From Bacteroidota bacterium (GTDB taxonomy: Bacteria; Bacteroidota; Bacteroidia; UKL13-3), in assembly GCA_947464275.1 (NCBI GenBank), contig CANHVU010000026.1:1-48201 (forward strand): a stretch of DNA of 48,201 nt. Reading direction: 5' to 3'. Under the pieces are notes generated by a model. It was given only the letters and a program-made list of their open reading frames with translations. It searched no databases and was not told where the DNA came from. Position 1 is the stretch's first letter. Every line of letters begins with the position of its first letter. Shown here piece after piece: positions 1 through 48,201 of the stretch. A program made the translations under genes and the position numbers.

Positions 1-1
1 A

Positions 2-343
2 ACTTGTTTAGAAAACCTCGAATTTTTTGCTTACCACGGAATGTACGATTTTGAAAAGGTAAAAGGGGGCAAATTTAGGGTTGATATTATTTTAACTGAA
101 AATAAACCAAACGATGTTTTAATGGAAAAACTATCGGATATTACTGATTATGAGCAAGTTTTAAAAATAGTGAAAGCCGAGATGGAAAACCCAAGAGATT
201 TTATTGAAACGGTTGCTCAAAGTATTATCAATCAACTAAAAACTGACTACAATCATTTAGAAAACATCAGTGTTAAAATAACCAAATATAACCCTGCAGA
301 TAAGTTTGATGGCGGAAATGCTAGTGTGGTTTTGAGTGTGTAG
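2..343 (+). CDS. folB: Dihydroneopterin aldolase, 5'-truncated by the window edge
   Basis: FolB converts dihydroneopterin to 6-hydroxymethyl-dihydropterin and glycolaldehyde in folate synthesis in the cytoplasm. The reading frame is open from base 2, upstream of the first internal ATG at base 41. It begins with TCLENLEFFAYHGMYDFEK, the family's N-terminal HG(V/M)xxxE signature, which holds the pterin-binding Glu region. Near the C-terminus VKITKYNPAD carries the Lys expected at the catalytic position. About 113 residues are visible against a usual 115-125, so only a few N-terminal residues are missing. The ATG at 41 is internal and is not the start. The gene ends with TAG just before a repeat-rich intergenic stretch. 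Confidence 0.85.
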   Translation, partial: TCLENLEFFAYHGMYDFEKVKGGKFRVDIILTENKPNDVLMEKLSDITDYEQVLKIVKAEMENPRDFIETVAQSIINQLKTDYNHLENISVKITKYNPADKFDGGNASVVLSV

Positions 344-352
344 GGAATTATT

Positions 353-381
353 GTTGAATGGTTAGATGGCTGAATGGTTAG
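353..381. repeat. Short tandem repeat, TGAATGGTTAG unit
   Basis: The 11-base word TGAATGGTTAG occurs twice 16 bases apart (355-365 and 371-381), joined by ATGGC, just after folB. Such short imperfect arrays are common intergenic debris in Bacteroidota. No coding potential is seen. Confidence 0.6.
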
Positions 382-413
382 TATCTTGATTTACTTTGAA
401 AAGTAAAAACCTA

Positions 414-481
414 CCCCAAGTGCTTATCACGCTCAGCGTGATTTACTTGTGGAAATAAGTAAGCAAAGTTTGTAACGTTGC
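414..481 (+). repeat. REP-like double hairpin, copy 1
   Basis: There are two consecutive stem-loops. The first (414-452) pairs CCCCAAGTG..ATCACGCT with AGCGTGATTTACTTGTGG. The second (463-481) is GCAAAGTT-TGT-AACGTTGC. A spacer of about ten bases separates them. The same two-hairpin architecture and much of the sequence recur at 926-994 and 1611-1688, in the same orientation, around a RAYT transposase. This copy has one mismatch in the second hairpin (AACG instead of AACT). Confidence 0.8.
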
Positions 482-520
482 CAATTATCTCATTTATTAA
501 TAATATTGGACCCTAATTCT

Positions 521-892
521 ATGAAAATACTTAACAGATTTCTTAAAATTGAAAAAGAAAACAGAAGCTTCTATCAAACATTTTTATGGTGGGAAAGTAG
601 AAGGCTTATGTACATGTTAATTGTGTTAATTTCAGGACTTTTAAGTTGGTCAGTATTAGAAATAATTTCATTCATTCAACAAAATCTAAACGCTGATAAT
701 GGTTATTATAAATTGATAATTTTTTTTGCTTCATGTATATTTTGCCATGTAATCTACACTTTAGGATGGATAATAGAACTATTAATTAAACCTAAAACAA
801 CATTTAGGCCTACCATGTTTAAATTATTATTGTATTTCACTTTATTTTGGGTATTTCTTCCTTCTTTATTTTCATTGATTGAGTTATTATAA
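521..892 (+). CDS. Hypothetical small membrane protein between repeats
   Basis: Unrecognised protein of about 123 residues. The ATG at 521 is preferred over an upstream TTG at 506 because it starts the charged segment MKILNRFLKIEKENRSF, a normal cytoplasmic N-terminus. Three hydrophobic segments follow, roughly residues 30-55 (LMYMLIVLISGLLSW), 65-95 (LIIFFASCIFCHVIYTLGW) and 102-121 (LLLYFTLFWVFLPSLF). It is therefore probably a three-pass inner-membrane protein. No catalytic motif is visible. It sits alone between REP copies 1 and 2 and may be an accessory gene caught between repeats. The length and hydrophobic pattern make a real gene likely, but function is unknown. Confidence 0.5.
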   Translation: MKILNRFLKIEKENRSFYQTFLWWESRRLMYMLIVLISGLLSWSVLEIISFIQQNLNADNGYYKLIIFFASCIFCHVIYTLGWIIELLIKPKTTFRPTMFKLLLYFTLFWVFLPSLFSLIELL

Positions 893-925
893 TTGTTGCT
901 CCACTGCTATCTAGAATCCCTAGCT

Positions 926-994
926 CCCGCAAGTGTTAATCACGCGTAGCGTGAGTCACTTGTGGGAATAAATAAGCAAAGTTTATAACTTTGC
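926..994 (+). repeat. REP-like double hairpin, copy 2, upstream of the RAYT gene
   Basis: Hairpin one (926-966) pairs CCCGCAAGTG..ATCACGC with GCGTGA..CACTTGTGGG. Hairpin two (976-994) is a perfect GCAAAGTT-TAT-AACTTTGC. It ends 23 bases before the transposase start codon. It is the best-preserved copy and also contains promoter-like words (see the separate entry). Confidence 0.85.
960..994 (+). promoter_or_regulatory. Promoter-like -33/-7 pair embedded in REP copy 2
   Basis: TTG at 960-962 lies on the right arm of hairpin one. TAACTTTGC at 986-994 lies on the right arm of hairpin two. They are 23 bases apart. This fits the Bacteroidota sigma consensus TTG-N17..23-TAnnTTTG and points at the RAYT ATG at 1018. 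The match is seen directly; promoter activity is inferred. Confidence 0.5.
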
Positions 995-1017
995 TATAAC
1001 CAAATCATAAAATTAAA

Positions 1018-1566
1018 ATGAGCCGTGCTTATAAATTTCATAACCCAGATGGATTGTATTTTGTAACCTTTGCCACCATTGGTTGGATTGATGTTTTTAC
1101 AAGACCGTTGTACAAGAACATTTTATTAGAAAGCATTCAGTTTTGTCAAACAAACAAAGGTTTAGATTTGAACGCATGGTGTTTAATGACCAATCACCTT
1201 CATTTTATTGGTAGTGCTAGAGAAGGATTTTTAATGTCGAACATATTGCGCGATATGAAAAAGTTTACAAGCAAAAAGATAATTGAGGCTATTGTGGATA
1301 ATGAACAAGAATCGAGAAGAGAATGGATGTTGGCCATTTTTAAGAACGCAGGAAATTACAATAGTAATAATAAAGATTTTCAGTTTTGGCAACAAGATAA
1401 CAGACCTATTGAACTTTGGAGTAATGAAGTTATTCAACAAAAACTCACTTATATCCATAATAATCCGGTAGCAATGGGCTTGGTAGATGAACCTTGGCAT
1501 TGGAAATACAGCAGTGCAATAGATTATGCAGGCGGTAAAGGTTTGCTTGATTTGATTATGATTTAG
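1018..1566 (+). CDS. REP-associated tyrosine transposase (RAYT, Y1/IS200-like)
   Basis: Single-strand HUH endonuclease of the Y1_Tnp family, 182 residues. The HUH motif is H60-L-H62 in CLMTNHLHFI, where most relatives have VMPNHVH. The likely nucleophile is Y145 in LTYIHNNPV, followed by the usual C-terminal WKYSSAIDY signature. Family members recognise and nick REP hairpins rather than moving as a full insertion sequence. Consistent with that, the gene is flanked by REP-like double hairpins 23 bases upstream and 44 bases downstream, and a third copy lies 0.5 kb away. The reading frame is intact. TNH in place of PNH is a modest deviation. No left or right IS ends or target duplication are visible, so this is a domesticated RAYT rather than IS200. 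Confidence 0.85.
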   Translation: MSRAYKFHNPDGLYFVTFATIGWIDVFTRPLYKNILLESIQFCQTNKGLDLNAWCLMTNHLHFIGSAREGFLMSNILRDMKKFTSKKIIEAIVDNEQESRREWMLAIFKNAGNYNSNNKDFQFWQQDNRPIELWSNEVIQQKLTYIHNNPVAMGLVDEPWHWKYSSAIDYAGGKGLLDLIMI

Positions 1567-1577
1567 ATTAAAGTTAC

Positions 1578-1604
1578 AGTCCGATAGCAATCGGACTTTA
1601 ATTA
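1578..1604 (+). terminator. Hairpin after the RAYT gene
   Basis: AGTCCGAT-AGCA-ATCGGACT (1578-1597) is a perfect 8-base-pair stem 11 bases after the stop codon, followed by TTAATTA. The weak T-run makes termination uncertain. The sequence belongs to the CCGATAGCwATCGG palindrome family found at 14625 and 30690. Confidence 0.5.
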
Positions 1605-1610
1605 TTTAGC

Positions 1611-1688
1611 CTCACAAGTGAAGCTTCGCTTAACACTTGCGAGAGCGGGGGCGGGGTGATAATAAGTAAGCAAAGTTTGTAACTTTGC
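1611..1688 (+). repeat. REP-like double hairpin, copy 3, downstream of the RAYT gene
   Basis: Hairpin one (1611-1643) pairs CTCACAAGTGAAGC with GCTTAACACTTGCGAG. After a GC-rich spacer, hairpin two (1670-1688) is a perfect GCAAAGTT-TGT-AACTTTGC. The first hairpin has diverged from copies 1 and 2 (loop AAGCTTCGCTT instead of ATCACGC), and the spacer is longer. It contains TAACTTTGC (1680-1688), a consensus -7 box about 60 bases before pepP. Confidence 0.8.
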
Positions 1689-1746
1689 AATAATCATTTA
1701 ATTTCCAAAAATTAAAATAAATTCGCAGTTACAATTTCCTTTGATT

Positions 1747-3039
1747 ATGTATAAATACAGCCCTATAAACAACGAACTTTTTAAGCTAAATCGTGCCAAT
1801 TTTGTAAAACAATTAAAGGCCAATAGCATTGCTATTTTTAACTCAAACGATGAGCATCCTTGGAATGGCGATGCCACCCATAAATTCAAGCAAAACAGCG
1901 ATATTTTTTACCTAAGTGGCATTGACCAAGAGGAAAGCATTTTGGTAATTTATCCTGATAGCCCCACTCCTGAATTACGCGAAGCATTGTTTATTAAACA
2001 AACCAGCGATTTAATGGTAACTTGGAATGGTTATAAGTTAACTCAAGCGCAAGCGCAAGAAGTAAGCGGAATAGCCAATGTATTTTGGTTAGACGATTTT
2101 GAAGCAAAAATTCGACCTGCTATTAATTATGCGCAAAACATTTATTTAAGTTTAAACGAAAACGACCGCAGCACTGTAACTACTCCTTACAAAGATTTGC
2201 GTTTTGCGCAAACCATGCGCGAAAAATATCCTTTGCATAAATTTGAACGTGCTGCACCTATTGTGCAACGTTTGCGTGCTATTAAATCTAAATACGAATT
2301 AGAGTTAATGAATGTTGCAGTGGGTATCAGCGAAAAAATGATTAACCGTCTTTTTAAATTTGTAAAACCTGGCGTTTGGGAATACGAAATTGAAGCCGAA
2401 ATTATTCATTCGTATATTAGTAATCGTGCTAACGGACATTCGTTTCAACCAATTGTAGCTAGCGGACAAAACTCGTGTATTTTGCATTATAACGATAATA
2501 ACCAACAATGTAAAGATGGAGATATAATACTTATTGATAGTGGTGCAGATTATGCCAATTATGCCAGCGATATGACTAGGGTAATTCCAGTAAATGGCAA
2601 GTTTACCGCTCGCCAAAAGCAAGTTTATAATGCGGTGTTGCATGTAATGAACGAGGCAAAAAAATTATTGAAACCAGGCGTAATGCTAATGGAATATCAA
2701 GCGCAAGTGGGTTTAATTATGGAAGAACAATTGGTAAAATTAGGCTTACTTACTGCTGACGATATTGCGAAACAAAATCCAAATTGGCCAGCTTACAAAA
2801 GGTATTTTATGCATGGAACCAGCCACTTTTTGGGTATTGATGTGCATGATGTAGGCATGCGTTACGAACCAATGAAAGCAGGCATGACATTTAGCTGCGA
2901 ACCTGGTATTTATATTAAAGAAGAAGCCATTGGAATTAGGTTAGAAAACGAAATATTAATTACCGAAAATGGTTGTTTAGATTTAATGAGCCATATTCCA
3001 ATTGAGGCTGATCATATTGAAGAGTTGATGAATAAGTGA
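1747..3039 (+). CDS. pepP: Xaa-Pro aminopeptidase (aminopeptidase P, M24B)
   Basis: Metallopeptidase that removes an N-terminal residue preceding proline. The ATG at 1747 is preferred over a TTG at 1741, giving 430 residues, usual for PepP. The N-terminal creatinase-type domain (about 1-150) contains FYLSGIDQEESILVI. The catalytic pita-bread domain follows, with dinuclear metal ligands D264 (ILIDSGADY), D275 (YASDMTRVIPVNGKF), H360 (HGTSHFLG), E385 (SCEPGIYI) and E400 (RLENEILIT). All five are present, so the enzyme should be active. It has no signal peptide and is probably cytoplasmic. REP copy 3 upstream carries a possible -7 box. Only repeat debris separates it from the acyltransferase gene downstream. 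Confidence 0.93.
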   Translation: MYKYSPINNELFKLNRANFVKQLKANSIAIFNSNDEHPWNGDATHKFKQNSDIFYLSGIDQEESILVIYPDSPTPELREALFIKQTSDLMVTWNGYKLTQAQAQEVSGIANVFWLDDFEAKIRPAINYAQNIYLSLNENDRSTVTTPYKDLRFAQTMREKYPLHKFERAAPIVQRLRAIKSKYELELMNVAVGISEKMINRLFKFVKPGVWEYEIEAEIIHSYISNRANGHSFQPIVASGQNSCILHYNDNNQQCKDGDIILIDSGADYANYASDMTRVIPVNGKFTARQKQVYNAVLHVMNEAKKLLKPGVMLMEYQAQVGLIMEEQLVKLGLLTADDIAKQNPNWPAYKRYFMHGTSHFLGIDVHDVGMRYEPMKAGMTFSCEPGIYIKEEAIGIRLENEILITENGCLDLMSHIPIEADHIEELMNK

Positions 3040-3041
3040 TA

Positions 3042-3070
3042 ATTGGCAATAAGCAATTGGCAACAGGCAA
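3042..3070. repeat. Degenerate tandem repeat, TTGGCAA/GCAA words
   Basis: ATTGGCAATAAGCA is followed by ATTGGCAACAGGCAA directly after the pepP stop codon. Two imperfect units of about 14 bases are seen. No coding content. Confidence 0.5.
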
Positions 3071-3078
3071 ATAATATC

Positions 3079-3129
3079 TCCCGCTGATTGCGCAGGTTTA
3101 CGATGAAAAAATCTGCGTAATCTGCGGGA
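3079..3129. repeat. Long imperfect hairpin repeat (TCCCGC..GCGGGA)
   Basis: TCCCGCTGATTGCGCAG (3079-3095) pairs with CTGCGTAATCTGCGGGA (3113-3129). The 17-base-pair stem has two mismatches and a 17-base loop. The word AATCTGCGGGA is, from general experience, a recurrent intergenic hairpin in Bacteroidota genomes. It ends 14 bases before the acyltransferase start codon, so it would lie in that gene's leader. Confidence 0.65.
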
Positions 3130-3143
3130 CAAAAAGTAAATGC

Positions 3144-3968
3144 ATGATAGATATAGACAAAGCATTCAACGATAAAAACCCAAGGCTATATAAATTATTG
3201 CCTGGCTTTTTTATTAATTGGATAAAACGAATTGTACATCAAAAAGAAATAAACCAATTTGTAAAAGAAAGTGAAAACGGCACTGCTATTCAGTTTGGAG
3301 CTAATGCGGTTACTGCGTTAGGTGCTAAAGCAGAATCGGTGGGATTAGAAAATATTCCAAAAACTGGCGGGGTAATCATTGCTGCTAATCATCCATTAGG
3401 CGGTGCTGATGGTTTGGCTTTAATTGGTGAAGTAGGCAAAGTGCGCAGCGATTTAAAGTTTATTGTAAACGATTTATTGATGCAATTTAAAACGCTTGAA
3501 GGTGTGTTTATACCTGTAAATAAGCATGGAACCAATACCAAACAAAACTTGCAGCGTATTGAACAACTTTATGGCGAAGGACATTGTATTTTGATATTTC
3601 CAGCAGGTTTATGCAGCCGCAAACAAGAGGGAAAAATAATGGATTTACCTTGGCAAAAAAGCTTTATTAGCCAAGCGGCAAAACATAATTTACCCATTAT
3701 ACCTACATTTATTGATGCTTATAACAGCAACTTTTTTTATAACTTAGCCAACATCAGAAAAAAGCTTGGTATTAAAGCCAATATTGAGATGTTTTTTTTG
3801 GCAAATGAAATGTTTAAACAAAAAGGCAAAACCATAAAATTTACTTTTGGACGACCCGTTTTGCCAACTACATTTAATAAAACCAAAAATGTGTATGGAT
3901 GGGCACAAGCCTTAAAGATGTTTATTTATAAACTACAGGAAAATCCAAAAGCCATTTTTGAAAAGTAA
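3144..3968 (+). CDS. PlsC-like lysophospholipid/aminolipid O-acyltransferase (GlsA/OlsF type)
   Basis: A 274-residue acyltransferase. Motif I is NHPLGGAD (H83 to D89), an H-x5-D form, one residue longer than the H-x4-D of classical PlsC. Motif III is FPAGLCSRKQEG (about 151-162). KGTxF-like transmembrane anchors are absent, so it is probably a peripheral membrane protein. The NHPLGG variant is typical of Bacteroidota proteins once labelled hemolysin-related acyltransferases. Some of these (GlsA of Bacteroides; the O-acyltransferase half of OlsF) add the second acyl chain to N-acyl amino-acid lipids. The next gene is an OlsB/GlsB-type N-acyltransferase, which supports that reading. A phospholipid-remodelling role cannot be excluded. 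Confidence 0.75.
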   Translation: MIDIDKAFNDKNPRLYKLLPGFFINWIKRIVHQKEINQFVKESENGTAIQFGANAVTALGAKAESVGLENIPKTGGVIIAANHPLGGADGLALIGEVGKVRSDLKFIVNDLLMQFKTLEGVFIPVNKHGTNTKQNLQRIEQLYGEGHCILIFPAGLCSRKQEGKIMDLPWQKSFISQAAKHNLPIIPTFIDAYNSNFFYNLANIRKKLGIKANIEMFFLANEMFKQKGKTIKFTFGRPVLPTTFNKTKNVYGWAQALKMFIYKLQENPKAIFEK

Positions 3969-4134
3969 TTATAGTATCAAAAATAGCAGTGCTGCTCTAT
4001 ATAGCTTAATTACAAACAGATACAAACATGTTAATTATTTAACTTGCTCGCATTACAACTTATTTTATTATTTTTTTAGGTTTTGCTAACAAATTGCAAA
4101 TATTTTTTACATCTTGCAACTATTATACGATTTA

Positions 4135-5073
4135 ATGCAGCCAATAGTTGACAAAATAGATAGAGCCCTCCTAAAAAGTGAACTTACAGCCGAAAGGTTT
4201 GTGAGGCCAACTAATAATATTACCAACCAAATTTATATTTTTGATGGAAATAGTGCACCAAATTTAATGCTTGAAGTTGGGAGATTACGCGAAGTTTCGT
4301 TCAGAGAAGCAGGCGGAGGATCAGGCAAAAATGCTGATATTGATGAACACGATACAGGAAAATATATTTATAAGCAACTTATTGTTTGGAACCCAGAAGA
4401 TGAAGAAATTGTGGGTGGTTATCGTTATGCTATTTGTAGCGATGTAGAAGACGAAAATGGAATCTACCATCTTTCAACTGCAGAAATTTTTGAATACAGC
4501 GAAAAACTAAAAAAAGAGTATTTTCCATATACTATTGAATTAGGAAGAAGCTTTGTTCAACCTCAATACCAACCTTCGTTAGATAATAGAAAAGGATTAT
4601 TTAGTTTGGATAATTTATGGGATGGATTAGGGGCGTTAACTGTTTTGCATCCTCATATAAAATACTTTTTTGGCAAGGTAACCAACTATCAGCATTTTAG
4701 TAAGGAAGCGAGGGATTATATTTTAGCTTTTATGGATTATTATTTCCCAGAAAATGAAGGGTTGATCAATATTCCAAATCCACTTAAAACCGAAACTGAT
4801 TGTACCGAATTTTTAAAAAATATAAAAGGACTTCTATTTAAAGAAGGACATTTGTATTTAAATAAAACTGTTCGTTCGTTAGGAGAATATATTCCGCCTT
4901 TATTTAACAACTACATGAACTTAAGCCCAACCATGAAAACGTTTGGCACTGCGGTAAATAGTCACTTTGGTTATGTGGAAGAAACCGGAATTATGGTTAC
5001 TATTGCTGATATCTACCCAACAAAAAAAGACCGACATATCAATAGTTTTATTGAGTTTTTAAAAAACAAATAG
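4135..5073 (+). CDS. GNAT-fold N-acyltransferase of the OlsB/GlsB (hemolysin-like) family
   Basis: A 312-residue protein from the ATG at 4135; an in-frame TTG at 4114 is possible. I prefer the ATG because a -7-like TACATCTTGC lies at 4109-4118, on top of the TTG. The central region resembles acyl-homoserine-lactone-synthase/hemolysin-type GNAT proteins: VGRLREVSFREAGGGSGK, then IVGGYRYAICSD, then YTIELGRSFVQPQY. OlsB/GlsB relatives attach a 3-hydroxy-acyl chain from acyl-ACP to the amino group of ornithine or glycine. The C-terminal part (about 180-312, with FNNYMNLSPTMKTFG) is as in Bacteroidota homologues. It follows the PlsC-like gene by 166 bases on the same strand. The pair probably makes N-acyloxyacyl amino-acid lipids; the head group cannot be read from sequence. 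Confidence 0.72.
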   Translation: MQPIVDKIDRALLKSELTAERFVRPTNNITNQIYIFDGNSAPNLMLEVGRLREVSFREAGGGSGKNADIDEHDTGKYIYKQLIVWNPEDEEIVGGYRYAICSDVEDENGIYHLSTAEIFEYSEKLKKEYFPYTIELGRSFVQPQYQPSLDNRKGLFSLDNLWDGLGALTVLHPHIKYFFGKVTNYQHFSKEARDYILAFMDYYFPENEGLINIPNPLKTETDCTEFLKNIKGLLFKEGHLYLNKTVRSLGEYIPPLFNNYMNLSPTMKTFGTAVNSHFGYVEETGIMVTIADIYPTKKDRHINSFIEFLKNK

Positions 5074-5080
5074 TTGTAAT

Positions 5081-6067
5081 TTACTTAAGAATTAAATACT
5101 CAAACTTAGGAGTACCTTTCACACCATTATTATTGAAATCTAAGAAACGAAGTTTATAGGTTTCGTGCGAATGCCAATCTCTAATAATATAATTAACTTT
5201 AGTACGAGCTACATATTGTCCAGTGGTAAAATTATACACTTTCCAATCGTATCCCATTACATCGCGTAAATTAGAGTAATGACAATTATTTTCAGCATAT
5301 ATTGGGGTAATAGACTCAAAATTAATTGTACTATCAATAGCAACATCATTTTTAAATGTATTAATAAAAATCCCTCTTACCACATATTTTACAATAGGGT
5401 CATTTTCGTAAAACACATAACGGTATTTTAAGAAACAAAAATCCCAATCATCTTTTTTAGGTTCAAAGTTTATGTAAGTTGTGGGTGTGGTAAAACTAAA
5501 ATATACATTTTGTTTTGATGGGTCTTTTGCTAAAATAACACTTATAATAGTATTCGGATTATCAAGCGTAGCATATTCAAACCTATAACTGTTTGGGTTT
5601 ACATCTATAAATCTAATTTGAAAATACCTATCTGTTTTATAATAACCACCTCTGTCTAAAATATAAATTTTATCGCCATTTTCAAGCCAACGGTTAATAG
5701 CTAACGAGTCGTAGCAACCACAAGGCGAATCCCATTTATAATTAAAAGTATCTGGCTTGCTACTTTTAATAAATTTACGTGAATTAACCTTAGCAGCATA
5801 CATATCCATTCCACCATTAATGGTTATATTATAACCAAATTGTGAGGCATCAAAAGCTAAATCCCAACTATTGATATTAACCAGGGTTATTTGGCTATCT
5901 TTTAAATTAAAAAAAGCTTGTTTCTCAAAATCTTTACCCAAACTATCAATTACAATAAAAGATGTATTGCCGCGAGTAGGTAGTTTTATAGTTGGTTCGT
6001 CCTTTTCACATGCTGTAATTACAAATGTTATGGCAAAAAGAAAGTAAGCTAGTTTATTAATATTCAC
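5081..6067 (-). CDS. hmuY: HmuY-family haem-binding lipoprotein
   Basis: A 328-residue lipoprotein. It starts with GTG at 6067 and has the signal FLFAITFVITACEKDE, with lipobox Cys about residue 20. HmuY-like features are NSWDLAFDASQFGYNITING near residue 70 and a second repeat-like DDWDFCFLKYRYVFY near residue 215. Family members are surface-exposed haem carriers that hand haem to a TonB-dependent receptor. It is the last gene of a three-gene minus-strand operon, 16 bases after the receptor gene. A Cys pair (SPCGCYDS, about residue 115) is present. Which residues bind haem cannot be decided by eye; HSHETYKL near the C-terminus supplies candidate His residues. Family assignment is good, ligand inferred. 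Confidence 0.75.
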   Translation of the reverse strand: MNINKLAYFLFAITFVITACEKDEPTIKLPTRGNTSFIVIDSLGKDFEKQAFFNLKDSQITLVNINSWDLAFDASQFGYNITINGGMDMYAAKVNSRKFIKSSKPDTFNYKWDSPCGCYDSLAINRWLENGDKIYILDRGGYYKTDRYFQIRFIDVNPNSYRFEYATLDNPNTIISVILAKDPSKQNVYFSFTTPTTYINFEPKKDDWDFCFLKYRYVFYENDPIVKYVVRGIFINTFKNDVAIDSTINFESITPIYAENNCHYSNLRDVMGYDWKVYNFTTGQYVARTKVNYIIRDWHSHETYKLRFLDFNNNGVKGTPKFEYLILK

Positions 6068-6083
6068 GTTTGTTTTTTATTAT

Positions 6084-8159
6084 TTAGTTAACTAATGAGT
6101 CCTGACCTTTATTTGAGGTAAGAAAATCTAAGTTTATTTTAAGCGATACAAAATAGGTTCTACCCATAGCGATTAAAGCACTATTGCTATTTGATGCATG
6201 TGGACCACTAATTAAATTGGCATTCACATTTACCGTATTAAGCAAATTTTTTGAACCTAACGTAACATTCAATTTTCGTTTTATAAAATATTTGTTTACG
6301 GTAATATCTAATAAATCAAATTGGTTCATACCACCTAATACTATACTATTATCAGTTAAGTTGTATTGGTAATATTGCATGGCACCATTAAACTTGTAAA
6401 ACAGGCTAATGGTGGCCTCATATTTTGTAAAAGTATAGCTACTATTTACTCTAAATTCGTTGGTGTAAAAATAAGTATTTGAATTTGATTGCGCCAAAAT
6501 AGAATTTTGACGAGCACTAAATGCATAGCCTAACTGTAAAGTTACGGTATTACTAAAAACACCTGTATTAAAGTTAAAGCCAATATTTTCAAAATTGGCA
6601 ATATTATTATACTGTGCAGCAACTGTTATTGTATTTAACCTAACCAAATCAATCATGTTATTGATATTGTTGTAAAACAACATGGGTTCAATGGTTAAAT
6701 TATAGTTTTTGTAAATTTTACTCGAGCGTGTAAAAGCCAATTGGAAATTATGGCCTGTTTCTGCTTTCAAATTTTCATTTCCTAGAACATTGTGCTGTGG
6801 ATCAACAAAAGCCAAATGCAATTCCTTTAATGAAGGAGCTCTGAAACCTCGAGCGTATGAAGCTCTAGCAGACCAATTGGTATTAAAATCGTATTTGATA
6901 TTTAACGATGGAATAATTGGTGCTGCAAACTGAGTATTGTAAATAATGCGTGCTGCTGGCCTAACCACCAATTGTTTATTTACTTTTATTTCGGCTCCGG
7001 CAAATAATCCATAATCACCAATTGATGCATTACCATTATTGATTTTAGAACCAGTTACCTCATCAATATTTATTTCATAGCCAATTTGATAGCTCAATTT
7101 TTTATTTACTCCTCCGCGGTTAGTTAATATACCACGACTCATGTATAGGTTAAAATAATTGGTATCTTGCATTTCTGCATCCTCAACTAATTTTTCTATT
7201 CTATTAAAAAGGTCATTTGTAATTGACCTTCTTATTCTTCTATAACTTTGATAAGTAGCTACTACATTCAAATTCCAGTTTTTACCGAATTTTTTATCGA
7301 AAAACAAACTACTTCCTAATCTTCTTGTATAATAATATTCATCCAAAGCTGTAGCTTCAAACGAATTGATGTTTGGTTCTCCTTTATTAGAAACTTTTTC
7401 ATCAAAAAAACTATTGTTTAAACGTATAGTTCCATTTTTTATAAAATAAGATAAATTTAAATCCGCCAAGTATTGTGTTCTTGGTTTCCAGGTTTTAAAA
7501 CGTAATGCGTTATCATTATTAAAACCTTCAAAAAAGTTACGTTGAAAATTGGTTTGGATTCCAAATTTTTTAAATCCTGTGGAAGCTTGAATATCGAAAT
7601 TATACTGACCAATTGATTCAGCATAACTTCCTGCAGATAAACGTGTATGGTTTTTTACAGCTTTTTTTGTGATGATATTAATAACTCCACCCATTGCATC
7701 TGAGCCATAATTAACTCCCATAGGCCCTTCCACCATTTCTATTCGCTCTACACTCGATAAGTTAATTTGCGTCAAATCAATATTTCCTCCTTCACGACCA
7801 ATTACAGGCACTCCATCTATCATTACTTTTATATTTTGACCTGAAATGCCCTGTAAACTTATACTGTTACCCATCATTGGGTCATAATTAATTCTTACAT
7901 TCAATTCGTTTGCCAAAAGGGAAGGTAAATTATAGGCGCCTTGTAAATTAATGCGCTTGATATCTATTACTTTTACCTTTAATACAGAGTTTTTTTGTGT
8001 ACACTCTCCTATTTGTCCTGTAATAATAATTTCGCCCAAACCTCTACTTTTAACAGTATCTTGGATTTGAGCATTTAAACTAAAAACACCACCAACCATA
8101 AACATGGTAACCATTACCATGTTTATGATTTTAAAAAATATGTTGGTGATGTTTTTCAA
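6084..8159 (-). CDS. TonB-dependent outer-membrane receptor, probable haem receptor
   Basis: A 691-residue receptor. The start is TTG at 8159, which supplies the Lys-containing n-region MKNITNIFFK; the later in-frame ATGs would give a signal peptide with no positive charge. Signal cleavage is near SLNAQ. The plug domain (about 45-170) contains ISLQGISGQNIKVMIDGVPV and VERIEMVEGPMGVNYGSDAMGGVINIITKK. The 22-stranded barrel follows. Near residue 440, RGFRAPSLKELHLAFVD with PQH and GNENLKAE matches the FRAP/NPDL-type box with conserved His seen in HmuR-like haem receptors. It sits between two HmuY-type genes, 16 and 21 bases from its neighbours, so it is almost certainly co-transcribed. Haem or another porphyrin is the likely substrate. 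Confidence 0.85.
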   Translation of the reverse strand: MKNITNIFFKIINMVMVTMFMVGGVFSLNAQIQDTVKSRGLGEIIITGQIGECTQKNSVLKVKVIDIKRINLQGAYNLPSLLANELNVRINYDPMMGNSISLQGISGQNIKVMIDGVPVIGREGGNIDLTQINLSSVERIEMVEGPMGVNYGSDAMGGVINIITKKAVKNHTRLSAGSYAESIGQYNFDIQASTGFKKFGIQTNFQRNFFEGFNNDNALRFKTWKPRTQYLADLNLSYFIKNGTIRLNNSFFDEKVSNKGEPNINSFEATALDEYYYTRRLGSSLFFDKKFGKNWNLNVVATYQSYRRIRRSITNDLFNRIEKLVEDAEMQDTNYFNLYMSRGILTNRGGVNKKLSYQIGYEINIDEVTGSKINNGNASIGDYGLFAGAEIKVNKQLVVRPAARIIYNTQFAAPIIPSLNIKYDFNTNWSARASYARGFRAPSLKELHLAFVDPQHNVLGNENLKAETGHNFQLAFTRSSKIYKNYNLTIEPMLFYNNINNMIDLVRLNTITVAAQYNNIANFENIGFNFNTGVFSNTVTLQLGYAFSARQNSILAQSNSNTYFYTNEFRVNSSYTFTKYEATISLFYKFNGAMQYYQYNLTDNSIVLGGMNQFDLLDITVNKYFIKRKLNVTLGSKNLLNTVNVNANLISGPHASNSNSALIAMGRTYFVSLKINLDFLTSNKGQDSLVN

Positions 8160-8180
8160 TATTTGAATTTTTATAAAAAA

Positions 8181-9476
8181 TTATTGTTTAATAAATTTTA
8201 CTGTTTCGCTTCCATTATTGGTTGCAATAGTTAATAGATACATGCCCATAGGTAAGCCACTTACATCTACTTTGTTATCGGCAGTAATTTCACTACTAAT
8301 TATAGCTTTTCCACTTAAATTGCTAATTGATACTTTCGCTTGTTTTACATTTGAGTTTAAAGATACAAAAATGTTTTCGCTAGCAGGATTTGGATATACA
8401 CTCACTTCCAATTTATTTTTAATTGTTTCGTTTACGCTTAAACCAGCGTAATCAGTTTTATTAAACACAATGCTTTGTCTATCTTGTCCAGCGTAGTAAC
8501 TAGTGAATTTAATTTTATTGATTTTATTAGCAACACGAGTAAAGTAAGCCAACGAATCTTTTATTGGCCAAGCACCAGGAGCTGTAGTAATTACCTTCCA
8601 ATCCCAATCAATGGTTCTAATTTTCGATACAAATTGTAAAGTGTCATAAATAAGACTATTAGCGTTGTCACCTTGCACCTTGTATGCCATTGTATTATTA
8701 TTTTGTAATACACCTGCAACAGGGTACATTATTGTAGTTGGGCCCAAAGTTACTAATGCTTTGTAACGGGTAAATAATAAGTTCCAATCTTTTGCAACTA
8801 CTGGCTCTCTGTCGATAACAGTATTGGTATTCATGTTATAATAAGCAAATAATTTACCAGCAAAATCTTTTTTCTTGATAGTAACAGTGTTGCTATCAGT
8901 TCCATCTAATTTACTAATGGTAAATACCCACATGGTGTCGTATACAATTTTTTGGATAGAAACTTTTCTAAAGCTTGTTGGAGCTCCAAATGGATTTTGA
9001 GCATTATCAACAGCAATTAAAAACACCTTTGAACCAGTTACATCGCGCGAAGTCATGTCATATGTACCCCAACCATAATCAAACGGATTTGAAAGGCTTC
9101 TGTTTTTGTTAAAAGCACCAATATCCCAAGTAGAATCACTATTGAAAGAAGCTGGCCAAGTTTTCCAACCTGTAGTATCAAAAGTGCTCCAATTTGCAAA
9201 TGATTGGTTCGATTCGTATATCGAAACTCCACGACCTTCATTAATTAAAACGGTAGCAGCTTGCATAGTTTTTAAAGGTGGTTGAGCATTTCGTACTGCA
9301 AAAGCTAAATGCCAATTTCTGTTTGATACAGTATCCTTTTTACCTGTAGTTAAATTGTAAAAAACATCTACCGATGTTCCTACGGTCATACTAACTGAAT
9401 CCACATTAGTTGTCTGCGAAAACACAGAGTTAGCAATAAAAGCTAAAAATAGAATTGTAAAGATTTTTTTATTCAT
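8181..9476 (-). CDS. T9SS-secreted HmuY-like protein
   Basis: A 431-residue secreted protein. The signal peptide MKKxF-type MNKKIFTILFLAFIANSVFSQ is cleaved near residue 21. The body has HmuY-type motifs: VFYNLTTGKKDTVSNRNWHLAF near residue 40-60 and KDWNLLFTRYKALV near residue 240, plus RTIDWDWKVI. The last ~80 residues are a type A T9SS sorting domain (SVYPNPASENIFVSL ... GMYLLTIATNNGSETVKFIKQ). So the protein should be exported through the outer membrane and either anchored or released. First gene of the operon with the TonB receptor and the HmuY lipoprotein, it could act as an outermost haem scavenger. Haem binding is inferred from context and family. Confidence 0.78.
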   Translation of the reverse strand: MNKKIFTILFLAFIANSVFSQTTNVDSVSMTVGTSVDVFYNLTTGKKDTVSNRNWHLAFAVRNAQPPLKTMQAATVLINEGRGVSIYESNQSFANWSTFDTTGWKTWPASFNSDSTWDIGAFNKNRSLSNPFDYGWGTYDMTSRDVTGSKVFLIAVDNAQNPFGAPTSFRKVSIQKIVYDTMWVFTISKLDGTDSNTVTIKKKDFAGKLFAYYNMNTNTVIDREPVVAKDWNLLFTRYKALVTLGPTTIMYPVAGVLQNNNTMAYKVQGDNANSLIYDTLQFVSKIRTIDWDWKVITTAPGAWPIKDSLAYFTRVANKINKIKFTSYYAGQDRQSIVFNKTDYAGLSVNETIKNKLEVSVYPNPASENIFVSLNSNVKQAKVSISNLSGKAIISSEITADNKVDVSGLPMGMYLLTIATNNGSETVKFIKQ

Positions 9477-9519
9477 GATTTTTTTTCTTTCTAGTTTGCG
9501 AAAGTCGATACACTTACGG

Positions 9520-9559
9520 AATAAACCTTATGACGTATCTCAAAAATAACCCTTATGAC
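9520..9559 (-). promoter_or_regulatory. Paired direct repeats upstream of the haem operon
   Basis: Read on the minus strand, GTCATAAGGGTTATT (9559-9545) and GTCATAAGGTTTATT (9534-9520) differ at one base in 15. They are spaced 25 bases start to start, upstream of the operon's first ATG at 9476. Closer to the gene, GACTTTCGC is a weak -7-like word. The layout suits a dimeric regulator binding two direct repeats. No regulator is identified. Confidence 0.45.
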
Positions 9560-9649
9560 TGTATTTTGACAATAAAAAAATAAATATTGCCATGCATCAA
9601 AATTGAAAGTGACTAATGTTAGTATTTTAGCCTATTTCAAGCAAAATAT

Positions 9650-9658
9650 TACTTTTGC
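9650..9658 (+). promoter_or_regulatory. Consensus -7 box, nearly leaderless
   Basis: TACTTTTGC is an exact TAnnTTTG(C) match. The ATG at 9662 begins 3 bases after it, so transcription should start at or within a base or two of the start codon. Confidence 0.55.
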
Positions 9659-9661
9659 TTT

Positions 9662-10312
9662 ATGAGTTTTGAATTAATTCCAGAAGATTTACAAGCATAT
9701 TGCGATAATCACTCAAGCCAAGAAAATGAGGTTTTAAAAAATTTAAACCGACATACCAATGCTAATATTTTACAACCACGCATGATTAGTGGTCATTTTC
9801 AGGGTCGATTTTTAAGCATGATTAGCAACATGATTAAGCCTAAATACATTTTAGAAATAGGAACTTATACTGGTTATTCGGCCCTTTGTCTTGCAGAAGG
9901 TTTGCAAGAAAATGGAAAACTATTTACAATTGATGTTAATCCCGAAAATGAAGATTTGGTAAACGAATACATTGAAAAAGCAGGAATGAAAACCAAAATT
10001 AGACATATTATTGGCGATGCTTACCAAATAATTAGAACTTTAAACCACCCTTTTGATTTGGTTTTTATTGATGCCGACAAACCAAACTACGAAAGATATT
10101 ATGATTTGGTAATGGAAACAATTCCTTCGGGAGCCTATATTTTGCTGGACAATGTGCTTTGGAGCGGAAAAGTTTTAAATGAAAAAGCATTAGAAAAAGA
10201 TAAAGACACTAAAACATTGCATTTTTTAAACCAAAAAATTACAGCCGATAACAGAGTAGAAAATATTCTTTTACCTCTTAGAGATGGATTAATGCTGGTA
10301 AGAAAACTATAA
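9662..10312 (+). CDS. SAM-dependent O-methyltransferase (Methyltransf_3)
   Basis: A 216-residue class I methyltransferase of the catechol/caffeoyl-CoA O-methyltransferase type. The SAM site is YILEIGTYTGYSALCLAEGL (about 62-81), acidic loop LFTIDVNPE, and metal/acceptor region FDLVFIDADKPNYERYYD followed by LLDNVLWSGKV. The D...DN metal-ligand pattern of the family is present. The N-terminal RHTNANILQPRMISGHFQG is typical of Bacteroidota and cyanobacterial small-molecule O-methyltransferases. No signal peptide: cytosolic. The substrate cannot be told. It is transcribed from its own promoter, with rbfA 84 bases downstream under separate -7 boxes. It is also sometimes annotated as TrmR-like tRNA hydroxyuridine methyltransferase, so a tRNA substrate is possible. 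Confidence 0.82.
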   Translation: MSFELIPEDLQAYCDNHSSQENEVLKNLNRHTNANILQPRMISGHFQGRFLSMISNMIKPKYILEIGTYTGYSALCLAEGLQENGKLFTIDVNPENEDLVNEYIEKAGMKTKIRHIIGDAYQIIRTLNHPFDLVFIDADKPNYERYYDLVMETIPSGAYILLDNVLWSGKVLNEKALEKDKDTKTLHFLNQKITADNRVENILLPLRDGLMLVRKL

Positions 10313-10357
10313 ATTTTAAAGAATATAAAAACCATTATTTAGTAAAAATAGCTATTT

Positions 10358-10380
10358 TACATTTGCCTGCTTATATTTGT
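10358..10380 (+). promoter_or_regulatory. Two consensus -7 boxes upstream of rbfA
   Basis: TACATTTGC (10358-10366) and TATATTTGT (10372-10380) both match TAnnTTTG. They lie 14 bases apart and would give leaders of about 25 and 12 bases before the ATG at 10397. Tandem starts or one dominant site are both possible. Confidence 0.45.
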
Positions 10381-10396
10381 AGCTATTATTTTAGTT

Positions 10397-10759
10397 ATGG
10401 GTATTCGTCAAGAAAAGTTTGCAGGCATTATACAACAGCATTTGGCTGATATATTTTTAAAAGAAAGTGGATCGTTTAATAATGCATTTATTACCATAAG
10501 TAAGGTGGAAATTTCGCCCGACTTAGGTTATGCAAAAGTGTTTTTAAGTTTTTTAAATACTGCCAATAAAACAGAATTACTTGATTTAATTAACTTTAAC
10601 AACAAAGAAATTAGACGAAGACTGGCTTCTAAAATTAAAAACCAAGCACGCATTGTTCCTGAACTTACTTTTTTTGTTGACGAAAGTTTAGATTATGTTT
10701 TCCATATGGAAAAGGTAATGCAAAAAGTAAAGGAAGAAGACGAGAAAAAAGGAAAATAA
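10397..10759 (+). CDS. rbfA: Ribosome-binding factor A
   Basis: A 120-residue single-KH-type protein that binds the 30S subunit during 16S rRNA 5'-end maturation and cold adaptation. Signature segments are IRQEKFAGIIQQHLADIFLKE, ISKVEISPDLGYAKVFLSF, then RRRLASKIKNQARIVPELTFFVDESLDYVFHMEKVM. Length and order fit the family. The C-terminal tail is Lys/Glu-rich (KEEDEKKGK). The start codon is ATG, shortly after two -7 boxes. A methyltransferase gene follows by 36 bases and is probably co-transcribed. Confidence 0.93.
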   Translation: MGIRQEKFAGIIQQHLADIFLKESGSFNNAFITISKVEISPDLGYAKVFLSFLNTANKTELLDLINFNNKEIRRRLASKIKNQARIVPELTFFVDESLDYVFHMEKVMQKVKEEDEKKGK

Positions 10760-10795
10760 AATTAATTATAAAAATATACACAGCATTTTAGCCTA

Positions 10796-11599
10796 ATGAA
10801 TTACGATCCAATAAAAAAAGACCTAGGAATTGTATTTAACAAATTCACCATTTTACGTAAAATATTTTACAGCCTTTTAGATTTATTATTACTTCGCAGT
10901 TGGCATATTCACCGCGAATTAAAAACTTGGATTAACAACAATCCTCAAGCTTTAATTTGTGATGCTGGCTCGGGTTTTGGTCAATATAGTTATTTTTTAG
11001 CAAAACATAAAAACCAATACACCATTGACTCATTAGATGTTATGGAAAAACAAATTGCTGATTGTAATGAGTTTTTTGGAAAAGTAGGTTTAACCAATGC
11101 TAAATTTCAATTTGCCGATTTAACAAAACCTTTTGCTACCAATAAATACGATTTAGTTCTTTGTGTGGACGTAATGGAGCACATTTTAGAAGATGTAGAC
11201 GTATTTACCAACTACCATCAAGCTATGAAACCAGGAGCAATGCTGTTAATTAGTACGCCAAGCGACCAAGGTGGAAGTGATGTGCACGAAGAAACTGGCG
11301 AAAGCTTTATTGGTGAGCACGTTCGTGATGGTTACCCTGTAGCTGAAATGGCCGAAAAATTGAAAAAAGCAGGTTTCGAAAAAATGGAAATACTTTACAG
11401 CTATGGTAATCCAGGTAAAATAGCTTGGAAACTAAGCATGAAATACCCAATGTTAATGCTTAATGCAAGCAAAATTTTCTTTTTGATTTTACCGTTTTAT
11501 TATATCATTACTTTCCCTATCAGTTTTATATTAAATTATTTAGACACCAATATGAAACACAGTACTGGAACAGGTTTGATAGTAAAAGCTTGGAAGTAA
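10796..11599 (+). CDS. Class I SAM methyltransferase with hydrophobic C-terminus
   Basis: A 267-residue protein. The Rossmann SAM site is ALICDAGSGFGQYSYFLAKH (about 52-71), motif II IDSLDVMEKQI, motif III region YDLVLCVDVMEHILEDVDVF, and LLISTPSDQGGS. These are Methyltransf_11/25-type features. Residues about 225-250 (FFLILPFYYIITFPISFIL) are strongly hydrophobic and may anchor or dock the enzyme at the inner membrane, which suggests a lipid, quinone or undecaprenyl-linked substrate. That is inference. Same strand as rbfA, 36 bases after it. It converges with the AAA+ gene with only 12 bases between stop codons and no visible terminator. Confidence 0.75.
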   Translation: MNYDPIKKDLGIVFNKFTILRKIFYSLLDLLLLRSWHIHRELKTWINNNPQALICDAGSGFGQYSYFLAKHKNQYTIDSLDVMEKQIADCNEFFGKVGLTNAKFQFADLTKPFATNKYDLVLCVDVMEHILEDVDVFTNYHQAMKPGAMLLISTPSDQGGSDVHEETGESFIGEHVRDGYPVAEMAEKLKKAGFEKMEILYSYGNPGKIAWKLSMKYPMLMLNASKIFFLILPFYYIITFPISFILNYLDTNMKHSTGTGLIVKAWK

Positions 11600-11611
11600 A
11601 TATTTAATTCT

Positions 11612-14218
11612 TTACTTAAATCCAATAGTTTTACGCTCCTCTGTAAAGTTGGGATCAACTTTAAATTCCTCTACGTCTTCAAGTACCAATTCGTATATCA
11701 TTTCTTTGGTACGTTTTTCAGTTTCGGTTTTTGCCAGACGCAAATGTTGGTTTTTTATAGCTTCTTCTATTACTTTTCTAACACTGCGTGCATTTCCAAA
11801 AAACTTATTGCGGGTTTTATATAAAAATTCGCAATATTTTTTAATATGATTTGAAGCTTCTTCGGTTGGCTTAATACCATTGTTTAAAAGCATTTTCAAT
11901 GCAATATCGTGCAATTGTGGTGCATCGTAATCTTCAAACTGCATTTCTCTATCAAACCTGCTCTTAAGACCCGGATTGCTTTCTAAAAAGCGTTTCATAT
12001 TATCGGTATAACCTGCCACAATAACAATAAAGTCGCCACGAGAATCTTCCATTTTTTTCAAAATAGTTTCAACAGCTTCTTTACCAAAATCGTTTTCTCC
12101 ACCTTCACTCAAAGCGTAAGCTTCATCTATAAATAAAACACCACCCATAGCTTTGTTTAGCACTTCAGTAGTTTTTAAAGCAGTTTGCCCAACAAAACCA
12201 CCTACTAAATCTTGCCTATCGCATTCTACCAAATTACCACGTTCCAAAATACCCAAAGCTTTATAAATTTGAGCTAAAATACGAGCCACGGTGGTTTTCC
12301 CTGTACCAGGATTACCTGTAAATACTGTATGTAACGAAAACGATTGACGCACATCTTTACCAATTTCTCGATAAAAACGAACCAATTTAACCAACTCATC
12401 AATTTCGGTTTTAACCGATTGCAAGCCAATTAAACCATGTAATGCGTTTAAAGAAGCAGTGAGCAATTCTTCATCAATTGGAATATCAGTAATTGATTTA
12501 TGTTTAATTCCAAAAACTTTATCAATATCAACAGTTTCAATAGTGCTTAATACATCATTGCTCAATTCATATGGGTTTGGCGATTGCATTAATCGTAAAC
12601 CCATATTCATTTTACACTCATCAATTAAATTATTTACATAACGAGCATTCCCAAACATGCGGTCTCTATCGCGGTATGCATCTACCAATTTTTTAAAAAT
12701 TAACTCTTTTGAAGCTTCGTTAAATTTAATACCACGTTTTTGGGTTGAGTAATCAGCTATGGCCAATAACTCTTTTGGTAAATAATCTGGAAAATCGTAA
12801 AACATTTGGAATCTGCTTCGCATACCCGGATTACTTTCTAAAAAATTATTCATTTCATCAGGATATCCAGCAGCTATAATGGCTATATCACCATCACCAT
12901 CACTCATTTCTTTGAGCAAAATTTCAATGGCTTCTTTACCAAAATCTTTGCTATCATCGTTTTTACGAGCCAGTGCATAAGCTTCATCTATAAATAAAAT
13001 ACCTCCTTTTGCACGTTTGATAATTTCTTTGGTTTTTGGCGCAGTTTGTCCAATATACTCCGCAACCAAATCACTTCTATCTGCTTCTATAACATGGCCT
13101 TTACTTAGCAAACCAAGTTGGTTGTAAATTTTGCCTAACATTTTGGCTACCGTAGTTTTTCCTGTACCTGGGTTTCCTGTAAAAACTGCATGTAAGTTAA
13201 TTTTTTCAGAATCATCAAAGCCTTTTTCTTTTCTAATTTTTAAAAAATTAAGGTAAGTTGTGTATTCTTTAACCTTCTTTTTTATTGAATCAAGCCCAAT
13301 TAAATTATCAAGTTCCTTCATTATATCCTCAATATTTTCGGGAGCAGGCGCAGCAGCTATATTTTTTTCAATAAGCTTATTTACTTTAGGTTTAATTTCT
13401 TTAACCTTTGGTTCAATTAAAAATTCGGTGCCTACATCAAATAAAATACTAGCCACCAATTGATCCATAAAAATAATTTCAATGGTATAATAATCTAAAC
13501 CCCAAGTGCCTTTAACATCATTGCCCCAACCAATACTACACTCAAATTCAGTCTCAGTCGAATCAACAAAAAATATTTTTTCTATTGTTCCTTTTAATTG
13601 ACCAGACCGTGTTTTAAAATTAAATATCAATTCACACGGCCATTTTTCACCAGAAGTAACCAAATTTTCGGCCATCATTTCTAGCCAAACATACCTTGTT
13701 TCTTTGGTATCGAAAGCACTTAAATAATTGCGCTCAACTTTTGGAACATTAATCTCAGTTCCTTCATACAATTTATTGGATTTAATATTAAAATAAGGAT
13801 TTTCGGTTTCAGTAACCAAACCAACATCTACAATATAAAACTCTTTTTCAGCAATAAAAACGCCATCTATCCATGCTTCCCAGCGGTATGTTCCTTTTTT
13901 CCAATATGTACCAGGAGTTTTCACACCCCATCCTTCCCTTATATAAACAATATTTTCGTCTTTTTTTATAGTTCTATCCGCTGATAAGGTACATACTTCA
14001 GCACCATCTTCTTGTTTTACACACTTTAAACTAATTTTTAAATCCCACTCTTTTTCGTCAAATAATTTATTAAAAAACGAAAGTTCACAGTAAATAAATG
14101 TGCACTCCGTCATGTCGTACACTTGCCTATATTTCTTTTCATTGTTCGCAAGCCATTCAGTACTACCAAATATTTTCAAATCGCGAAATTTATAATGAAC
14201 AACTTTATCCTTAGCCAT
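11612..14218 (-). CDS. Double CbxX/CfqX-type AAA+ ATPase with duplicated N-terminal domain
   Basis: An 868-residue protein. Residues about 8-133 and 145-265 are probably two copies of one beta-rich domain: both end in a Trp/Tyr-rich block (GWG..GTYWKKGTYRWEAWIDG...VDVG versus GWG..KGTWGLDYYTIEIIFMD...FDVG). A Lys/Pro linker (270-295) leads to AAA1 with Walker A GNPGTGKTT (K354), Walker B FIDEAYAL (D411 E412) and GMRSRF. AAA2 has Walker A GNPGTGKTT (K641), Walker B (D698 E699) and GLKSRF. Both modules look catalytically complete and belong to the CbbX/SpoVK/EccA clade. No signal or membrane segment is seen: cytosolic. It is monocistronic, upstream of nothing obvious. Substrate unknown; the N-terminal pair may be the recognition part. 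Confidence 0.85.
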   Translation of the reverse strand: MAKDKVVHYKFRDLKIFGSTEWLANNEKKYRQVYDMTECTFIYCELSFFNKLFDEKEWDLKISLKCVKQEDGAEVCTLSADRTIKKDENIVYIREGWGVKTPGTYWKKGTYRWEAWIDGVFIAEKEFYIVDVGLVTETENPYFNIKSNKLYEGTEINVPKVERNYLSAFDTKETRYVWLEMMAENLVTSGEKWPCELIFNFKTRSGQLKGTIEKIFFVDSTETEFECSIGWGNDVKGTWGLDYYTIEIIFMDQLVASILFDVGTEFLIEPKVKEIKPKVNKLIEKNIAAAPAPENIEDIMKELDNLIGLDSIKKKVKEYTTYLNFLKIRKEKGFDDSEKINLHAVFTGNPGTGKTTVAKMLGKIYNQLGLLSKGHVIEADRSDLVAEYIGQTAPKTKEIIKRAKGGILFIDEAYALARKNDDSKDFGKEAIEILLKEMSDGDGDIAIIAAGYPDEMNNFLESNPGMRSRFQMFYDFPDYLPKELLAIADYSTQKRGIKFNEASKELIFKKLVDAYRDRDRMFGNARYVNNLIDECKMNMGLRLMQSPNPYELSNDVLSTIETVDIDKVFGIKHKSITDIPIDEELLTASLNALHGLIGLQSVKTEIDELVKLVRFYREIGKDVRQSFSLHTVFTGNPGTGKTTVARILAQIYKALGILERGNLVECDRQDLVGGFVGQTALKTTEVLNKAMGGVLFIDEAYALSEGGENDFGKEAVETILKKMEDSRGDFIVIVAGYTDNMKRFLESNPGLKSRFDREMQFEDYDAPQLHDIALKMLLNNGIKPTEEASNHIKKYCEFLYKTRNKFFGNARSVRKVIEEAIKNQHLRLAKTETEKRTKEMIYELVLEDVEEFKVDPNFTEERKTIGFK

Positions 14219-14402
14219 GACTGTAGTTTATTTTTTTGCTAATTAACGAACATTTTAATTGCATATTATTATTCAAAAATTAGGAATTTTAAATTTTACA
14301 GAATACTTACCTTAATACATTAATATTCAATAGCTTTATTTTGTGCACTTAAAACTAATTTTTACTATTGAAAAATAAATATAAAAATATTCACTAAAAT
14401 AT

Positions 14403-14433
14403 TTTGAAATATAGTTTTGTTTGCTACATTTGC
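14403..14433 (+). promoter_or_regulatory. Promoter of the tRNA-Ser/tRNA-Pro unit
   Basis: TTTG (14403-14406), 18 bases, then TACATTTGC (14425-14433). This is the best full -33/-7 match in the window. The tRNA-Ser gene begins 22 bases downstream. Confidence 0.65.
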
Positions 14434-14454
14434 ACTCCCTTTAAAAGAGCATTT

Positions 14455-14543
14455 GGTGAGATGGGTGAGCGGCTGAAACCACCGGTTTGCTAAACCGACA
14501 TACGCGTCAAAGTGTATCGAGAGTTCGAATCTCTCTCTCACCG
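14455..14543 (+). tRNA. tRNA-Ser (anticodon GCT)
   Basis: Acceptor GGTGAGA (14455-14461) pairs with TCTCACC (14536-14542), with discriminator G. The anticodon stem is CCGGT/ACCGA around loop TTGCTAA, anticodon GCT, reading AGC/AGU. A long variable arm (CATACGCGTCAAAGTGTATC) marks a type II tRNA. The T-arm has GAGAG-TTCGAAT-CTCTC. CCA is not encoded. Transcribed from the promoter just upstream, probably together with tRNA-Pro. Confidence 0.95.
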
Positions 14544-14606
14544 CACAAATTTTTAAAGGGCGAGTAGCAATGCTTAGTTCAAAAATTTAGCACTTTTGAA
14601 AAATTT

Positions 14607-14652
14607 GCAAACGGGGTGTAGCGTATCCCGATAGCTATCGGGATGGTATCGC
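14607..14652 (+). pseudogene. 5' fragment of tRNA-Pro, interrupted by a palindrome in the D-loop
   Basis: GCAAACGGGGTGTAGCGTA (14607-14625) is identical to the start of the intact tRNA-Pro and its 5-base flank (14677-14695). The intact gene then has GCC and TGGTATCGC (14696-14707). The fragment instead has the 18-base palindrome TCCCGATAGCTATCGGGA (14626-14643) and then the same TGGTATCGC (14644-14652). Similarity stops there, so acceptor 3' strand, anticodon and T-arms are missing. It cannot make a tRNA. Confidence 0.85.
14625..14644. repeat. Inserted perfect palindrome ATCCCGATAGCTATCGGGAT
   Basis: A 20-base perfect palindrome inside the tRNA-Pro fragment. Related copies are at 1578-1597 and 30690-30707 and, more loosely, 30629-30644. 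The tRNA comparison defines an 18-base insert that replaces three bases. Confidence 0.8.
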
Positions 14653-14681
14653 ATCATTCAGAAACTATAAAGTAACGCAAA

Positions 14682-14755
14682 CGGGGTGTAGCGTAGCCTG
14701 GTATCGCGCCACATTTGGGATGTGGAGGTCGTAGGTTCGAATCCTGCCACCCCGA
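14682..14755 (+). tRNA. tRNA-Pro (anticodon TGG)
   Basis: Acceptor CGGGGTG (14682-14688) pairs with CACCCCG (14748-14754), with discriminator A. The anticodon stem CCACA/TGTGG surrounds loop TTTGGGA, anticodon TGG, reading CCA and wobble Pro codons. The T-arm is GTAGG-TTCGAAT-CCTGC. The CCA end is not encoded. It lies 139 bases after tRNA-Ser, with a broken copy of its own 5' part between the two. A terminator hairpin follows 14 bases downstream. Confidence 0.95.
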
Positions 14756-14769
14756 CAAAAACAGGCTTA

Positions 14770-14801
14770 AACCTCTGTCTTAATAAACAGAGGTTTTTTT
14801 A
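14770..14801 (+). terminator. Rho-independent terminator of the tRNA unit
   Basis: AACCTCTGT-CTTAATAA-ACAGAGGTT, a 9-base-pair stem, followed by TTTTTTA. It follows tRNA-Pro directly. Confidence 0.85.
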
Positions 14802-14831
14802 TTGAACTAAATTTGTATAACTATTTTACAT

Positions 14832-14872
14832 AAAAAAGCCCTACTAAAAATAATTTAGCAGGGCTTTTTTTT
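14832..14872. terminator. Bidirectional terminator, mainly for the Crp/Fnr gene
   Basis: AAAAAAGCCCTACTAAA and TTTAGCAGGGCTTTTTTTT pair with one mismatch and carry A-runs and T-runs on both sides. It lies 6 bases beyond the stop of the minus-strand regulator gene. Confidence 0.8.
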
Positions 14873-14877
14873 AACTT

Positions 14878-15588
14878 TTAAACGGTAGCGTGCGATATTC
14901 TTTCAAGTGCACCCTTATTTAATATTTTTATTCGCTTGCCTTCAAAGTCAATATATTTATCTGTTTTGAACTCTGATAACAATCTAATTAAAGTTTCTGT
15001 TGCGGTCCCTACAATATTTGCCAAATCTTCACGAGGTAAACTTATAGGAATTACAGGTTCTTCTTCTACCGATTTTTGAGCAAATGTTTGGTGTAAATAT
15101 AAAATAGTTTCAGCTACTCTTTCTCTCACACTTTTTTGTGCTAGACTTTGCACTTTTTCATTGTTTAAACCCATGTCATGGCAAAGTGCTTTAAACATTT
15201 GTTTATTAATTTCCGCATTGCTTTGCAATAAATCTAGAAATACCTGGCGAGGTATAAAACAAGCCGTTACATCTTCTATACAGGTGGCAGTGGCAGTTAA
15301 TGGCTCTTCGGCTATAACAGCTCTGTAACCTAGAAACTCTCCTTCTTTTGCAAATCTTAAAATTTGCTCTTTACCAAAATTATTGCTTCGGGTTAGTTTA
15401 ACTATACCTTTCGTGATGCAGTATATTCCTAGTGGCAAATTGTCTTCGTAAAAAATAGATTGGCCTTTTTTGTAATAACCACACGATTTTGCATTAGAAA
15501 CAATAGTAGTTTCTTCATCGGTACAGTATTTCATAAATGAAATGGCTTTTGAGTCGCACATTTCGCATTCAAGTTTTACTTTTTGCAT
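14878..15588 (-). CDS. Crp/Fnr-family transcriptional regulator with N-terminal cysteines
   Basis: A 236-residue regulator. A cyclic-nucleotide-binding-type beta-roll (about 30-150) contains GQSIFYEDNLPLGIYCITKGIVKL and KEGEFLGYRAVIAEEPLTATATC. The C-terminal winged helix (about 165-225) has the recognition helix SLPREDLANIVGTATETLIR. Three N-terminal cysteines are spaced C8-x2-C11-x10-C22, with C36 and further Cys in the roll. That pattern resembles Fe-S or redox-sensing Fnr relatives, though cAMP-independent Crp/Fnr proteins with stray Cys are also common in Bacteroidota. Monocistronic, bracketed by a terminator. Targets cannot be read. Confidence 0.85.
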   Translation of the reverse strand: MQKVKLECEMCDSKAISFMKYCTDEETTIVSNAKSCGYYKKGQSIFYEDNLPLGIYCITKGIVKLTRSNNFGKEQILRFAKEGEFLGYRAVIAEEPLTATATCIEDVTACFIPRQVFLDLLQSNAEINKQMFKALCHDMGLNNEKVQSLAQKSVRERVAETILYLHQTFAQKSVEEEPVIPISLPREDLANIVGTATETLIRLLSEFKTDKYIDFEGKRIKILNKGALERISHATV

Positions 15589-15629
15589 AGTAAAAAGATT
15601 GGGTTAAACGATGTGTCAAATATATAATC

Positions 15630-17060
15630 CTATCTGTTAACCAAAAAATTAAAAAGTGAATTATTTTCAGAATTTATGTTTTTTGTTAACTTATTGTTAT
15701 TTATAGAACAATCAAAGTAAGGTAAAATGTTTTGTAATTCAGCTATCAAATTATTTTTCCCCCATATAACTGCCTCAAAATAATGTTCAAAACTTTCTTT
15801 ACTATATTTTTCAAGCAGGAATTTATAGTCGTTTTCTGTATATCCTTTCTTTTGTTTGTAAAACAAATGGTATAAATCGTGCATTACATTATCCAAACTG
15901 TACTGGCCCTTCGAGTTTTTTATAATGATTAAGTCTGCAAGCATAGCAGCAAGCATTCCTTCTATATATATGCTTGTTTTTCTTGCAGGTACACCTGGTA
16001 CATAACCATCTAACCATGTATCGAAGCTAGACTCTGCCACAGAATAATTTTTATTGCCTTCATTACTAATATGACGAGCAAAATCACCATTCCAACTATC
16101 TGTGTATTGTTCCCAATTCCAAACTCCACTTCTAAGCAGCATTAAATCACCATAATAGGTTGTAATTCCTTCGTAAACATAACCAAGATGGCTGTAGTTT
16201 TCTTTGGTAAAATCATAAGGCCACATACTTTCAGGACGAATTCGCTTAATATTCCATAAATGAAATAATTCGTGGCTACTAATGGCTAAGAGATCGTTGT
16301 AAAAATCATCGCGCAACATATCGTTATTCATTCCCATAGCAATTACTGTGCTATCGGCATGTTCTACACCGTGCCTAAAAGGTGTGGGTAAAATTTGATA
16401 TAAAAAATGATAATCAGCACAAGGTAACTCTTTAAAAATAGCTTTTTGCGCTTTGGTATAAGCAGTAGTATCTAATTCTAGTTGCTTCAAATCTAATTCG
16501 TGCTTGCCTTGAAACCAAAAATGAATATTGGTATTTTCAACCATAAACTCGTGGTGTAGCAAATTTGCACTTGCAATAAAAGGACTATCGGCCAATTGGT
16601 CAAAATTTTCAGCTTTTAGGATGTTATCAATATGAGTTAACTGGCAAGCTATTTTATATTCTGAAGGAATATTTAATTTTACTTCAAAGGGTTCATTTAT
16701 TTTCCCAACCTGATACATAAAACAATGCACAGGATTTACATACAATTGCTCATTATTTAAAAAACAAGCCCCTGCATCTAGTTGATTAGCGTAGTATTCG
16801 TAATAGATGGTAATATTTTTATTGTTATCAATATTGAATATTTTCCAACTGTCTTTGGTTTGTTTCCTAACCTTTAGTTCGGTTCCATTTTGAGCAGTAG
16901 CTTTAAAACACCTAATATTTTTTGCAAAGTTGGCAAGTTCATACCTACCGGGCCTCCACGCTGGTAGTTGCAGCACAATTTCGGCCTCATTTGAGTTTAT
17001 TTCGGCTTCAATTTCAATAAAATTTTCTAAAGCCTTGTTTATTGATACTTGGTATTTCAT
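15630..17060 (-). CDS. M61-family metallopeptidase lacking an obvious PDZ domain
   Basis: A 476-residue protein. The N-terminal beta domain (about 1-160) begins with YQVSINKALENFIEIEAEI and LPAWRPGRYELANFAKNI, as in M61 glycyl aminopeptidases. The catalytic thermolysin-like domain has H263-E264-L-F-H267 in SSHELFHLWNIKRIRP and third zinc ligand E297 in YEGITTYYGD. Most M61 proteins are about 600 residues and carry a C-terminal PDZ domain; here the protein stops soon after the catalytic domain with a Asn-rich tail. No signal peptide is visible, so it is probably cytoplasmic. It starts 14 bases from a divergently transcribed small membrane gene. Zinc site complete, so activity is likely. Confidence 0.85.
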   Translation of the reverse strand: MKYQVSINKALENFIEIEAEINSNEAEIVLQLPAWRPGRYELANFAKNIRCFKATAQNGTELKVRKQTKDSWKIFNIDNNKNITIYYEYYANQLDAGACFLNNEQLYVNPVHCFMYQVGKINEPFEVKLNIPSEYKIACQLTHIDNILKAENFDQLADSPFIASANLLHHEFMVENTNIHFWFQGKHELDLKQLELDTTAYTKAQKAIFKELPCADYHFLYQILPTPFRHGVEHADSTVIAMGMNNDMLRDDFYNDLLAISSHELFHLWNIKRIRPESMWPYDFTKENYSHLGYVYEGITTYYGDLMLLRSGVWNWEQYTDSWNGDFARHISNEGNKNYSVAESSFDTWLDGYVPGVPARKTSIYIEGMLAAMLADLIIIKNSKGQYSLDNVMHDLYHLFYKQKKGYTENDYKFLLEKYSKESFEHYFEAVIWGKNNLIAELQNILPYFDCSINNNKLTKNINSENNSLFNFLVNR

Positions 17061-17074
17061 ATTTGTTGCAAAAT

Positions 17075-17326
17075 ATGAACATAGCCGTTATAACCGCAAT
17101 TTTTTCTGTAATAATGTTATTAATTTTTACAGCACTCTCACTTATTAAAACTCAAAACATGGTGCTACAGCTTGTATTTGTAGTAGTTGCATCATTTAAT
17201 ATTGGAGTTATATCCTGTATTATTTTAGTGAATTACGAAAGTAAATCGGCCTTAATTTGGCCAGGTCTATTTGTAATTATGTTAGTAAATAAGGTAATTG
17301 AAATTAGTAAAAACCTGCGTTCGTGA
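17075..17326 (+). CDS. Small hypothetical membrane protein
   Basis: The ATG at 17075 gives 83 residues (MNIAVITAIFSVIML...). The in-frame ATG at 17042 would overlap the start of the M61 gene on the other strand and adds a poor leader, so it is rejected. Three hydrophobic segments cover about residues 3-25, 30-52 and 55-75 (FVVVASFNIGVISCIILV; LIWPGLFVIMLVN), ending in a basic tail EISKNLRS. It is probably an integral inner-membrane protein. It precedes the LolA-like gene by 35 bases. No recognised family. Confidence 0.5.
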   Translation: MNIAVITAIFSVIMLLIFTALSLIKTQNMVLQLVFVVVASFNIGVISCIILVNYESKSALIWPGLFVIMLVNKVIEISKNLRS

Positions 17327-17361
17327 TTTTTTAGTACATTTACACCCCAAAAACAACTCTT

Positions 17362-18000
17362 GTGAAAAAATATATTTTAATACTTTTAAGTTTTTTAACT
17401 TTAAATGGCATTGCTCAAGGAAGTAAAGATGCGAGTTTATTAATTGATAAAATTAGTAAACGATATAAAAAATTTAAGTCGATAAAAGCTGACTTTACAT
17501 ATAGTATTGAAAGTAAAGCTGAGAAAATAAACGAAAAACAAAAGGGCAATATTGTAATTAAAGGCAACAAGTTTAGGTTAGATATAGCAGGGCAAACCAT
17601 AATTTGCGATAATAAAACTCAATGGACTTACAGTAAAGAAATTAACGAAGTAAACATTCAACATTATAAACCAAAAGAAGGAATAATGAAATTGGATGAT
17701 ATTTTCACCATGTATAACAAAGGTTTTGTAAGTAAAATAGGCGAAACTGTAAAAGAATTGGGAAGAGAATTAACAATAATAGAACTTGCACCGAAGGACA
17801 AAAAGAAAAATTACTTCAAGATAAAACTTTATGTTGAAAAAAATAATCAACAAATAATTAAAACAATCATTTTTGATAAAAATGGCAGTGTTCATACTTA
17901 TAATATTACAAACCAAATTCCTAATATTAAATTTGAAGATGGTTACTTTACATTTATTCCAAAAAAATACCCTAATGTAGAAATTAACGACATGAGGTAA
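17362..18000 (+). CDS. lolA: LolA-like outer-membrane lipoprotein carrier
   Basis: A 212-residue periplasmic protein. The start is GTG at 17362 (no ATG exists upstream of the signal peptide KKYILILLSFLTLNGIAQG). The mature part fits the LolA/LolB half-barrel fold: IDKISKRYKKFKSIKADFTYSIES, GNIVIKGNKFRLDIAGQTIICDNKTQWTYS, and a C-terminal FIPKKYPNVEINDMR. LolA shuttles lipoproteins from LolCDE to the outer membrane. This length and 'F-x-L-D-I-A-G' core match Bacteroidota LolA. A TACATTTAC word at 17335 may be the -7 box. A TPR protein gene follows 6 bases downstream, probably in the same operon. Confidence 0.85.
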   Translation: MKKYILILLSFLTLNGIAQGSKDASLLIDKISKRYKKFKSIKADFTYSIESKAEKINEKQKGNIVIKGNKFRLDIAGQTIICDNKTQWTYSKEINEVNIQHYKPKEGIMKLDDIFTMYNKGFVSKIGETVKELGRELTIIELAPKDKKKNYFKIKLYVEKNNQQIIKTIIFDKNGSVHTYNITNQIPNIKFEDGYFTFIPKKYPNVEINDMR

Positions 18001-18006
18001 TTAGTA

Positions 18007-18531
18007 ATGAAAAAAGCGCTAAAAATATTAATAATCATGCTGATGCTTACTTTTGTAAGTGGGATTGTTTGGTTTATTTACAATCCAGATAAATACAGTC
18101 AAACTGTAGTAGAAAATATTGTGGATGAAAATTTTAAAGTTTATCCAAATCACTATACTTCGCCCGATAAGTTCACTGATACCTTAAGTTTAGCCCTTTC
18201 TGCAATGAAATTTTACACATTAGGTAACTATAGATTGGCTGTTGAAACTTTTCAGAGATATGAACCGCTTCCTGAATATGATGGATACTACAATTTATAC
18301 TTAGGTATTTGTTATTTCAAAATAGGTTATACAAATGTGGCCATTAGACATTTTGACGAATCGGCAGAATCGTTTACTATGTTTAATGACAAGGTAGTTG
18401 CAAAATGGTACCTATCCTTAGCGATGCTCAAGGCAGATAGAATTAAAGATGCCAAGCAAATTTTAAAACAATTAGTAGAGCAAAACACTACTTATAAAAA
18501 GAAAGCTCAAGATATTTTAAAAGAGTTGTAG
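18007..18531 (+). CDS. Membrane-anchored TPR protein
   Basis: A 174-residue protein. One N-terminal transmembrane anchor (KILIIMLMLTFVSGIVWFIY, about 6-25) is followed by a periplasmic or cytosolic region with two to three tetratricopeptide-like repeats: ALSAMKFYTLGNYRLAVETFQ, YNLYLGICYFKIGYTNVAIRHFDE, and AKWYLSLAMLKADRIKDAKQILKQL. TPRs mediate protein contacts, so no enzyme role is implied. It begins 6 bases after lolA and is likely co-transcribed. It ends 8 bases before the convergent permease gene with no obvious terminator. Confidence 0.75.
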   Translation: MKKALKILIIMLMLTFVSGIVWFIYNPDKYSQTVVENIVDENFKVYPNHYTSPDKFTDTLSLALSAMKFYTLGNYRLAVETFQRYEPLPEYDGYYNLYLGICYFKIGYTNVAIRHFDESAESFTMFNDKVVAKWYLSLAMLKADRIKDAKQILKQLVEQNTTYKKKAQDILKEL

Positions 18532-18539
18532 TTAAATTT

Positions 18540-20216
18540 TTAGGCAAAATTAAGCTTGCTATGCTTTTTGCTGTATAAAAAATAAATAAACAAGCCTATC
18601 ACTAACCAGCACCCAAAAGCAATCCAATTGCTTTTACCTAATTGCGTCATAAGGTAAAAATTTGTAATCATTCCTAATACAGGTAACAATGAAAACCGAT
18701 GTATAAAAGTTAGAACTGAAATGATAGCGAACAATGCCCAAAAACTATAGGCAGGAAAATTTGCTGACCAATCTAAACTTTGGAATATTCTATTTTCATC
18801 AAAAACTGTAAATAAGAAAAAACAAACTAAAAAAAGTAAGGGCATAATTAATCTTCCACTTATATATGGAACTCTAAACCCTTTATGATCCATGTTTTTG
18901 TGGCTTTCCATTTGAATTACACCTGCATTTACCAAAACAAAAGCAAATAAAGTACCAATACTACTTAAATCGGTTACTTCTTTCAAGTTTAAAAACAATG
19001 TAGGGATTGCAACCAAACCACCTGTAATTAATGTAGAAAAATAAGGTGTTTTGAACTTTGGATGAATATTACTAAATTTTTTAGGTAATAACCCATCTCT
19101 GCTCATACTCATCCAAATTCTAGGCTGTCCATTCTGAAATACCAACAGTACCGAAGCCATTGCTATTACGGCACTTACAGCCACAATTCCGCTCATCCAA
19201 CCTACGTTTAATTTTTGAAAAACAAATGCTAATGGATCGCCAACTGCAAGTTCCTTGTAACTAATCATACCTGTTAACGTGAGTGAAATTAAAATGTATA
19301 AAACAGTACAGATAATTAATGAAGCAATCATCGATTTAGGTAAATCGCGTTCAGGATTTTTACACTCTTCAGCGGTTGTTGCTAATGCATCAAAGCCGAT
19401 ATATGCAAAAAAAACTGAAGAAACACCTTGCAAAACGCCTTGTATTTTATTAGGCATAAATGGACTCCAATTTTCGGGATTAACATAAAACGCACCTACA
19501 ATAATTACTAAAACTATTACCATTAACTTAATAGTCACAAATATATTGCTTGCTTTTTTTGTTTCATGCACACCTCTGTATATTAAAGCTGTAATTGCTA
19601 GCACTACTGCCACTGCTGGTAAATCAAAAATAAGTTTAAAACCTCCAACTGAAGGCGCAGTATTCCAAGCAGTATATTGTTCGGTTAAAGCAAAGGTTAG
19701 ACTTTCGTTTTTGCTTAATAGCAAATTGGCTTGCTCAAACCCAACTTTAGCCGTTAAATAATCCATTGTTAAATAATCGGGAATATGAATATTTAAACCG
19801 CTTAATAAACCTGTAAAATAATCGCTCCAACTTATTGCAACCACAATATTACCAATACCATATTCTAAAATTAAGGCCCAACCTATAATCCAAGCTATAA
19901 TTTCGCCAAAGGAAGCATAAGCATATGTGTAGGCACTACCGCTTATTGGTATAGAAGAAGCAAATTCAGCATAGCTCATTGCCGAAAAGCCACAAGCTAT
20001 AGCAGTAAAAATGAACAGTAAAATTACTGCTGGCCCGCCCATAAAACTTGCATTACCAATAGTACTAAAAATTCCTGCTCCAATAATTGCAGCAATTCCC
20101 ATTGCTGTTAAATCGCGTAATGAAAGTGTTTTATTTAATAGATGGCTTCCATGTTCAGCCTTATTGGCTTCAATAAGTATTTGTGTTACATTCTTTTTAC
20201 GAAAAAGCTGTTTCAT
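18540..20216 (-). CDS. APC-superfamily amino-acid permease (cationic amino-acid transporter type)
   Basis: A 558-residue, about 14-segment transporter. The APC signature in the first two helices is MGIAAIIGAGIFSTIGNASFMGG. The YAEFASSIPISGSAYTYAYASFGEIIAWIIGW stretch is typical of CAT/YfnA-like permeases, and SSVFFAYIGFDALATTAEECKNPERDLP is the conserved cytoplasmic loop. It imports amino acids with a proton or by exchange; the exact substrate is not decidable. Some APC members have an EamA-like tail; here the C-terminus simply adds membrane helices (GMITNFYLMTQ, WLVIGLFIYFLY). Single gene, no regulator adjacent. Confidence 0.88.
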   Translation of the reverse strand: MKQLFRKKNVTQILIEANKAEHGSHLLNKTLSLRDLTAMGIAAIIGAGIFSTIGNASFMGGPAVILLFIFTAIACGFSAMSYAEFASSIPISGSAYTYAYASFGEIIAWIIGWALILEYGIGNIVVAISWSDYFTGLLSGLNIHIPDYLTMDYLTAKVGFEQANLLLSKNESLTFALTEQYTAWNTAPSVGGFKLIFDLPAVAVVLAITALIYRGVHETKKASNIFVTIKLMVIVLVIIVGAFYVNPENWSPFMPNKIQGVLQGVSSVFFAYIGFDALATTAEECKNPERDLPKSMIASLIICTVLYILISLTLTGMISYKELAVGDPLAFVFQKLNVGWMSGIVAVSAVIAMASVLLVFQNGQPRIWMSMSRDGLLPKKFSNIHPKFKTPYFSTLITGGLVAIPTLFLNLKEVTDLSSIGTLFAFVLVNAGVIQMESHKNMDHKGFRVPYISGRLIMPLLFLVCFFLFTVFDENRIFQSLDWSANFPAYSFWALFAIISVLTFIHRFSLLPVLGMITNFYLMTQLGKSNWIAFGCWLVIGLFIYFLYSKKHSKLNFA

Positions 20217-20382
20217 TATTTATTAAATTTTAGTAAAGTACGCTATGCAATTATACAATTATCTCTTAAATTGTAACTATTCAACTAGGTTGAAAGCGAA
20301 TATTAATTTAGAATATCATTGAGTTTTGTTAAAAATAAAAATTTTGCTGTTGTATATATTTTACGTTAATTCGTAAAATAAG

Positions 20383-21756
20383 ATGAGCGTTGAACAAACT
20401 TTTCACCAAGCTGTAAAAAAATCGTTGAAAAACAGTGAACTGCAAAACCGCACCATAAATGCAGCAGGTAAGCATCAGTTTGCAATGGCCGAGGCTGTAA
20501 AACAGTTTTCCGACCTCGAATTGGCGCGCAATAGGGCTAAATATATTAAATGGCGTGTAAACGAAAATTTAGATAAATACTTAATAGATTTTGAGGCAAA
20601 CCTTATGCGAAAAGGTGGAAAGGTAATTTGGGCAGATACTGCTCAAACGGCCTTAACAGAAATCGACCAAATTATCAAAAAAAATCAAGCAAAGTATATT
20701 GTGAAGTCAAAATCAACAATATGCAATGAAATAGGATTAAATGAATTTTTACGTTCAAAATCATATGATTTAACTGAAACCGATTTAGGCGATTTTATTG
20801 TTGATGGATTTAATGAAAAGCCCTTTCATAGCATATTACCAGCAGCCCATAAAACAAAACAAGAAATTAACGATTTACTCAATCAAAAAATTAGTGCATC
20901 GCTCGATATTGAATTAAATGAGTTAACAAGAGATGTGAGAGATTACATGCGAGATAAATTCTATAAAGCGGATATTGGCATTACAGGTGCTAATTTCTTA
21001 ATTGCAGAAAATGGCATGGTTTGCATTTCGGAAAACGAAGGAAATGTAAGGCTTGCAAGCACTTTTGTTAAAACCCATATAGTTGTTGCAGGCATAGATA
21101 AAATGCTACCTACCTTACAAGATGTTGATTTGTTTTTTTCATTACTTAGTAGTTATGGAAATGGACAAAAACTTATGACATACAACACCATAGTTGGCCC
21201 TAAAGGTATTGATGAGCAAGATAGTCCAACTGAATTTATAGTTATCTTGGTTGATAATGGGAGAAGTAATGTACTATCTACACATGATCAACGTGAAGCA
21301 CTTTCTTGTATCAAATGCGGTGCTTGTCATTTTGTTTGTCCTGTTTTTACTCAAATTGGAGGCCATAGTTATGAAAGTAACTATACAGGTCCAATTGGTT
21401 CTATTATTGAACCTTTATCCCATGGATTAAAAGAGTATATTCATCTCAGCAATGCAAGCACAACTTGTGGTAAATGTAACGATGTTTGTCCTGTAAAAAT
21501 TGACATAAGCAACCATATTATAAGAAATAGACGAGATACCATTAATTTAGGAAAAGAATCTACTGGTGAAAAACTTGCTTGGTATACTTGGACCAAGGCT
21601 ATGTTAAGTCGTAAAAATTTAAACCGCTCATCAAGTATTAAAAATTTCACATTTAAACAACTTTACAAGGCCGATTGGGGTGTTGAACGCGAATTCCCGA
21701 AAATTGAAGAAAAATCATTCAATCAATTATGGCGCGAAAAGTTTGGAGGAGTTTAA
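20383..21756 (+). CDS. lutB: LutB-like iron-sulfur lactate-utilisation protein
   Basis: A 457-residue protein with an N-terminal LUD-type domain (about 60-290) and two C-terminal Fe-S motifs: C309-x2-C312-x2-C315-x3-C319-P, and C362-x2-C365-x3-C369-P. LUD markers include DIGITGANFLIAENGMVCISENEGN and HIVVAGIDKMLPTLQDV. In Bacillus, LutABC oxidise L-lactate. Here no lutA or lutC is adjacent, although some Bacteroidota scatter these genes. The protein is soluble and cytoplasmic or membrane-peripheral. The long C-terminal tail after the clusters is as expected. An isolated lutB may serve another dehydrogenase, but family membership is clear. Confidence 0.88.
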   Translation: MSVEQTFHQAVKKSLKNSELQNRTINAAGKHQFAMAEAVKQFSDLELARNRAKYIKWRVNENLDKYLIDFEANLMRKGGKVIWADTAQTALTEIDQIIKKNQAKYIVKSKSTICNEIGLNEFLRSKSYDLTETDLGDFIVDGFNEKPFHSILPAAHKTKQEINDLLNQKISASLDIELNELTRDVRDYMRDKFYKADIGITGANFLIAENGMVCISENEGNVRLASTFVKTHIVVAGIDKMLPTLQDVDLFFSLLSSYGNGQKLMTYNTIVGPKGIDEQDSPTEFIVILVDNGRSNVLSTHDQREALSCIKCGACHFVCPVFTQIGGHSYESNYTGPIGSIIEPLSHGLKEYIHLSNASTTCGKCNDVCPVKIDISNHIIRNRRDTINLGKESTGEKLAWYTWTKAMLSRKNLNRSSSIKNFTFKQLYKADWGVEREFPKIEEKSFNQLWREKFGGV

Positions 21757-21919
21757 GTTTAATAAAAATTCATACTTCTAATTACACTTAAAAATACAAT
21801 AATTGATTGTAAATAAAGTTTATAAATTCACGAGTCTACCAAACAAAAAATATACATGACTGCGATTAAAAAATTATGCAAATAATTTTTTACATTGCCA
21901 ATAAATCTTCACCAAAGTC

Positions 21920-24130
21920 ATGTTGAGTTCAGTAATTAATCAGGAGCAAGAAAACGAGCAAATTGTTAAAGCATATAGGCATTTATTAAGGTCGTGTAAA
22001 GTAGCATTAAGCAAACAAGACCGAGCGAACATTAGAGATGCATTTAACATTAGCTTAGAGGCACATAAAAGTATGAGGCGCAAAAGTGGGGAGCCTTATA
22101 TACTCCACCCAATTGCAGTAGCTCAAATTTGTGCAGAGGAAATTGGATTAGGTACTACTTCTATAATTTGTGCTTTGCTCCACGACACAGTAGAAGACAC
22201 TGACATTACTCTTGAATTGTTGGATATGAAATTTGGTCCAAAAGTATCACAAATTATTGATGGACTAACTAAAATATCTGGCGTTTTCGACCAACAAGAT
22301 AAATCGATGCAGGCCGAAAATTTCAAAAAAATGCTTCTTACTTTAAGCGAAGATGTAAGAGTAATTTTAATTAAATTGGCGGACAGGCTTCACAACATGC
22401 GAACTTTAGAAAGCATGAGTGCAAAAAGTCAATTAAAAATAGCAAGCGAAACGGCCTATGTTTATGCACCCTTAGCTCATAGATTAGGACTTTATGCCAT
22501 TAAAACTGAGCTTGAAGATTTGGCTACCAAATATCTTGACCCCGATAGTTACAACTATGTAAAAAATAGATTGCAAGAAACAAAAGCCGATCGCAATAAG
22601 TACATCAAAAATTTTATTGATCCACTACAAAAGGCTCTAGACGAAACTGGCTTACATTATGAAATAAAAGGCAGACCCAAAAGTATACACAGCATTTTAA
22701 ATAAAATGAAAAAACAAGGTATTGCCTTTGATGATGTATTTGATTTATTTGCTATCAGGGTAATTATTGATGATGAATACGAAAATGAAAAAAGTGATTG
22801 CTGGAAGGTGTATTCAACAGTAACCGATTTTTATACGCCTAATCCTGATAGATTGCGCGACTGGGTTAGCATTCCAAAGGCCAATGGTTATGAGAGTTTA
22901 CACACCACCGTTATGGGACCAAAAGGCCGTTGGGTGGAGGTTCAAATCCGCAGCAAACGAATGGATGAAATAGCCGAAAAAGGTTATGCCGCCCATTGGA
23001 AATACAAAGATGGAGCTCAAGTAAATGATAATGGTTTAGAACAATGGTTGGCAAAAGTGCGCGAAATGCTGGAAAATACAGATGGTTCGGCTGTTGAGTT
23101 TTTAGATGATTTTAAACTAAACTTATTTGCTGAAGAAATTTTTGTATTTACGCCTAAAGGCGATTTGCGTAAGTTACCGGCACAATCTACCGTATTGGAT
23201 TTTGCCTTCGATATTCACTCAGGCTTGGGTGCAAAATGTATTGGTGCTAAGGTAAATAATAAATTGGTACCTATTACTTATAAATTAGGCAATGGGGATC
23301 AAGTTGAAATTTTATCATCAACCAAACAAAAGCCTACCGAAGAATGGTTAACATGGGTGGTTACCGCTAAAGCTAAATCAAAAATTAGAGATTACTTTAA
23401 GCAAGAACGTAACCAAAGCGTTACCATGGGTAAAGAAATTTTGGAACGTAAGTTTAAAAATGCCAAAATTCCGTTTAGCAGCGAAGCCCTCAATAGCATT
23501 ATTAAATTTTATAAACTTTCAAGTGTTACAGAACTTTACTATCAATTAGTAACCGAAAAAATTGATAGAACTAAAATTGATCTAACTGCTATTTTAGAAG
23601 GTGAAACAAAAAAACAAACACAAAGCGAAGAGCAAAAACTAACCAAAAAGCCTACTAAGCCTTTAACCAAAGATGCGGTAATAATTGGGGATGGAGATCC
23701 AGTTGAATATGCATTTGCCAAATGTTGTAGCCCAATACCTGGTGATGATATTTTTGGTTTTGTTACAGTAGGTGAAGGGGTTAAAATTCATAGAACAAAT
23801 TGTACCAATGGCATCAGTTTAATGAGTAATTATGGTTACCGAATCATAAAAGCCCGTTGGGCCGATAGTAATTTAAATAGCAGCAAATCATTCTTAACAT
23901 CAATAAAAGTTCAGGGAATTGATAGTGTCGGAATTGTAAGTGCTATTACCAATATTATTTCTACCCAATTACAAATAAACATGAAGTCGATAAATGTAAC
24001 TGCAAACGAAGGCATGTTTGAAGGAAATATTACCTTACAGGTAAGTGATACCAAACATTTAGAAGAATTAATGAATAAAATTAAACAAGCCAGTCAATTA
24101 ATTTCAGTTACTAGGGTTGATATTGGATAG
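21920..24130 (+). CDS. rel: Bifunctional (p)ppGpp synthetase/hydrolase, RelA/SpoT homologue
   Basis: A 736-residue enzyme of the stringent response. The HD hydrolase has H63 (ILHPI), H88-D89 (LLHDTVEDT) and D155 (KLADRLHNMRT), all intact. The synthetase (about 245-350) has KGRPKSIHSI, VFDLFAIRVIIDD, NGYESLHTTVMG and catalytic E340 in VEVQIR. A TGS domain (about 400-470) has FTPKGDLRKLPAQSTVLDFAFDIHSGLGAKCIGAKVNNKLV. A Cys-containing segment KCCSPIPGDDIFGF precedes a C-terminal ACT domain. The complete HD site says it both makes and degrades (p)ppGpp. A TACATTGCC word at 21891 may be its -7 box. Monocistronic. Confidence 0.95.
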   Translation: MLSSVINQEQENEQIVKAYRHLLRSCKVALSKQDRANIRDAFNISLEAHKSMRRKSGEPYILHPIAVAQICAEEIGLGTTSIICALLHDTVEDTDITLELLDMKFGPKVSQIIDGLTKISGVFDQQDKSMQAENFKKMLLTLSEDVRVILIKLADRLHNMRTLESMSAKSQLKIASETAYVYAPLAHRLGLYAIKTELEDLATKYLDPDSYNYVKNRLQETKADRNKYIKNFIDPLQKALDETGLHYEIKGRPKSIHSILNKMKKQGIAFDDVFDLFAIRVIIDDEYENEKSDCWKVYSTVTDFYTPNPDRLRDWVSIPKANGYESLHTTVMGPKGRWVEVQIRSKRMDEIAEKGYAAHWKYKDGAQVNDNGLEQWLAKVREMLENTDGSAVEFLDDFKLNLFAEEIFVFTPKGDLRKLPAQSTVLDFAFDIHSGLGAKCIGAKVNNKLVPITYKLGNGDQVEILSSTKQKPTEEWLTWVVTAKAKSKIRDYFKQERNQSVTMGKEILERKFKNAKIPFSSEALNSIIKFYKLSSVTELYYQLVTEKIDRTKIDLTAILEGETKKQTQSEEQKLTKKPTKPLTKDAVIIGDGDPVEYAFAKCCSPIPGDDIFGFVTVGEGVKIHRTNCTNGISLMSNYGYRIIKARWADSNLNSSKSFLTSIKVQGIDSVGIVSAITNIISTQLQINMKSINVTANEGMFEGNITLQVSDTKHLEELMNKIKQASQLISVTRVDIG

Positions 24131-24139
24131 AGTTGGTTT

Positions 24140-24178
24140 CTAGCTGCTGGCAACTGGCTTCTGGCCTCTAGCAGCTAG
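24140..24178. repeat. Hairpin repeat in the rel-tatC gap
   Basis: CTAGCTGCT (24140-24148) pairs perfectly with AGCAGCTAG (24170-24178), with an inner GGCAACTGGC...GGCC-rich loop. Downstream, about 24200-24275, lies AT-rich degenerate repetition of a CATAATTCTT/TCATACTT-type word, then CTATCAACT twice (24282-24316). No ORF is seen in this 214-base gap. Confidence 0.55.
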
Positions 24179-24344
24179 CTTTATGTTGATTTAAAATTTC
24201 ATACTTAATTCTTCATAATTCTTCCCATTTCAAAAATCACATCTCACATTTCATAAATCATACTTCATACTTTTGCATTTACCTATCAACTGTCAACAAA
24301 AAACTATCAACTAAAATAATTACTTTCGCGCTCGTTTAAAAAAT

Positions 24345-25178
24345 ATGTCTTTAGATCAATTGCCAGATGACCAATTTTCTGATACCAAGGAAATGACTTT
24401 TTTTGACCATATAGATGAGTTACGAAGCCACCTTGTACGTTCAGTAATTGCCATATTAATTGGAGCTGTAACAGCTTTTTTTAATAAATATATCTTGTTC
24501 GATATCATTATTTTTGGTCCTATGCGAACCGATTTTTTCAGTTACCGCATGTTGTGTAAATTATCGTATTGGGCTAAAGGAACCGATGAATACTGTGTAA
24601 AAAGCATTGATTTTGCTTTAAAGAACATTGATATGACAGGGCAATTTACCCAACATTTATGGATTGCATTTATTGCTGGACTTATTATAGCTTTTCCTTA
24701 TATTCTTTGGCAGTTATGGCGTTTTATTAAACCTGCATTGAGTAAAAAAGAAATAACCTATGCGCGCGGGTTAGTATTCTTTAGCTCTGGTTTATTTTTT
24801 ATTGGAATAGCTTTTGGATATTATTTTTTAACCCCAGTTTCGGTTTCATTCATGGGTTCATACCAAGTAAGCACTTTGGTAAGCAATGAAATAAATTTAG
24901 AGTCATATATATCGTTTGTATCAACCATTACTTTTGCCTGCGGATTGATGTTTGAAATGCCAATTTTAGTTTACTTTCTTGTGAAAATTGGTATATTAAG
25001 TGCGCGTATTATGAGTAAATACCGTAAACATGCTGTTTTGGTAATTTTGATTTTGGCAGGTATTTTAACTCCTTCACCCGATATGGCTAGCCAAATATTA
25101 ATGGCTTTACCATTATACTTATTATACGAATTGAGTATTTTTATAGCAAGAGGGGTTGAGAAAAATAAAATTAGATAA
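24345..25178 (+). CDS. tatC: Twin-arginine translocase subunit TatC
   Basis: A 277-residue, six-helix inner-membrane protein that recognises twin-arginine signal peptides and exports folded proteins. Signatures are MTFFDHIDELRSHLVRSVIAI near the N-terminus, containing the conserved HxxELR motif, and the later segment PYILWQLWRFIKPALSKKE. The last third includes AGILTPSPDMASQILMALPLYLLYELSIFIAR. An inserted loop after helix 1 (about 60-105) is as in Bacteroidota. TACTTTCGC at 24321 is a near-consensus -7 box. rpiB follows 21 bases downstream and is likely in the same operon. Confidence 0.95.
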   Translation: MSLDQLPDDQFSDTKEMTFFDHIDELRSHLVRSVIAILIGAVTAFFNKYILFDIIIFGPMRTDFFSYRMLCKLSYWAKGTDEYCVKSIDFALKNIDMTGQFTQHLWIAFIAGLIIAFPYILWQLWRFIKPALSKKEITYARGLVFFSSGLFFIGIAFGYYFLTPVSVSFMGSYQVSTLVSNEINLESYISFVSTITFACGLMFEMPILVYFLVKIGILSARIMSKYRKHAVLVILILAGILTPSPDMASQILMALPLYLLYELSIFIARGVEKNKIR

Positions 25179-25199
25179 TAAATTAATAATCCACATATC

Positions 25200-25628
25200 A
25201 TGAAAATAGCCATTGCAGCTGACCATGCAGGTTTTGAGTACAAGGAAATCATCAAAGCCATGCTTACCGATTTAAATTACAACGTTACCGATTTTGGCAC
25301 ACACTCTACTGCATCAATGGATTATCCTGATGTTTCGCATCCGTTAGCTACAAGTATTGAAAACAAAGAAAATGAGTTAGGAATTATTATTTGTGGTAGT
25401 GGCAATGGTGTTAACATGAGCGTAAATAAACACCAAGGCATTAGAGGTGCATTATGTTGGACCGATGAAATTAGCAGCCTAGCACGCACACACAACGATG
25501 CAAATGTATTGGCATTACCTGCACGTTTTATTGATATTGAACTAGCCAAACGCATTACCATGACATTTTTAACAACTCATTTTGAAGGTGGACGTCACCA
25601 AAACAGAGTGGATAAGATTAGTTGTTAG
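25200..25628 (+). CDS. rpiB: Ribose-5-phosphate isomerase B
   Basis: A 142-residue enzyme that interconverts ribose 5-phosphate and ribulose 5-phosphate. Signatures: IAIAADHAGFEYKE at the N-terminus, DYPDVSHPLA, the active-site IICGSGNGVNMSVNKHQGIR with its Cys, and RTHNDANVLALPARF with the conserved His. Length and order match the RpiB/LacA family; the CGSGNG form fits RpiB rather than galactose-6-phosphate isomerase. It lies 21 bases after tatC. A terminator follows. Confidence 0.93.
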   Translation: MKIAIAADHAGFEYKEIIKAMLTDLNYNVTDFGTHSTASMDYPDVSHPLATSIENKENELGIIICGSGNGVNMSVNKHQGIRGALCWTDEISSLARTHNDANVLALPARFIDIELAKRITMTFLTTHFEGGRHQNRVDKISC

Positions 25629-25672
25629 CGGATAATAAAAACAATCAAATAAGAAGGTTAACAGCATTACAT

Positions 25673-25706
25673 AAAAAAAATCCGAAAGTTTATTTCGGAT
25701 TTTTTT
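25673..25706. terminator. Bidirectional terminator
   Basis: AAATCCGAAA-GTTTA-TTTCGGATTT with A-run and T-run flanks. It serves rpiB on the plus strand and, from the other side, the outer-membrane protein gene ending at 25739. Confidence 0.9.
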
Positions 25707-25738
25707 GTTGCAAAATTTCTAAAATATTTCCTAATCAC

Positions 25739-26437
25739 CTAAAACCTATATCCTAAGTTTAAGCCAAACCCAGTATTTTTATTTACTAAAGAACTGTTTG
25801 TTTTAGAGTTGACATTTACCAAACCCAATTGGGAACTAAGTGTTAAATTTAAACCATTTGCTAGTTGATAACCAACCATAAAATTGGCTCCCATATCTAA
25901 AGTTTTGAAATAAATTAAATTATTGGTTTCGTTACTTGGAGCTTCTTCCTGAATTTTTAAATCAGCATCGTCAGGGGCTGAATTACCGCTAAAAACAGCC
26001 GTTCCGCCAATACAATAACCAACATAAGGACCAAAACCCAATATCAGTTTACCTGAACCAAGCATTGGTTTATACAGAAAATTAAGTGGCATTTCAATAT
26101 ATTTTAAATTCAACTCGCGGGTTACACTTCTGGTAATAAAAAATTGTGTATAATCAATATTTCCGGTAGTTCCTTTGGTTATGTATTGTAATCCAATTTG
26201 CACATAAAACTCTGGTACTATATAAATTTCCTCATTTATGCCCAAAGTAAATCTTGGTACCAAACTGTTGGTAAGTGCTGCACCCTTTTCATTGGTTCCG
26301 TTTATGTTTTGAAAATTTAGGCCGCCATACACTCCAAATGAAAAACGTTTTTCGTTTGGGTGGTTACTTTCGTCTTGTGCAAATACATTGATTGTTAGCG
26401 TGCTTAAAATCAATAATAGGTATATTCTGTTTTTCAT
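25739..26437 (-). CDS. Outer-membrane beta-barrel protein (PorT-like)
   Basis: A 232-residue protein with signal peptide MKNRIYLLLILSTLTINVFAQ. The mature part alternates polar and hydrophobic residues, with typical strands FSFGVYGGLNFQNINGT, YVQIGLQYITKG, LKYIEMPLNFLYKP, LILGFGPYVGY, and a closing GFGLNLGYRF that ends in Phe. This fits the eight-stranded outer-membrane beta-barrel family (OMP_b-brl_2) abundant in Bacteroidota. Function is not assigned; family members include PorT of the T9SS, but nothing specific to PorT is seen. It is 11 bases after the OmpA-type lipoprotein gene and is probably co-transcribed with it. Confidence 0.8.
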   Translation of the reverse strand: MKNRIYLLLILSTLTINVFAQDESNHPNEKRFSFGVYGGLNFQNINGTNEKGAALTNSLVPRFTLGINEEIYIVPEFYVQIGLQYITKGTTGNIDYTQFFITRSVTRELNLKYIEMPLNFLYKPMLGSGKLILGFGPYVGYCIGGTAVFSGNSAPDDADLKIQEEAPSNETNNLIYFKTLDMGANFMVGYQLANGLNLTLSSQLGLVNVNSKTNSSLVNKNTGFGLNLGYRF

Positions 26438-26448
26438 GGCTGTTTTTA

Positions 26449-27126
26449 TTAATTACCAGATTCTTTAGCTGCATCTTTACGCATTTGAGCGTTAGCAGTA
26501 ATTAAAAATTCAACTCTTCTGTTTTGAGCACGGGTATCTTCATCATCGTTGCTATAATTAGGAGCTGTTTCGCCATAACCTTTGGTGCTAATGCGAAAGC
26601 TGCCAATGCCATTTGTTTGCAAAAAACTAGCCACAGAAGCTGCACGTTTTTTTGATAATTTCATATTGTAAGCATCTGAACCCGAATTATCGGTATGTCC
26701 TTGAATTTCAATATTGGTTTCAGGGTATTTACCTAAAACACTAATTAGTTTATTTAAATTTTGGGCCGAGCTATTATTTAATCCAGATTGGTTAATTTCA
26801 AATAAAATTTTATCGCTAAATTCTACCACAATGCCTTCGCCAACTCTATAAACTTTTGCTCCTGGAACTGTTTTCTTAATTTCTTCGGCTTGCTTATCCA
26901 TTTTATTGCCAATTATTGCGCCAGTAGCACCGCCAACTGTTGCGCCAATTAAAGCGCCTAAAGCTGTATTGCCAGATGCTCTGCCAATTACTGCACCAAT
27001 AACTGCTCCACCACCCGTGCCAATTAATGCACCTTTTTTAGTTTTATTCAGTGCACAGCTCGAAATCAATATGCTTAAAGCCATTAGTGTTATAAAACAG
27101 CCTGTTATTATGTTACTTTTTTTCAT
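26449..27126 (-). CDS. OmpA-family peptidoglycan-binding lipoprotein with glycine zipper
   Basis: A 225-residue lipoprotein. The signal ends in lipobox LISSC (Cys about residue 24). A Gly/Ala-rich zipper (about 32-75) follows: KGALIGTGGGAVIGAVIGRASG and GALIGATVGGATGAIIG. The C-terminal OmpA domain (about 105-210) carries IEIQGHTDNSGSDAYNMKLSKKRAASV and the RAQNRRVEFLI motif, whose Asp and Arg bind diaminopimelate of peptidoglycan. It should tether the outer membrane to the cell wall. First gene of a two-gene unit with the beta-barrel gene downstream. Confidence 0.9.
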   Translation of the reverse strand: MKKSNIITGCFITLMALSILISSCALNKTKKGALIGTGGGAVIGAVIGRASGNTALGALIGATVGGATGAIIGNKMDKQAEEIKKTVPGAKVYRVGEGIVVEFSDKILFEINQSGLNNSSAQNLNKLISVLGKYPETNIEIQGHTDNSGSDAYNMKLSKKRAASVASFLQTNGIGSFRISTKGYGETAPNYSNDDEDTRAQNRRVEFLITANAQMRKDAAKESGN

Positions 27127-27307
27127 GTAGATAGTTGGTATTAATTAAGCTACAAACGTATTTAGCCAAAGCTTAAAAAAATTACACATGAAACATTAAA
27201 TGTTACATATTTACTAGCTCTTGCCATTCGAAATTTGCTTTTAAATTGATACGGGTCATAAATTAAAATTGCGCTTAATTGAAACTTGCAAACTTTATTT
27301 ATAAATA

Positions 27308-29074
27308 ATGAGTACCAAAAATTTCAACGCACATAGTTTTCATATTCCTGTTATGGGTATTGGGTTTACCATCGATTCGCCTATAAAAGTGGCAGCTTAT
27401 GGCATTTCATCTACGCTCTCATTGGTTGATGATGTTTTGATGGAAAAATTGCGCGCATTTTATTCTGAAAAATGGAATTTGCCTTATGAGGCGATTACCA
27501 ATAAAGTAGAAGACTCAAGGGCTAAACGCATTACGGCTTACTTAAACATAGTTGATCAAATTGTGAAACAAAAGTTTGAACAATTGAAACAATCGGTGGC
27601 CGAAAAAGGTGGCGAGTTTGAAAAATATATCAATATGTTGCCCGATTATGCCGAAATTAAAAAGCAATTCAATAGTTTTATTGATAATAATAAAACCATT
27701 GACGACCTTAAAAATTGGGCCAATACACATTTGCAAATGGGCAGCATTGATGTAAATATAATGACCAAATTAGATAAGGAAAATAAGTTTAATAACGAAA
27801 AACTTCCTGTAATTTATAACGATGCTCATGCAGCTTTGCGTGGTTTTGCAAACAGTAATTTACATTCGTCTATTGTGCTTTCGGCTGGTATGAATCCTAG
27901 GCTTTATGCTTATTTTGAGCAATTAGACAACTTTTTTCCAGACCAAAATGGTAATTTAGAAAAAAAGGTAATTTTAAAAATTAGTGATTACCGTTCTGCT
28001 TTAATTCAAGGAAAATTTTTAGCTAAAAAAGGCATTTGGATTTCGGAATACAGGGTAGAATCAGGTTTAAATTGTGGCGGACATGCTTTTGGAAATGATG
28101 CTTCGCTAATGGGGCCTATTTTAGAAGAGTTTAAACAAAATAAACAAGAGTTAATTAATGCCATACACCAAGTATATATAGCTGCTTTAGCCGAAAAAAA
28201 TAAGTTTGTGACTGCTGAACCTTTACCTGTTAAATTTACTGCCCAAGGTGGAGTTGGCACAGCAGAAGAACATCAGTTTTTATTAGAAAAATACGAGTTA
28301 GATTCAATTGGTTGGGGAACACCATTTTTATTGGTTCCTGAAGCCACAACTGTGGATAACGAAACATTAGATTTGCTTTGTAAGGCTAAAGAAAACGATT
28401 TGTATTTAAGCAGTATTTCGCCATTAGGTGTTCCATTTAACTCGTTAAAAGGTAATACTAAAGATGCTGAAAGACTAGAATGGATAGCTAAAGGAAGGCC
28501 GGGAAGCAGCTGCCCGCGCGAATTTGCTAAACTTAATAACGATTTTACCGAAGAGGTAATTTGTACTGCATCGCGCCAATATCAAAACCTAAAGTTACAA
28601 GCATTACAATCGCAAAATTTACCAACTGAGGAATTAGAAGATGCCAACGATTTAGCCATGCAAAAAACATGTTTATGTGTAGGTTTAGGCACTTCTGCAT
28701 TATTGGTAAATGGTTTAAGCACCCGAACTGAAGGCCCTGGAGTAGCAGTTTGCCCAGGTCCAAATATGGCTTATTACTCTAAAATAGTATCGCTACAAAC
28801 CATGTGTAACCACATTTATGGTAAAGAAAATTTGGTAGATAATCCTAACAGACCTCATGTGTTTTTAAAAGAATTAGAACTAAATTTAGATTATTACCAT
28901 AACCAACTTAAAAGCTATTTAGCCAAACCTACCGATGCCATGAAAAAACAGCTCAATAATATGGCCAAAAACTTAGAAAGCGGTATTCGTTATTACATGG
29001 AATTATTCCATAATCAGCCTAATATTATCAATCAATTAGCTACTTATAAAATAACAACTTTAACAAATGGATAA
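27308..29074 (+). CDS. Conserved protein of unknown function, cysteine-containing, 588 residues
   Basis: I do not recognise a characterised family. The protein is soluble, with no signal peptide. An alpha-rich N-terminal half contains SPIKVAAYGISSTLSLVDDVLMEKLR and coiled-coil-like EKLRAFYSEKWNL. The middle has WISEYRVESGLNCGGHAFG and, further on, KFTAQGGVGTAEEHQFLLEK and SIGWGTPFLLVPEAT. The glycine-rich runs look like phosphate- or flavin-binding loops of a TIM-barrel enzyme. Six cysteines sit in conserved-looking places (GLNCGG, GSSCPREF, EVICTAS, KTCLCVGLG, VAVCPGP, QTMCNHIYG), enough for an Fe-S cluster. A flavin/Fe-S enzyme is a guess. Its stop codon overlaps the start of a 30-residue microprotein gene. 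Confidence 0.7.
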   Translation: MSTKNFNAHSFHIPVMGIGFTIDSPIKVAAYGISSTLSLVDDVLMEKLRAFYSEKWNLPYEAITNKVEDSRAKRITAYLNIVDQIVKQKFEQLKQSVAEKGGEFEKYINMLPDYAEIKKQFNSFIDNNKTIDDLKNWANTHLQMGSIDVNIMTKLDKENKFNNEKLPVIYNDAHAALRGFANSNLHSSIVLSAGMNPRLYAYFEQLDNFFPDQNGNLEKKVILKISDYRSALIQGKFLAKKGIWISEYRVESGLNCGGHAFGNDASLMGPILEEFKQNKQELINAIHQVYIAALAEKNKFVTAEPLPVKFTAQGGVGTAEEHQFLLEKYELDSIGWGTPFLLVPEATTVDNETLDLLCKAKENDLYLSSISPLGVPFNSLKGNTKDAERLEWIAKGRPGSSCPREFAKLNNDFTEEVICTASRQYQNLKLQALQSQNLPTEELEDANDLAMQKTCLCVGLGTSALLVNGLSTRTEGPGVAVCPGPNMAYYSKIVSLQTMCNHIYGKENLVDNPNRPHVFLKELELNLDYYHNQLKSYLAKPTDAMKKQLNNMAKNLESGIRYYMELFHNQPNIINQLATYKITTLTNG

Positions 29075-29159
29075 GGTAATTTTTGGTATTGTATTGCTGC
29101 ATTTGATAGCAGGTTTTGGTTGGGTTATTTATAAAATGGAGTTTAAAAACAAAAAATAA
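29067..29159 (+). CDS. 30-residue single-pass membrane microprotein
   Basis: The ATG at 29067 overlaps the last 8 bases of the 588-residue gene (ATGGATAA), and the frame ends with TAA at 29157-29159. The product is MDKVIFGIVLLHLIAGFGWV followed by IYKMEFKNKK: a short acidic/basic start, one hydrophobic helix of about 20 residues, and a basic tail. It would sit in the inner membrane with the Lys-rich end inside. Stop-start overlap suggests translational coupling to the upstream gene. Composition and overlap favour a real gene, but length alone cannot prove it. Confidence 0.5.
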   Translation: MDKVIFGIVLLHLIAGFGWVIYKMEFKNKK

Positions 29160-29277
29160 TAATGCTCATTTAAACTAAAAAGAGCCCAATAAATTACTGA
29201 GCTCATTCTTACTAAATCTAATTATGAATATATCTAAACTTTGAGGTATATTATATAAACAATAAACCTCAAATTAC

Positions 29278-29312
29278 ACCAAAGGCTGCTTTAAATAAAA
29301 GCAGCCTTTGGT
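29278..29312. terminator. Perfect 15-base-pair hairpin after the ornithine aminotransferase gene
   Basis: ACCAAAGGCTGCTTT-AAATA-AAAGCAGCCTTTGGT, only 3 bases from the aminotransferase stop. On the plus strand it is followed by ATTTTATT; on the minus strand the T-run is weak (GTAATTTGAGG). It probably terminates or protects the minus-strand transcript, or ends both convergent transcripts. Confidence 0.65.
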
Positions 29313-29315
29313 ATT

Positions 29316-30563
29316 TTATTGTAATCCTAAAATTACTTTTTCTATTATATCGCAAGCTTGGTTCATTTGCTCGGCATTAATGGTTAATGGCGGAGCAAAA
29401 CGTATGATATCGCCATGCGTTTGTTTGGCTAAAAGGCCATTTTCTTTTAAAGTTAAGCAAACATCGTAAGCAGTTTTTCCATTGCCAAAAGGCATAATTA
29501 CAATGGCATTTAATAAACCTCGGCCACGTACCAAACTAACCAAATTGGTTTTTTGCATCAAGGCTGTCATTCGTTCTCTGAAAATGATACCCATTGCCTC
29601 TGAATTTTCGGCTAATTTTTCATCAGTTAATACTTTTAACGATTCCATGGCTACTGCACAAGCCAAAGGATTTCCGCCATAAGTACTTCCGTGCTCGCCT
29701 GGTTTTATGGTAAGCATTATTTCATTATTGGCTAAAACGGCAGCAACAGGCATGGTTCCACCTGAAAGTGCTTTTCCTAAAATTAAAATATCGGGTTTTA
29801 CTTGCTCATGGTCACAGGCCAACATTTTACCTGTGCGGCATAAGCCAGTTTGCACCTCATCGGCTATCATTAACACATTGTATTTGGTACATAAAGCGCG
29901 TACACCTTGTAAGTAACCTTCGTGTGGCACTACCACTCCAGCTTCGCCCTGAATGGGCTCAAACATAAACGCACAAATATTTTTATTGGCTTTAAAGGTT
30001 TCTTCTAAAATGGCTAAATCGTTATATGGAACCAATTTAAAACCTGGCATGTAAGGACCAAAACCTTTGTAACTACTTGGGTCGTTGCTGCTCGAAATAG
30101 CTGCCATAGTTCTACCCCAAAAATTACCTTCTACAAAAATTACTTCTGCTTGGTTTTCTGCAATGCCTTTTACATCATAACCCCAACGTCTGGCTAGTTT
30201 AATGGCAGTTTCGCCACCTTCTACGCCTGTGTTCATGGGTAATACTTTATCAAAACCAAAGTAATGGGTAATAAATTTTTCGTATTCGCCTAATTGGTTA
30301 TTATGGAAAGCTCTGCTGGTTAAGGTTAGTTTTTGCGCTTGGTTTATCATGGCATTAACTATACGCGGGTGGCAGTGACCTTGGTTTACAGCACTGTATG
30401 CCGAAAGGAAATCAAAATATTGTTTGCCTTCTACATCGTACATAAAAATGCCTTCGGCTTTTTCTATCACTACCGGAATAGGATGATAATTATGCGCGCC
30501 AAATTCGTGTTCTAGTTCTATAAAATAATCGCTTTTGCTTAAATTCAATGAGTTATGTTCCAT
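29316..30563 (-). CDS. rocD: Ornithine aminotransferase (ornithine-oxo-acid transaminase)
   Basis: A 415-residue class III PLP aminotransferase converting ornithine and 2-oxoglutarate to glutamate semialdehyde and glutamate. Family-specific features: [25 protein letters not shown], then [83 protein letters not shown]; and PLP Lys264 in [15 protein letters not shown]. The AHNYHP and NQGHCHP segments separate OAT from acetylornithine and GABA aminotransferases. Monocistronic, with a strong hairpin after the stop. Confidence 0.95.
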
Positions 30564-30628
30564 ACTGTGGGCAAAGGTAAGCCAATTTTAATGGAAAAAA
30601 ACAGGAGTTTTGTTATCCACTTGCTAAT

Positions 30629-30644
30629 CCCGAAAGCTTTCGGG
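30629..30644. repeat. Perfect palindrome CCCGAAAGCTTTCGGG
   Basis: A 16-base perfect palindrome. It opens the repeat-rich part of the gene-poor gap 30564-30888, which otherwise holds only direct words (CGTTGTTCGATAAACGG) and AT-rich sequence before the next gene. Confidence 0.7.
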
Positions 30645-30689
30645 AAAGGGGCAATTGATTCGTTGTTCGATAAACGGTCACCGAAGGCA

Positions 30690-30707
30690 GGCCGATAGCT
30701 ATCGGCC
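30690..30707. repeat. Perfect palindrome GGCCGATAGCTATCGGCC
   Basis: An 18-base perfect palindrome sharing the CCGATAGCTATCGG core with the palindrome inserted into the tRNA-Pro fragment at 14625-14644. No gene is seen in the surrounding 325-base gap. Confidence 0.75.
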
Positions 30708-30888
30708 GAAGTGTTGTTTTCCGAATTTGGTTATTGAAAACAAATACCATTTAATTCAATAGGAGTTAGTTTAAATAAAATTTAAATTTGGCTAGTAAAA
30801 CTTGTGTTATTAAATAAGTTTGTAGTATAAAGCCATACTAATATCATGGTTATATACAAGTTAAGTGCAAGCTTAGACAAACAATAAA

Positions 30889-31467
30889 ATGTTCAAACGA
30901 CTATTCAATATAAAAGCAAAACATACAGACGGACTTTCCAAAGTTGACTATTGGAAAAAATGGGAATTATTTAAGTTGTTTGACGAGTTACACAAAGGAG
31001 AGAGGCTTTTGATTGAAATTGCAATAAATAATTTTGAAGACCAATTCTTAAAATTCAAAAACGACTATATTGAAGAATTATATGAAATTGAAGGCAACAA
31101 CGTAGCAGATTTTACAAGAATTTGGGAATGGTTTACACCGACAAAAGAATGGGAAATGTTGGTTGGCGATAAGGGGAAGGAAATTGGTGATAATGTATTT
31201 CGTATTACTGACAAATGGAAGAGAAACCAAGGTTTTTTGTTAGGAACAAAAGTTTCATTAGAAAAAGAATGTGGTGTAGTTTTAGACAAAAGTGAAGACT
31301 GGATTGAATATGGACTAATTCGGTGAGATACTGACAAGGAAAATGACATCGAAGATTGGCGGGGTTTATTTGGTAGTTTTTTAGATGCGGGAGGACAAGT
31401 CATTAATCATGACCACGAATTTAAATTTATCAATAACGATGGAACAACAAAGAAAGCCAGCAGCTAA
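30889..31467 (+). pseudogene. Hypothetical protein gene interrupted by an in-frame TGA
   Basis: From the ATG at 30889 the frame runs 145 residues (MFKRLFNIKAKH...EDWIEYGLIR) to TGA at 31324-31326. It then continues open, in the same frame, for another 46 codons to TAA at 31465. The second part, DTDKENDIEDWRGLFGSFLD followed by AGGQVINHDHEFKFINN, reads as ordinary protein. The simplest explanation is a nonsense change of a TGG or CGA codon, or a sequencing error, in a protein of about 192 residues. The family is not recognised; it is rich in acidic and aromatic residues and looks soluble. It opens an accessory-looking region between rocD and the redox genes. Confidence 0.6.
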
Positions 31468-31632
31468 CAGCAACAACCCCCAAATGCGTTAGTTCGTTGC
31501 TCTACCTTGTTTGTATCAGCGAGGCAGAACCAATAAGAAATATTTTGAAAAACAACTTATGATTGCGGACGAGGACGCTTGCAATGGCGGAAACAAATAA
31601 AGTTAAACTAATAATATAAATTGAACTGAAAA

Positions 31633-32259
31633 ATGGAAATTGATTTTGAAAAATTGATGACAAACAAATCTGATGAAGGACTTCAGGATTATATAGATAA
31701 TTGGGCAAAGTATACGCCCGAAGCTGTTGAAGCCGCAATTGCTGAAATGCAAAAGCGTGGAAGAGTATTCCAAGACGAAGAACTTGCAAACTTTCGAAAA
31801 GGGTTTCAAGCAAAACAGCTAGAAGCACAAGAACAGGAAAATGAAATTTTGGGAAATCAATGGAAGAAAAACGTGGTGATAGACGAAAATGCACCAGCAT
31901 ACTATTCTGAGCGAGCAATCTATATATTTTCTGTATTGTTTAGTGTGATTTTTGGTGCGGCTCTTTTGTCAATAAATTGCCGCAATACAAACACTAAAAA
32001 GGGTGTTTGGGAAGTATTAGCCTTTGGTGTGGTTTATACTGCATTGCAACTTTGGATTCTATCAATGATACCAAGAAATAATGGACTTACGCTTGTTTTT
32101 AGTATCGGTGGAGCTTTATTGTTGAACCATTTCTTTTGGAAAAAATATATTGGTAAAGATACTAAATACAGAACCAAACCAATTTGGAAGCCACTTATAA
32201 TTGGAGTTGTAATTTTTACTCCTTTGCTACTTGCTGCAATTTATGGAGGTGCTGAATAG
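31633..32259 (+). CDS. Hypothetical membrane protein
   Basis: A 208-residue protein. An acidic, helical N-terminal third (about 1-85) contains DKLMTNKSDEGLQDYI-like repeats of Glu/Lys and looks cytoplasmic: EAVEAAIAEMQKRGRVFQDE. Four hydrophobic segments follow, about residues 92-110, 125-143, 147-167 and 183-205 (IYIFSVLFSVIFGAALLSI; VLAFGVVYTALQLWILSM; LVFSIGGALLLNHFFW; IIGVVIFTPLLLAAIYG). No known motif. Its 3' end overlaps the next gene's ATG by 17 bases, suggesting a two-gene operon. The gap before it (31468-31632) holds no gene. Confidence 0.6.
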   Translation: MEIDFEKLMTNKSDEGLQDYIDNWAKYTPEAVEAAIAEMQKRGRVFQDEELANFRKGFQAKQLEAQEQENEILGNQWKKNVVIDENAPAYYSERAIYIFSVLFSVIFGAALLSINCRNTNTKKGVWEVLAFGVVYTALQLWILSMIPRNNGLTLVFSIGGALLLNHFFWKKYIGKDTKYRTKPIWKPLIIGVVIFTPLLLAAIYGGAE

Positions 32260-33028
32260 CATCAATATTACAAATAAATCAACAAACAAATTGATACCTA
32301 AAAGGAAAATAATATTACTAAGTTTTTTTGTTTTGCTAACAGCAGGGCTAATTGCTTTTGCAGTAAATAAAAACGCAATTGACGACCAAATTTTATCATA
32401 TACCGTTGATACAAAAACACAAAACCTGCAACTTTTTTGGAAAGACGAAAAAGGAGAAATACTGAAAAGTTTTCAAAATTTAAAGCAGTACGTAGAGCGT
32501 AAAAATCTCACGCTAACTTTTGCCATGAATGGTGGCATGTTTAACAAAGATTTTTCGCCACAAGGACTTTTTATACAAAATAAACAAACACTGGCTGCTT
32601 TAGATACAGCCGATGGAAATGGTAATTTTTATATGAAACCAAATGGCGTTTTTTATATTACTACCAATAACACGCCATTTATTTGTAAAACCACTGACTT
32701 TAAAGATAATAGAAAAGTAAAATACGCTACCCAATCGGGTCCAATGTTGGTTATTGATGGACAAATTCACTCAGCTTTTAAAGAGGGTTCGCCAAACTTA
32801 AACATTAGGAATGGTGTAGGTATTTTGCCTGATAATAAAGTAGTTTTTGCTATGTCGAAAACAGAAATAAACTTTTATTATTTTGCCAAATACTTTCAAA
32901 GTTTAGGTTGTAAAAGTGCATTGTATTTAGATGGCTTTGTTTCAAGAACTTATTTGCCAGAAAAAAGTTGGGTACAAACGGATGGAAATTTTGGAGTAAT
33001 GATTGGGGTAACAACCAAAAAGAAATAA
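32243..33028 (+). CDS. Phosphodiester glycosidase-like (NAGPA domain) membrane-anchored protein
   Basis: A 261-residue protein from the ATG at 32243; the in-frame TTG at 32231 is not needed. One N-terminal transmembrane anchor (KIILLSFFVLLTAGLIAFAV, about 20-40) precedes an extracytoplasmic domain resembling NAGPA/phosphodiester glycosidases: LTFAMNGGMFNKDFSPQGLF, YATQSGPMLVIDGQIHSAF, IRNGVGILPDNKVVFAMS and LGCKSALYLDGFVSRTYLP. These are the NGGMF, QSGPMLV, RNGVG and LYLDG signature blocks, so the family call is firm. The natural substrate in bacteria is uncertain, probably a wall or exopolysaccharide phosphodiester. It overlaps the upstream membrane gene by 17 bases. Confidence 0.82.
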   Translation: MEVLNSINITNKSTNKLIPKRKIILLSFFVLLTAGLIAFAVNKNAIDDQILSYTVDTKTQNLQLFWKDEKGEILKSFQNLKQYVERKNLTLTFAMNGGMFNKDFSPQGLFIQNKQTLAALDTADGNGNFYMKPNGVFYITTNNTPFICKTTDFKDNRKVKYATQSGPMLVIDGQIHSAFKEGSPNLNIRNGVGILPDNKVVFAMSKTEINFYYFAKYFQSLGCKSALYLDGFVSRTYLPEKSWVQTDGNFGVMIGVTTKKK

Positions 33029-33167
33029 ATGAATTGATGGTATATTAGACATTGTTTATTTTACAAAATGTTGCTGATGTTTCAATAAACATTAGTAACA
33101 ATAAAATATGCGCTTAAGTAAATTCAGATTGAATAAATTGGGCTAAACAGAGTTTTGGTAATTTAAC

Positions 33168-33530
33168 TTATTTGCCAATAATTTTTTTTCTGTGTATTGC
33201 TCCCCAATCGCTTAATGCACCTAATACATCCTTTAAAGTGTTGCTGTATGTTGAAGCTTCATAAACAATACTTACCGGTGTTGTGGCATAAACATTTCTT
33301 ATTACCAATTCATTTTGTTCTAAATGTTTTAGTTCTTGAGCAAGTATTTTGGGAGAAATGCCTTCTACATCTTTCATTATTTCGTTAAAACGTTTGGGTT
33401 CATTTACCAAGCTTAATACAATAGGCAGTTTCCATTTACCGTTTAATACATATAACGCATCAATTACATTTCTCAAATTGCTGTTGCATTCGGCTTTAGT
33501 AATTGGAGGTTTATTTTGCAATTTTTCCAT
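33168..33530 (-). CDS. HxlR-family transcriptional regulator
   Basis: A 120-residue winged-helix repressor from the ATG at 33530. A long upstream extension of the frame exists but has no regulator-like sequence and would overlap azoR. Signatures: ITKAECNSNLRNVIDALYVLNGKWKLPIVLSL, then PKRFNEIMKDVEGISPKILAQELKHLEQNELVIR, and SDWGAIHR. One Cys (AECNSN) sits at the position that senses quinones or electrophiles in YodB/HypR-like members. Divergent from azoR with 115 bases between, it most likely controls azoR and itself. Confidence 0.88.
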   Translation of the reverse strand: MEKLQNKPPITKAECNSNLRNVIDALYVLNGKWKLPIVLSLVNEPKRFNEIMKDVEGISPKILAQELKHLEQNELVIRNVYATTPVSIVYEASTYSNTLKDVLGALSDWGAIHRKKIIGK

Positions 33531-33533
33531 AGT

Positions 33534-33606
33534 GCAAAAGTACTCACTTTCATAAAAGTAACCGCTTTCCTTCAGGAAACTACTATCTTTTGCATACTCA
33601 TTCACT
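33534..33606. promoter_or_regulatory. Shared control region of hxlR-type gene and azoR
   Basis: GCAAAAGTACTCACTTTC (33534-33551) and TTTTGCATACTCATTCAC (33589-33606) share a TACTCA core preceded by a GCA word. This pairing suggests two operator half-sites in the divergent promoter. Placement is seen directly; operator function is inferred from HxlR biology. Confidence 0.35.
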
Positions 33607-33645
33607 ATAAGTTTGCGGCATGTTAAACATAAATAAAATAGAAAA

Positions 33646-34257
33646 ATGAGTTCAAAAAAAATATTACAGCTTAACTCCAGCTTAATGGGAGAGCAATCAT
33701 ACAGCAGAAAATTAGGGAATGCCATTGTTGCAAAAATTAAAGATAAATATCCTAATAGTGAGGTTGAAGAATTGGATTTGGTAGAAAGCAATATTCCTCA
33801 TATAAATCCAGAAACTCTTCAAGCAATGTTTACACCACAAGAGCACCAAACGGATGAAATTAAACAAAAACTTGAATTGTCGGATAAATTGGTAAAACAA
33901 CTTTTTGAAGCTGATATAATAGTGATAGGGGCACCATTAATAAATCGCACTATTCACTCTTCTTTAAAATCGTGGATTGACCATATTACAAGACGAGGCA
34001 TTACATTTGGATACAATGGAGAAGGATTGCCAACAGGTTTTGTGTTAGGTAAAAAAGTATATGTTGCTATGAGTTCGGGCGGTGTCTATACCGATGAACA
34101 TGGAAAAGCAAATGATTTTGTGGCACCTTATTTAAAATCTTTCTTAAGCTTTTTGGGAATGACAGACATAACTATTATAAGAGCAGAAGGGCTTCACATG
34201 CCTGTAGTACAAGATACTGCTTTGCAAAAAGGAATTGATAGTATTGTTATTGACTAA
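33646..34257 (+). CDS. azoR: FMN-dependent NADH-azoreductase
   Basis: A 203-residue flavodoxin-like enzyme that reduces azo compounds and quinones with NADH. FMN-binding features: KKILQLNSSLMGEQSYSRKL at the N-terminus (phosphate loop), IIVIGAPLINRTIHSSLKSWIDHITRRGITF, and VYVAMSSGGVYTDE. Length and motif order fit AzoR of E. coli and Bacillus. Cytosolic. Divergent HxlR-family gene suggests induction by quinones or electrophiles. A hairpin terminator follows. Confidence 0.9.
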   Translation: MSSKKILQLNSSLMGEQSYSRKLGNAIVAKIKDKYPNSEVEELDLVESNIPHINPETLQAMFTPQEHQTDEIKQKLELSDKLVKQLFEADIIVIGAPLINRTIHSSLKSWIDHITRRGITFGYNGEGLPTGFVLGKKVYVAMSSGGVYTDEHGKANDFVAPYLKSFLSFLGMTDITIIRAEGLHMPVVQDTALQKGIDSIVID

Positions 34258-34330
34258 TTGTTTAAAAGGATTCAGAAAACTGAAATAAAGCTTAGGGCAT
34301 TGTAGTAGTTTTATACTTTACCATTAATAA

Positions 34331-34365
34331 TTAAAAGGGTTGCCAAGTGCAGCCCTTTTAATTTT
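34331..34365 (+). terminator. Terminator after azoR
   Basis: TTAAAAGGGTTGC-CAAGT-GCAGCCCTTTTAA, then TTTTA. One small bulge or mismatch is present in the stem. Confidence 0.75.
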
Positions 34366-34463
34366 ACTAAGCATTTGCATTTATTATTAGATAAATGTGG
34401 CTCTAATTCTTTTTTTACGGTTTTCTTGGCATTTTTGTAAAATAAGTTAAATAAAACGCTTTC

Positions 34464-35102
34464 ATGGAAATAGATAGTTATAAAGAAACTTTTGAAACTT
34501 GGGATAAAGTAGCTGTGTTGTATCAAGAAAAGTTTATGCACTTAGACTTGTACAATGAAACGTATGATTTTCTTTGTAACACATTGCCCAATGGGCATTC
34601 ATCTATTTTAGAAATAGGTTGTGGGCCTGGCAATATTACCAAATACCTATTAAGTAAAATGCCTAATTTAAGCATACTTGCTACCGATGTTTCACCTAAT
34701 ATGATTGCGCTTGCAAAAAGGAATAATCCAACTGCAAACTTTACAGAAATAGATGCCAGAAATATTGACCAAATCAACACAAAATTTGATGCCATAGTTT
34801 GTGGTTTTTGTTTACCATACTTATCACATATTGACGCTAAAAAATTGATTCATGATGCCTGCAATATGCTCTATAAAAAAGGGCTTTTGTATATAAGTTT
34901 TGTGGCAGGTAGTGCTGAAAAATCAGGGTATCAAAAAGGTAGTAGTGGCGATAGAACTTATTTTTATTTCCATGACTTAAACAAACTGCACAAAATCCTT
35001 AATGCACATAATTTTGAAATCATTAAATCGTTTGAAATAAGCTTTGAAAAACTTGACAATGAAATGGATATTCATTCTGTTATAATTGCCACGAAAACAT
35101 AA
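34464..35102 (+). CDS. Class I SAM-dependent methyltransferase
   Basis: A 212-residue methyltransferase. The SAM motif I is SILEIGCGPGNITKYLLSK (about 48-66), motif II ILATDVSPNMIALAKR, motif IV FDAIVCGFCLPYLSHIDA, and post-motif LYISFVAGS. It belongs to the UbiE/Methyltransf_25-like group acting on small molecules; substrate not assignable. Two cysteines flank motif IV. Cytosolic. A PaiB-like gene follows 12 bases downstream, suggesting an operon. Confidence 0.8.
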   Translation: MEIDSYKETFETWDKVAVLYQEKFMHLDLYNETYDFLCNTLPNGHSSILEIGCGPGNITKYLLSKMPNLSILATDVSPNMIALAKRNNPTANFTEIDARNIDQINTKFDAIVCGFCLPYLSHIDAKKLIHDACNMLYKKGLLYISFVAGSAEKSGYQKGSSGDRTYFYFHDLNKLHKILNAHNFEIIKSFEISFEKLDNEMDIHSVIIATKT

Positions 35103-35114
35103 ACTAATAATAGC

Positions 35115-35783
35115 ATGTATCATTTTTCATATTTTAAGGAAAAAGACAAACAAACCATTTTGGATTTTATAGAGGAAAATCCTTTTGCTTTTGTAACAGG
35201 AAGTTATTTATCAGGACAACAAGTTGCTACGCAAATACCCATTTTATTGGAGGAGCGAAATGGTGAACTTTTTTTGCAAGGCCATATGATGCGAAACACT
35301 GACCATCATAAAGCTTTTGTAGAGAATCCAAACGCACTAATTGTATTTACGGGTCCAAGTTGTTATGTCAGTGCATCTTGGTATAGCAATCCGCAAATTG
35401 GTTCTACTTGGAATTATATGAGTGTGCATGTTTCGGGGCAAGTTAACTTTATGACAAATGAAGCACTGATAGCTTTTATGCGAAAACTAACTCTGAAATT
35501 TGAAAAAGGAAATACACAATCTCTTACTTTTTACGATAATCTACCTGAACAATTTTTAAGTAAAATGATGCCAGCCATTGCAGGCTTTGAAATAAAAGTA
35601 GAAAAGCTAGAAAATGTATTTAAATTAAGTCAAAATAGAGATGAAATAAGCTACAATAACATTATTTCAAAACTTCAAGAAATAGGCGGAAGTAGTGCTT
35701 TAATAGCTAATGAGTTGATAAAAAGAAAAGCAGAACTGTTTCCCGAAGGAGTAAAATGGGATGCTTCCAAGTTTGATTCATAA
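35115..35783 (+). CDS. PaiB-like FMN-binding protein
   Basis: A 222-residue protein of the PaiB/FMN_bind_2 family. Hallmarks: NPFAFVTGSYLSGQQVATQIP, LQGHMMRNTDHHKAF, ALIVFTGPSCYVSASWYSN-type central strand, then STWNYMSVHVSGQVNF and AIAGFEIKVEKLENVFKLSQNR. In Bacillus PaiB was described as a regulator of sporulation and protease genes, but the fold is a split beta-barrel flavin-binding one, so an FMN or oxidoreductase role is as likely. Cytosolic. Likely co-transcribed with the methyltransferase gene 12 bases upstream. It ends the redox-stress set. Confidence 0.85.
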   Translation: MYHFSYFKEKDKQTILDFIEENPFAFVTGSYLSGQQVATQIPILLEERNGELFLQGHMMRNTDHHKAFVENPNALIVFTGPSCYVSASWYSNPQIGSTWNYMSVHVSGQVNFMTNEALIAFMRKLTLKFEKGNTQSLTFYDNLPEQFLSKMMPAIAGFEIKVEKLENVFKLSQNRDEISYNNIISKLQEIGGSSALIANELIKRKAELFPEGVKWDASKFDS

Positions 35784-35998
35784 TCAATGGTAAACTTTAT
35801 TATCATTATAAGATTGTACAACATTGAATTTATACCTTATTAATTATTAAAGCCTTATCAATACTTTCCAAATTAGTTCCAACAGGGCCGTAAGTAATTT
35901 TATAACATTTGTAATTAATTTTATAAAATATTTAAAAAATATCGTAACAGTTTTATATTTTTATTAGACCTATTTTGTATTACACAAAAAATAAATTT

Positions 35999-37714
35999 AT
36001 GAGAGACATGTTCACAAATAATCTATTAAAAAAAGGTGTTGTTGTATTTTTAATGCTTTTAACTAGCAATTTATTTAGCCAAACCTACAATAACTTATGG
36101 ATACCTGATACCCTTTCAGGAACTACTTTTAACTTAAATATAAAAGATACTTTTGCCCAGATTGTAAATACGGGAAATCAAACCATTACTGGAGGTATTA
36201 ATGGTAAATTTTGGGGACCAACCATGTTCATTAACAAAGGTGACGTGGTTCACATGAATGTAAAAAACAATTTAAACGATTCAACTACCGTTCATTGGCA
36301 TGGCATGCATTTACCTGCTGTAATGGATGGAGGTCCGCATCAAATTATTCCTCCTGGCACTTTATGGCAACCTTATTGGGAAGTAAAAAACGATGCAGGA
36401 ACTTATTGGTATCATCCGCATTTACACGAAATGTCGGAAGAACAAATGACCAAAGGTTTAGGTGGTTTTATGATTGTTAGAGACGAAGTAGAATCTAAAC
36501 TTGCTTTACCAAGAACTTATGGTGTGGATGATATTCCTTTAGTACTTTCTGATAGAGATATTAGCTCAACTAACCAATTTGTGGTGGTGCCATATGGCGA
36601 TAGCATGATGACTAACATGACCTTGAGAGCACAATACACTGTACCAGCGCAAGTGGTACGATTTAGAATTTTAAATGGTGGATTGGAGCGTTCTTACAAT
36701 CTTGGATTTAGCGATGGTAGGTCGTTTCAAGTAATTGCTTCTGATGGAGGACTGTTAACAGCTCCTGTAACTGTAACTAAATACCTTTTACATTTGGGAG
36801 AACGCATTGAAATTTTAGTAGATTGTTCAAACGATTTGGGTAAATCAATTGATTTAAAAGCATACAATTCTACATTAGCACAGAATGTGGCAGGTGGAGA
36901 TTTTTTTCCTAATGGTCCTTTTGTAAACTACTTAGCACGTAAAGATTTTAATGTTTTGCATATTAATGTTGGTGCTAAAACAAGTAATCCTATTTTAAAT
37001 GTACCCACATTTTTAAGAACTGTTAACACTATACCTGCTGCAAATGCAAATATTACCCGAGCTTTAACGATAAGCGATACCAATATTGTTGGTGTAACTG
37101 GTGCAGCATTTGTTATTAACCATAAATTATTTGATTATAATTATAATAACTATGATGTGCCATTGAACAATACTGAAATTTGGCAAATTACCAGTACCTC
37201 CAATTTTGGACATCCATTCCATATCCATGATGTAGAGTTTAATATTTTATCGGTTGATGGAGTTGCACCTGTAGCTGCGCAAGCTGGTTTTAAGGATGTA
37301 GTTTTTGTACCTAGTAAATCAACGGTTAAATTCATAGCCAAGTTTGATAATTATGCCGATGCGTTGCACCCGTTTATGTATCATTGCCATATAGCATTGC
37401 ACGAAGACGAAGGCATGATGGGTCAGTTTATTGTTACAGATAAAACAAGTGGCATTAAGTCAACTGATAAATCTGATTTTTCATTGTATCCAAATCCTGC
37501 TAACGAAAAACTTTATATTTCATTTAACAACCAAGATACTAAGGTTTATTACATTTCAATTTTAAACATAGTTGGTAAAGCAGTATTGATGTTACCTAGA
37601 CCTGAACTAGGCAATGGAATTGACATTTCGAGTTTAAGCGCAGGAACCTATTTTATTCAGTTAACCGATGATAAAACCAAATATGTTACTGTAAAGAAAT
37701 TTATAAAGGAGTAG
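35999..37714 (+). CDS. T9SS-secreted multicopper oxidase
   Basis: A 571-residue secreted cupredoxin enzyme from the ATG at 35999 (TTG at 35975 rejected). The signal peptide ends near TSNLFSQ. All four copper blocks are intact: TVHWHGMH (H99, H101), TYWYHPHLHEM (H139, H141, H143), FGHPFHIHDVEF (H405, H408, H410) and YHCHIALHEDEGMM (H462, C463, H464, H468, M473 as axial ligand). This is the CotA/CueO/bilirubin-oxidase arrangement, oxidising phenols, metals or bilirubin with O2 to water. No Met-rich CueO insert is seen. The C-terminal ~75 residues are a T9SS sorting domain (FSLYPNPANEKLYISF ... GTYFIQLTDDKTKYVTVKKF). First gene of the 36-44 kb cluster. Confidence 0.92.
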   Translation: MRDMFTNNLLKKGVVVFLMLLTSNLFSQTYNNLWIPDTLSGTTFNLNIKDTFAQIVNTGNQTITGGINGKFWGPTMFINKGDVVHMNVKNNLNDSTTVHWHGMHLPAVMDGGPHQIIPPGTLWQPYWEVKNDAGTYWYHPHLHEMSEEQMTKGLGGFMIVRDEVESKLALPRTYGVDDIPLVLSDRDISSTNQFVVVPYGDSMMTNMTLRAQYTVPAQVVRFRILNGGLERSYNLGFSDGRSFQVIASDGGLLTAPVTVTKYLLHLGERIEILVDCSNDLGKSIDLKAYNSTLAQNVAGGDFFPNGPFVNYLARKDFNVLHINVGAKTSNPILNVPTFLRTVNTIPAANANITRALTISDTNIVGVTGAAFVINHKLFDYNYNNYDVPLNNTEIWQITSTSNFGHPFHIHDVEFNILSVDGVAPVAAQAGFKDVVFVPSKSTVKFIAKFDNYADALHPFMYHCHIALHEDEGMMGQFIVTDKTSGIKSTDKSDFSLYPNPANEKLYISFNNQDTKVYYISILNIVGKAVLMLPRPELGNGIDISSLSAGTYFIQLTDDKTKYVTVKKFIKE

Positions 37715-37722
37715 GTTCATTT

Positions 37723-37773
37723 GGTCACTGAGCTTGTCGAAGTGTTTACCTCGTTTCGACAAGCTCAACGACC
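37723..37773. repeat. Hairpin repeat GGTCACTGAGCTTGTCGAA..GACC
   Basis: GGTCACTGAGCTTGTCGAA (37723-37741) pairs with TTCGACAAGCTCAACGACC (37755-37773): 19 base pairs with two mismatches and a 13-base loop. The AGCTTGTCGAA word is a very widespread intergenic element. It lies between the oxidase stop and the sulfatase start and may limit read-through or stabilise the upstream mRNA. Confidence 0.75.
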
Positions 37774-37799
37774 GGATTATCGATTAATCAAAAAAAATA

Positions 37800-39386
37800 A
37801 TGATAATAAAAATAGTTACTTATATATTATTGCTAGCAACAATAAATGCGAATGCACAGCGCACCACTATTTTAATCATAGCTGACGATTTAAGTGCTGA
37901 TTATTTTGGTTTTTTTCCTGGTTTTGGCGATACTGTTGATGTTCCTAATATTCGCTATTTGGCCAATAACGGAATAGTTTTTACCAATCATATGTCTAAC
38001 CCAGTTTGCTCTTCTACACGTACAAGTATTTTAACAGGTAGATATAGCTTTAGAACTGGAGTTGGAGGAATAGTTGGAGGAATTGGAGGATCTAATCAGT
38101 TAGATACTGCTGAAGTTACAATTCCTAAATTATTGAAAAAATTCAATCCATTAATTGCTAAAGGTAATATTGGAAAATGGCATTTACATCAACCAAATCC
38201 TGCAAGTAATTTATTGAATCCATTAAAAATGGGTTACGATCATTTTGAAGGTCCTTTTATTGGTCAACTACCAAGTTTTACCAATTGGACAAAATATACC
38301 AATGGTGTAGCGAGTAACATCACTACCTATGCTACTACAGAAAATGTAAATAATGCTGTAACATGGTTAAATAAACAAACTAATAAACCTGTTTTTTTAT
38401 GGTTAGCATTTAATGCCCCACATGAGCCATTACATTTACCACCATTAAATTTACATAATTACAAAACTTTATCAGGAACAGCCATTGATATTAAAAATGA
38501 TCCTAAACAATATTTTAAAGCCATGATACAAGCAATGGATCATGAAATTGGAAGGTTATTTGATTCGTTAAAAGCAATGAACAGATTCGATAGTACTGAT
38601 TTTATTTTTATTGGTGATAACGGCAACACTCCACGAACAGCTCAAATGGTAGATACCACAAGGGCAAAAGGAACAGTATACCAATATGGTGTTCACACGC
38701 CAATGATTATATCAGGACTAAGTGTGGTAAATCCTAATAGAGTTTGTTCAGCATTAACAAACACAGTAGATATTTTTTCAACCGTTTTGGAATTAAATGG
38801 ATTTACCAATTGGCAAAACCAAATTCCAACTAACAAACCAGTTGATGGTAAAAGTATTTTACCAATAATAAAAAACACTGCAACTGAAATTAGACCTTGG
38901 CAATTTTGTGAAATTTTTAAATTAATCCATGATTCGGATGAGGCAAAGGCTATGAGAAATATGGATTATAAACTCATTCATTTCGACTATGGAAAGACTG
39001 AATTTTACAACTTAAAAAAAGACCCATTAGAAACAAAAAGTTTGAATGATTATTGGTCAATGTCGGCAGATGAAAGCTATAATTACGATTATTTATGTGG
39101 TCAATATGTTCAATTAACAAATAGCGTTCGTCCTTGCACAGTTACGGGAATAAATAAAATAAATAAAAATTTACCTATAAATATTTATCCAAATCCATTT
39201 ACCAAACAGGTAAAAATAACCAATTTAGCAACAAGTGAATGGGTTACTCTTATTGATAGTTACGGAAAATGTATTTACTATGGAACTGATATTGAAAATC
39301 AAGATTTTTCAAAATTAAAAACCGGGATTTACTTTTTAAAAACAGAAAAAGTAATGTTAAAATTAATTAAGGCAAACGAAGAATAA
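37800..39386 (+). CDS. T9SS-secreted sulfatase
   Basis: A 528-residue secreted enzyme of the alkaline phosphatase/sulfatase superfamily. The signal peptide ends near NANAQ. TILIIADDLSADYFGFF carries the metal-binding DD pair. The active-site motif is C70-S-S-T-R74 in NPVCSSTRTSILTGRY, which fits C-x-(P/A/S)-x-R for formylglycine conversion of Cys70. IGDNGNTPRTAQMVD and KGTVYQYGVHTPMIISG are also typical. The C-terminal ~75 residues are a T9SS sorting domain (NIYPNPFTKQVKI ... TGIYFLKTEKVMLKL). Substrate unknown; a phosphodiesterase or phosphonate hydrolase of the same superfamily cannot be excluded. It is second in the cluster, 18 bases before the YHYH gene. Confidence 0.9.
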   Translation: MIIKIVTYILLLATINANAQRTTILIIADDLSADYFGFFPGFGDTVDVPNIRYLANNGIVFTNHMSNPVCSSTRTSILTGRYSFRTGVGGIVGGIGGSNQLDTAEVTIPKLLKKFNPLIAKGNIGKWHLHQPNPASNLLNPLKMGYDHFEGPFIGQLPSFTNWTKYTNGVASNITTYATTENVNNAVTWLNKQTNKPVFLWLAFNAPHEPLHLPPLNLHNYKTLSGTAIDIKNDPKQYFKAMIQAMDHEIGRLFDSLKAMNRFDSTDFIFIGDNGNTPRTAQMVDTTRAKGTVYQYGVHTPMIISGLSVVNPNRVCSALTNTVDIFSTVLELNGFTNWQNQIPTNKPVDGKSILPIIKNTATEIRPWQFCEIFKLIHDSDEAKAMRNMDYKLIHFDYGKTEFYNLKKDPLETKSLNDYWSMSADESYNYDYLCGQYVQLTNSVRPCTVTGINKINKNLPINIYPNPFTKQVKITNLATSEWVTLIDSYGKCIYYGTDIENQDFSKLKTGIYFLKTEKVMLKLIKANEE

Positions 39387-39404
39387 ATTTTAATTATAAG
39401 AACT

Positions 39405-40760
39405 ATGAAAAAACAAATATTAACCATTACATTGGTGCTTGCAGGCGTTATACTTCAGGCCCAAACCAATCCAATTATTTTAAATTGGCTTCAAAACAAT
39501 ACTGTAACTGGCAGGCATTATGTAAAAGGAAACTCAACTCCAATAGTTGATGCTGCATTAGCAAACTGCCAGAGTGTAAAATACTCCGCCACCTCGGTTT
39601 ATGTAGCTACCAATAGTATTCCAACTTATATTACTGGCCCTTTTCAAGACGGAAATCCATCCTTGGCTACTGCTCAAAATGGCATTTTTAAATTTCCTTT
39701 AAACCCAACACAAAATACAGGTACTCCAACAGCTACCACTGGGGGAAATATTGGTTTGTTTATTAACGGAGTTGCTCTTTTTGATTATAGAGATGGTGTA
39801 TCATGGAGCAATGCAAGCCAAGCACTTAAAGGTGGGCCTTCGGGCGGTGTGGGCGATAATGTATGGAATCGTGATGCAGTTGTAGCCGAACGTGTAGGTT
39901 TTGATTGCGCAAAGGCACATCCTGCTATGGGTAATTACCATCATCACCAAAACCCAAGTGCTTTTAGTTTAGACTTAAAAGTAATTTCAACAGTTTGTAC
40001 ATTATATGCCTCTGATGGTTTATATGCCATTGATAGCACCAAACATTCGCCATTAATTGGGTTTGCTTATGATGGTTTTCCTATTTATGGAGCTTATGCT
40101 TATAAAAATGCAGATGGAACTGGAGATATTGTTAGAATGAAATCGAGTTACGGTTTAAGAAATATTACTACCAGAACAACCTATTCAAATGGAAATACTG
40201 TTACTGCTGGTCCTGCAGTGAGTACTACTTATCCTTTAGGATATTTTAGAGAGGATTATCAATATAATGTTCCTACTGCTTCGTCTCAAGATTATTTAGA
40301 TGAACACAATGGACGTTTTTGTAAAACACCAGAATATCCAAATGGTATTTATTGTTACTTTGCTACTGTAGATGAAAATTGGAATTCTGCATATCCATAC
40401 GTAGTAGGACCCACATTTTATGGTGTAAAAACAGCAGCAAAAGTTACCAGCATTACCGAAACTGTAACAACTTACACTCCAAGCACCACAAGTATAAAAA
40501 GTGTGATTAATGCAGATAAAATTAATGTATATCCAAACCCTGCAAGCGATGTAGTGGCCATTCAAATAAATCATTTAACTGCCAATAATATTACTTTGGA
40601 GTTGTACGATTTAACAGGAAAATTACTACAAACATCACAAATATTGCAAGGAAGCACCATTACCTATTTTGATACCAGAACTTTATATGAAGGCACTTAT
40701 TTGGTAAAAATTATAGACAATGGCAACGTTGTCACCAAAAAAATTGCAGTAGCTAAATAG
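39405..40760 (+). CDS. T9SS-secreted YHYH-domain protein
   Basis: A 451-residue secreted protein with signal MKKQILTITLVLAGVILQAQ. The YHYH domain (about 160-345) has GNYHHHQNPSAF (Y178, H179-H181; here YHHH), upstream H172, HSPLIGFAYDGFPIYGAYAY, and LDEHNGRFCKTPEYPNGIYC, followed by YFATVDENWNSAYPYVVGP. Function of the domain is unknown; the clustered His residues suggest metal binding. The last ~80 residues are a T9SS sorting domain (NVYPNPASDVVAIQI ... GTYLVKIIDNGNVVTKKIAVAK). Paired Cys (C327/C338-type FCKTPEYPNGIYC) could form a disulfide. It lies between a sulfatase and two thioredoxin-fold genes, and a hairpin follows it. Confidence 0.88.
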   Translation: MKKQILTITLVLAGVILQAQTNPIILNWLQNNTVTGRHYVKGNSTPIVDAALANCQSVKYSATSVYVATNSIPTYITGPFQDGNPSLATAQNGIFKFPLNPTQNTGTPTATTGGNIGLFINGVALFDYRDGVSWSNASQALKGGPSGGVGDNVWNRDAVVAERVGFDCAKAHPAMGNYHHHQNPSAFSLDLKVISTVCTLYASDGLYAIDSTKHSPLIGFAYDGFPIYGAYAYKNADGTGDIVRMKSSYGLRNITTRTTYSNGNTVTAGPAVSTTYPLGYFREDYQYNVPTASSQDYLDEHNGRFCKTPEYPNGIYCYFATVDENWNSAYPYVVGPTFYGVKTAAKVTSITETVTTYTPSTTSIKSVINADKINVYPNPASDVVAIQINHLTANNITLELYDLTGKLLQTSQILQGSTITYFDTRTLYEGTYLVKIIDNGNVVTKKIAVAK

Positions 40761-40768
40761 ATTTTAAG

Positions 40769-40801
40769 AAACCTCCATTAAAAAGATTAATGGAGGTTTT
40801 T
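40769..40801 (+). terminator. Terminator-like hairpin between the YHYH and thioredoxin genes
   Basis: ACCTCCATTAA-AAAGA-TTAATGGAGGT followed by TTTTTA. It lies inside the cluster, 15 bases before the next ATG, so it may reduce expression of the thioredoxin-fold genes relative to the three T9SS genes. Confidence 0.8.
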
Positions 40802-40815
40802 ATTTAATAAAAACA

Positions 40816-41277
40816 ATGCGATTCAACATTTTCTGTATTTTGTTAATTATTGCAATTAATTGCAAAGCCCAGTCTATTCAAGTTATTAAATTTAATGAGT
40901 TGAAGCAACGAGTTTTTAATCAATCGGACACTACTTATGTGGTAAATTTTTTTGCTTCGTGGTGTGCGCCTTGTTTAAAGGAGATTCCTGCTTTTTTGCA
41001 ATTGATAGATAGCTCACAAAACAGTAAAACGAAAGTACTTTTGGTAAGTGTAGACTTTAAAATCGATGCCGAAAAAAATCTTGAACCAATCATAAATAAA
41101 TACCTATTACCTCCTATTTACTTGTTAGACGAACCCAATGGAAATGTTTGGATAAATGAAATAGATAATAATTGGAGTGGCGCCATTCCAGCCACTTTAA
41201 TTGTAAAGAAAAACAGAAAAAGAAGATTTATTGTAACCAGTTTAACATTCGCTAAACTAATCAAACTTATTAAATGA
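40816..41277 (+). CDS. Secreted thioredoxin-like (TlpA/redoxin) protein
   Basis: A 153-residue protein with a signal peptide (MRFNIFCILLIIAINCKAQS). The thioredoxin fold has the active site FASWC50-A-P-C53 and the cis-Pro loop GAIPATLIV. It should act in the periplasm or outer face as a disulfide reductase or copper-ligand carrier. The C-terminus is unusually basic (KKNRKRRF), and the protein ends soon after the last strand. The final ATGA overlaps the next gene's ATG, so translation is coupled. Its place beside a multicopper oxidase fits thiol or copper delivery, by inference. Confidence 0.88.
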   Translation: MRFNIFCILLIIAINCKAQSIQVIKFNELKQRVFNQSDTTYVVNFFASWCAPCLKEIPAFLQLIDSSQNSKTKVLLVSVDFKIDAEKNLEPIINKYLLPPIYLLDEPNGNVWINEIDNNWSGAIPATLIVKKNRKRRFIVTSLTFAKLIKLIK

Positions 41278-41873
41278 AAAACTTAAAATTTATATTATTG
41301 ATTTTCGCATTTGTTATTATTAATACAGCATTTGCACCCCAAAAACAGCTAGTTAATGACTTTTCATTAATAAATATTGATGGCAATAAAGTATCATTAG
41401 CCAATTATAAAAATGCCAAAGGGTTTATTATTGTGTTTACTTGTAACCATTGCCCATTTGCAAAATTATACCCTCCTCGATTAAATGAATTAAACAACAG
41501 ATACAAACCTTTGGGAGTTCCATTAATTGCCATCAGTTCTACCGATACTATGATGTACGAAGAAGATAATTATCCAAATATGGTTACCAAAGCAAAAGAG
41601 GAACAATTCAATTTCCCTTATTTGTTTGACGAAATGCAAACTGTTGCTAAAAATTTTAAAGCGCAAAAAACACCTCACGCTTTTGTAATTTGGAAAGAAA
41701 ATAATAATTGGGTAGTTAAGTATAATGGAGCAATTGACGATAATGGCATGGAGCCAAAACAAGTAACAGAACCTTATGTAGTCAATGCTGTGGATGCTTT
41801 ATTGAGCAATAAAAAAATATTGGTTACCGAAACCAAATCAATTGGGTGTCAAATAGCCTTTAGAAAAAAATAA
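41274..41873 (+). CDS. Secreted redoxin (AhpC/TSA-like thioredoxin-fold) protein
   Basis: A 199-residue protein with a signal peptide (MKNLKFILLIFAFVIINTAFA). The redoxin fold: VNDFSLINIDGNKVSLANYK, then FIIVFTC57-N-H-C60-PFAKLYPPRL. FTCNHCP is the CxxC form of the DUF899/redoxin-type 'thioredoxin-like' family seen with copper proteins and with peroxiredoxins. KTPHAFVIW holds the cis-Pro region and KYNGAIDDNGMEP the family's usual loop. A third Cys occurs near the end (SIGCQIAF). It starts within the stop of the upstream thioredoxin gene. Redox partner of that protein is a reasonable guess. Confidence 0.85.
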   Translation: MKNLKFILLIFAFVIINTAFAPQKQLVNDFSLINIDGNKVSLANYKNAKGFIIVFTCNHCPFAKLYPPRLNELNNRYKPLGVPLIAISSTDTMMYEEDNYPNMVTKAKEEQFNFPYLFDEMQTVAKNFKAQKTPHAFVIWKENNNWVVKYNGAIDDNGMEPKQVTEPYVVNAVDALLSNKKILVTETKSIGCQIAFRKK

Positions 41874-41883
41874 ACTTTATACC

Positions 41884-42054
41884 ATGAAAACAATTCAATT
41901 CATTTTAGGCCTATTTATTTACCAAATAAGCTTTGCGCAAACATCGGGTTCAGTTACACAAGGACTTGGCACAACCACCACAGCTAACTTAATGCCTGCG
42001 TGTTCTAGTAACCAGGTTATTCCCATTGGTAGTATAAAATCAACAGATAATTGA
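41884..42054 (+). CDS. Small secreted protein, possibly a truncated gene
   Basis: The ATG at 41884 opens 56 codons ending in TGA at 42052. The start is a clear signal peptide (MKTIQFILGLFIYQISFAQT) followed by a Ser/Thr-rich mature part with one Cys (LMPACSSNQVIPIGSIKSTDN). The same frame stays open after the TGA for 37 codons (IHLAFSNKWDLRATNYC...), to TAA at 42166. So the gene may be a full short secreted protein, or one broken by a Trp-to-stop change. It sits 10 bases after the redoxin gene. No family is recognised. Confidence 0.45.
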   Translation: MKTIQFILGLFIYQISFAQTSGSVTQGLGTTTTANLMPACSSNQVIPIGSIKSTDN

Positions 42055-42193
42055 ATACATTTAGCTTTTTCAAATAAATGGGATTTAAGGGCCACCAATT
42101 ACTGCAAACCTTTAGTTTTTACTAGTAATTTTTATATTATGCTCAAAAGAGCATTTCAGTTTACATAAAATCAAACGGTTAAAGCCAATCTAA

Positions 42194-42224
42194 TTTTTAT
42201 CAATATGAGTTTTATTGATAAAAA
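42194..42224. promoter_or_regulatory. Perfect 12-base inverted repeat upstream of the TonB receptor gene
   Basis: TTTTTATCAATA-TGAGTTT-TATTGATAAAAA, 46 bases before the receptor ATG. It could be an operator for a dimeric repressor or a terminator for the upstream gene (T-rich sequence follows). A riboswitch fold is not apparent. Confidence 0.55.
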
Positions 42225-42269
42225 TATTTTAGCCTATATACTCGTGGCAAATTTTTAATAAATAAAATA

Positions 42270-44099
42270 ATGAAAAAATTTGTTAAAACGCTAATATTTA
42301 CTGGCGTTTCAGGTGCTTTATTAGCACAAACTGATAGCAATAATTTACAACCTGTGGTTATTAAAGAAAACCGTTTAGAGGTCAAAAATATAGCTAATAG
42401 TTTATTGGTTTTAAAAGCCGCTAATTTTAATCTTCAAGCCCATAAAAGTGTAGCCGATGTATTGGGTCAAGTTTCGGGTATGGATATGCGCCAACGCGGC
42501 CCTGTTGGTGTACAAACCGATGTATCAATTAGAGGAGGTTCGTTCGATCAAACACAAATACTTTGGAATGGCCTTAAGTTAAACGATGCGCAAACAGGTC
42601 ATCATAACATGAATTTACCTTTTCCAACCGAAGCCATTGAAAATATTGTAATCAGTAAAAACTCTGCTGCGCGCAAATATGGTTTAAATGCGTACAGTGG
42701 TTATATTAATTTAGTAACACAAGTACCCAAGCAAAATATAGTTTATGGAGGTTTTATGGCAGGCGATTATGGTTTATGGGCTGCGCACTTAGGTGTATCG
42801 TTTAGGAGAAACAAATGGGGACACCATATTTCGTTTAAAAACACCGAAAGCAATGGTTATACTACCAATACTGATTTTAAAACCAAAGAAATTTTTTACC
42901 AAACTGAGTATAAAAAAGGTAATTATCAGTTAGATATTTTTGGGGGATATGCTGAAAGAGCCTTTAGTGCAAGGGGTTTTTATGTTCCTAATTCTACCGA
43001 GTTTGAAACTACCAAAAGTGGTTTTGTTGGGGTAAAAAATAAATACAAAGTTGGCAATTTCACCTTTTTGGCACAAGGTTATTACCGTAACCACGATGAT
43101 AATTATATTTATTTGCGTGCTAATCCAAGTGCATTTACTAACCAACATTATACCAATACTTATGGTACTGAATTGCATGCCACATACAGCAGCAAGTTGG
43201 GTATAACGGGTCTTGGTTTTGAATGGAGGCAAGAAAATTTAAATAGTTATAATTATTCAGGCAATGTGCGCAAGGCTCAGCTAGGCAATAGAAGTCGTCA
43301 AATAAATGGTTTTTTTGTGGAGCATCAGTTTGTGTTTTATAAAAACCAAATTACAGTTACACCAGGTTTTTATACCAATTTATTAAATGGTAGCAGTTTC
43401 GATTTATTTCCAGGTTTTGATTTTACCTACAAAGCCATGCGTATTATTACCTTTTTTGGTAGCGTAGATAAAGCCATGCGCTTGCCTACTTATACCGATT
43501 TATTTTACAGTGGTTCCACCAATATTGGCAATGCTCAGTTGGTGGCAGAACAATCCATTAACTCAGAAATTGGTGTGGAATACAAGAGAAACAATTATAA
43601 TTTAGCTATTTCCTATTTTAATAAAAACTCAAACAATACCATTGATTGGGCTAAGCAAGCCGATAGTTTAAAATGGCAGCCATTAAATATTAACCATGTG
43701 CAAACCGATGGTTTGGATATGGCTTTTAATTATTTTACCAAAGGTATTTTAAATAAATTTTCCATTGGGTATACTTATATAGATATGCAATTGGTAAATA
43801 CTGAAAACTATAAAAGCCGTTATGCATTAAGTAATTTAAAACACCAATTAATTATAAGCGTTTCGCTAAAATTACCTTATCAGTTTTTATTAACCACAAG
43901 CTTTAGGCACATAGAACGTGTTGTTTTGGTTGATTATCAATTATTAGATGCGCGACTAAATTGGAGATATAAAGCCTTAACTGCCTTTGTGGATGTAAGC
44001 AATATTTTAGATAAAAAATACTTAGAAGCAGGTTATGCGCCCATGCCTGGTACTTGGAGCAGCGCAGGAATTCAGTTTAAAATAAATTATAAGAAGTAA
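42270..44099 (+). CDS. TonB-dependent outer-membrane receptor (BtuB-like size)
   Basis: A 609-residue receptor with signal MKKFVKTLIFTGVSGALLAQ. The plug (about 35-150): LGQVSGMDMRQRGPVGVQTDVSIRGGSFDQTQILWNG, with NLPFPTEAIENIVISKNSAARKYGLNAYSGYINLVTQ. The barrel includes AMRLPTYTDLFYSGSTNIGN, a receptor-type conserved turn, and ends in IQFKINYKK. It lacks a CarboxypepD-like N-terminal extension and no SusD partner follows. Size and plug resemble BtuB-type receptors for cobalamin, metal chelates or other small ligands. No cobalamin riboswitch was seen upstream. Its position after secreted redox enzymes makes it a candidate importer of their product. Ends at a strong terminator. Confidence 0.88.
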   Translation: MKKFVKTLIFTGVSGALLAQTDSNNLQPVVIKENRLEVKNIANSLLVLKAANFNLQAHKSVADVLGQVSGMDMRQRGPVGVQTDVSIRGGSFDQTQILWNGLKLNDAQTGHHNMNLPFPTEAIENIVISKNSAARKYGLNAYSGYINLVTQVPKQNIVYGGFMAGDYGLWAAHLGVSFRRNKWGHHISFKNTESNGYTTNTDFKTKEIFYQTEYKKGNYQLDIFGGYAERAFSARGFYVPNSTEFETTKSGFVGVKNKYKVGNFTFLAQGYYRNHDDNYIYLRANPSAFTNQHYTNTYGTELHATYSSKLGITGLGFEWRQENLNSYNYSGNVRKAQLGNRSRQINGFFVEHQFVFYKNQITVTPGFYTNLLNGSSFDLFPGFDFTYKAMRIITFFGSVDKAMRLPTYTDLFYSGSTNIGNAQLVAEQSINSEIGVEYKRNNYNLAISYFNKNSNNTIDWAKQADSLKWQPLNINHVQTDGLDMAFNYFTKGILNKFSIGYTYIDMQLVNTENYKSRYALSNLKHQLIISVSLKLPYQFLLTTSFRHIERVVLVDYQLLDARLNWRYKALTAFVDVSNILDKKYLEAGYAPMPGTWSSAGIQFKINYKK

Positions 44100-44106
44100 T
44101 AAAATT

Positions 44107-44143
44107 AAAACGTCCACTTGTGAAAAAGAGTGGACGTTTTTTT
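44107..44143 (+). terminator. Terminator after the TonB receptor
   Basis: ACGTCCACT-loop-AGTGGACGT preceded by A-run and followed by TTTTTTT; 9-base-pair stem with a ten-base loop. Confidence 0.9.
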
Positions 44144-44213
44144 GTTTCAATAAATATTCTTCCCTTTGTTCGCACTTGTTTTTTTTGCATACTTAATTTT
44201 ATATTGCAAATAA

Positions 44214-44807
44214 TTGAAAAACGCCTTTTGCATATTATTTTTATTAACTCAGTATGCTGCAAGTGCTCAGTTTAAATTGGGCACCTTTGGCGTTGGAGCA
44301 AATGCAGATATTAAGTATGATAGATTTGAATACGATTATATTGGCAACATCAATCTAGGTTTAAGTGCTAGTGTTTTTTTATCACCTAAAATCGAATTTG
44401 GATTGGGTACTTCAAGTACAAATATTATTTCAAATATTAAAAGTATAGACTCGGATAATTGGGGCTATGCAACTTATTTGACTTATTATTTTCCAGTTAA
44501 CTCAAAAACAGGGTTTAATAACCAAATATTATGGAGTTACAGTAACAGAAGTAAGAAAGATGTTTTTTTATTTACCAATGGAGTTTTAGAAAACAATTTA
44601 GGATTTTATTACATACTTTATAGAGGTTTGAATATAAATTTGAAGTACTCATTATTGAACTACAAAACAAGTAATTATTTCTCAAAAAATGCTGATGAAT
44701 TTAGTAACCAAAGTGCTGATGGTTTTTCTTTAAACTTGAACCCACTATACAATTTAAATGCCTTTCAAATGGGCCTATCTTACTATTTTAACACTACTAC
44801 ACCATGA
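44214..44807 (+). CDS. Outer-membrane beta-barrel protein
   Basis: A 197-residue exported protein. The start is TTG at 44214, because no ATG precedes the signal peptide KNAFCILFLLTQYAASAQF. The mature protein has amphipathic strands (GTFGVGANADIKYDRFEYDY, IEFGLGTSST, YATYLTYYFPVN, GLNINLKYSLLNYK, AFQMGLSYYF), consistent with a small barrel. No family function can be assigned. Its stop overlaps the ATG of the next gene (ATGA), so the two are translationally coupled and probably co-expressed. Confidence 0.7.
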   Translation: MKNAFCILFLLTQYAASAQFKLGTFGVGANADIKYDRFEYDYIGNINLGLSASVFLSPKIEFGLGTSSTNIISNIKSIDSDNWGYATYLTYYFPVNSKTGFNNQILWSYSNRSKKDVFLFTNGVLENNLGFYYILYRGLNINLKYSLLNYKTSNYFSKNADEFSNQSADGFSLNLNPLYNLNAFQMGLSYYFNTTTP

Positions 44808-45559
44808 AATTTTACTTATTAGTACTTTTTACTTTAATAAATATAAACCTTTGCCAAGCACAATTTAACAAAGGGACTCAAATGTTGAGTGGAAATGTAA
44901 GTATTGATTTAGCAAGTTCTAAAAATAATACAGAGGATTATGTAAGTCCTTTTACTAAAAATAATAATGAAGAAAATAAATATGGATTTGGAATAGAGTT
45001 AGGTTATGGAAAGTTTAAAAAAGAAAACACTATTTTGTTGTATGGGTTAGGTTATTCATACTTGTATTCTAAAGCCAATCTAACTAATTCCGATACTGGT
45101 AGGTCGCTTAAAATAAATAGTGTAAACAATGATTATAGATATACCATATTTGTAGAAAATCTTAATTTTATCCCTTTAAAAAGTAATTGGGGTATAACTT
45201 ATAGTATTAAAGGTTTATTTGCGTTCAATACTTTAAAAAGCACTTCAAAAAGTAGTTACTATTATAATTATAATGATTCGAGTTTTATTGGTGAAAGTAG
45301 CTCTGACGGTGCAAATTATCTTTTATCGTTTTCAGGAAATTTGGGTGCTTATTATACTATCAACAAACACTTTTTACTTTTTAGCCAATTAAATGTGTTT
45401 ACTGCCAATTTGAACTTTTTTAATAACACAAACACTTATTTGGGCAACGTGCGAAAAACAGAAAATTCTGGTTTTGGCTTTAATTTAACAGGTGCGTTAA
45501 CTCCTACTTTTAAACTAGGCGATATAAGTATTGGCCTCAAGTATTTAATTTACAAGTAA
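44804..45559 (+). CDS. Outer-membrane beta-barrel protein, second of a coupled pair
   Basis: A 251-residue protein with signal peptide MKFYLLVLFTLININLCQAQ. It begins with FNKGTQMLSGNVSIDLASSKNN, a start shared by many Bacteroidota porin-like barrels, and continues with strands YGFGIELGYGKFK, LLYGLGYSYLYSKANL, WGITYSIKGLFAFN, and a terminal SIGLKYLIYK. The Ser/Tyr/Asn-rich loops (SSYYYNYNDSSF) suggest surface exposure. Function unknown. It starts inside the stop of the previous barrel gene and ends before a bidirectional terminator. Confidence 0.72.
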   Translation: MKFYLLVLFTLININLCQAQFNKGTQMLSGNVSIDLASSKNNTEDYVSPFTKNNNEENKYGFGIELGYGKFKKENTILLYGLGYSYLYSKANLTNSDTGRSLKINSVNNDYRYTIFVENLNFIPLKSNWGITYSIKGLFAFNTLKSTSKSSYYYNYNDSSFIGESSSDGANYLLSFSGNLGAYYTINKHFLLFSQLNVFTANLNFFNNTNTYLGNVRKTENSGFGFNLTGALTPTFKLGDISIGLKYLIYK

Positions 45560-45573
45560 TAGTTGGTTAAAAC

Positions 45574-45608
45574 AAAAAAAGCACCTTTTTGGGAAAAGGT
45601 GCTTTTTT
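45574..45608. terminator. Bidirectional terminator between the beta-barrel gene and efp
   Basis: GCACCTTTT-TGGG-AAAAGGTGC with A-run and T-run flanks; serves convergent transcripts. Confidence 0.9.
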
Positions 45609-45622
45609 CAAAATTATACTAA

Positions 45623-46183
45623 TTACTTCACTCTTTCAGAATATGATTCTGTTCGTAAATCAACTTTAATTTTTTCGCCTTCATTTACAAATAAAGGAAC
45701 CATAACTATAGCACCAGTATCAAGCGTAGCAGGCTTTAAAGTATTTGTTGCAGTATCGCCTTTTACACCCGGTTCAGTGTAAGTAATTTCGTAAATACCA
45801 AAGTTGGGTGGTTCAACTCCAATAACCGAATCACTTTCTAAAGCTACTTTTAAAATCATTTCTTCTTTTAAAAACTTAGCTGTATTTCCAACCATACTTT
45901 CTTCTACATAAATTTGTTCGAAGGTTACAGGATCCATTAATACTAAGCTTGTTCCATCCTTGTATAAATATTGCATTTCATGGTGTTCAACTCTTAACAT
46001 CTCTACACTTTCGCCAGCACGTAAACGTTGTTCAATTTGTTTTCCACTTTTTACATTGCGCAATACTACTTGGTAAAATGCGCGTAAATTACCTGGTGTT
46101 CGGTGTTGGTATTCCATTACTTGGCATAATTCGCCTTCGTATTTTATATAACAACCTTTAAATAAATCGCCTGTATTTGCCAT
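45623..46183 (-). CDS. efp: Translation elongation factor P with an Asn tip residue
   Basis: A 186-residue three-domain protein that rescues ribosomes stalled on polyproline. Signatures: DLFKGCYIKYEGELCQVMEYQ, the tip loop HRTPGNLRAFYQ, RLRAGESVEMLRVEHHEMQYLY and YTEPGVKGDTATNTLKPATLDTGA, with VPLFVNEGEKIKVDLRTESY. At the tip, where E. coli has K34 (modified) and others have Arg, this protein has Asn32 (PGNLRA), with R34 two residues later. No epmA/epmB-type partner lies adjacent. The rest is intact, so it is a functional EF-P with a non-lysine tip. Monocistronic. Confidence 0.95.
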   Translation of the reverse strand: MANTGDLFKGCYIKYEGELCQVMEYQHRTPGNLRAFYQVVLRNVKSGKQIEQRLRAGESVEMLRVEHHEMQYLYKDGTSLVLMDPVTFEQIYVEESMVGNTAKFLKEEMILKVALESDSVIGVEPPNFGIYEITYTEPGVKGDTATNTLKPATLDTGAIVMVPLFVNEGEKIKVDLRTESYSERVK

Positions 46184-46337
46184 AACTTATTATTTTTATT
46201 TTTTATATTTAACTTTTTTAATTTAGAACCAAGTTATTCATCAATTGCTAGTATATCACTGGTCAACTTAATAACTTCTCAACCAAATTTGCGGTGCGAA
46301 AATACATTTTAGTTTTTAGTTTACAATATACCTGCAA

Positions 46338-47360
46338 TTATAGCTCACTGTAAAATTGTTTTTGTTCCACAAAATGCTTCCAAACCACGCTTTTGTTATA
46401 AATTCCGGTTAGATTTTTGTTTTTGATGGTAGCTTGTACCTTTTTGCGCAATTTTAACCAAGTAAAAAAATGTTTGGCAAAATGATAATGAGCTTTATGA
46501 ATAGCCAAACTATGCTTAGGGAATCCGTTTATCAGAAAAAAAACAGAACTCAGTAAATCAAGCATATGCCTGAATGGAATTAGCCAAAACGCTTGCGCTG
46601 TTGGTAAGTTTTTAAGCATCATAATCAACGAATTTCTAAAGTTTAAATACGTTTTTTTATCGCTTAGTTTACTTAAAGTTCCACCACCTAAATGGAACAC
46701 ATAACTTTCAGGAACACTTATTATTTTATAGCCAAGCAATTGCAACCTCCAACATAAATCTACTTCTTCCATATGGGCAAAAAAGTTGGCATCAAATCCT
46801 TCGGCTTCATGAAATGCTTTGGCTTTAACAAATAAACACGCACCTGTTGCCCAAAAAATTTCCTCAATATTTTGGTACTGAAGCTTGTCTTCTTCGCATT
46901 TTTCAAATAACCGTCCACGGCAAAACACATAACCAAATTTATCCATGTGTCCGCCCGAAGCACCTGCATATTCAAAAAAATTACGGTTGGTATATTGTAA
47001 CATTTTAGGCTGAGCTGCGACCACCGTTGCATCTGCTTCCATGGCTTCAATAACTGGCATAATCCAGTTTTCACCTACTTCTATATCGTTGTTTAACAAC
47101 ACATAATAGTCAGCTTCTACATGTTTAAGTGCCTGATTATAACCACCTGCGTAACCATAATTATAGCCATTTTGTACTGCTTTTATTTGAGGATAGTTTT
47201 CGGTAATAAATTTTACTGAGTCATCGCTCGAATGGTTGTCTGCAAGCACAATTTCCAAGTTTGGATAATTACTTGCCACCACCGAAGGCAAAAATTTTTG
47301 CAAATATTCTACCTTATTCCAATGAATAATTACTACAGAAACTTTAGGGTAATTAGTCAT
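46338..47360 (-). CDS. Family 2 glycosyltransferase (WbbL-like)
   Basis: A 340-residue GT-A enzyme. N-terminal signature VSVVIIHWNKVEYLQKFLPSV, DXD-equivalent ADYYVLLNNDIEVGENW (NND), then IFWATGACLFVKAKAFHEAEGFDANFFAHMEEVDLCWRLQLLG, the conserved ED-type acceptor motif. The C-terminal part (about 255-330) is basic and hydrophobic (AFWLIPFRHMLDLLSSVFFLI), probably membrane-associated. It resembles rhamnosyl/glycosyltransferases that add sugars to lipid-linked glycans. Donor and acceptor unknown. The next gene starts 3 bases upstream of it in transcription order. Confidence 0.88.
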   Translation of the reverse strand: MTNYPKVSVVIIHWNKVEYLQKFLPSVVASNYPNLEIVLADNHSSDDSVKFITENYPQIKAVQNGYNYGYAGGYNQALKHVEADYYVLLNNDIEVGENWIMPVIEAMEADATVVAAQPKMLQYTNRNFFEYAGASGGHMDKFGYVFCRGRLFEKCEEDKLQYQNIEEIFWATGACLFVKAKAFHEAEGFDANFFAHMEEVDLCWRLQLLGYKIISVPESYVFHLGGGTLSKLSDKKTYLNFRNSLIMMLKNLPTAQAFWLIPFRHMLDLLSSVFFLINGFPKHSLAIHKAHYHFAKHFFTWLKLRKKVQATIKNKNLTGIYNKSVVWKHFVEQKQFYSEL

Positions 47361-47363
47361 TAG

Positions 47364-47732
47364 CTAAAATTTTTCTCCTTTTTTGTAAGGAATATAAACA
47401 AACTGAGCCGAAGTGGGTGTAAGCCAAAGCACGCAACAATGCGTTTTATAATTCTTATAGTTTTGTTTAAAATCTTCTTGTTTTGTTTTATCAATTACTT
47501 TACGCTCCACCATTTCTTCCATGGTTGAGGCATAAATATCGTTATCGCGAGCAAAATCGGTACGAGCCAAAATGAGTTCTCCAATTTTCACCTCATGTTC
47601 CGATGCAATAAAAATTGGAAACTGAGTAAATTTTTCTTTAACCATTTCAATTGCCACTTCTTTTATCGATTCGCTAAAAAAATCAATATCGGCTTTTAAA
47701 GCATTTAGCTGAGTTTCAAATGTTGCATTCAT
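47364..47732 (-). CDS. Conserved hypothetical protein
   Basis: A 122-residue soluble protein, no signal or membrane segment. Pattern: an N-terminal helix (QLNALKADIDFFSESIKEV), a middle FIASEHEVKIGELILARTDFARDND, and a C-terminal CCVLWLTPTSAQFVYIPYKKG. No recognised domain. The stop is 3 bases from the glycosyltransferase start, so the two are probably one operon, but a shared function is not implied. Confidence 0.65.
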   Translation of the reverse strand: MNATFETQLNALKADIDFFSESIKEVAIEMVKEKFTQFPIFIASEHEVKIGELILARTDFARDNDIYASTMEEMVERKVIDKTKQEDFKQNYKNYKTHCCVLWLTPTSAQFVYIPYKKGEKF

Positions 47733-47848
47733 TATTTAGGATGGCAAATATAATCAATGCTATGCATTGCACAAAAACCTTAATTGAAACAAATTTTAAT
47801 ATTGAACAAAATACTTCTCTCATTTATTAAAATCAAAATAGATTACAT

Positions 47849-47883
47849 AAAAAAAGTCGAAATTGAGCTTTCGACTTTTTTTG
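47849..47883 (-). terminator. Terminator of the acyl-CoA dehydrogenase gene
   Basis: AGTCGAAA-TTGAGC-TTTCGACT with flanking A- and T-runs, just beyond the minus-strand stop at 47901. Confidence 0.9.
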
Positions 47884-47900
47884 TTTGTTATAAGTACTAG

Positions 47901-48201
47901 TTATGCAAAAGCATTTTCGCCTGTAATGTCTAAACCAGTTATTAGTAAATGAATATCATGTGTTCCTTCGTAAGTTACTACCGATTCTAAGTTCATCATG
48001 TGGCGCATAATTGGATACTCACCTGTAATGCCCATTCCGCCCAACATTTGGCGTGCATTGCGAGCTACATTTAATGCTAAATCAACATTATTACGTTTTG
48101 CCATACTAATTTGTGCAGGTGTAGCTCTTCCTTCGTTCATTAAAACACCCAAACGCCAAGTTAATAATTGTGCTTTGGTAATTTCTGTTATCATTTCTGC
48201 T
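47901..48201 (-). CDS. Acyl-CoA dehydrogenase, C-terminal part, truncated by the window edge
   Basis: About 99 C-terminal residues are visible and the frame is open at the edge (AEMITEITKAQLLTWRLG...). Motifs: ARQMLGGMGITGEYPIMRHM and TYEGTHDIHLLITG. The Glu of YEGT is at the place of the catalytic base of glutaryl-CoA and related dehydrogenases, and the whole tail resembles glutaryl-CoA dehydrogenase more than short-chain acyl-CoA dehydrogenases. The substrate call needs the missing N-terminal three quarters. Confidence 0.8.
   Translation of the reverse strand, partial: AEMITEITKAQLLTWRLGVLMNEGRATPAQISMAKRNNVDLALNVARNARQMLGGMGITGEYPIMRHMMNLESVVTYEGTHDIHLLITGLDITGENAFA

Follow-up and report, generated by a model that had tools for sequence, protein, structure and literature searches.

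Fragments of tRNA genes usually stem from the integration of mobile elements, and in the archaeal cases given in an excerpt of PMC9897764 the copies lie 9–23 kb apart. Some families of REP palindromes are found inside other palindromes and some inside reading frames, as described in part of PMC3733652, while the palindromic elements of Rickettsia are 100–150 bp long (PMC3767692, in excerpt). Perfect hairpins can also be written into RNA genes by a mutational route, template switching (PMC8794818, in excerpt). At the locus described here a tRNA fragment and a short palindrome occur together. We consider the fragment to be, with a probability of roughly 55%, the scar of a recurrent local event that combines a REP-like hairpin with partial tandem duplication of a tRNA gene, and for which no function is needed.

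The locus lies in the window, which is the whole 48,201-nucleotide stretch analysed, contig C26 of a 3.4-Mb genome in 68 contigs (G000); its features are collected in Table 1. The original prediction held that a fragment and the intact tRNA-Pro gene share 19 and then 9 bases around an exact 18-base palindrome, where the gene has GCC, and this was confirmed base by base. Positions 14607–14625 (GCAAACGGGGTGTAGCGTA) are identical to 14677–14695 (19/19), TCCCGATAGCTATCGGGA is a perfect palindrome of 18 nt (20 nt counting the flanking A and T) standing opposite GCC at 14696–14698 (nt 15–17 of the tRNA), and the TGGTATCGC that follows matches at 9/9 positions (14644–14652 and 14699–14707, nt 18–26). 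Since the intact gene begins at 14682 according to both ARAGORN and Rfam, the 19 shared bases divide into 5 of upstream flank and 14 that are tRNA nt 1–14; the bases replaced by the palindrome belong to the D-loop. Comparison with same-genus relatives places the original upstream flank beside the fragment and a new flank beside the intact gene. The first 67 nt after tRNA-Ser correspond to the whole spacer of the same-genus genome G003, so the net insert is 70 bp. No source for the new 29-nt spacer was found in the window, where its longest match is 10 nt against 10–14 nt in shuffled versions.

Table 1. Features in and around the tRNA-Pro locus, and further members of the palindrome family in the window.
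Feature	Position	Strand	Basis
tRNA-Ser(GCT), upstream neighbour	14455..14544	+	ARAGORN and Rfam RF00005
Original tRNA-Ser/tRNA-Pro spacer, still attached to the fragment	14545..14611	+	63/67 identity to the entire spacer of G003 (same genus)
tRNA-Pro 5′ fragment: nt 1–14, palindrome, nt 18–26	14612..14652	+	
Palindrome TCCCGATAGCTATCGGGA replacing D-loop GCC; present in 9 exact copies genome-wide	14626..14643	.	
New 29-nt spacer ahead of the intact gene	14653..14681	+	
Intact tRNA-Pro(TGG)	14682..14756	+	ARAGORN, Rfam RF00005
Terminator-like hairpin and T-run downstream of tRNA-Pro	14769..14800	+	Consensus match only
Second palindrome-family member TCCCGAAAGCTTTCGGGA, intergenic	30628..30645	.	
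Third family member GGCCGATAGCTATCGGCC, same 14-nt core, intergenic	30690..30707	.	

The palindrome is a member of a dispersed family, in line with the original interpretation, which proposed looking for it in other tRNA genes. The window's genome holds 9 exact copies of the 18-mer, against none of the reversed control pattern, and 34 copies at ≤3 mismatches, against 1 for the control. Among the 25 variant copies 16 remain perfectly palindromic, the change in one arm being matched in the other, for example TCCCGAAAGCTTTCGGGA, which shares one intergenic stretch of the window with GGCCGATAGCTATCGGCC. The exact palindrome is present in 27/64 genomes of the family, with up to 44 copies per genome. 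Chance does not account for it: 100 shuffles of the window gave 0 matches at ≤3 mismatches, compared with 2 in the window itself. A role as a terminator was also rejected, as no T-run follows the palindrome and the terminator scan gave only the hairpin after tRNA-Pro. The Y1 transposase (PF01797), a candidate mover of the palindrome, has 10 matches in the window's genome and none in 5 of the 27 palindrome-bearing genomes, and over the 64 genomes its number correlates with that of the palindrome (Spearman 0.33, p 0.009).

Most copies in the window's genome (8/9) lie away from any known RNA gene, which counts against our preferred explanation; no Rfam-recognised RNA lies within 1.5 kb of the eight copies other than that at tRNA-Pro. 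In G029 one copy is part of the stretch matched as RNase P RNA, towards the 5′ end of that RNA (L153, G029:C1:1801401), and in G016 one is read in frame, as PDSYR, in the glycine–tRNA ligase gene (L215, position 622), the only copy for which the reading frame was considered. At 102 non-tRNA sites from 10 genomes (a set made up without tRNA sites, G059, three G029 arrays and copies with <20 nt of flank) no tRNA duplication accompanies the palindrome. Flanks at these sites are not complementary, with a mean complementarity run of 2.45 compared with 2.47 for re-paired flanks, so the general rule that the palindrome always caps a hairpin fails. Direct repeats of ≥3 nt abut the palindrome at 25 of the 102 sites, where 3.5 would be expected and 500 permutations gave a maximum of 11; several of them belong to short tandem repeats, AAATCTC for instance. 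These repeats fit target duplications and a loss of 3–4 nt, as at tRNAs, equally well. In a collection of viral contigs, inspection by eye of two loci (L284, L301) shows a sequence resembling tRNA-Met whose D-loop holds the palindrome; ARAGORN does not recognise a tRNA at either.

Comparison of the tRNA-Ser/tRNA-Pro interval among relatives, the check proposed with the original prediction, found the intact pair without the fragment in 8 same-genus genomes (G001–G006, G008, G009); a ninth, which is 65% complete, gave no match. The same arrangement is present at tRNA-Pro in three other genera, in G017 (TCCCGATGGTAATCGGGA), G019 (TCCCGGATAGTTATTGGGA) and G074 (exact palindrome), at the same place in the D-loop in all and with a degenerate palindrome in two of the three. 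Carriers of the tRNA-Pro fragment number 4 of the 46 genomes with a scanned tRNA-Pro (64 in the family); this includes G017, which the exact-word scan missed by one mismatch and which was recognised by reading the sequence. An exact-pattern scan of 84,980 species genomes, with a pattern that cannot detect G074, returned three matches: G017 and G019 again, and a chance match in Calditrichaeota (L058) where there is no tRNA. Conservation of the fragment in distant relatives with some other sequence in place of the palindrome, which would have implied a function, was not encountered. In the relatives that carry the fragment the palindrome is recognisably the same, and every one of them has a fragment-free relative in its own genus (G028 for G017; G029 for G019; G022, G031 and G076 for G074).

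The event is not confined to tRNA-Pro. The palindrome was collected with its flanks in 155 exact copies from 11 genomes, 154 of them testable; all copies were taken from G029, G012, G006, G000, G019, G017, G074 and G059, and a part from G063 (25/26, one repeat being common to two contig ends), G027 (16/25) and G016 (7/10). For 50/154 palindromes a palindrome-free version of both 11-nt flanks exists at the same locus, and in 46 cases it lies within an intact tRNA gene; random positions have an undamaged version nearby in 4/609 cases, and this contrast with 46/154 again excludes chance. The 46 palindromes represent 24 distinct sites, with a near match (L219) making 25, and affect tRNA-Pro, Asn, Thr, Leu, Arg, Met, Ala, Gly, Cys and Trp. 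Between 3 and 6 bases are lost at the 24 sites, and the gap from palindrome to gene is 25–95 nt at most of the 25. A strong polarity is seen: damaged copies lie upstream of the intact gene at 12/12 D-arm sites and downstream of it at 9/9 T-arm sites, while both variable-loop sites are downstream and the anticodon arm has one site on each side. D-arm fragments begin at nt 1 of the gene and T-arm fragments reach its 3′ end; some damaged copies extend over much or almost all of the gene (L206, L208). The distribution is uneven between genomes, with 0 of 12 copies at a tRNA in G006 and 1 of 22 in G012. A fragment of tRNA-Ala in G063 (L108) has a second, different hairpin, TCCCGACAGGCATGTCGGGA, in place of the anticodon arm.

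Scanning tRNA genes for partial copies of themselves, with no palindrome required, revealed other hairpins in the same role. Partial self-copies were found for 5/28 tRNA genes of G029, with tRNA-Leu(TAG) recognised separately, and for 3/29 in the window's genome, namely tRNA-Pro, a weak match at tRNA-Arg, and tRNA-Met (L261, contig C13, 86482–86553), which has a T-arm copy downstream with TTCCGAAAGCTTTCGGAA in the T-loop and a repeated terminator-like hairpin. G001, in the same genus, has three downstream T-arm copies of tRNA-Pro capped by TCACGCGAGGCGTGA, and G005 and G008 have similar downstream copies with imperfect hairpins. In total 178 tRNA genes gave 131 partial matches, and a hairpin adjoins 114/131 of these compared with 218/4800 random places, a proportion inflated by arrays that are counted many times and by the inclusion of terminators. 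The polarity holds at 36 of 40 classifiable sites and is broken at 4 (p = 2e-7), most of these loci having been fetched because they bear the palindrome; in a less biased subset, consisting of all tRNA genes of G000 and G029 and the tRNA-Pro and tRNA-Ser genes of other genomes, 18/20 follow it. The counts of 131 matches and 40 sites include several weak rows: tRNA-Arg of G000 (nt 53–64, at 314 nt), a 5′ match of tRNA-Thr(GGT) in G029 at 414 nt that is probably a fragment of the neighbouring tRNA-Thr(TGT), matches of tRNA-Asn nt 63–75 in G029 that adjoin terminator-like hairpins, and tRNA-Pro of G005 and G008, for which the hairpin test failed or chose another hairpin. The upstream copy of the 5′ part of tRNA-Arg(CCT) in G029 (L240) has no palindrome and counts against our preferred explanation. 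As a separate observation, that copy terminates with CTATCCG, which as the reverse complement of the copy's CGGATAG makes a snap-back hairpin.

Some of these fragments occur as tandem arrays. In G029, a single-contig genome, 11 units of 80 bp lie upstream of tRNA-Asn and 7 units of 99 bp upstream of tRNA-Leu(TAG), while 7 units of 65 bp lie downstream of tRNA-Thr(GGT) and 13 units of 63 bp downstream of tRNA-Leu(TAA), 12 of the 13 carrying TCCCGATAACTATCGGGA. The tRNA-Asn fragment that forms an array in G029 is present as one unit in G019, where the palindrome is the same and the spacer matches at 23/34 positions, and unit number ranges from 1 to 11 between species. Degenerate palindromes, a fragment common to two species and a single-contig genome with the same pattern make misassembly an unlikely source.

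The anatomy of the locus, the empty sites in relatives, the recurrence, the polarity and the arrays are matters of direct observation, and the recurring hairpin-capped tRNA ends point to a repeated way of damaging and rebuilding essential tRNA genes. In the mechanism proposed here, a polymerase would enter the gene from outside, be diverted at an arm into hairpin sequence, return, and restart from the edge of the gene. At tRNA-Pro, three bases of the D-loop would have given way to the REP-like palindrome in the copy still joined to the old upstream flank, and a partial tandem duplication, of the gene's front end, would account for the whole gene that follows after the short new spacer. Events of this kind recur at many tRNA genes of the family, a hairpin taking the place of 3–6 arm bases; a D-arm hairpin would leave a 5′-end fragment upstream and a T-arm hairpin a 3′-end fragment downstream, with some scars expanding into arrays. 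Hairpin and duplication probably arose in one step, by replication template switching at the arm. This is somewhat favoured over duplication first because the hairpin caps are varied and hairpin-free copies are rare. Hairpins made by template switching are built from local sequence, unlike one fixed sequence at many loci. Insertion alone can presumably also occur, as the palindrome is found without tRNA duplication at the 102 non-tRNA sites, in RNase P RNA and in the glycyl-tRNA synthetase gene. This counts against the favoured explanation, as do the 4 sites that break the polarity, the long damaged copies and the want of a source in the window for the new spacer. The idea that duplication or repair rebuilt the intact gene stands in part: the layout of the flanks fits a damaged original front end and a partial duplication restoring the gene. 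The history of a single locus that went with this idea does not, since fragment and palindrome recur at tRNA-Pro in three other genera, twice in degenerate form, and at other tRNA genes.

The rival with most in its favour, which is nonetheless doubtful, invokes two unconnected steps, a tandem duplication and a later arrival of the palindrome in the redundant copy, followed by decay of the remainder. The geometry of the fragment, with the outer flank on the damaged end, the hairpin in the nearest arm and the intact gene inside, is expected from one event and also from two steps, the latter if just the order that cannot revert survives. With two steps, the polarity would come from a survival filter: in one order the copies would recombine through their long shared inner parts to a single good gene and the scar would vanish, while in the other the same exchange would be lethal and the scar would persist. 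That palindromes exist where nothing is duplicated is in keeping with this, as is the range of the copies from a 5′ half to nearly complete, the long ones fitting duplication first; moreover, an outer terminator-like hairpin is repeated at tRNA-Met in the window's genome and at tRNA-Cys in G027, as in an ordinary tandem duplication. However, hairpin-free partial copies are few (17/131, in a set gathered mostly through the palindrome), and tRNA-linked palindromes are far commoner than chance strikes on rare duplicates would give. The fragment could instead be what remains of an element that integrated into the tRNA gene, brought a replacement end and later lost everything but the spacer, and one partial with one complete copy is indeed the usual outcome of integration (excerpt of PMC9897764), the 19-bp direct repeat of tRNA sequence (19/19) resembling an attachment site. 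We regard this as very unlikely: just 29 nt without an ORF separate fragment and gene, compared with 9–23 kb in the archaeal cases of that excerpt, gaps are 25–95 nt at most of the 25 sites, no integrase remnant is present at the window's locus, and the palindrome is left unexplained.

Less credible still is a single ancestral tRNA-Pro fragment lost from most lineages by deletion between the repeats. Such a deletion would yield exactly the empty site, the fragment occupies the same place in four genera, and by our own reading a short ACGC near the end of the spacer is common to G000, G017 and G019. Each carrier, however, has a same-genus relative without the fragment, and in a tree of the neighbouring ATPase (one gene, 35 genomes, G074 not among them) no fewer than 3 changes are required to place the three carriers, G000 grouping with the fragment-free G004 and G003. 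In addition, the G074 fragment has CGGTATC like its own gene, in contrast to TGGTATC in the other fragments, and the event recurs at other tRNA genes. A function for the fragment is improbable, if less so than the two preceding histories: it might act as a cis decoy in the precursor RNA, its copy of the 5′ acceptor strand competing for the tRNA's 3′ strand and thereby tuning folding or RNase P processing. The predicted fold of 14607–14760 gives the 3′ acceptor strand of the gene a pairing of 0.94 to the fragment but of 0.04 to its own 5′ strand, and reaches −53.0 kcal/mol against −44.7 with the cloverleaf enforced (z −2.5); also, G019 and G029 have homologous tRNA-Asn fragments in which the palindrome is the same in every base while the spacers agree at only 23/34 positions. 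Given the tRNA by itself, this program prefers a wrong fold (−31.7) to the cloverleaf (−25.9), so the predicted competition between strands serves only as a lead. Absence of the fragment from the 8 same-genus genomes argues against an essential role, and the variation from 1 to 11 units between species also speaks against a decoy. On the favoured reading, a scar of hairpin and partial duplication, no function would be required. A bolder version, which we hold only speculatively, is that tiny hairpin elements of Bacteroidota target the arm loops of tRNAs and copy the outer end of the gene in one concerted reaction of insertion with target repair, the hairpin-capped ends then being amplified in arrays, possibly because transcripts of these ends compete when the neighbouring tRNA folds or is processed.

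Although tRNA genes are essential, those of this family bear, time and again, copies of their ends that are capped by hairpins, with marked polarity and growth into arrays. If the pattern is general, it would offer a natural assay for hairpin-provoked duplication and repair. It would also account for annotated tRNA fragments other than integration scars, and may reveal how very short palindromes spread. The polarity rule is simple and predictive, and can be tested on finished Bacteroidota genomes. Titles and the openings of abstracts, in a literature whose coverage mostly leaves out subscription journals, contained no description of hairpin-capped tRNA ends; in a literature text search the string GATAGCTATC occurs in 6 published papers. 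Within the same partial coverage, the rule that side follows arm (D-arm upstream, T-arm downstream) was not found described before, its known parts being the REP-like palindrome and partial tRNA duplication.

The tyrT/rtT repeats of E. coli contain a tRNA 3′ end and lie downstream of a tRNA gene, and in this they resemble the T-arm fragments. Their units are longer and are not known to have a T-loop palindrome, a description that sets them apart, and Rfam scans of the window and the palindrome loci gave no rtT match. REP sequences and the RAYT-linked GTAG/CGTC repeats are, like the palindrome of the window, short, dispersed and mostly intergenic (PMC3733652, in part), and the window's palindrome is likewise a short palindrome repeated in its genome. 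No constant GTAG or CGTC tag stands beside it and, by eye, the listed flanks share no common tetranucleotide; unlike REP/RAYT systems as that part portrays them, it is 18 nt long, sits in tRNA arms with partial gene duplication, and has no clear tie to Y1. Rickettsia palindromic elements can sit in frame within genes (parts of PMC3767692 and PMC3733652), as one copy does here in the glycyl-tRNA synthetase gene; at 100–150 bp (PMC3767692, in part) they differ from the window's palindrome, which is 18 bp long, has unrelated flanks and is tied to tRNA gene ends. The small hairpin elements in part of PMC2800124 also spread between genes, and sometimes into them, with no known function, but they are mitochondrial and are described there without polar duplication of tRNA ends. 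Integration scars, as represented in the excerpt of PMC9897764, share with this locus one partial and one complete tRNA copy with a direct repeat; here, by contrast, the copies have no element between them, loop bases are exchanged for a hairpin, both ends of genes are affected, and the fragments can grow into tandem arrays.
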